Source: a virus. Taken from it: a DNA stretch of 31,560 nucleotides. This document shows, one piece after another, positions 1 through 31,560 of the stretch. The stretch's first letter is position 1, and the number at the start of each line of letters is the position of its first letter. The stretch is taken from positions 1 through 31,560 of the IMG/VR virus record IMGVR_UViG_3300008450_000262. One strand, 5' to 3'. A model generated the notes under the pieces. That model saw only the letters and a program-made list of their open reading frames with translations, did not search any database and was not told the DNA's origin. The position numbers and the translations under genes were made by a program.

Positions 1-1
1 T

Positions 2-2035
2 GTGGTTTCTGTTGACGATAACAGCACAACAACAAGCACCTCTTCCACAACTAATCCCGTTAAGTATTATGGAAGAGTAAGAACAATTGATACAGCTGGT
101 AATATTAGCGGATGGACATCTATCGTTGCATCTGGTGATACACCACTGATTGACGAAGAGTTCATAGGTTCATTGACAGCAGCAAAAATAACTGCTGGAA
201 CAATTGGCGCACATGAAATAATATTAACTCAACCCGGAACCGCAACAGCAATTACCAGTCCTGATAATAAGGCTATTTTAAGATCTTCAGATTATAATGG
301 TTCTTATAATAATACGACAGACACATGGACTAGTGGAACAGCTGGTTGGATTATTTCTGGAGACGGACGCGCAGAGTTTAATAATGCAACAATACGTGGA
401 ACGTTGCAATTTATAGACGGTTCTGCACCTGGATCAATTTTTTATGGGGCCACACAACCATCTATTCCTAGTCCATTTACCGCAAAATTAATTTCAGCAA
501 TATCAGGAAATGGAACATCGGTTACATATACTACTGGGACAACAGCTCATGGTTTATCTGTCGGTAAAATAGTATCATTAAATAACGTTGTTCCAAGTCA
601 GTATAATTTAAAAAATCAATATGTTACCGCGGTAACAACATATACATTTACTGTCACTAGTTCCGCCACTGGAACATTTAATCCAATTTATTCTGTTGGA
701 GCAGAAGTTGTGGCAGGTCAAATACCAGAATTTTCAATTTGGTATAACTCAACTAGTGGCGATAATAGATCTTACATTTATGGCTCAAGTGCATGGAATC
801 AAAGCTTAGGTAATGTTTCTAATTTAAGTCCCCAAAACCAAACGCAAACTGGATTAATTGCTGGAACAACAATAACTGGCGGAGGAATAACGTTGAGTTC
901 TGGAGGAAATATTAAAGGAGGACAAACAGCTTATGACACTGGAACGGGATTTTTCTTAGGGTATTCAGGGGCAGCATACAAGTTTTCCATAGGCAATTCC
1001 GCAGGCAATAAATTGACATGGGATGGAGCTAGCCTTTCTGTGACTGGAGCTATCAATGCAACTTCCGGAACATTTAGTGGGACAATAACTGCTAGCGGAA
1101 CAATCTCTGGAGGAACGATAACTGGTGCAACTATTAGTGGTTCAACTCTCACAACAGCTTCAACTGGAAATAGGGTTCATATCAATACTAATGATATAAC
1201 ATTATATTATAACGGCAATGACGTTAGTAACATCAATTTTTCAGGTAGTACAATATATAGTAATTCTATAGTTTCCGATGGAACAATTAGAATGAGGGGG
1301 TATTCAAGTAGTGGTGAAGTTAGAGTTGGCCTTAGGCCAGATTTAGATCCTGGAACATATATTTATGGATCTTATGGAACTGTTATACAAGGTAATCAAG
1401 AATCTACTCTTGCTAAGTATTCTCACCTATCTGTTACAGGTGTTAATCAATGTAACTTTGCTTTGCGGTGTTATAACACTCATATACAACTTAGGACAGC
1501 TGACAATGACGCAACCCTTTATATCAGAAGAGCTAATGATACTGCATATGCAAATATGGCATTAGGAACTATGTCAGTAAACGGAAATGGTATTTCATAT
1601 AATGGACTAACTGGCTGGGGAGGAACAGCGAATCAAATGGGCATGACATGGATTAGTGCTTTTGGTTCCATAATGGGTCACGTAGATAATGCTAACTCTA
1701 TCGTATTAGGAACGACATCGGACAGAAGATTAAAGGGGAACATTGCATCTACAAATACTGGATTATCAATCATTAATAATTTAAATACAGTATCTTATAA
1801 TCCTTTAAAAGTTTCAAGTTTTGAAGATGGAAAACCAATTGTAGATGGAATCCATGATGAAGTTACAATTATTGGTTTAATAGCAGATGAAGTTGAATTA
1901 GTTGCACCATGGCTGGTATCTGGAGATTTGTCAAAAGGGCAACTACAAAGCGTGAATTACGCGCTAATTACCCCGCTACTTATTAATGCCGTTAAAGAAC
2001 TTTCCTCTAGAGTAGAGAGTTTAGAAAATAAGTGA
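2..2035 (+). CDS. Tail fibre/tip protein with C-terminal S74 chaperone, 5'-truncated
   Basis: The reading frame is open from the left edge, so the true start lies outside the window; 677 codons are visible. The first ~50 residues look like the end of a fibronectin type III-like domain (YYGRVRTIDTAGNISGW). Next comes the segment IGSLTAAKITAGTIGAHEI, which resembles the shaft entry of phage tail-tip and central-fibre proteins. The middle is rich in G/T/S/I, with short repeats such as SGTITASGTISGGTITGAT around residues 360-385, suggesting a beta-rich trimeric shaft. The C-terminus has the S74 intramolecular chaperone signature: S573-D574-R-R-L-K, then a ~100-residue domain ending in a short coiled coil (SSRVESLENK). 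In this family the chaperone trimerises the fibre and cleaves itself off just before the Ser. The product probably binds the host surface; target and position on the tail are not known. Confidence 0.85.
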   Translation: MVSVDDNSTTTSTSSTTNPVKYYGRVRTIDTAGNISGWTSIVASGDTPLIDEEFIGSLTAAKITAGTIGAHEIILTQPGTATAITSPDNKAILRSSDYNGSYNNTTDTWTSGTAGWIISGDGRAEFNNATIRGTLQFIDGSAPGSIFYGATQPSIPSPFTAKLISAISGNGTSVTYTTGTTAHGLSVGKIVSLNNVVPSQYNLKNQYVTAVTTYTFTVTSSATGTFNPIYSVGAEVVAGQIPEFSIWYNSTSGDNRSYIYGSSAWNQSLGNVSNLSPQNQTQTGLIAGTTITGGGITLSSGGNIKGGQTAYDTGTGFFLGYSGAAYKFSIGNSAGNKLTWDGASLSVTGAINATSGTFSGTITASGTISGGTITGATISGSTLTTASTGNRVHINTNDITLYYNGNDVSNINFSGSTIYSNSIVSDGTIRMRGYSSSGEVRVGLRPDLDPGTYIYGSYGTVIQGNQESTLAKYSHLSVTGVNQCNFALRCYNTHIQLRTADNDATLYIRRANDTAYANMALGTMSVNGNGISYNGLTGWGGTANQMGMTWISAFGSIMGHVDNANSIVLGTTSDRRLKGNIASTNTGLSIINNLNTVSYNPLKVSSFEDGKPIVDGIHDEVTIIGLIADEVELVAPWLVSGDLSKGQLQSVNYALITPLLINAVKELSSRVESLENK

Positions 2036-2041
2036 TATAAT
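2033..2041 (+). promoter_or_regulatory. Possible extended -10 promoter (TGATATAAT)
   Basis: TGATATAAT is a perfect TGn-TATAAT extended -10. It overlaps the stop codon of the fibre gene and lies 24 bases before the start of the next small gene. There is no convincing -35 about 17 bases upstream, which is tolerated for extended -10 promoters. The same nine bases recur at 20778-20786. Activity is inferred only. Confidence 0.4.
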
Positions 2042-2044
2042 AGA

Positions 2045-2059
2045 CTCCTATTTAAGGAG
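2045..2059 (+). promoter_or_regulatory. Small hairpin covering the ribosome binding site
   Basis: CTCCT (2045-2049) can pair with AGGAG (2055-2059) across a five-base loop. The 3' arm is the Shine-Dalgarno sequence of the gene starting at 2065. A five-pair stem with three G-C pairs could damp ribosome access, but it may also be chance. Confidence 0.3.
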
Positions 2060-2064
2060 AAAAA

Positions 2065-2247
2065 ATGAACAATGATCTTGATATTAATATATTAGTTCAA
2101 ACCTTTAATGAGCGAATGGCCCAAATGATGACAGAGATTGTTATTAAGGAAGCCACCATTAAGCAGTTATCTGCTCAGATTGAGCAATTAACCGCACAAC
2201 AAAAAACAGTAAAAACAACAAAAACAAAAACAGATGAATTTGAGTGA
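2065..2247 (+). CDS. Small coiled-coil protein of unknown function
   Basis: Sixty residues, with a strong Shine-Dalgarno (AAGGAG, 2054-2059) five bases before the ATG. Residues ~20-46 form a likely amphipathic helix or coiled coil (IKEATIKQLSAQIEQLTAQQ), followed by a Lys/Thr-rich tail (KTVKTTKTKT) and an acidic end. It lies between the fibre gene and the portal and is separated from the next small gene by 10 bases. I do not recognise a family. The small size, coiled coil and basic tail would fit a minor virion protein or an assembly factor, but nothing shows which. Confidence 0.6.
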   Translation: MNNDLDINILVQTFNERMAQMMTEIVIKEATIKQLSAQIEQLTAQQKTVKTTKTKTDEFE

Positions 2248-2257
2248 GGTAAATAAA

Positions 2258-2449
2258 ATGTCAGATGTAATTGATGTAAATGAAGCAGTTGAAGCAAAAA
2301 AGGAATTCACCATCGAGATTAAGATCTCAGATGCAAATTTGCAGTATAAGAGCGATTTCAATGAAGCTGAAACAGTGTTTTGGATGGAGTCTGTCAAAAC
2401 GCTTATTCTAAATAACGCGTTTGCTAGATCGCAGCAATCTGGTCAGTAA
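2258..2449 (+). CDS. Small hypothetical protein
   Basis: Sixty-three residues if started at the ATG at 2258, which has GTGAGGT just upstream. An in-frame ATG at 2234 would overlap the preceding gene and lacks a ribosome site, so the later start is preferred. The sequence is acidic at the N-terminus, followed by a beta-like stretch (FTIEIKISDANLQYK) and an alpha-helical C-terminal part (WMESVKTLILNNAF). No family is recognised. It is the last gene before the promoter-like element that precedes the portal gene, so it may belong to the transcription unit of the fibre or of the small gene before it. Confidence 0.55.
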   Translation: MSDVIDVNEAVEAKKEFTIEIKISDANLQYKSDFNEAETVFWMESVKTLILNNAFARSQQSGQ

Positions 2450-2473
2450 CTTATAAAAAAAAATCCATAAGGC

Positions 2474-2487
2474 TACTATTATGATAG
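2474..2487 (+). promoter_or_regulatory. Putative phage promoter element, portal variant
   Basis: TACTATTATGATAG starts 35 bases before the portal ATG. It matches 12 of 14 positions of the element found at 5303-5316 and 8939-8952, including the dyad CTAT-N4-ATAG. TATGAT within it could serve as a -10. No clear -35 is present. Confidence 0.45.
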
Positions 2488-2508
2488 CTTTTATATTGGA
2501 GAAGATAA

Positions 2509-4173
2509 ATGGCAGTTCTCGATTTTTTGCCTTTTCGGCAAGTTGATAAAAAGAATAATATTGTAGCAAAAGCTCTTAAACCAGAAGAAATTAAATCTGT
2601 AAGCAAAGCGATGAAAGTCGCTGCCCTTGCACTTGGTTTTCAGGGCAATACATACTATTATAACAATAGAGCTACATTTGAACCTTCTCCCTATGACTTT
2701 GATCGTATTATGCAAGCTGCAGATACAGATTCTTACGTTAAACAGGCAATAAATAAATATAAAGAATTGTTCTGGAAAGAAAGCTGGTCAATAGTCGGAG
2801 AAAATCCGGAAGCTGTATCTTATCTATATCAAAGAATAGATTACATGGAAATGGCCATGAAAAGGCCGTTCTTAGATTTTTTAATCGAAATTACTGAACA
2901 TATTGTAAAGTATGCGAATGTTTTTATAGTTAAGGCTAGAGGTGACATATCGGAATATTTTCCAACTCCAATATCAGGAGTAAATGCACCGCAGCCTGTA
3001 GTGGGTTATTATTTAATTCCTACGGAACAAGTTAGAATTCTAAGAGATAAGTTTAATAGACCAAGATCTTATCAGCAGGCTACAGACCCTCTGACCTACA
3101 TGCCATCAGAACGAGATCCGGTATGGTCAGCTGATCGTGTTATTCATATGTATTTGGATAAAAAGTCAGGTCGAGCTTTCGGTACTCCGTTTCTAAGTTC
3201 TGTTCTAGATGATGTTGTTGCCCTTCGTCAGATTGAAGAAGATATCCAGAACCTTGTTCATAGAGAGCTTTTTCCATTATATAAATACACCATAGGCACC
3301 GCAGACCAGCCAGCAGAGCCTCAGGAAATCTCTAACGCAGCATCTGAGATAGAATCCTTAAGAGCAGAGGGTGGCCTAATTCTTCCTTACAGACACAATA
3401 TTGAAGTTATCGGTGCCAACAATAGTGCACTTGAAGCTTCACAATACCTGGAGCACTTTAAGGAAAGAGTTGCAGTTGGGCTTGGGGTTGCCCCTCATCA
3501 CCTAGGTATGATGATGAATGGTGGAAACAGATCAGTGACTGATCGTCTAGACACTGCTTTGTATGATAAAGTTAAGCAGTATCAGAAGATAATGGCAGAA
3601 ATGATTAGGGTTCATATTTTTAATGAACTTTTACTTGAAGGCGGATTTGACCCCGTAACTAATCCCTTGGAAGAAGGTTCTTCTGACAGATGCTATTTCA
3701 AGTTTAACGAAATAGACGTTGATACTCAAGTTAAAAAAGAAACGCATGTTATACAAAAGTATGTTAATAATATTATTTCAATCAAAGAAGCAAGACTAGA
3801 ACTTGGCATTAATCCTGATTATGAAGAAGATGAAATGTTTGCTGCCATACAGGGTAAAGTTCAAATAGATTTAGCAAAAAACCAAGCAGAACTAACAATG
3901 ACAAAGTCGGCTCCTAAAGATGCTGTTATAGATGGCGATAAACAAGCTCCGGCACAAAAAGGTCAAAGAAACTTACCAAATCAAAGACGTGGCGTCGGAA
4001 ATGCAACACGTCCAGCAAATCAGCAAGGTAGAAATACTTCACCAAATATCAGAAGATCAGACAATGCATGGTTGACATTAGTTGAAAATGCCCTTGAATC
4101 AGAGTATACTATAGTCTATACAAAAGAGGAAAAGGAAATTGATAATGTCGACAGATCTGACACTAAAGAATGA
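2509..4173 (+). CDS. Portal protein
   Basis: The 554-residue product would form the dodecameric ring at the special capsid vertex through which DNA is packaged and ejected. Recognition rests on a typical portal core. After an N-terminal region with paired helices comes a segment around residues 160-270, including YYLIPTEQVRILRDK and VWSADRVIHMYLDKKSG, followed by FGTPFLSSVLDDVVALRQIE and the long stem helix. A later stretch (VGLGVAPHHLGMMMNGGNRSV, about 322-342) matches the crown-side wing region. The C-terminal tail (from ~481) is Gln/Asn/Arg-rich and probably disordered. GGAG lies ten bases before the ATG. It begins the head module and overlaps the next gene by 29 bases. Portal identity is secure; the exact subfamily is not known. 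Confidence 0.9.
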   Translation: MAVLDFLPFRQVDKKNNIVAKALKPEEIKSVSKAMKVAALALGFQGNTYYYNNRATFEPSPYDFDRIMQAADTDSYVKQAINKYKELFWKESWSIVGENPEAVSYLYQRIDYMEMAMKRPFLDFLIEITEHIVKYANVFIVKARGDISEYFPTPISGVNAPQPVVGYYLIPTEQVRILRDKFNRPRSYQQATDPLTYMPSERDPVWSADRVIHMYLDKKSGRAFGTPFLSSVLDDVVALRQIEEDIQNLVHRELFPLYKYTIGTADQPAEPQEISNAASEIESLRAEGGLILPYRHNIEVIGANNSALEASQYLEHFKERVAVGLGVAPHHLGMMMNGGNRSVTDRLDTALYDKVKQYQKIMAEMIRVHIFNELLLEGGFDPVTNPLEEGSSDRCYFKFNEIDVDTQVKKETHVIQKYVNNIISIKEARLELGINPDYEEDEMFAAIQGKVQIDLAKNQAELTMTKSAPKDAVIDGDKQAPAQKGQRNLPNQRRGVGNATRPANQQGRNTSPNIRRSDNAWLTLVENALESEYTIVYTKEEKEIDNVDRSDTKE

Positions 4174-4486
4174 ACAGCTAATTTCTTATTTAGCAACAAA
4201 TGATTCAATTCGCGCCTTAGAAAAAACAGTAGACAATGGTCAGTCTAGACTTGCTCTTCAGGTAGTTCTTGAAATTGTATCGGAGCTAACAGAAAGACTT
4301 TTTGCCCTAGAGGAAAAGGTTAATTCGGTTGAAGATGAGCCTGAGGAAATATTGGCCGCTAGCGAAGTAGTCATTGAAAGCCAGACTCCTACAAAGTTAG
4401 AGTCTTCGGTAAAAGCTGAAAAGGATCAATCAAAGTCTGATGAAGCTGTAGCGACAAAGTCTGAGGAAATTAAAGCTTCTAAATGA
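4145..4486 (+). CDS. Small helical protein with charged, low-complexity tail
   Basis: The 113-residue product is read from the ATG at 4145. The in-frame TTG at 4139 is less likely because purine-rich AGAGGAAAAGGAA suits the ATG. The gene overlaps the end of the portal gene. Residues 1-60 look helical, with a heptad-like stretch (LEIVSELTERLFALEEKV). The rest is a Glu/Lys/Ser-rich tail that is probably disordered. The composition recalls scaffold or assembly cofactors, but no family is recognised. Its last codons overlap the next gene (ATGA), which suggests coupled translation with the glycosyltransferase-like gene. Confidence 0.6.
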   Translation: MSTDLTLKNEQLISYLATNDSIRALEKTVDNGQSRLALQVVLEIVSELTERLFALEEKVNSVEDEPEEILAASEVVIESQTPTKLESSVKAEKDQSKSDEAVATKSEEIKASK

Positions 4487-5262
4487 AACTTCTAATAGGA
4501 TGTCCAATGTACAAGAGATCTTGGATATTACCTCATTGGATTCGCTGTATCGTTAATCAGTCTCTTCCTATTGAAGATATTGGTTTTGTTTTTGAGGTTT
4601 CTCCAGATGATACTGAAACAATCCAATCTTTAGAGGCATGGAAAAAATACGATAATAGGATACCTTATTTCAATATAAAGATAAGAAAAGATATACCACA
4701 CTTTCAGCATGAAAACAATGGAAGACAGTGGACATTGTCTAAGTATCAAAATATGGTTTCCTTAAGAAACTCTTTGCTCTCTACTGTTAGAGATGTTTCT
4801 CCAGAATACTACTTTAGCTTAGATTCTGATATATTATTAACAAATCCAAATACTTTAGAGCTGTTAATTGCACATATTAAGTCCGGTGCTGACGCAGTTA
4901 ATCCTCTCATGTTCATGACTCCTTTCGGCACAATGTATCCGAGTGTGATGACATGGAGAGAGGGTATGACTAGAAAAGCATTTAGACAGGAAAAGTATTC
5001 TCTTGGAACTTATTTTAAGTCTGACGTAATCATGGCTGCAAAAATGATGAACAAGAAAGTATATTCAAATATAGATTACAGTGTCCATGAGCAAGGTGAG
5101 GATGTAGGTTGGTCATGGGAGTGTAAAGAGGCTGGTTATAATTTATTCTGCGCTTCATACATCTATGCTCCACACATAATGTCTGAGTTAATGTATGGGT
5201 CATTTTTGAAGCACGGGGATGAAAGATCAGCGCTAATATTTGAAAACTATACTAAAGTGTGA
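4483..5262 (+). CDS. Glycosyltransferase-like protein (GT-A fold)
   Basis: The 259-residue product opens with MKLLIGCPMYKRSWILPHWI, a typical nucleotide-sugar-binding start of GT-A enzymes. It has a D-x-D motif at D114-S115-D116 (YFSLDSDILL) for metal and nucleotide binding. A later acidic pair, E206-D207 in HEQGEDVGWSWECKEAG, fits the catalytic base region, and a downstream His (APHIM) could be a metal ligand. The likely reaction is transfer of a sugar from a nucleotide-sugar donor; the acceptor is unknown. The start overlaps the previous stop (ATGA). Lying between portal and protease genes, it may modify a virion protein, or it may be an accessory gene for host-surface change. No signal peptide or membrane segment is seen. 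Confidence 0.75.
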   Translation: MKLLIGCPMYKRSWILPHWIRCIVNQSLPIEDIGFVFEVSPDDTETIQSLEAWKKYDNRIPYFNIKIRKDIPHFQHENNGRQWTLSKYQNMVSLRNSLLSTVRDVSPEYYFSLDSDILLTNPNTLELLIAHIKSGADAVNPLMFMTPFGTMYPSVMTWREGMTRKAFRQEKYSLGTYFKSDVIMAAKMMNKKVYSNIDYSVHEQGEDVGWSWECKEAGYNLFCASYIYAPHIMSELMYGSFLKHGDERSALIFENYTKV

Positions 5263-5301
5263 TATATTTATATAAAATTGTTCAATGTTATAAAAACAAA
5301 C

Positions 5302-5318
5302 TTACTATTAAAATAGAT
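5302..5318 (+). promoter_or_regulatory. Putative phage promoter element, copy 1
   Basis: TTACTATTAAAATAGAT lies in the 76-base gap before the protease gene, with its core 36 bases from the start codon. An identical 17-mer occurs at 8938-8954. The core contains the dyad CTAT-TAAA-ATAG, and TAAAAT could be a -10. There is no clear -35 at normal spacing, so a phage-modified polymerase or an operator role is possible. Confidence 0.55.
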
Positions 5319-5338
5319 ATTAATAAATAGGGGAATAC

Positions 5339-6958
5339 ATGTCTTTTGATTTTGTAGAAAACTTTACATTACAGCTTCCTGATTTTTCAAAATCAGATAT
5401 AGATTTTTCAGAATCATTTAACTCCAGGCACGGCTTGATTATAGAGGTCGCCGCAATACACGAGGGCTTGACTTCTAATTATAATCATTATTCAGCCATA
5501 GAGTTGGAGAAGGCACTCCAATCATGGGTTGAGCCTTATCCAAAGCCAATTATTCTTAATCATGACTTAAATACAGAGCCTATTGGCAGGGTAATGGCTG
5601 CCAAGATGGACAAAGAGTCAGATGGAAGCGCTTTTGTTAGATTGCAAATTGCAATCACTGATCCTGTTGCAGCCCAAAAGGTTATCGATAAGAGATACTT
5701 GACGGGTTCGGTTGGAGGAAGGGCTACAAAGGCTGTTTGTAGTATTTCTGGTGAAGATCTAGCGAGAGAAGATGACTCAGGTCGTCCCCGTATGCCTAAG
5801 TTTAAAAAGGGCAAGGTTTACAAGGGCAAGCTAGCATACATTGATATGCAGGATATTTCCTTCAAGGAATACTCTTTTGTAAATCAGCCGGCAGATCAAA
5901 AATCCGGAGTGAGATCCACAAAAATACAAGATGGAAAAACCGAAATCTCAGACTCTGAAGGTTGGATTGCAAAAAGCGCTGCGTTTGTCCTCAGCATGGA
6001 TAATGAAGATATTATTTCAATTGAGGAAAATAGATCAATTCTTTCCGACATGAAGAAGAAGGAATCGAAACCCATTTACTTACATTTAAAGGGCGCATTT
6101 TTAACTGCGTTGGCCCTTCAGGAAAGTGAAAGTTATATAAGTAATGCTAATTCATTACTATCCAATGAAGATTCTGAAAAAAATAATTCTGAGGAGACTC
6201 ATAGCATGAAAGATGTTAATAAAGAAGAAGATATTCTAGCTGTAGCCGAAGGGCTAAGCGAGGATCTCTCTAATATAGCAGCTTCTTCTTCCGAAGAGCC
6301 TTCAGCTACAACTGACGAAAAGGTTGTCGAAGAGGCTTCAGAAGAAAAGACTGAAGAGGTTTCAGAAGAGTCTGTAGAAACGGGCTCGGAAGAAGAGAAC
6401 TCAGCTGACGATTCAGAAGAGGCGGATGTACAAACTGTAGATTCCGAAAATGCTGAAAAGCCAGAAGAGTCATCGGTCGAAAAGACTGATGAGAGTCAAG
6501 AAGATGCCGAAGAGGCCAGTGAGCTCAGCGATAACAAAGAGGGCGTTGAGCAAGATGCTGACACACTTAAGGCAAGAATTAAGCTTCTTGAAGAAGAAAA
6601 TGCAAAGCTCAAAAGCGCTCTGCATAGAACTCTAGTTGAAAGAGTTGTTGATACTAAGGTCGGCTTGGGCTTAGAGTCTGTTGATGATCGCGAAAAGCTT
6701 ATTGAAGAGCATGCTACTCGCACAGCTTCTTCATTGGCTGATACTCTCAGAGATTTAGCTAAGACTCCAGTAAAAGTAAATAAGAGACTTTCTAATTTTG
6801 CTGGCATGCCTGAGGTTACTTCTGAAGCAGAGGTAACTGAATCCGAAGATAATGTATTGACTCTTGACAAAGAAGAGGAAATCAGCAAGCCTGGTTCTCC
6901 TGTAGATTCTTTTGAGCAAGTTCTAGTAGATGCCCTTATGGGTAGACGTAAACTTTAA
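5339..6958 (+). CDS. Prohead protease fused to scaffold-like domain
   Basis: The product has 539 residues. Residues ~1-200 form a prohead serine protease: H75 in PIILNHDLN and S124 in YLTGSVGGRA are the likely catalytic His and Ser, and the family element FKEYSFVNQPAD follows at about 180. This enzyme class cleaves scaffold and capsid N-termini during maturation. After a linker region, residues ~290-400 are extremely Glu/Ser-rich. A coiled coil follows (~403-432, LKARIKLLEEENAKLKSALH) and then a short basic C-terminus (GRRKL). This second half has the composition of a scaffold protein, and no separate scaffold gene is present. AGGGG precedes the ATG. Protease-scaffold fusions are known in phages, where an internal start can give free scaffold. 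The protease call is secure; the scaffold role is inferred. Confidence 0.85.
   Translation: MSFDFVENFTLQLPDFSKSDIDFSESFNSRHGLIIEVAAIHEGLTSNYNHYSAIELEKALQSWVEPYPKPIILNHDLNTEPIGRVMAAKMDKESDGSAFVRLQIAITDPVAAQKVIDKRYLTGSVGGRATKAVCSISGEDLAREDDSGRPRMPKFKKGKVYKGKLAYIDMQDISFKEYSFVNQPADQKSGVRSTKIQDGKTEISDSEGWIAKSAAFVLSMDNEDIISIEENRSILSDMKKKESKPIYLHLKGAFLTALALQESESYISNANSLLSNEDSEKNNSEETHSMKDVNKEEDILAVAEGLSEDLSNIAASSSEEPSATTDEKVVEEASEEKTEEVSEESVETGSEEENSADDSEEADVQTVDSENAEKPEESSVEKTDESQEDAEEASELSDNKEGVEQDADTLKARIKLLEEENAKLKSALHRTLVERVVDTKVGLGLESVDDREKLIEEHATRTASSLADTLRDLAKTPVKVNKRLSNFAGMPEVTSEAEVTESEDNVLTLDKEEEISKPGSPVDSFEQVLVDALMGRRKL
6206..6958 (+). CDS. Possible internally initiated free scaffold (nested in frame)
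   Basis: Inside the protease-scaffold gene, the ATG at 6206 (residue 290, MKDVNKEEDI) is preceded by GAGGAG at 6191-6196 with nine bases of spacing. It falls exactly at the junction before the Glu-rich part. Initiation here would give a 250-residue acidic protein with a coiled coil and a basic end, as in the lambda C/Nu3 arrangement. The ribosome site is seen directly; use of the start is inferred. GA-rich codons for Glu make chance Shine-Dalgarno matches more likely here. Confidence 0.4.
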   Translation: MKDVNKEEDILAVAEGLSEDLSNIAASSSEEPSATTDEKVVEEASEEKTEEVSEESVETGSEEENSADDSEEADVQTVDSENAEKPEESSVEKTDESQEDAEEASELSDNKEGVEQDADTLKARIKLLEEENAKLKSALHRTLVERVVDTKVGLGLESVDDREKLIEEHATRTASSLADTLRDLAKTPVKVNKRLSNFAGMPEVTSEAEVTESEDNVLTLDKEEEISKPGSPVDSFEQVLVDALMGRRKL

Positions 6959-6976
6959 TAATTAAGGAGATAAAAA

Positions 6977-7747
6977 ATGAGTTTAGCAAAGTTCCGCAAG
7001 GTTCATAGCAAGACAGGTGCTGGTCGCTTCGTTGTTTCTGAGGGTGTAGCCCCCAGTGCATACTTACTGCCCCACCCCGGCTTGCCAACATGGTATTTGG
7101 ACAGTGAAGATGATCGCTTTGAGATCGTCATTCCAAAGGGTACTATTCTTTCAGTGGTTGCCGACGCCAACGGTGATGCTCGTATTGTTCCAGCTAACGG
7201 AACATCTTCAAGCAAGAGCTGGGGCGACGTAATGCCTTCTTGGGACCCACTAGATGGCGCTACGCCAACATCAACGAGTGGATCATCTGATACAGTTACT
7301 GTAGCAGCTCGGTCAATTCCGATTGGTTGCGCACAATATGATCTCTACAGACCATTTGACAAGGGCACATCGCAAGGTGCTGGCTTTATCACTCACGGCT
7401 ATGTAGAGTATCCAATGGTTGCTGGCATTAATGACGACGTAACAGTCGGTTCACTAATCCGTTCCGACTTCATGGGACGCCCAGTAGCCGCAGCAGCTGC
7501 CGATTTCTATAATAGCAGCGCTGTTTACAGCTACTTGCAGGTAGGTAAGGTTGTCGAAGTCGAAAAGTTTGCTACAAACTTTGACGATGGCCTCCTCAGC
7601 TACATGCAGCTTCCATCAGATCCAGGTGCACTAAAGACAGTATACGAACTTACCCGTAGCGGAAGCTACAGTGGCAAGCTCGGTATTCGTGCTAACTTGG
7701 ACGTATACAATGTCATTGGTGCATTCCGCGTCAATTTGACACTCTAA
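6977..7747 (+). CDS. Probable head accessory/decoration protein
   Basis: The 256-residue protein is encoded between the protease-scaffold and the major capsid protein. It has a strong Shine-Dalgarno (AAGGAG) and the same CGT/CGC- and C-ending-codon-rich usage as the capsid gene, a sign of high expression. The sequence is Gly/Ser/Ala/Val-rich and beta-like throughout, with no membrane segment or catalytic motif. The segment IVIPKGTILSVVADANGDA recalls the beta-tulip-like folds of small capsid decoration proteins, but the similarity is only qualitative. A decoration or head-stabilising role is inferred from position and codon use; a minor capsid protein is the alternative. Confidence 0.55.
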   Translation: MSLAKFRKVHSKTGAGRFVVSEGVAPSAYLLPHPGLPTWYLDSEDDRFEIVIPKGTILSVVADANGDARIVPANGTSSSKSWGDVMPSWDPLDGATPTSTSGSSDTVTVAARSIPIGCAQYDLYRPFDKGTSQGAGFITHGYVEYPMVAGINDDVTVGSLIRSDFMGRPVAAAAADFYNSSAVYSYLQVGKVVEVEKFATNFDDGLLSYMQLPSDPGALKTVYELTRSGSYSGKLGIRANLDVYNVIGAFRVNLTL

Positions 7748-7780
7748 TAAAAACAACAACACAGGAGGAATATTCCTAAG

Positions 7781-8839
7781 ATGAGTAAGACAATCCAAGA
7801 GCTCCTCTCTGGTCTCCCAGCTTGGGAGACTGCACTGACTGAGGACGGGTATATCGATGCAGACAACAGAGTAACCATTAAGGAGGCTTTTGCTTCACCA
7901 GATGCAGCAGCCCTTTTCCCCAAGGTTCTCTCTCGTACGCTAAGAGAAGCAGCTGAGCCACAGCTTCTTGTGACCCCCCTGCTTTCCACAGTTCGTCTCG
8001 GTAAGGGGCGTTCTTTGGAGTTCCCAGCAGTCAATGCTATCCAAGCGGCTGAGATTCCAGAAGGCCAAGAATATCCAGAGCAAGCACTCGCCTTCGCAAA
8101 GCAGGTAGAGGGCAAGGTTTCAAAGAAAGGTGTAAAGCTAGCTTTCACCGAGGAAGTTATCGCTGACTCACTTTGGGACATTGTCGGTCTACATGTTCGC
8201 GCAGCCGGTCGCGCTATGGCTCGCCTAAAAGAGCAAATCGCTCTTAGTCGCTTCAAGGATGCAGCTACTATCGTTTTTGATAACGATAGCGGTTCATATG
8301 ATGACACAACAGGTCTTGACATTAATGGCGTTGCCAATAAGACAATCACCTGGGACGACATTGTAGACATGGCTGCTGTACTTATGGCTGAAAATCATGT
8401 ACCAACAGACTTCATTCTCCACCCCCTCATGTGGTCGGTATTCCTTAAGGATTCCATCTTCCACGCCGGTGGTGCAGCTTCAGGAGTTGGCACAAGCTGG
8501 GGATATCGTCCTCAGTCAGCTGACGGCGCCCTTAACGCAACAGCCCCAATGGGTCTAAATGTTCTTGTTTCACCATTCGTAAGCTTCACCGCTAAGAGTG
8601 GCGCAACAGCAGCTAAGTCAGACCTATTCCTCATTGACCGTAACGAAGTGGGAACACTTTTGGTCAAGGATGACATGAGCACCGATCAGTTTGACGATCC
8701 TAGCCGTGATCTTCGTTCACTTAAGATGAAGGAGCGTTACGACATCGTAATGCTTGGCGATGGCGAGGGTATTACCGTAGCCAAGAACGTCAGACTCAGC
8801 CGTAACTATGAAATCATGGTTACTAACGAGGCAACCTGA
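7781..8839 (+). CDS. Major capsid protein (HK97 fold)
   Basis: The 352-residue shell protein has the usual order of HK97-fold features. An N-terminal arm is followed by an E-loop-like strand pair (VRLGKGRSLEFPAV, ~67-80). The long spine helix lies at ~125-165 (LWDIVGLHVRAAGRAMARLKE). The A-domain includes a helix plus loop (WDDIVDMAAVLMAENHVPTDF, ~190-210), and a C-terminal strand set follows (SLKMKERYDIVMLGDGEGITV). A perfect AGGAGG precedes the ATG by 12 bases and overlaps a small palindrome, AGGAATATTCCT (7766-7777). Codon use is strongly biased to CGT/CGC Arg and C-ending codons, unlike the flanking fibre genes. A strong terminator follows. The identity is well supported by fold pattern and position next to the protease. 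Confidence 0.9.
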   Translation: MSKTIQELLSGLPAWETALTEDGYIDADNRVTIKEAFASPDAAALFPKVLSRTLREAAEPQLLVTPLLSTVRLGKGRSLEFPAVNAIQAAEIPEGQEYPEQALAFAKQVEGKVSKKGVKLAFTEEVIADSLWDIVGLHVRAAGRAMARLKEQIALSRFKDAATIVFDNDSGSYDDTTGLDINGVANKTITWDDIVDMAAVLMAENHVPTDFILHPLMWSVFLKDSIFHAGGAASGVGTSWGYRPQSADGALNATAPMGLNVLVSPFVSFTAKSGATAAKSDLFLIDRNEVGTLLVKDDMSTDQFDDPSRDLRSLKMKERYDIVMLGDGEGITVAKNVRLSRNYEIMVTNEAT

Positions 8840-8885
8840 TAAACAAACCTTAGGGTCGTTATAGTTACAAATTACCCTAAAGCTT

Positions 8886-8925
8886 GGGGGTGGTGGAGAA
8901 ATCCGCCACCCCCTCTGCTTTTATT
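8886..8925 (+). terminator. Intrinsic terminator after capsid gene
   Basis: A 12-pair stem, GGGGGTGGTGGA (8886-8897) with TCCGCCACCCCC (8902-8913), has one G-U pair and closes on a GAAA tetraloop. It is followed by a T-rich run (TCTGCTTTTATTCTGTTTTG). A weaker seven-base inverted repeat, TTAGGGT/ACCCTAA (8850-8880), lies just upstream. This should end or strongly reduce transcripts from the head module. Confidence 0.9.
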
Positions 8926-8937
8926 CTGTTTTGTTTA

Positions 8938-8954
8938 TTACTATTAAAATAGAT
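8938..8954 (+). promoter_or_regulatory. Putative phage promoter element, copy 2
   Basis: TTACTATTAAAATAGAT is an exact repeat of the element at 5302-5318. It lies just after the capsid terminator, with its core 37 bases before the GTG start at 8976. The placement directly after a terminator and before a new gene block supports a promoter that restarts transcription. Confidence 0.55.
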
Positions 8955-8975
8955 TTCATTGATGGAGTGTGTTGA

Positions 8976-9749
8976 GTGAGCTTGTATCTAATAGACAACG
9001 CTACCGTAACTGTTAATACAGTTAATATTAAATTTGGTAGAACAATAAAAATAGCATCATTAGTTAATGCAAATTTTACCCTTTTTACAGACACTGCAAC
9101 GCCAGTTCAAATTAGTTCTCCTTTTAGAACAATAAATACAATAACAGATTATAATCAAATCAGCAGAACTTTAACTCTTTATTGGAATGTTGTACTTTCT
9201 TCTAATTCAGATTATATTGTAAAAGTTTCTAATTTAGTTGATTCCTCTGGTCTCACTGTACCGCAAGAGCAAATCAGTTTTACTAGCCAAACAAATTCAG
9301 CTACTCCATCAGTTCTGCAGGAAACTCAGGGAACTGTTCTTAATGAAGTTCTCATTGAAGACAAGTCGGTTCGAGTTGATATAGAAACTGGTTATCAAAT
9401 ATTAGCAAAAAATCCAGACTTTTATATTATTTCAACAGATCCTTCAACCGGCAGTTTCTATTTAAATAATGACGAAAACAATGGAAGAGTTACCATAAAC
9501 TTTAGTTCCCGTCCCGCATCAAACTTTTTAACTTCAAAGTATTTTAAGGCTCAAAGAAAGAAGATACAAAAAACACCTTCTAGATGGGAATCCGTTGACG
9601 CACAGGTATCAATGCACTCATGGAGAGCAGATGTCTATGTAGATTTTCCATCTGATGACGCAACGCCAGTTTATGCTACAGATGGTAAAACATATTTTGA
9701 GTCTGGATATAAATATAGGGTAATTGTTTCTTCAGAAGTTGGTCCGTGA
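8976..9749 (+). CDS. Virion-associated protein with SbsA-type Ig-like domain
   Basis: The 257-residue product starts at GTG 8976 with GGAG eight bases before it; the nearer upstream GTG is followed by an in-frame stop. Residues ~15-110 look like a bacterial Ig-like domain of the SbsA/Big_5 kind: beta strands ending in SDYIVKVSNLVDSSGLTV, the usual 'yxvxvxgl-D-xxG' close. The second half is also beta-rich, with a basic patch (KAQRKKIQKTPSRW). Such domains are common on phage capsid and fibre surfaces, where they bind carbohydrate weakly. It is the first gene after the capsid terminator and overlaps the next start by one base. A role as capsid or fibre decoration is inferred only. Confidence 0.55.
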   Translation: MSLYLIDNATVTVNTVNIKFGRTIKIASLVNANFTLFTDTATPVQISSPFRTINTITDYNQISRTLTLYWNVVLSSNSDYIVKVSNLVDSSGLTVPQEQISFTSQTNSATPSVLQETQGTVLNEVLIEDKSVRVDIETGYQILAKNPDFYIISTDPSTGSFYLNNDENNGRVTINFSSRPASNFLTSKYFKAQRKKIQKTPSRWESVDAQVSMHSWRADVYVDFPSDDATPVYATDGKTYFESGYKYRVIVSSEVGP

Positions 9750-10159
9750 TGGCTAACGCACTTTACGCTAAAGCTAAAGAGGCGTTATTAGAAGGTCTTT
9801 TAGATCTAACTGATAATAATATTAAGGTAGCTTTAGTTAAGAGCACTTATTCTGTAAACTTAAACACCCATGAATTTTTATCAGACATATCAGGTGCTGC
9901 CATTGCAGCGTATTCAAATGTTTTGACTGGCAAATCTACCTCCCTTGGTATATTCGATGCAGAAAACATAACAATAGAAGATTACGGCAATTCTGGTTTT
10001 TCTTATTTGGTTATATATAGAGATACTGGTACCGCTTCTACTTCTAGACTAATTGCATACATCGATACGGCAACTGGCTTACCAGTAACCGCTACTACAG
10101 ATATTATTTCAATTACAATAAATTGGAGTAATGATATTTATAAAATATTTGGACTATAA
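9749..10159 (+). CDS. Conserved phage virion protein of fibre cassette
   Basis: The 136-residue product starts at the ATG at 9749, which overlaps the previous stop (TGATG); a GTG at 9746 is the alternative. The pattern is that of a protein widely seen near tail-fibre or minor tail genes of environmental phages: a short N-terminal helix (AKAKEALLEGLLD), IKVALVKSTYSVNLNTHEFL, a central GA/TGKS segment, SYLVIYRDTGTASTSRLIAY and a final IKINW-type strand with a hydrophobic end. I recall the family's shape but no proven function. It probably forms a beta sandwich in the virion. Translation is likely coupled to the upstream gene. Confidence 0.6.
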   Translation: MANALYAKAKEALLEGLLDLTDNNIKVALVKSTYSVNLNTHEFLSDISGAAIAAYSNVLTGKSTSLGIFDAENITIEDYGNSGFSYLVIYRDTGTASTSRLIAYIDTATGLPVTATTDIISITINWSNDIYKIFGL

Positions 10160-10168
10160 AGGATATTT

Positions 10169-10507
10169 ATGGCTACTTCATATCCCGGAACATTAGATAA
10201 CTTTGTAAACCCCACTGCTACAGATAAGTTAAATTCTGTTACAGTACCACACCACCAGCAGCATACGGATTTAAATGATGCGGTCGAAGCAATAGAAACT
10301 GTCCTAGGCTTAAGTCCGGCAGGAGTGCATTTAACGGTTAAAGATAGAATAATTTCAGCAGAATCAGCTATAGCTGCCCAATCGGTTTTAAATGGTTTAA
10401 CTGATGTTACTATAACATCAGCAAATCCAGGTGATGTTCTGCGTTATAACGGCTCAGCTTGGGTAAATTATGATGAAGAAAATCTTGTTGATGGAGGAAA
10501 CTTTTAA
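10169..10507 (+). CDS. Short fibre-associated virion protein
   Basis: A 112-residue product with AAAGGA before the ATG. The opening [19 protein letters not shown], the motif [20 protein letters not shown] and the close [14 protein letters not shown] are typical of short proteins, or N-terminal fibre segments, found beside phage tail-fibre genes. The helix-rich middle could trimerise, and the end resembles the start of a fibre shaft. It ends two bases before the large fibre gene, whose ribosome site (GGAGG) lies inside this gene. It may act as an adaptor between virion and fibre. The function is inferred from context. Confidence 0.6.
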
Positions 10508-10509
10508 CA

Positions 10510-12609
10510 ATGGCTAATACAATTAGAATCAAAAGAAGGGCTTCCGGAGCATCTGGTGCACCGAGTAGTTTGGAGAACGCAGAACTAGCTTTTAATGAAG
10601 TTGATGATGTTCTTTATTACGGTAAAGGCGTTGGGGGCGCAGGCGGAAGCGCCACTACAGTTGAAGCAATCGGTGGCAAAGGCGCATTTGTCGGACTTGC
10701 CGGAACTCAAACTATTACTGGAAATAAAACATTTTCTGGCACAGTTGCACTTGGTTCATCTGCAAGCGCTACAACTAAATCAGCAGGAGACAATAGCACG
10801 GCAGTTGCTACAACAGCTTATGTAGATTCGGCAATAACAGCTGCATCATATACTTTTACTCTGGCTGGAGATTCTGGAACTAGCCAAACAATTGATGATA
10901 ATGAAACTGTAACAATTGCAGGTGGAACAGGCCTTTCTTCGGTCGCTTCATCAACAAACACTGTAACCATAAATCTAGATAATACGACTGTAACAGCAGG
11001 AGCATATGGTTCTGCAACTCAAATTCCAACATTCACAGTCGACGCACAGGGTAGATTAACAGCAGCTAGCTATGAGTCAATCTCTACATCATTAACTGTC
11101 GGCGCAGATTCTGGAACAGCAGATTCAGTAGCTTTAGCAACTGATACATTGACTTTTAGTGGCGGAGAAGGAATTGATACAGCTGTAACAAATAACACTA
11201 TTACAATATCTGGAGAAGATGCAACGACATCAAATAAGGGAATCGCATCTTTTAGTTCCGATAGCTTTTCTGTTAGTTCTGGCGCCGTAAGTATTAAGCC
11301 TAGCGGAGTAAGTAATTCTCAGTTAGTTAATTCATCTATAACAATTGGATCAACATCCGTATCCTTAGGTTCAACCAGCAATACGCTTGCTGGCCTGCAG
11401 CAGGTAGATATTGACAATATTCGCATTGATGGGAATACAATTTCCGCAACTGATACTAATGGTGGAATTTCATTGGACCCAAATGGAACAGGTCACGTTT
11501 CTGTTAATAGTGCAAGAATAGAAAATCTTGCAAATCCAGAAAATCCCCAAGATGCCGCCACTAAAGCTTATGTTGATTCTGCAACCCAAGGTTTACATAT
11601 TCACGCTACTGTTAAGGCTGCTACTGGAGCTACTTTGGCCAGCATAACTGGCGGAACTGTTACATATGATAATGGAACAGATGGCGTTGGAGCTACCCTT
11701 ACTTTAGGAACTGCTTTAACAGCATTAGATAATTACAATCTCCAAAATGGTGACAGAATTCTAGTTAAGAATCAGGCAACCGCAGCACACAACGGTATTT
11801 ATAGATGGGCTACTGGTGGCACAGTACTAACAAGAGCTACTGACTTTGATACAGCAGCAGAAATTGCTGGTGGCGACTTCGTATTCGTTGATAGTGGAGA
11901 CAATTATGCCAATACTGGCTGGGTAACTGCAGACGAAGTTAATACAGTTGGAACAGACGCAGTTAACTGGATTCAATTCTCTGGTGCAGGAACATATCTT
12001 GCTGGAACCGGATTAGTATTAGATGGTTCTACTTTTAATATCAATTTAGCTACAAACAGTGGCTTATTAATTACGTCAGATGAATTACAGGTAAATAGCA
12101 CAATAGCTGGAAATGGTTTAACTTTTAGCAATGGCGTCATTGCTGTTGGTGGAACTTCTGACAGAATATCTGTAACTTCAGACGCAATAGATATTGCTTC
12201 AACTTATGCCGGACAGTCGAGTATTACTACCTTAGGGACAATTACGACAGGCACATGGAATGGTACAACTATAGCGATAGCCAATGGTGGAACTGGCTCA
12301 ACTAATGCATCAGATGCAAGAACTGCATTAGGTCTTGCTATTGGAACAAACGTTCAGGCATATGACGCCGAACTGGCTGCCATAGCTGGACTAACATCAG
12401 CAGCAGATAGACTTCCATACTTTACTGGTTCTGGTACAGCCGCACTTGCTACATTTACTTCATTTGGTAGATCACTAGTCGATGATGCAGACGCATCTGC
12501 TGCAAGAACAACTCTAGGATTAGGGACAATTGCTACACAAAACTCAAACAACGTTTCAATTACAGGTGGATCAATTGATGGAATCACAATAGATGGTGGG
12601 ACATTCTGA
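10510..12609 (+). CDS. Large tail/head fibre protein
   Basis: A 699-residue, Gly/Thr/Ser/Ala-rich fibre. The N-terminus ([20 protein letters not shown]) is the usual head of fibre proteins that begin with an xKRR-type strand and 'ELAFNE'. It contains several fibre modules: [20 protein letters not shown] (~95-114), [19 protein letters not shown] (~347-365), and a beta module typical of phage fibres ([21 protein letters not shown]). Near residue 592 come [19 protein letters not shown] and a second copy ending in [20 protein letters not shown]. No S74 chaperone or known enzyme domain is seen at the C-terminus. It is likely a long, trimeric receptor- or surface-binding fibre. Its place between capsid and neck genes leaves open whether it is on the head, neck or tail. 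Confidence 0.75.
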
Positions 12610-12625
12610 CGTTAAAGGAATATGA

Positions 12626-13078
12626 ATGAAATATGATGGTGATATAACATATAATCAAGAACATTATCAGTATAATGGATTATATGTAGTATCTCCGCAG
12701 GCCTTTGGTCTAACTCCTACATTTGGTAATTTAAATTTATTAAAAGTAATTGTATTAAAGCCACCTTCTATAACAAGTACATTAGTTTTTGTTCCTTCTC
12801 CTTCGGTAATAATACCAACGGGTGTTATAGAAAATTCAGAAACTTCTTCATCAATAGATTTTTCTGCATTTAATGGATACGGATCAATAGAATTTGATAA
12901 AATTAACGCAGACGCATATGCAATATCTGGTTCGCAAGGAATTAATCCAGATAGTTCTGGTTATGTAGCTATATCCGTAGATAAAAATGAATCCTATGCA
13001 TTTGCAACTGCAGATACTATAGTTTTTGATAAAAATTCTGCTGGAACAATAGACGTTACTATTATATCTAACGTATAA
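12626..13078 (+). CDS. Hypothetical beta-rich protein
   Basis: A 150-residue product with AAAGGAA before the ATG; an out-of-frame ATG at 12622 leads to a quick stop. The sequence is acidic, rich in Ser, Ile, Val and Tyr, with alternating hydrophobic patterning that suggests beta strands (VIVLKPPSITSTLVFVPSPS; GYVAISVDKNESYAFATADT). No family is recognised. It closes the fibre cassette and lies 16 bases before the neck adaptor gene, so it may be a fibre cap or a small virion surface protein. Confidence 0.5.
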   Translation: MKYDGDITYNQEHYQYNGLYVVSPQAFGLTPTFGNLNLLKVIVLKPPSITSTLVFVPSPSVIIPTGVIENSETSSSIDFSAFNGYGSIEFDKINADAYAISGSQGINPDSSGYVAISVDKNESYAFATADTIVFDKNSAGTIDVTIISNV

Positions 13079-13094
13079 ATAAATAAGGGGTTTT

Positions 13095-13997
13095 ATGTCT
13101 ACAGACAGAATTGTAATAAATGATACAGTCAGAATAACGGTTAAGTTTAAAGATATAGACACTTCAGGTAATGAAGTTGACCTATCTCCAGTTCCACCTG
13201 TAACTGTTGTTATAAAAAATTCAGCAGGCAGCATAGTTGAATCTGGTAATGCTACTGCTAGTTCTTCTTCTGTTTATATATATGATTTTACGGCATCTTC
13301 TGCAGATACGTATTCTGTTAAATTTACCGGAACTTTAAGTAGTGGCAACTCGGTTGTTGTTGAGCAAAAATTGTATGTTAGCTCAACAGTCACAGAATAT
13401 CAGCCAACAATAACCCTCAAATCTGATGAAACAATTATTTTTGCACCAGATGTTACTCCGCTATACTTAGATCCGGAAGAGTTAATTCCGTATTTCCCAG
13501 ACGCTTCGTTATTGGAGATAGGCGAAATAGTGCATAATTACTCTAATGAAGTTAAGGCTTTATATAATCTCCTGGACGAAGAGGATGGCTCTGGTTTATC
13601 TTTTACTGTATTGGAATACATTAAGGCATCAGCAGCATGTGAGCTTAGTAGGACTTATGGATTTGGTGGAGATGATGAGGTTTCTGTTCGTTTGGGTGAT
13701 TTTTCGCTAACTAATAGATCAGTGCCAAGAGCCAAGGTAACCAGAGATAACGCAACGACATGGTGTCAAATAGCTGCTTCTTTAAGAAAGGAAATATTAG
13801 CTGGAAAAGTGGGCCCAAAGGGATTCCAAATGAAGAATCTGCCCAGCGGAGGGCTCCCAGTGACTTCGGGCAAGATTCCAGAAGTGGAAACTGGCAAAAT
13901 AGTTTACTTGTCGGATAGAGAATTGTACGGCCCAGGAAGAAGCGTCCCACCTCAAGATGACCCCATGCCAAGAAGAGGTTTCAAGAAGTATGATTGA
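13095..13997 (+). CDS. Head-tail adaptor with N-terminal Ig-like domain
   Basis: The 300-residue product appears to be a fusion. Residues ~1-100 have an Ig-like or BppU-like strand pattern (VRITVKFKDIDTSGNEVDL, then DTYSVKFTGTLSSGNSVVVE). Residues ~125-230 match helical head-tail connector adaptors of the gp6/gp15 kind: LDPEELIPYFPDASLLEIGE, helices, and SVRLGDFSLTNRSVPRAK. The C-terminus is Gly/Pro-rich and basic. Adaptors bind under the portal and extend the DNA channel. The gene follows AAGGGG and overlaps the stopper gene by eight bases. The adaptor call rests on motif pattern plus position; the Ig-like part is unusual for this protein and may display a surface domain around the neck. Confidence 0.7.
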   Translation: MSTDRIVINDTVRITVKFKDIDTSGNEVDLSPVPPVTVVIKNSAGSIVESGNATASSSSVYIYDFTASSADTYSVKFTGTLSSGNSVVVEQKLYVSSTVTEYQPTITLKSDETIIFAPDVTPLYLDPEELIPYFPDASLLEIGEIVHNYSNEVKALYNLLDEEDGSGLSFTVLEYIKASAACELSRTYGFGGDDEVSVRLGDFSLTNRSVPRAKVTRDNATTWCQIAASLRKEILAGKVGPKGFQMKNLPSGGLPVTSGKIPEVETGKIVYLSDRELYGPGRSVPPQDDPMPRRGFKKYD

Positions 13998-14361
13998 TAT
14001 AAAAAGAAGTTTTAAAAAAGTTCTTCGAGAATGGGGCCATGATGTTTATATACAAAGAATATTATCAAATGGTAATCATTCAAGCAAATTCGAAAGAGTT
14101 ACAACTCGACAAGTTGGTCAATCTGGAGTAAGCAATTCGCTATCCACTACAGAGGCCCAAGATGGTTTGTTTACAAAATACGATGCAGTCTATTATTTTG
14201 AAGACCACATTAACCCAAAAGAGGGCGACAGAATATACGAAAATTTTTCTTTAAAAGTAAATAAAAATTACACCATGTTTACAGTAGACGCTGTTACTGC
14301 AATGAGGGGACGCATGGGTAAGATAGACTATTGGGTCGTGGGCGCTACAAGAGAGAAGTAA
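13990..14361 (+). CDS. Head-tail stopper/neck protein
   Basis: The 123-residue product is read from the ATG at 13990, which has AGAGGT about 11 bases upstream; a longer in-frame start would lie deep inside the adaptor gene. The pattern (helical start, a basic stretch, TKYDAVYYFEDHINPKEGDRI, then DYWVVGATREK) fits small beta-barrel head-completion proteins, which often carry a loop like 'kegDri' and a C-terminal 'y.V.ga'. Such proteins close the channel after packaging. Its place directly after the adaptor supports this. The next gene starts one base after its stop. Confidence 0.65.
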   Translation: MIDIKRSFKKVLREWGHDVYIQRILSNGNHSSKFERVTTRQVGQSGVSNSLSTTEAQDGLFTKYDAVYYFEDHINPKEGDRIYENFSLKVNKNYTMFTVDAVTAMRGRMGKIDYWVVGATREK

Positions 14362-14362
14362 A

Positions 14363-15958
14363 ATGATAGTTTTATCAAAAGGTCAGACGGCACAATTTAA
14401 ATTTATTTTTACAGACTATGATGGATCTATCTATGATCCAGCAAATCTTTCTACTCCAGTAGATGTTGTAGTTTATGTATTAAGAGGCGACACTGGTTCT
14501 GGCCCCGTAATTGATGGTCCATTCTCCCTTCTTCTAGATAATGGAAATGAAAATGATAATTCAATAGTCAGATCAGCAGTTGGCGAGTATACCTTTACAT
14601 ATAAAGTTCCAGAAAATTTATATGAATATGTTTATACAATAATAGCCAGAACAAGCAGTACTGCGCAAAACATAAACGCTACAGCGACTTTTCAGGTAAA
14701 AAATTCTGTAACATCTGTTTCTTCGGTAACAATAACTTCACCAAAATCATCTGTCGTCAACTATAAGCCAACCTATCAGCAGTTAGATAGAAGAAACACA
14801 AGCACAATATTATTGCTTGGTCACGCTGACGGCATGAGATTAAACTATCCTATTAGAATTAATTCGATTCAACATGCAGTTGATTTGATGGGCGCCAATA
14901 CAAATAGCCCTCTTTTGAGAGGAGTCTTAGACGCCTATTCATGTGGGGCTAGAGATATTATGATTTGCGCTGTCGCTCCAATGTCGGAATATGTGGATAG
15001 CTACGCTCAAAGAAACTTATCCACAACAGTATTCTCTATTAACGACGCTACGCCAGGTACTCAAAGCACTTTCTACGAAAGATACTATGACCGCCTAGAG
15101 CAAGCATACGCAGATATAATTGATTTAGATTTTGTTGATATTGTAGTTCCATTAGAAGCTAGTATTATGAATACTGGTGGAGTAGATTTTGTTACTCAAT
15201 TGGCTAATTACTGTTCTTCTTTTCATAATTCTACTGGCTTTATTCAGATGGGGGTTATTGGTTCAAGATCTGATGGAGTAAAGTCTTCGGACATATCTAT
15301 TTTGGAAGCTAATCCATTATTTACTAATAAATTCACTACTTATCTAGATGGCCAAATAGCGTCTGATAAAGGTAGATACGTGGTTCCGATTTATGGCGAA
15401 TTAGTTTTCCAGCATCCACAAATTAAAATTAGCTATACCTCCAGTGCCGCAGCAGCATACGCTGGCATGATCGCAGCGAATCAGCAAGCTAAGGCAATTA
15501 TTCGTACTAGAGTGCCAGGAGCGCTATCTTTATTTGGGACAGATTTAACATATTCAGATTATGAGAGATTAGAAGCTATAGGAGTGAACACTGTCTATAG
15601 GGGAAGAAAAACCAGAAGAGCTGTTCCTTTTGAGATATATGTTACCAATGAGTACACTATGGCCCATGAGGAATCTGTGTTTAGCAAGCTCTTTCAAATG
15701 AGACTAGTTGCTGCAGTTGTTAGCGAAATTAAGGGAATAGCAGCTTCTGGTCATGATTTGCTAGCATTTGACAGTATTATAGATGATACTAAAAAATATT
15801 TACAATATTTAAAAACTAATAAAGCTATACTAGATTATTCTTTTAATGCAAGATTTTCTGATACAACAAAGGAAAAATTAATTTTTGATATTGAATTAAT
15901 ATCATATTTTGCTATTAAAAAGATTAACTTTTCTTTAGCAGCTGGTCCAGGAGCTTGA
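14363..15958 (+). CDS. First sheath-like protein, with N-terminal Ig-like domain
   Basis: A 531-residue product. Residues ~1-115 form an Ig-like or BppU-like domain (GQTAQFKFIFTDYDGSIYDP … GEYTFTYKVPENLYEYVYTI), similar in layout to the N-terminus of the adaptor two genes upstream. The rest follows tail-sheath architecture: an opening TILLLGHADGMRLNYPIRI, then LLRGVLDAYSCGARDIMICA, a middle domain, SYTSSAAAAYAGMIAA, and a C-terminal LERLEAIGVNT-type segment (SDYERLEAIGVNTVYRGRK) with a helix-rich close. A complete second sheath gene lies at 16936, so this one may form a neck collar, a sheath-terminating ring, or specialised sheath subunits. Codon use is ordinary here, unlike in the second sheath gene, which argues for low copy number. 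Confidence 0.65.
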   Translation: MIVLSKGQTAQFKFIFTDYDGSIYDPANLSTPVDVVVYVLRGDTGSGPVIDGPFSLLLDNGNENDNSIVRSAVGEYTFTYKVPENLYEYVYTIIARTSSTAQNINATATFQVKNSVTSVSSVTITSPKSSVVNYKPTYQQLDRRNTSTILLLGHADGMRLNYPIRINSIQHAVDLMGANTNSPLLRGVLDAYSCGARDIMICAVAPMSEYVDSYAQRNLSTTVFSINDATPGTQSTFYERYYDRLEQAYADIIDLDFVDIVVPLEASIMNTGGVDFVTQLANYCSSFHNSTGFIQMGVIGSRSDGVKSSDISILEANPLFTNKFTTYLDGQIASDKGRYVVPIYGELVFQHPQIKISYTSSAAAAYAGMIAANQQAKAIIRTRVPGALSLFGTDLTYSDYERLEAIGVNTVYRGRKTRRAVPFEIYVTNEYTMAHEESVFSKLFQMRLVAAVVSEIKGIAASGHDLLAFDSIIDDTKKYLQYLKTNKAILDYSFNARFSDTTKEKLIFDIELISYFAIKKINFSLAAGPGA

Positions 15959-15959
15959 T

Positions 15960-16823
15960 ATGGCATACATTAATAGAGATTTTCCTAGTTTTTCAGAAAA
16001 CCTTAGATACGGTTATCCTCAGCTTCAAGCCCCTGGATATAGAAGATTAGATCAAGATGGTGTAGAGGAAGTATATTCTGGCAATCTAAGCTATCTAGAT
16101 TTCATTGGTTTAGTTAAAAAACTTTGGGAAGAAAGCTATCCAGCAATACCAATATTGCCACTAAGTGTAAATAGAGAAACTTCTGTAACTTATAAAGATA
16201 ATGGTGGAACCGACGTTACTTCTGGAGATCTCTCTTCTGCCCCGTCTTCAACCTATGTTGGCCTAGATGAGTTTCCTGCAATTATAGGATATCACTTAGA
16301 GTTAAGAAAGGCTCATACAACAGAGCCAAAGCCAAGAATGAGACAAAATGTGCTATCTAACACAGTGACTATTTATGGCCAACGTTTTCAGAATATTGTT
16401 GGCTTTACTGTAATGTCTAAAGTTGGCACCTTTCAGGGTTCCAATGGAGCAACAACTAGAGATGACCTAGATGCAGCAGTTCTATGTGATCAGGTAATTG
16501 AGGCATTTGAAGATTTCATGTTGGAATATACATCAATTTTCAAATCCGCCGGAGCATCTGAATTGGTCTATTCTAGGCGTTTGTCTGATTCCGAGATTAA
16601 TCGTGAAGGAAAAGACGTTCATAAGAGAACTGTTACATATATGTTAACTACGGAAAAGACTTTTGCAATGTCTAATAGAAGAATTGAGCAGATTGTAGTT
16701 GACGCTAGAACCTGGATGGCATATGAGAAGCAGTTACTTAGAGATCAGTTGGCTACCCCTAATTACGAGGGTACAACTGGGAATATTATCGATCTATTCC
16801 AGACTGCAACTCCTAACGTCTGA
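15960..16823 (+). CDS. Probable tail completion/terminator protein
   Basis: A 287-residue product with AGGAG inside the end of the previous gene and a one-base gap. It has an N-terminal region of mixed composition, a segment TTEPKPRMRQNVLSNTVTIY, and a C-terminal alpha/beta part (DQVIEAFEDFMLEYTSIFKS … RTVTYMLTTEKTFA). This last part looks like tail terminator or completion folds, in which a helix packs on a beta sheet that contacts the sheath. The motif evidence is modest; position between neck and sheath genes carries most of the weight. Alternatives are a neck-collar or sheath-cap protein. The following 112 bases are non-coding. Confidence 0.5.
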   Translation: MAYINRDFPSFSENLRYGYPQLQAPGYRRLDQDGVEEVYSGNLSYLDFIGLVKKLWEESYPAIPILPLSVNRETSVTYKDNGGTDVTSGDLSSAPSSTYVGLDEFPAIIGYHLELRKAHTTEPKPRMRQNVLSNTVTIYGQRFQNIVGFTVMSKVGTFQGSNGATTRDDLDAAVLCDQVIEAFEDFMLEYTSIFKSAGASELVYSRRLSDSEINREGKDVHKRTVTYMLTTEKTFAMSNRRIEQIVVDARTWMAYEKQLLRDQLATPNYEGTTGNIIDLFQTATPNV

Positions 16824-16873
16824 AATGGTGTATAGAAAAATCCTGCCAGTTTAACTTTGTAGTTGTTTTTATA

Positions 16874-16893
16874 AGTTATGTGTTACTATAACT
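16874..16893 (+). promoter_or_regulatory. Putative regulatory element before sheath gene
   Basis: The 112-base gap before the sheath gene contains AGTTAT (16874-16879) and ATAACT (16888-16893) as an inverted repeat around GTGTTACT. It includes TTACTATAAC, which resembles the left half of the TTACTATTAAAATAG elements elsewhere. Its core lies 52 bases before the ATG. The match is partial, so a promoter is suggested mainly by the size of the gap and the high-expression genes that follow. Confidence 0.3.
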
Positions 16894-16935
16894 GAAGATT
16901 CAAAAAAGTTTATTATTTGGAGGATTGAAACCAAT

Positions 16936-18198
16936 ATGGCTATACCTGGAGTAAAAACATTAATTAGAGATCGCTTCTACAGTGTGTCGCGTCAGGATAC
17001 ACCTGTTGGTCCTAGAATAGTAGCGATAGCACGTCGTAGCACGGCTAACAATACTGGTTCAGTAGCAGATCTTGACGTTGTAAGAGTAACTAACGAGGCT
17101 GATGTAATCACCGCTTTTGGAGATGGATCAGACGCTCACCGTGCATATCTAGAGCTAGTTTTGGCTGGAGCTGGAAGAATTTATATTGTACCACTTCCTT
17201 CTGATACAAAGTGGGACACTGATCCGGATAGCCCTGTATCTACTGGAACTGTAACTAGCGTAAGTTATGGTGGCTCGGTTTTCGACGCTGCCTTTATTGC
17301 AGCAGAAGCTGCTATTCCCGACATTATTATTCCTTGGGGAAGAGGCGCTCACCCAGACGATTGGCAGAGCCCAGCTACGCCTAGCGATGACGCAAAAATT
17401 GGCTTTGTTGCAGATAATACGTCAACCCCATCAAGCAACTGGGCCTATCAGGTAGCTGCAAAGGTGAAGGATATTTCTGAAAACATCAACCCTTGCATCG
17501 CAATCATGGGAGTCAAGCCATACGTTTCAACAACAGAAACTATGACTCCTGGTCAAGTTTCTACACATTTGGCACTGACAAATCTTCCCGACAGAAATGC
17601 TAGCGCTTCCTTCAAAGAAGTTGGCCCATATGTGGTTGTAGTCGCTGCGGAAATCAAGCCCGTAAACTATCAGTCTGGAACAACAGAGTTTGGTTACGCT
17701 AACGGAGCCGCTCATGTTGCTGGCGCTTTAAGCTTGCTTCCTTCATATAGTTCACTAGTAAATAAGGCTCTCTACAATGTAGAGGCTGTTCGTTATGCCC
17801 CTTCTAGAACTCAGCAGACTGCTCTCGCTACTAAGGGTGTTAATACTGTTGTCATTAACTTTAATAAGATTCCAGTATTCGGAGAAGGTTTAACATTTGG
17901 TTGGGCAACATCAGACTACACCCGTCTCTCAACAAAGAGAATTGTAGACGACGCCACATCAGTTGTAAGACAAGCCTGCCAGAGATTTGTTGGCGAACCA
18001 TCAAACATTCAAACAAGAAATGCGATGGAGACAGCAATCACTTCTGGCTTGAGAGGAATGCAAATTGTAGGAGCCTTGCTTGGTAGTGACTTTACAGTCT
18101 CGTACATACCAAATGAAAACAAGGCGATTGTAGACCTCATTTTAACACCTGCCTTCGAACTCAAAGAGATCGAAGTCAGAGTAGCCATTAATCTATAA
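16936..18198 (+). CDS. Main tail sheath protein
   Basis: The 420-residue product would polymerise around the tube and contract on infection. It has a sheath N-terminus (VGPRIVAIARRSTANNTGSV and VTNEADVITAFGDGSDAHRAY), where a ring subunit meets a Rossmann-like strand order. Then come LVLAGAGRIYIVPLPSD, PDIIIPWGRG, and a C-terminal conserved domain (STKRIVDDATSVVRQACQRF … AMETAITSGLRGMQIVGALL) ending in the beta-strand pair LTPAFELKEIEVRVAIN that links neighbours. Codon use shifts to CGT/CGC and C-ending codons, as in the capsid gene. GGAGG lies 12 bases upstream in a loop that TTGG/CCAA pairing could close. It shares a transcription unit with the tube gene. Confidence 0.8.
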   Translation: MAIPGVKTLIRDRFYSVSRQDTPVGPRIVAIARRSTANNTGSVADLDVVRVTNEADVITAFGDGSDAHRAYLELVLAGAGRIYIVPLPSDTKWDTDPDSPVSTGTVTSVSYGGSVFDAAFIAAEAAIPDIIIPWGRGAHPDDWQSPATPSDDAKIGFVADNTSTPSSNWAYQVAAKVKDISENINPCIAIMGVKPYVSTTETMTPGQVSTHLALTNLPDRNASASFKEVGPYVVVVAAEIKPVNYQSGTTEFGYANGAAHVAGALSLLPSYSSLVNKALYNVEAVRYAPSRTQQTALATKGVNTVVINFNKIPVFGEGLTFGWATSDYTRLSTKRIVDDATSVVRQACQRFVGEPSNIQTRNAMETAITSGLRGMQIVGALLGSDFTVSYIPNENKAIVDLILTPAFELKEIEVRVAINL

Positions 18199-18226
18199 TA
18201 ATTACCGATTAGGAGGGTAAAACAAA

Positions 18227-18889
18227 ATGGCCGCAGAGGAATATACATCAGTAAATAAGTATCTCAATACTTATACCACATTCTCAGGTGCAGACATTGT
18301 AGCTACATTTGGTGGAGTGGAAATAGGTGCGCTTTCGGGTATCACCTTCTCCGTCACTAGAGAAAAGGCTCCAATCTACACCATGGGATCACCCAATCCT
18401 CGCTCTTTCTCAAGAGGCAAAAGAGGTATAGCTGGTTCATTGATCTTCACAGTATTTGATCGCCCAGCTCTATATAAGATGTTAGATCAGAACTATTCGC
18501 AAAATAGACCAATGGACTTCTACACCAGAAGCCACAATACACTTCCTGGCGACAATGGTCACAGAAGAGGTATTGCTGATGTCAACGAACAGAAGACTGG
18601 CGTTGTAAAAAAGGTTCCTTTCTACGCTGACCAGATTCCACCTTTTGACATTACCGTAACATTTGCCAACGAGTATGGTCAGGCAGCTGTTAGATCAATA
18701 TTCGGCGTAGAACTTCTTAACGAAGGTTCTGGCGCTTCCATGGACGACATTGTCATCGAAGAAACCATGACTTATGTTGCTCGTGAACTTGGTCCTATGT
18801 ACACAATCAGAAATGACACTCTTGTTGATCCAACCAATTTGGTAGGAATAACACCCGAGGGATTGAACACAACAATTATCAGACCCTGA
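18227..18889 (+). CDS. Main tail tube protein
   Basis: A 220-residue product with a strong GGAGGG ribosome site. Tube-like features include an opening YTTFSGADIVATFGGVEIG, a beta pair around ITFSVTREKAPIYTMG, RGIAGSLIFTVFDR, and a C-terminal PPFDITVTFANEYGQ … MTYVARELGPM. This order is repeated in the next two genes, so the three form a paralogous set. Position directly after the sheath gene, high-expression codon use and the strong terminator right behind it mark this copy as the abundant tube subunit. In contractile phages the tube is a stack of hexameric rings through which DNA passes. Confidence 0.75.
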   Translation: MAAEEYTSVNKYLNTYTTFSGADIVATFGGVEIGALSGITFSVTREKAPIYTMGSPNPRSFSRGKRGIAGSLIFTVFDRPALYKMLDQNYSQNRPMDFYTRSHNTLPGDNGHRRGIADVNEQKTGVVKKVPFYADQIPPFDITVTFANEYGQAAVRSIFGVELLNEGSGASMDDIVIEETMTYVARELGPMYTIRNDTLVDPTNLVGITPEGLNTTIIRP

Positions 18890-18909
18890 TAGTCTTTAGT
18901 GTCGTAAGA

Positions 18910-18952
18910 ATAGGTGCATGGGAGTTATCTTCCATGCACTTATTTATTTTTT
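18910..18952 (+). terminator. Intrinsic terminator after tube gene
   Basis: ATAGGTGCATGGGAG (18910-18924) pairs with CTTCCATGCACTTAT (18929-18943) around a TTAT loop: a 15-pair stem with two G-U pairs. It is followed by TTATTTTTT. It lies between the first and second tube-like genes; the ribosome site of the next gene (TTGGAG) begins just after it. It probably lowers expression of the downstream tail genes relative to sheath and tube. Confidence 0.85.
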
Positions 18953-18962
18953 GGAGATTTTA

Positions 18963-19760
18963 ATGGCAGAAATTAAGACATTTACTTTTAGAAAAAGTAA
19001 ACAAGAAGAAGCAGTTCAGCAAAGTGGTAATGACCTTTATGACTGGGAAAAATATCTATCAACAATGTCATACTCTGGGGCAGACGCTGTTGCGACAATC
19101 GTTTTGCCGATTATCGGTCCAGATGGAAATGTTGAGTCTCAAGGCGATTCTATAAATCTAGGAGAGTTACAGACTATATCATATTCTGTCCACAGAGAAA
19201 ATTCTCCAGTAAGAACTCTTGGTCACGTTAATGTTCGGGGCTTTATTAAGGGTGGAAGAACTATAGCTGGCAGCCTCATCTTTACAGTATTTAACGAATA
19301 CGCTTTTTATAGAATAAAAGAGTTTAAGCAATATCTGGCAAGAAAAACTGGATACTTTGCCCCTCTAGCGGACATGTTGCCGCCATTTGATATTGTTATT
19401 ACATTTTTCAATGAATACGGTCTCGGTTCAAAAATGAAAATATTTGGAGTAACAATAGTTGACGAAGGCCAAACCCTGTCTGTAGACGACTTAATTACAG
19501 AGCAGACCTACACTTACATGGCTAGAGGAATACAACCACTAGTAAGAATGCCAAATGACAGCACTGTATCAAGAGATACTTCTTATACAGATGAAATGAA
19601 GGCTAGGGATCAAATTAGTACAAATGTTTTTGGCGATTTGATTATAACGGATCTTGCTCAGCTACAAAGTCAAGCTGAAGAAACAGCTTATTATAATACA
19701 AAATATAATAAACCCACAGTTCCAGCCCAGGTTATTCAGCCTGGAAGATTGCACCTATAG
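18963..19760 (+). CDS. Second tube-like protein
   Basis: The 265-residue product is read from the ATG at 18963, which has TTGGAG before it; an earlier in-frame start would run through the terminator hairpin. It repeats the layout of the preceding tube protein: MSYSGADAVATIVLPI, ISYSVHRENSPVRTLGH, RTIAGSLIFTVFNE, PPFDIVITFFNEYG, TYTYMARGIQPL. It adds a charged N-terminus and a longer C-terminal tail. Codon use is ordinary, and it follows a terminator, so fewer copies are likely. It could be a tube-initiating, tube-tip or baseplate-proximal ring. Paralogy is clear by eye; the role is inferred. Confidence 0.7.
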   Translation: MAEIKTFTFRKSKQEEAVQQSGNDLYDWEKYLSTMSYSGADAVATIVLPIIGPDGNVESQGDSINLGELQTISYSVHRENSPVRTLGHVNVRGFIKGGRTIAGSLIFTVFNEYAFYRIKEFKQYLARKTGYFAPLADMLPPFDIVITFFNEYGLGSKMKIFGVTIVDEGQTLSVDDLITEQTYTYMARGIQPLVRMPNDSTVSRDTSYTDEMKARDQISTNVFGDLIITDLAQLQSQAEETAYYNTKYNKPTVPAQVIQPGRLHL

Positions 19761-19772
19761 AAAGGTAACGCT

Positions 19773-20774
19773 ATGCCTGCACCAATAGCTCAGGTTTTTC
19801 CTGGGGTATTTTCAAATAACGCTAGAAAAGAATTTAATCCCGTAAACGAAAAGCTTGATTTAACTTGGAGTGGCGGAACTAATACCGATAAAAGATTTAG
19901 TAATTATTATGATTATTATTTCAGCGGAGAAGATATTAGAATCTTTATTGATGGCTTGTTCCATCCTGATGATGAATTAGATATAGCAACTTTTGCTTTT
20001 AATGTGCGCCAGGAAAAGCAACCACTGTATGGTTTCTGGTCATACAATTACGATGCAATAATGTATGGCACCAGAATTATAACTGGAGAAATTGCCCTAT
20101 ATACAAGATATCCCAGAAGAATGACAGATCTTTTAGAGAAAGCTGCAATAACGAGATCTGAATTGGCAACAGACAAAAGAGCTCCTGGAAGAATATTGTC
20201 TAATTTAAGAAGTCAGTTAGAAACAGAAGAAGACGAAGCTTTAATGAATAAATATTGGGAAATGGGCCAATTAGATAGAATCACAGAGGACCCTTTTGCT
20301 AAAAACGTTTTAGATTCCGATAAGAATATTTTTAGTGCTCATCCGCCATTTAACTTTGTTATAGTTTACGGTATGGAAGAGGTGGCTTTGTCGCCAAAAA
20401 ATCTGTTTCAAACAGATACAAATGATGTAGAATTTAATGGCTCCCTAGATAATTTGTCTAGGACAATGTTGTCAGATGTTAATCAAAGAGTTGTAAAGTC
20501 TACTTCTTTAAGTTCTCCAATGAAAATTGTTGTTCAAGAAGTCAATTTAATTAACATGTCGACAGTCTATGCGCCCGGTGGGCAGCCAGTTGTGGAGACA
20601 TATCAATTTATGGCAAGAGACCATTATTTTACAGAAGTAGATACGACCTTCATAAAGAGAGCATCTGCTGCAAATGTGTCTTCTGGTCCATTGGCTCCTT
20701 TGGCAATTGCGGAGAATTTAAATTATGTAACAAATTGGGGTCAAACGTTAGGTGGTTTAGCCCCTATAATATGA
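19773..20774 (+). CDS. Third, divergent tube-like protein
   Basis: The 333-residue product has AAAGG before the ATG. It keeps the core pattern of the two upstream tube proteins in order: YYFSGEDIRIFIDG, FAFNVRQEKQPLYGFW, RIITGEIALYTRYP, HPPFNFVIVYGMEE, and a final ETYQFMARDHYFTEV. Between these lies an insertion of about 100 residues (about 115-180 and 210-250). The divergence and insertion suggest a specialised ring, for example a baseplate hub or tube-cap protein. It is the last gene before the chaperone pair. The tube-fold assignment is from motif order only. Confidence 0.6.
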   Translation: MPAPIAQVFPGVFSNNARKEFNPVNEKLDLTWSGGTNTDKRFSNYYDYYFSGEDIRIFIDGLFHPDDELDIATFAFNVRQEKQPLYGFWSYNYDAIMYGTRIITGEIALYTRYPRRMTDLLEKAAITRSELATDKRAPGRILSNLRSQLETEEDEALMNKYWEMGQLDRITEDPFAKNVLDSDKNIFSAHPPFNFVIVYGMEEVALSPKNLFQTDTNDVEFNGSLDNLSRTMLSDVNQRVVKSTSLSSPMKIVVQEVNLINMSTVYAPGGQPVVETYQFMARDHYFTEVDTTFIKRASAANVSSGPLAPLAIAENLNYVTNWGQTLGGLAPII

Positions 20775-20777
20775 TTA

Positions 20778-20786
20778 TGATATAAT
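20778..20786 (+). promoter_or_regulatory. Possible extended -10 promoter (TGATATAAT)
   Basis: TGATATAAT, identical to 2033-2041, lies in the 39-base gap before the first chaperone gene, 36 bases from its ATG. It overlaps ATTATGATA, also present in the portal element at 2478-2486. No clear -35 is present. Confidence 0.4.
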
Positions 20787-20813
20787 GTACAATGATTAGT
20801 TTAAGGAGATATC

Positions 20814-21371
20814 ATGGATAGTAAAAGAAAAGTTGTTTTGCAAAATCTAGAGATTGAAGACACTACAAGCGCTCAAGAAATTAACTTCACATTGACTGGA
20901 TCAGATGATCCTAATGCTATTGATGTTGAGCTTGAGGATGATCAGCAATTCCTAGACGACATTGCCGACGACAACGAAGACAAGCAGTATACTGACATAG
21001 AAGAAGTGCCGGATGAAGAAGAAATTTGGAAAAATGGTCCCAAGGCCGGTCTTGTTAAAGAGTGGAAAAAGCAATATGGCGACATTTATGTAACTTCAAT
21101 TACATACGATAAGCATGTCGTCTGGAGAGTATTAAATAGAGCAGAATATAAGCAGATCGTCAAAAAAATGGAGCAGCTAGTACAATCCGGGCAGCTCTCT
21201 ACTGCAGAGGCAAATCTATGGAACGAAGAAACTATAGCAGAATTATGCATGCTTTATCCTAGATTTGATAAAAATAACTCCGTTGGCTTTATGGCCGGAC
21301 TGCCATCATTAATATCCCAAGAAGTACTAGAAGCTTCCGGTTTCGTAGCCCTAGAGGTAAGACAGTTATAA
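20814..21371 (+). CDS. Probable tail assembly chaperone 1
   Basis: The 185-residue product has AAGGAG before the ATG. The first ~75 residues are strongly acidic and probably disordered. The C-terminal part (from WKKQYGDIYVTSITYDK) contains VWRVLNRAEYKQIVKKM, TIAELCMLYPRFD and ISQEVLEASGF. The same elements occur in the same order in the next gene. Position between tube-like genes and the giant tape-measure-position gene is the standard place for the two tail chaperones that coat the tape measure during assembly. Such proteins are usually absent from the virion. The gene has a promoter-like extended -10 upstream. Identity rests on context and on the paralogy with its neighbour. Confidence 0.65.
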   Translation: MDSKRKVVLQNLEIEDTTSAQEINFTLTGSDDPNAIDVELEDDQQFLDDIADDNEDKQYTDIEEVPDEEEIWKNGPKAGLVKEWKKQYGDIYVTSITYDKHVVWRVLNRAEYKQIVKKMEQLVQSGQLSTAEANLWNEETIAELCMLYPRFDKNNSVGFMAGLPSLISQEVLEASGFVALEVRQL

Positions 21372-21372
21372 A

Positions 21373-22002
21373 ATGTTAACAGCTGATATTATTTTTTCTT
21401 TAAAAAATAAATACGGCAACATTTATAGTGTTGATATAAAAAATCAAACTGTTGTTTTTAGAGAATTAACTTTTAAAGAATATGATAAAATTCTTTATCT
21501 AAAAACGTTAGAAGATATTGACTCCTCTGATATAGAAGACATCATACTCGAATATGCTGTCATATACCCAGAGGGTTTTGACACTATGACAATACCTCCC
21601 GGTATAGTTGCTAATCTCTCTTCGGAAATACTTGATATTTCCGGTTTCTTTAGCGCATCGATTGCTAAAAGAATTCTTGAAGAAAAAAGAGTTGAAGCAA
21701 ATGATGTTAAGAATTTAATGAAAGCCTTTGTTTTGGCTACTATAACATCATATGCTCCAGAAGACTTGGAGGATATGACATTTTCTGAATTAGCAGAAAA
21801 AGTAGCTTTATCTGAAAAGATTATTGAGATAAAACAGAATGCCAATGGCATGGAATCTACTGATCTAAAGATTCAGTTAATTGATCCTGAAGAGGAAGAG
21901 CAAAAGAGAAAAATTTCTGCAGCTAGGCATAATCTTTCTAAGAAAGATGGAGAGGCTCAATATGAAGATCCTATCGCTCAAAAGCTGTGGGGTATGAAAT
22001 AG
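21373..22002 (+). CDS. Probable tail assembly chaperone 2
   Basis: The 209-residue product starts one base after the stop of its paralogue. It lines up with the previous protein: FSLKNKYGNIYSVDIKN, VVFRELTFKEYDKIL, ILEYAVIYPEGFD, LSSEILDISGF. It then continues with a helical region and a charged C-terminus (PEEEEQKRKISAARH). In many phages the second chaperone is made only by a frameshift from the first. Here it has its own ATG with GAGG about 15 bases upstream, so re-initiation or independent initiation is simpler. A +1 shift near TTA-TAA would also join the frames. Confidence 0.65.
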   Translation: MLTADIIFSLKNKYGNIYSVDIKNQTVVFRELTFKEYDKILYLKTLEDIDSSDIEDIILEYAVIYPEGFDTMTIPPGIVANLSSEILDISGFFSASIAKRILEEKRVEANDVKNLMKAFVLATITSYAPEDLEDMTFSELAEKVALSEKIIEIKQNANGMESTDLKIQLIDPEEEEQKRKISAARHNLSKKDGEAQYEDPIAQKLWGMK

Positions 22003-22015
22003 GTAGGAAACAAAG

Positions 22016-25000
22016 TTGATTAGAGATCCAGGGCCTATTCATAACTTAGGTTATAGCGTAACATCCAGAGATGTTCCTACAATGATAGACGAAGAAAGGG
22101 GCGATGCCCCTAATTCGTCTTTTATCTCAAAGGCCTTAAATAATCACCCTGTTTTAAGATTTGTATCTACGGCAGCCACTACCATGGCTTCAGCTTTTGT
22201 TTTGTCTAAGATAACAAAACAAGGTGGTCTAAAGCTAGCCAAAACAGTTCAAGACAGAGCGGATAGTGGAGCAAGCAGATTTGCTTCAAATATTGTTAAT
22301 GTATTTCCTAAAATCAGAAGAGAATTCGACGAACTTTCTGGCGTTAGCCGAATGATAGATGGGAATACTCCTGATCAAATAGATCCTTATTCAAGACTTG
22401 TTTTTGAAACCGCAGAAGGTAAATTAACTACCGGCGTCATTAAGCATACAGATAGAGGCTATCACTGGACTGCTGGAGAAATCAGCAAAAGTGGTAAGGG
22501 TATAGAATACGAGACTGCGGGAATATGGGGCTTCCGAGAAGAAGCTCAGTCCCGTTTGGTCTCTATGGCCCGTAGAATGCCCTATGAGCTGCCAGCAATG
22601 TATGTTGGCCAGAAAGCTATAGTTGATCCAATTTTTGGCGGTAGAGACGATTCTAAGGTCAAATGGTACAATCCTGTAGACGTAGTTACGGACTTCGTTA
22701 AGGACTCTACCATTAACCTAGTTACCATGATGATTCCAATGGAGGTTGGTGGCGCTGCCATTGGCAACGCAAGGTCATCCTTATCTAATTTTAGATATTC
22801 TATGTCAGACCTAGCTAGGTCTACCGGTACAACTGATTTAAAAACAAGATCTTCAAGGGCATTTGTCAATCTAGCCGACATGTTGTCAGAGGTTGGTCAT
22901 GACCTGGCAGACATAACTCAAAAGGGTTTAAAGGTTTCTGCTCAAACTAGTGGAGCAATTAAAGCTGCAACCACAGAGTATAGTCAGCAAAGAGTTGACA
23001 TTAATGCAATTCTTTCGCGAACAAGAAACTTAAGAGCAAAACAGATCTATGAGGATTCTAAGGGCTCAAAATTAAAAAGAGCTAGAAACGTAGCAACGCA
23101 GTATGCGTTTGGCAATGACGCCAGTGGCAATTCTGGGTATTTAGATTTATTTCCGGGACTAAGAGGTGTTGGAAGTGCCGTAAGGCAGGGTATAAATCAA
23201 TTCCGTAAAGTTGGCTACGGCTACGATGTAATAACGAGAGCTATTGATTTTGATGCAGCTGTGCAGAGATATGGCGCAGCTAATCCAAATGCTTTTAGAA
23301 CAGAACTAAAGGGAATAGTCGGCAACCTTCAGGCGAACTCCTCTAATAGAATGACGACTATGGCTAGCAAGATTGCTAGAACATTTGGTGGTCCGGCTGG
23401 ATCAGATAACTTCTATGCATCAGAGTTTTATAAGGGAATAGAACAAACTGAGTATAAAAAAGTTTTATATAAATCCTTAATGGAAAGAACTGCAACTTCA
23501 GATAGAGATGAGTTTGCAAGAACAATAGCAAAATTTGTTGACGACATTGACGTTAGCAAAACTGCAATGGAGCCCTCTAGAAGAGTAACTATAGGCGAAA
23601 CCAAAATACTACTCGATGGAGATGAGCCATTTGATGAAATCATAAATAGATTCAAGGGCACTCTTGCAAAAACTAGGGCCGATGAGTTCGTACAAAAAGT
23701 CGGAAATTCTGATGTACTAAAAGATTCTATTATCGACGCTAACAGACTTTTCACTGGCGCACAATTCCAGGCAGCATTAAAAGGAAAGGCAAACAAAGCT
23801 TATAAGGCATTCCAGGAACAAGGAATGGTTAAGGTAGCTGGAAAAGTCTTAAAAACTAAAAAAGCAGATTTTGAAGATTTCCTAGATTTAGATAATCTTT
23901 CTTACGCACAAAAAGATTTCTTAGTTAAAAGATCAGCTCAAAGATTAGGCATGAGGCTAAAGACAGCTGATGGCAGAGATTTAACAAGAGGAGAATTAGG
24001 GGAGTCTTTAGGTAAGGTCGGCCTTAACATAAAAGATGCCGGTCAATTAAGAAGTTTTCTTGTTAGAGAAAAACAAATAAGTTCGGGAGTTTTTGCTAGT
24101 GGTTTTAACCTTCTTGGATTAAGAAGAATCACTGTTGATGAAGCAAATCAACGCGGAGTTTTTGCAAATGTAGACGATGAGACCAAGCGCGTTATAAATC
24201 AAATGTCTTCCAGCATGGTAAGGGCTGATCCAACGACAACCGCTGCTAGCGTTTCTGTTCTTCCAGATGTATTTATAACTAAGACTGGTAGTATTTTAGA
24301 TGTTTCTGGAATAAGACAGTCTGCAAGAAATGTTGGAAACTTTTTAGCTAACGATTTAAGAATACCAGTTCTTGGATTTAATCCGGCAGATTTGGCGGCT
24401 AAGCAATCTTTTAATGAAATGTCCGGAAGGGCTCCGTTCCAGTTTATTCAAGGTAGAGTTTCTCAGCCATTTTTACAGGGCGCTGATAAGTCGGCTGATT
24501 TCTATTTGTTCTACAGCGGAGGAAGAACAAAAGGTAATGTTATGGCATTTAATTATAATGTCATGGCCCAGCAATATACTTCTAGGACTTTAGATGGTAC
24601 ATTTAGACCTTTAGCTAAGAATAGCTCGCAATTGTTAACGAGGGCAGCAAGAAACGCTGCAGCGGAAAGAGATGCTGAGTCATTAAACTCTTTAAGTTAT
24701 CAAGAAGGTACATTTAGAAGCAGATTCTTTTCTGGCCTATCAAGATTTGGAATGACGCCAGAAAGAGAATTTAGGTTTAGAGAATTTTTTGATATTAACT
24801 ATGATCAGCCAAACTCTGTATTTGGCTTCTTGTCTAGATTCTCTAGAAGAAATATTGATCCAGAAAATCCAAGATTCCTTGCACAAGTGATGACTGGCAA
24901 GGAAATCCCTACCAAAGCTGGTACAGCAAAAAGAAATATAGTAAAAAGCGCTGATGGAACTGTAGAAAAAATTAATGTAATCGATGTTGCCTCTGGCGAA

Positions 25001-28000
25001 GAAATGGTTTCAGAAAAAGCCTTATTAGAAGCTTTTGAAGGATTCAGAAGAAGAACTCGTGCAGCTGGCTTTTCTCGTCGTGCAATGAAGCGAATTGAAG
25101 AAGCTGACCCAGCATTAGCTACTTATCATGGACAAAAAATTACCGATCTTCAAAATGTTCAGGAAAAAATAGATTTTGCTAACGTCCTGCTTAGAGGCGT
25201 AGACAGAGATGCAAATATTCTTAGAAGACAGGGCATCGATCCTGTTGCGCTATATCAAAGCGGATCCAGGATCAATAAAGTATTAGAGGAAGCAGATCTG
25301 TTGTCTGGTTCTCAAATTCGTTCTGTTAGTCCAACAATTATTTCAAGAGAAGATGAATTAACAAATGAAATGTTTAAGTTTCTAATTCAAAGAAATGAAT
25401 TAGTTTCAAATAGCACTAGACAAACATTTGGTCAAAATTTTATTAAAATAAACCAAGCACTGACAAGCATGGCAAAAGAAATACCAGCTGGTGAACTAGC
25501 TGAAGCACAAGCTGCGGCCTTTGGTGCACTAACTAACCTTAACTCGGTAAGAGCAAATAGATCTTTCTTAAAAGAGATTGAAGTTCAAAGAAGAGCGTTA
25601 GCAAACGTTATTGAATCTTTAGAGTCTGCTCCAGAATTGGCGCAACCATTTATTAGTGGTTCCATTGAACGAGTTGGGGAAATAGGAAGACTTGGTTTAT
25701 TTAAAAAATTATTATATCCATCATTAAGTACAGCTTCTTTCAAAATATCTCATCTAGCAACAGACCCACTTGGTTCCGCAACTGGCCCCGGTGCTGACGT
25801 TTTACTAGTTCCTACTTTTGGTAGCGTATTTTCTAGAAATCCAATAGGCGCCCTCAAGAGCGTTGCTGGTATTAATACGTACAGTAGTCCAGAGAGTTAT
25901 TCAAATTTATCAGCCGCAGTTTCTCATGGTGTTGAAAGATTAAACAAATACTTTGGAACAGTAGGCTTACAGCTAGACGTTAATCAGTATGGTTCGCCAT
26001 TAGACTTGTTTGCTAGGGGCATGGTAGGCAAGAGGGTTTTGCCACTTTATGCTGGTGGCATGGCCTTTATGACTGCTGACAGAACAATTGGCGGGATGGT
26101 CAACGAAAAAGATGCAAGAGGAGAAAGAGTTTATTCTCCATTTTTTGTCGGAGCTGCCGCAAAAGCTGTTGGAGAAATTCACGCCCTAGGAGCTGGAGCT
26201 ATGCCCGGCGGTATGAGCTACGAAGAAAAGAGAGAGCAGCTTTTTGAAGGAGAGGTTCCCATAAGACAGGGTCGTTTTTGGCCCTTGGGCAATACACCCT
26301 TTATGGGCGGAAAGATAATGTATTATAGGCCCAGTATTTATCGCAAGATTGAAACTGGCGCCATGTTTACATCTGACACCTATGGTTCGCCTATTGAAAG
26401 AGCTTTATTCTATACTGATATATCACCATTGCGTCCTTTAGATCCTTATCGTTTCGAAAGAAAACACTATGAAGATAGACCGTATCCTATTACTGGAGAA
26501 TATTTTTCTGGTCCATTTGGTCCGCTGACTCCCGCCTTAAATGCTACTGTTGGAAGAGTACTAAAGCCACAAATAAAAATGCATGAGCAAGAGGTTTCTC
26601 AAGCATTATCAAATTATGCTCCGGCAGGACAATCTGGCGCATATGATGCTAGCGCTTATTTGCGACAAATTTCAATGCCTATGCTTCCTGGGCAGGCTCC
26701 GCAGCAACAGTTTGGTCAAGCGTCAATTGGCGGAGCTATGCAGGGAGCAGGACCAATTATGTCTATGGGCATGTCTTCTGGCGGACCTGGTCCGGGTATG
26801 CAGGCATCATCAAACGCCGAGCTAGCAGGTAGAGCTGGAGCTTTGAATACAGCTAAATATTCAACGATGCAAAACATAGGGCAGATAAATAGTCAGTATG
26901 CCCAAATGGCATATGGTCCGCCGAAAACTCCTGGCATGATGCCACCAAGAATAGTTGGTGCAGGATCGCCAATTTCTGTTGGTGATCCACAGGTTCAGAT
27001 ACAAGAATTTGGCTATAGAACACAGGAAGCCTTGGGTATATATGGTTTTGCTGGCGCAGCATTTAGGGAATCCTTTGGTTATGGTCAGGGTGACTTTGAG
27101 CCCCAAAGGGCAGTTCTTCAGTCTGCATCTAAAGCTTACGGAATGAGTAGACAGTTTTGGGACTATAACCTTGGAGGACTTGGTGACGTTCCGATGTTGG
27201 GTGGAAGGAACTTTGGTTCAATAGAATTTTCTGAAATAACTAGAAGATTTATACCAAAAGAAAGAACTGGAGTTGATTATCTTAATCCTATACAAAATAC
27301 AATGGGACAACAGTATCCATTTTTACCAGGCCCAGAATATTACTTAGACTTTACTAGAGGAGATCCGTTCACTAAAGTCCAAGAAGGAGAATTGCGTTTG
27401 CCAGGAGTGGCATACGAAAGGCTAAATCAACTTCGTTCTGATGAAACTGGAAGATATGGTTTATTAGATCAATTTAAGATCTTAGGAGATGTTGCGCCCT
27501 ACTCTAAACAATATAGATATTTAGATAAAAAAATAGATAGTTATCTTAACGACCCTTCGGAAAAATTAGAGGCAGATAACATTAGAAATAGAGTAGCCTC
27601 TATACAGCAAAAAGAAAACTTCTCCGAATATAGTCATGTTGGTAAAACAGCAGCAGAGGCTGGAACAAATCCTTTAATTCATAATATATCTCGTGCAGCA
27701 GAATATATTGCGCATAGAGATACTTTTATAAATAGAAAGTTTATTAATAAACAAACTGCGGTTGAGGATTGGGAAAGAAACAATGTTTATGGCGCAACTT
27801 TCCCAGAATGGCAAAGGCCTTTTGAAAGCTTTGTGGAGCCAATGATAAATAAAGCAGCAGACCGCAATCCAATAGCTGCTTCTGCAAGCTTGGCTGCTGC
27901 AGGCCTTTTTGCTGGCAGGACTCAGCCAGGTAAGTTGGTTATGTCTGGCTTGGGTGCAGTGACTGGACTAGCAGCTTCCGCCGGGGCAAATCTTCAGGAG

Positions 28001-28711
28001 GCAATAACTGGGGATAGATTTATTCCAACCGAAAGAAAGAAAGAACTAGCTCTTGAAGAGTATTCTGATATTTTAACTTATGTCAAAAATACAAGACTAG
28101 CCAATATGGCTGAAGCATCTGGTGATGCAGCGGCAGCTTTCCAATTTAGTTCTGCAGCAAAAAGAACAATGTATGGTGCGCCCATACAGGATATTGGCAC
28201 TGGAAAATATGGAACAGATGTTGAATCTCTTTCTCTTGCTATTCCTAAAAGAAAAAGAGAACACTTTAAGGCAATGATAAATGCTCCAGAGCAAGATAGA
28301 GAAAGAATACTTTCAACAGCTGGCAGATTAGAAAGAAGAATATACGAAGCTGCATGGGGTATGCAGGTGGAAAAGCGCCCAGAATTAACAGACTATTTCA
28401 GCAGACACGAGCTGCCAGATGAAGGCTGGGAAGGGTGGCATCCCAATACTAATATGGATTCTGTTAAAATTAAAATAGGCCAACACATGGGTCTTGAAAT
28501 GTCTCAAATGGGTTACTATCCACAACAGATAAGAGAAGCAAATCTTGCTAATCCAAGCTACCCTCGGTTCGGTTACTCTTCGGACTCCAATGCAGACGTA
28601 GCATATAGATTGCGATCTTTAATGAATGGCATGGGGGTTACTGGTTCCGTAACGCCTGTGATGAATCCATTTGGTGGTCAACAAGTTGACATAAGTGCAG
28701 GAGTTAGATAA
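22016..28711 (+). CDS. Giant protein in tape-measure position
   Basis: The 2231-residue product starts at TTG 22016, with AGGTAGGAAA just upstream; the first ATG (22082) has no ribosome site. The place directly after the chaperone pair is that of the tape measure protein, which sets tail length and is ejected ahead of the DNA. Hydrophobic Ala/Gly/Val stretches near residues 45-65, ~1337-1360 and 1952-1992 fit membrane insertion on ejection. Residues ~1553-1652 are a Met/Gly/Pro/Gln-rich linker (e.g. MLPGQAPQQQFGQASIGGA). Unlike many tape measures, it has few long coiled coils and much Arg/Tyr/Pro/Gly-rich, globular-looking sequence, with no lysin or peptidase motif that I recognise. A large ejected internal protein is the alternative. 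Confidence 0.6.
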   Translation: MIRDPGPIHNLGYSVTSRDVPTMIDEERGDAPNSSFISKALNNHPVLRFVSTAATTMASAFVLSKITKQGGLKLAKTVQDRADSGASRFASNIVNVFPKIRREFDELSGVSRMIDGNTPDQIDPYSRLVFETAEGKLTTGVIKHTDRGYHWTAGEISKSGKGIEYETAGIWGFREEAQSRLVSMARRMPYELPAMYVGQKAIVDPIFGGRDDSKVKWYNPVDVVTDFVKDSTINLVTMMIPMEVGGAAIGNARSSLSNFRYSMSDLARSTGTTDLKTRSSRAFVNLADMLSEVGHDLADITQKGLKVSAQTSGAIKAATTEYSQQRVDINAILSRTRNLRAKQIYEDSKGSKLKRARNVATQYAFGNDASGNSGYLDLFPGLRGVGSAVRQGINQFRKVGYGYDVITRAIDFDAAVQRYGAANPNAFRTELKGIVGNLQANSSNRMTTMASKIARTFGGPAGSDNFYASEFYKGIEQTEYKKVLYKSLMERTATSDRDEFARTIAKFVDDIDVSKTAMEPSRRVTIGETKILLDGDEPFDEIINRFKGTLAKTRADEFVQKVGNSDVLKDSIIDANRLFTGAQFQAALKGKANKAYKAFQEQGMVKVAGKVLKTKKADFEDFLDLDNLSYAQKDFLVKRSAQRLGMRLKTADGRDLTRGELGESLGKVGLNIKDAGQLRSFLVREKQISSGVFASGFNLLGLRRITVDEANQRGVFANVDDETKRVINQMSSSMVRADPTTTAASVSVLPDVFITKTGSILDVSGIRQSARNVGNFLANDLRIPVLGFNPADLAAKQSFNEMSGRAPFQFIQGRVSQPFLQGADKSADFYLFYSGGRTKGNVMAFNYNVMAQQYTSRTLDGTFRPLAKNSSQLLTRAARNAAAERDAESLNSLSYQEGTFRSRFFSGLSRFGMTPEREFRFREFFDINYDQPNSVFGFLSRFSRRNIDPENPRFLAQVMTGKEIPTKAGTAKRNIVKSADGTVEKINVIDVASGEEMVSEKALLEAFEGFRRRTRAAGFSRRAMKRIEEADPALATYHGQKITDLQNVQEKIDFANVLLRGVDRDANILRRQGIDPVALYQSGSRINKVLEEADLLSGSQIRSVSPTIISREDELTNEMFKFLIQRNELVSNSTRQTFGQNFIKINQALTSMAKEIPAGELAEAQAAAFGALTNLNSVRANRSFLKEIEVQRRALANVIESLESAPELAQPFISGSIERVGEIGRLGLFKKLLYPSLSTASFKISHLATDPLGSATGPGADVLLVPTFGSVFSRNPIGALKSVAGINTYSSPESYSNLSAAVSHGVERLNKYFGTVGLQLDVNQYGSPLDLFARGMVGKRVLPLYAGGMAFMTADRTIGGMVNEKDARGERVYSPFFVGAAAKAVGEIHALGAGAMPGGMSYEEKREQLFEGEVPIRQGRFWPLGNTPFMGGKIMYYRPSIYRKIETGAMFTSDTYGSPIERALFYTDISPLRPLDPYRFERKHYEDRPYPITGEYFSGPFGPLTPALNATVGRVLKPQIKMHEQEVSQALSNYAPAGQSGAYDASAYLRQISMPMLPGQAPQQQFGQASIGGAMQGAGPIMSMGMSSGGPGPGMQASSNAELAGRAGALNTAKYSTMQNIGQINSQYAQMAYGPPKTPGMMPPRIVGAGSPISVGDPQVQIQEFGYRTQEALGIYGFAGAAFRESFGYGQGDFEPQRAVLQSASKAYGMSRQFWDYNLGGLGDVPMLGGRNFGSIEFSEITRRFIPKERTGVDYLNPIQNTMGQQYPFLPGPEYYLDFTRGDPFTKVQEGELRLPGVAYERLNQLRSDETGRYGLLDQFKILGDVAPYSKQYRYLDKKIDSYLNDPSEKLEADNIRNRVASIQQKENFSEYSHVGKTAAEAGTNPLIHNISRAAEYIAHRDTFINRKFINKQTAVEDWERNNVYGATFPEWQRPFESFVEPMINKAADRNPIAASASLAAAGLFAGRTQPGKLVMSGLGAVTGLAASAGANLQEAITGDRFIPTERKKELALEEYSDILTYVKNTRLANMAEASGDAAAAFQFSSAAKRTMYGAPIQDIGTGKYGTDVESLSLAIPKRKREHFKAMINAPEQDRERILSTAGRLERRIYEAAWGMQVEKRPELTDYFSRHELPDEGWEGWHPNTNMDSVKIKIGQHMGLEMSQMGYYPQQIREANLANPSYPRFGYSSDSNADVAYRLRSLMNGMGVTGSVTPVMNPFGGQQVDISAGVR

Positions 28712-28713
28712 AT

Positions 28714-31560
28714 ATGATGGGAAAAATAGCATCCTTTTTACAAGGGAGACGAGAACAGATTCCGGAATATGAATCTATTAACGATTATTTAGCCTCCTAT
28801 TTGTCTCCTCTTTCTCCAGAAAAACAAGTTAGAGCCGCCAGAAGAATTTTAGGTAAAATTCCTACTGGACAGAAAAAGCTAATAGAACCATTTGTTGATC
28901 CTTCTGATAATATTTTAAAGTATAGATCAGCTTATGATGATCCGGATCCTGCAATTGGCAGAAAAGTTTTTGATACCGTTGATGATGCTATTCAGTATTT
29001 TTCTTCTCTACAGATAACAGAAGTTTATAGAATATCTAAACAAGATGTTCCAGTTGTTTATAGAGGCTATGCGGAAGTTTTGAAGGATATAGAAAGAAAT
29101 GCTATTGCACAAAATCTATTTGGAATAGAAGGTTTAGAAATGAACATTGCTATTCATAAAGGGCAAATGGATTCCCAGCAGGGCAATGAGGCGCTAAAGG
29201 CTTTCTTTAAAACGCAAAAAGAAAAAGGATATGGTCTACTCCTGCCTACTGATGAGGGGGGTGTAGCAATGAATCTTGTTGCAACAATTGCAGGAAAAAG
29301 ACAGGTTTTAAATCTGGAGCAAACTTTAGAGGTAATGCAATCAGCGAATGTTTCCATCATAGACCCAGATGTTTTAGAAGAAGCAATGAGATCTGGTAAC
29401 AAAAAACTCGCCTCCTTGATTCAAAAGTTGGACAAGAGATTGCGCGGAGTGTTGTCACCAAGAGAAATTTCTATTGCTGGCGACGCAATGAGAAGGGTCC
29501 TTGATGAAGTAGGTAAGCCAGGGATGTCATTTGCTGACTCAATTCTTAATACTGATCCGGTTTATGAAGCATTAGGATTGGCTCTAGATGTAGATACATT
29601 AAAAAATGTTTCTACAATGAAAAATGCCGAAAAAGCCGCAGATGCTGCACAAAGAATAAAAGATTCCTGGATGATCAAAGGAACTGATAGATCTAAAGAG
29701 TTTTACAAAACAATATTAGATGAAGTTATCCAAGGCCAAAGCGGTCCTTCAAAAAAGTTGGCTGGAAAAGAAAGTCAAATATATGCAGACGTTACAAGCT
29801 ACCTCAAGATCGCAATGCAAGATGCGATAGACAGTGGAGATGTTGATATTACGGTAGGCAAATATGGTACAGATGTTCTAAAGAAAAAATTAGGCTCGTT
29901 AAAAGAAACTCTTGAGAAAAAAGCAGGAGGCAGCGAAGCTGCTCTTAAAGCAATAGATCAAAAATTCAGTATAATTGATATTCTTCTGGATGAAATTGAA
30001 AAAGGATCAGATGGCTCAATGTTGATCAATACTCCGTATACTAAAGCTATTCAAAGAGGCTATCAAGCTGAATTAGATGAGCTAGATAAGCGTTACGCAC
30101 AAGCTAAAGATAGACTAGAAAAAGAAGATATTCTTTTAAAGAAAAGAGAAATTCAAAAATCGATGAGCCAATTAGATGAATCAAAAGGTTTATCTCAAAT
30201 AACTGTTCGTGGCAACGTCGTATTTGATCAGGGTGATGCAACTAGGCCTGCAAGAATATTTTCCCTAAAAGGCGCAGCAATGGATGTTGAATTTACCGGA
30301 AGGTATACCAAGTATTCAATTGTTGCACCTAAAGCCACAACAAAGAGGGAAACAAGAATATCTGGAGTTAGAGATATACTAAATATAAGCGGAACTGGGG
30401 AGTCCAAGGGTGCAGTCTACGCAGACCCGATGCTTGATGCATTTCACTCTGCAGTATTCGGTTCAACGCAATCGCAAAAGTTGGGCAGAGAATATTCACA
30501 GCAAGTACAAAAAGAATTAAACGCAATGTTGAAGGCAAATAGAATTGACGAAAGTAGCACCTTCTTCCAGTCTTTGCAAAGAGCTGCTAATGAAATGTCT
30601 AGCGATCTATTAGAAACTCAACAATATTCACAGCTTATGCACAGGACGTTGGCTCAAGAAATATTGGCAATACACAAGAGTGGAGTTCCGTTGGATCAGC
30701 ATCCTAGGGCCATGAATAGAATTTTAGACTTTGCTCAGAAAGAATTTTTTAAACTAAAGAAAGGAATTCCCCTACCAGTAATGCCCGATGTTTACAGATT
30801 TGCCTTAAATGCAGAGTCAACTCAGGTTGGAATTTCTGGTGGAAGAATGTTCCTAGATATGGCCGATTCTAATATAGCCATGGATGAAGGATTTAGTATA
30901 AATACTACTAGGGTAAGATTTTCTAATCACAATTTATTGATGACCGAAAGAGACGTAATAAGATTTCACCATGCACTTGGTGGGTTCGACCTTGACGACA
31001 AGGGTCTACCAGTACTTGGTACATATATGTCTAACGGTAAAAGGCGTTTGGCCATGGCAATGGCTCGTCAGCCTACGGGCGCAGGAGAAATGGTAGGATT
31101 TGTTGAATTTAGAGACGTAGAAAGCTATAGAGAATTATTTGGTCATAATAAAGACTTCCTTAAGACATTGGATCAAATGATTTTAGACGAAGAAGAAAAG
31201 TTGGCATACCTTCAGGGTTCTGGTGGCTCTCCGGCATTACAGCGATTGAATATATTAAAAGAAAATTTAACAGGCAAACTTACAGCTGAAGACATGACTC
31301 GAATTGATGAGTCAGGTATATTAGATCAGTTGGAAGAAACAATAATAGATGTTAGAGATAGACTGTATGGTGGCAAAGCTAGAACTTTTAATAGATCATA
31401 TTTTGAAGCTCTCGGCGTATTAAAGCAAGGCGAAAGTACAGTCAATTTTTTTGCAGGATCAAGGCTTGTTGATTTTGCTGGAGTTGATCCAGGTTTAGCT
31501 TCTTTAGGTTTTCAAAAGTTAAAAACTGAAGTAATGACTCTAAATCTTGAAAATGACGTC
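28714..31560 (+). CDS. Giant protein, 3'-truncated; possible divergent RNA polymerase-like domain
   Basis: The frame is open for 949 codons from the ATG at 28714 (AGGAG at 28699-28703) to the right edge; I translated it throughout and found no stop. Residues 1-450 are mostly helical and charged. Residues ~450-485 form a coiled coil (LDELDKRYAQAKDRLEKED). A beta-rich block follows (~493-570: TVRGNVVFDQG, TKYSIVAPKATTKRETRISG), then helices. At 688-700, LPVMPDVYRFALNA resembles the 'LNRAPTLHRLGIQA' element before the RNA polymerase beta' active site. At 755-762, LGGFDLDD resembles LGDFDGDx, with the first Asp replaced by Gly. The gene starts three bases after the tape-measure-position gene. It could also be a tail or ejected structural protein with a chance acidic loop. 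The function is unproven. Confidence 0.7.
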   Translation, partial: MMGKIASFLQGRREQIPEYESINDYLASYLSPLSPEKQVRAARRILGKIPTGQKKLIEPFVDPSDNILKYRSAYDDPDPAIGRKVFDTVDDAIQYFSSLQITEVYRISKQDVPVVYRGYAEVLKDIERNAIAQNLFGIEGLEMNIAIHKGQMDSQQGNEALKAFFKTQKEKGYGLLLPTDEGGVAMNLVATIAGKRQVLNLEQTLEVMQSANVSIIDPDVLEEAMRSGNKKLASLIQKLDKRLRGVLSPREISIAGDAMRRVLDEVGKPGMSFADSILNTDPVYEALGLALDVDTLKNVSTMKNAEKAADAAQRIKDSWMIKGTDRSKEFYKTILDEVIQGQSGPSKKLAGKESQIYADVTSYLKIAMQDAIDSGDVDITVGKYGTDVLKKKLGSLKETLEKKAGGSEAALKAIDQKFSIIDILLDEIEKGSDGSMLINTPYTKAIQRGYQAELDELDKRYAQAKDRLEKEDILLKKREIQKSMSQLDESKGLSQITVRGNVVFDQGDATRPARIFSLKGAAMDVEFTGRYTKYSIVAPKATTKRETRISGVRDILNISGTGESKGAVYADPMLDAFHSAVFGSTQSQKLGREYSQQVQKELNAMLKANRIDESSTFFQSLQRAANEMSSDLLETQQYSQLMHRTLAQEILAIHKSGVPLDQHPRAMNRILDFAQKEFFKLKKGIPLPVMPDVYRFALNAESTQVGISGGRMFLDMADSNIAMDEGFSINTTRVRFSNHNLLMTERDVIRFHHALGGFDLDDKGLPVLGTYMSNGKRRLAMAMARQPTGAGEMVGFVEFRDVESYRELFGHNKDFLKTLDQMILDEEEKLAYLQGSGGSPALQRLNILKENLTGKLTAEDMTRIDESGILDQLEETIIDVRDRLYGGKARTFNRSYFEALGVLKQGESTVNFFAGSRLVDFAGVDPGLASLGFQKLKTEVMTLNLENDV

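Follow-up and report, generated by a model that had tools for sequence, protein, structure and literature searches.

In cellular RNA polymerases, the DxDGD motif of β' has been called universally conserved, and lysines of the partner barrel contact the transcript (PMC7598289, excerpt). The two barrels of QDE-1 comprise residues 690-792 and 916-1018, with catalytic aspartates at positions 1007, 1009 and 1011 and two invariant lysines, K743 and K767 (PMC1750930, excerpt). That the two-barrel fold can also make DNA is documented by PolD, in which two aspartates, D956 and D958, are critical (PMC4996933, excerpt). Among phages, P23-45 has a virion RNA polymerase, gp96, located within the tape measure protein, and a non-virion paralogue, gp64 (PMC10770324, excerpt). 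Titles and abstract openings on two-barrel or DxDGD phage polymerases and on the phages KLEB27-3 and MTATph1, few of them from subscription journals, contained no description of the protein family presented here.

We analysed a stretch of 31,560 nucleotides of phage DNA (the window), whose last gene we introduce as type I. Its product is most probably a single-chain two-barrel RNA polymerase that the virion would carry and eject, with paralogues outside the virion; the relation to cellular RNA polymerases is most likely a distant one. The features discussed below are the following:

16936..18198, plus strand: tail sheath gene (phrog_16991, E 4e-20)
22016..28711, plus strand: tape-measure candidate of 2,231 codons, directly upstream of type I, proposed from position and size only
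28714..31560, plus strand: giant virion-module gene, 5' 949 codons; putative virion RNA polymerase, type I
30181..30423, plus strand: putative beta-type barrel region, about residues 490-570, from strands in both AlphaFold models and conservation
30208, 30268 and 30343, plus strand: conserved R499, K519 and K544 within the beta-type barrel region
30436..30753, plus strand: connector between the barrels, about residues 575-680, mostly helical in the AlphaFold models
30748..31113, plus strand: putative beta'-type barrel region, about residues 679-800, from strands in both models and a structural match
30772..30813, plus strand: LPVMPDVYRFALNA, residues 687-700, with the near-invariant R695 (30796)
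30976..31002, plus strand: LGGFDLDDK, residues 755-763, with the putative metal-binding DxDD (D759, D761, D762)
31066..31089, plus strand: RQPTGAGE, residues 785-792, following the DxDD motif, with conserved R, P and E

No stop codon interrupts the frame starting at 28714 before the 31,560-base record ends, and the gene is truncated solely by the contig end. Beyond the window it could be completed from locus L003, which encodes a protein of 1,694 amino acids that is 100% identical over the shared 949 residues; full-length homologues of 1,669-1,691 codons are present in five other loci (L004-L007 and L009). The portal, major head and tail sheath genes of the window bear out the contractile phage supposed in the first-pass annotation. 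The 2,231-codon upstream gene had no PHROG or Pfam match. Downstream of type I lies another giant gene, of which L003 contains 2,432 codons. In Bacillus phage KLEB27-3 it resembles a putative baseplate gene, and in Moorella phage MTATph1 a gene labelled endolysin (about 30% identity over 27-30% of the length). In all 66 loci examined, which had been selected via the baseplate-type gene, the type I slot lies upstream of that gene. As is the case for phage virion RNA polymerases, type I is encoded together with virion genes, and from this position we infer that its product is packaged in the virion. Group I introns were considered as the cause of split genes and rejected, with no Rfam match in 11 loci.

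Since the downstream baseplate-type neighbour is better conserved than type I, it could be used to find remote homologues of the slot independently of the motif. LGGFDLDDK is invariant in an alignment of eight rows that includes six remote members with 20-27% identity, and LGGFDLDD (residues 755-762, window positions 30976-30999) is the most conserved stretch of type I. Because the remote members were found via the neighbouring gene and not via the motif, its conservation is more than chance. A search with the pattern GGFDLDD, from which 80 of 106 confirmed loci were kept, yielded 46 representatives that are uninformative on motif variation, being selected by the motif itself. A second neighbour-based scan comprised 78 loci, from the best 80 of 221 confirmed ones; four were dropped (match starting at the locus edge), and in eight of the remaining 74 the DNA upstream was too short, so that 66 were examined, which contain near-duplicates and form 48 clusters. 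Although the scan pattern left the residue at position 762 free, no locus was empty: [GS][GT][FY]D[LFM]DD was present in 66/66, as GGFDLDD (48), GTFDLDD (11), GGFDFDD (3) and, in one locus each, STFDLDD, GTFDMDD, SGYDLDD and GGFDMDD. D759, D761 and D762, whose free variation among homologues would have spoken against the original proposal, are thus kept in every case. Position 757 is G or T, never D, and at residue 763, where the third aspartate usually stands, the type I proteins have K, S, T, H or E.

Outside the motif, a Lys-containing, strand-rich block upstream of LGGFDLDD had been pointed out, and its two lysines, K519 and K544, are conserved across the homologues. In the aligned rows of the 48 neighbour-selected clusters, counts that include one misplaced row (L029), K544 is kept in 43/44, K519 in 40/43, R499 in 39/39 and R695 in 45/46; the corresponding numbers among 63 motif-selected representatives are 61/61, 58/59, 59/60 and 62/63. 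R785, P787 and E792 are each present in 63/63 of the latter, in which N1055, R1056 and D1098 of the putative bridge-helix/trigger-loop region are conserved as well; a structural match with modest Z spans that region. The lysine pair of the beta-type barrel is found in types II and III too (see below), and R785 and P787 are kept, as RxPN, in the paralogues. The LPVMPDVYRFALNA element had been noted before as residues 688-700; it is present, with the numbering corrected to 687-700. Its pairing with the β' LNRAP element was not confirmed: R695 hardly varies, but P and R follow each other in a different order, and searches of Pfam, PHROGs and PDB sequences gave no support for a gapless match.

Type I is not the only such gene in these phages. 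In a related 206-kb phage, a weak profile match (E 0.005) led to a protein of 849 amino acids located outside the tail module, type II, which reads SHGGHDEDDFF...RSPNGYGEY. Sixteen records chosen for carrying type I, which may be incomplete, were searched (type I was refound in 16/16, in pieces in one): type II is present in 11 of them, with 49-74% identity, and the more distant type III in nine, so that 14/16 have type II and/or III outside the tail module; neither type occurs in KLEB27-3 or MTATph1. Type III comes with two motifs, GG[DPA]D[LE]DD (IIIa; G005, G007, G010 and G014) and the canonical DxDGD as TWDQDGD (IIIb; G004, G006, G009 and G011), the ninth record with a type III gene being G008. 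In all six records with both types, III lies upstream of II on the same strand; the distance is 11.8-13.2 kb where III is IIIa (G005, G007, G010), and 9.0-9.8 kb where it is IIIb (G004, G006, G009). This arrangement suggests that IIIa and IIIb may occupy one locus.

Homology of the three types was assessed by profile comparison. With hhalign, type I matched type II with E 2.3e-5 (probability 76%) and type IIIa with E 5.1e-6 (86%), whereas eight controls against type I gave 0.32-0.59 (four reversed profiles) and 0.11-0.67 (four unrelated proteins); the lowest control value over all profile comparisons was 0.0056, for IIIb. The other comparisons gave 1.8e-21 (II and IIIa), 1.9e-18 (II and IIIb) and 1.1e-22 (IIIa and IIIb). 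Compared directly, types I and IIIb did not match significantly (E 0.018, motif outside the alignment), and their homology runs via II and IIIa. Searches of types II and III against PDB, Pfam and PHROGs returned weak matches only (E 0.024 or worse), and a scan for D[FY]DxD in frames of more than 150 codons of G001-G007, KLEB27-3 and MTATph1, blind to DQDGD and DxDD by design, found no further polymerase.

The paralogues allow the motif of type I to be read residue by residue. Three alignments pass through it without gaps (hhalign of IIIa with IIIb, hhalign of II with IIIb, and MAFFT of seven type III rows), pairing HGG-D-D-L-D-D-T with HDT-W-D-Q-D-G-D; the upstream H matches, and in type III the downstream R does so too. 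These alignments equate D759 and D761 with the first two aspartates of DxDGD and place D762 at the glycine, i.e. the third aspartate comes one residue early relative to the known relatives examined (DxDDx for DxDGD). The first-pass annotation had taken the first of the three Asp to be replaced by Gly, whereas the paralogue alignment retains aspartates 1 and 2 and displaces the third. G757 as the lost first Asp was discarded because position 757 is G or T in 66/66 loci and because this reading requires gaps where the paralogue alignment has none: the motif flanks are gap-free against DQDGD. The canonical DxDGD/DxDxD triad is thus absent from type I (DxDD in 66/66), and D762 may serve as the third metal ligand instead. 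PolD, with its two critical aspartates, is an example of a superfamily member that functions with an altered set.

A motif altered in this way might also belong to a catalytically dead two-barrel relative, retained as a structural or DNA-guiding tail protein. We consider this quite unlikely. It would agree with the loss of the intact DxDGD, with the place of the gene among structural genes and with a conserved C-terminal hydrophobic segment and tail; yet D759, D761 and D762, both lysines, and R785, P787 and E792 are among the strictest-kept residues at about 20% identity, and DxDD recurs in homologues outside the tail module. The suggestion of a "degenerate" polymerase is likewise unlikely, since D759, D761, D762 and both lysines are retained despite the high divergence of the family, as are R785, P787 and E792.

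The structure predictions favour a resemblance to two-barrel RNA polymerases. An AlphaFold2 model of residues 205-1190 built from 41 sequences reached a mean pLDDT of 81.9 and a pTM of 0.81, a barrels-only model (residues 486-812) a pLDDT of 74 and a pTM of 0.60. Foldseek against PDB returned nothing below E 0.001 for either model; against viral models it retrieved two uncharacterised proteins of uncultured phages (E 9e-8 and 7e-7) with low TM-scores. A second structural aligner aligned 441 chains to the 205-1190 model. Among the 50 entries listed, the top one by Z was an unrelated helical match to ALPK1 (Z 7.9 over only 68 residues), while every alignment of more than 100 residues was to a two-barrel RNA polymerase. 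These were QDE-1, with Z 7.6 and an rmsd of 5.0 over 417 residues, 8f72 and 8f5m, i.e. P23-45 gp64 and a close relative (Z 7.0, 332 residues), and maize RDR2 (Z 6.3, 379 residues). With the barrels-only model, QDE-1 (Z 5.1, 219 residues, aligned to QDE-1 721-1019) and RDR2 (Z 4.9, 209 residues) ranked above all others of 994 chains, the next one scoring 3.8 over 64 residues. The absence of P23-45-type enzymes from this latter list does not speak against them. By the aligner's own standard all these Z values are modest (below 8), and such scores can come from a common arrangement alone; we nevertheless give them weight, since both models gave this fold first place among their long alignments and it had been predicted beforehand. 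Neither model amounts to a confident structure without double-psi barrels in residues ~490-790, the other outcome that would have counted against the original proposal. In these models, the putative beta-type block precedes the putative beta'-type block, as had been proposed, and K519 and K544 are 25 residues apart, compared with 24 for K743 and K767 of QDE-1. The proposed kinship of this tail-module protein with two-barrel RNA polymerases is supported by the long alignments of the predicted structures with QDE-1, RDR2 and the P23-45 group and by the conserved lysines, even if the structural scores did not exceed 7.6 in these alignments and Foldseek was silent on PDB.

That type I is no polymerase at all, its motif resemblance being coincidental and the conserved block having a different function, we hold to be very improbable indeed. 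Such a reading could invoke, besides the Foldseek result, the lack of any significant sequence or profile match to a characterised RNA polymerase: nothing useful was obtained when the protein encoded in the window was compared with Pfam, PHROGs, GenBank phages and PDB sequences, with a 41-row alignment against PDB or in Pfam and PHROG searches of each member. In searches for relatives, a mid-family member (L073) matched no GenBank phage, and none of 157 pattern matches in GTDB genomes was a relative. The reading is opposed by the first rank of two-barrel RNA polymerases among the long alignments for both models, by the lysine pair and its spacing, and by the canonical motifs of related genes, namely DQDGD in type IIIb and DYDGD in the slot of KLEB27-3. 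There, gp034, a protein of 2,434 amino acids annotated as "structural protein", directly precedes the homologous giant baseplate gene and contains NRYPTI...LKADYDGDF, with a sub-threshold match to Rpb1 domain 2 at the DYDGD site (E 0.015). Profile searches with type I gave no significant match to KLEB27-3 or MTATph1, so the link between gp034 and type I consists of synteny and motif; close relatives of gp034 were absent from IMG/VR. The corresponding region of MTATph1 contains a gene for a transposase, and the genes read there showed no polymerase motif.

If type I is a two-barrel nucleic-acid polymerase, it may still have another job than transcription, as a primase, a replicase or an RNA-templated enzyme. 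QDE-1 and RDR2, which are among the closest structural matches, are RNA-templated, and DNA synthesis by this fold is exemplified by PolD (PMC4996933, excerpt). Against this, family-C DNA polymerase was found in 7/9 related phages searched, family A and family B in 0/9 each, and Rpb1 domain 2 (PF00623), the signature by which a beta'-type RNA polymerase would be recognised, in 0/9, with positive controls in 14/14 genomes; a search for T7-type RNA polymerase matched neither phages nor controls and is uninformative on absence. With a replicative enzyme recognised in most of these phages and no beta'-type RNA polymerase in any, transcription is the likelier task of type I, and its place in the tail module matches that of the P23-45 virion RNA polymerase (PMC10770324, excerpt). 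We regard a different polymerase function as highly unlikely.

As a transcribing enzyme, type I would be carried in the virion with the tail, probably be ejected with the DNA and then transcribe the first phage genes. The beta-type barrel would contribute K519 and K544, the beta'-type barrel the metal-binding loop D-x-D-D (D759, D761, D762), and types II and III, encoded outside the tail module, would take over later transcription. It is likely that type I works like a two-barrel RNA polymerase, but with the defining DxDGD/DxDxD triad not in its canonical form. The broader picture seems to us rather probable: large uncultured phages of a widespread group would handle transcription themselves, using as many as three homologous RNA polymerases of the single-chain two-barrel kind, of which one is in the virion, and most of these would have a working D-x-D-D loop with the third Asp moved by one residue; as both forms occur in one type at a similar place of the genome, the shift would have taken place inside a living lineage. 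If true, the presence of a canonical and a displaced aspartate inside one protein type would make the tolerance of the metal site directly testable, and an uncultured phage group would possess its own virion and non-virion polymerases that were recognised here by neither Pfam nor PHROGs.

How does type I compare with the described enzymes? In KLEB27-3, gp034 shares the slot before the homologous giant baseplate gene, but differs by its canonical DYDGD, its size and the lack of a profile match. The virion RNA polymerase of the Crassvirales (phi14:2; gp66 in papers, gp077 in the record) is likewise a giant single-chain virion protein, a location that type I would share; in its DFDID, too, a bulky residue separates the second Asp from the third. 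It differs from the DxDD of type I in that the 80 relatives fetched, with one of six search patterns containing DFDID, read DFDID (79) or DFDVD (1). The comparison of profiles with crAss-like polymerases, which the first-pass annotation had recommended, gave no significant match to the type I profile (E 0.08), as was the case for P23-45 and KLEB27-3.

QDE-1 and plant RDR2, both cellular RNA-dependent RNA polymerases, provide the best long structural matches to type I; QDE-1 differs in its three catalytic aspartates (1007, 1009, 1011) as well as in host, size and role. RDR2 sequences contain QIRYGGYKGV...SMKKF and HSMAVDFAKTG. By eye only, the first is similar to QIRV....GLIKGN...NIKPEI of type III and the second to ASETAVD of type I, for which the consensus of the eight rows is SETAVDFSK. 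The similarities concern R..KG..K, located in the putative beta-type barrel, and AVDF.K, located further downstream. In P23-45, finally, gp96 forms a single protein with the tape measure and carries DFDGD, whereas type I is a separate gene with DxDD. Both systems have a single-chain two-barrel RNA polymerase in the tail module, along with a separate non-virion paralogue, the two being candidates here, and gp64-type structures of P23-45 are among the best structural matches to type I.

In several phages (loci L060, L061, L063, L069 and L091), the type I gene, which would encode a single-chain two-barrel virion RNA polymerase, is made up of two reading frames. The break lies just 3' of the beta'-type barrel, as seen directly in L060, L063, L069 and L091; the L061 frame stops at a like place. 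The split genes could specify a two-piece polymerase or could reflect frameshifts. As to an intron as the cause, no Rfam match was obtained in the 11 loci searched. In the related phage record G016 (22700-23667), the type I match is fragmented with internal TGA and TAG codons, which may point to reassigned stop codons, to frameshifts or to a gene that is no longer intact.

Near the C-terminus of the type I protein, GPPLLPGGSAYE comes after a hydrophobic helix, and the final residues are DPYQQLASSF (L003:14744-15082, a locus with the full gene). Outside the barrels, this C-terminal tail ranks among the most conserved parts. Two type II genes, homologues located outside the tail module, are present in G013 (267,766 bases), at 1564-4059 and 210237-212759.

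In the window, the tail sheath gene is directly followed by two adjoining genes:
18227-18889, PHROG 9206 match, labelled major head protein
18918-19760, PHROG 9206 match, labelled major head protein
We consider them tandem paralogues, perhaps encoding tube proteins.

In Bacillus phage KLEB27-3, the position directly before the homologous giant baseplate-type gene is occupied by gp034 (L117:7460-14764), which carries DYDGD and an N-terminal stretch resembling a DEDD exonuclease. In the corresponding region of Moorella phage MTATph1 (L116:7721-15077), a transposase gene lies along with several small ones between the gene for a 1,309-aa protein and the giant endolysin-labelled gene; the polymerase may have been lost or broken there. 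The gp034 N-terminal stretch has a weak tblastn match in MTATph1 (E 2e-3), which overlaps an RNase_T match there.
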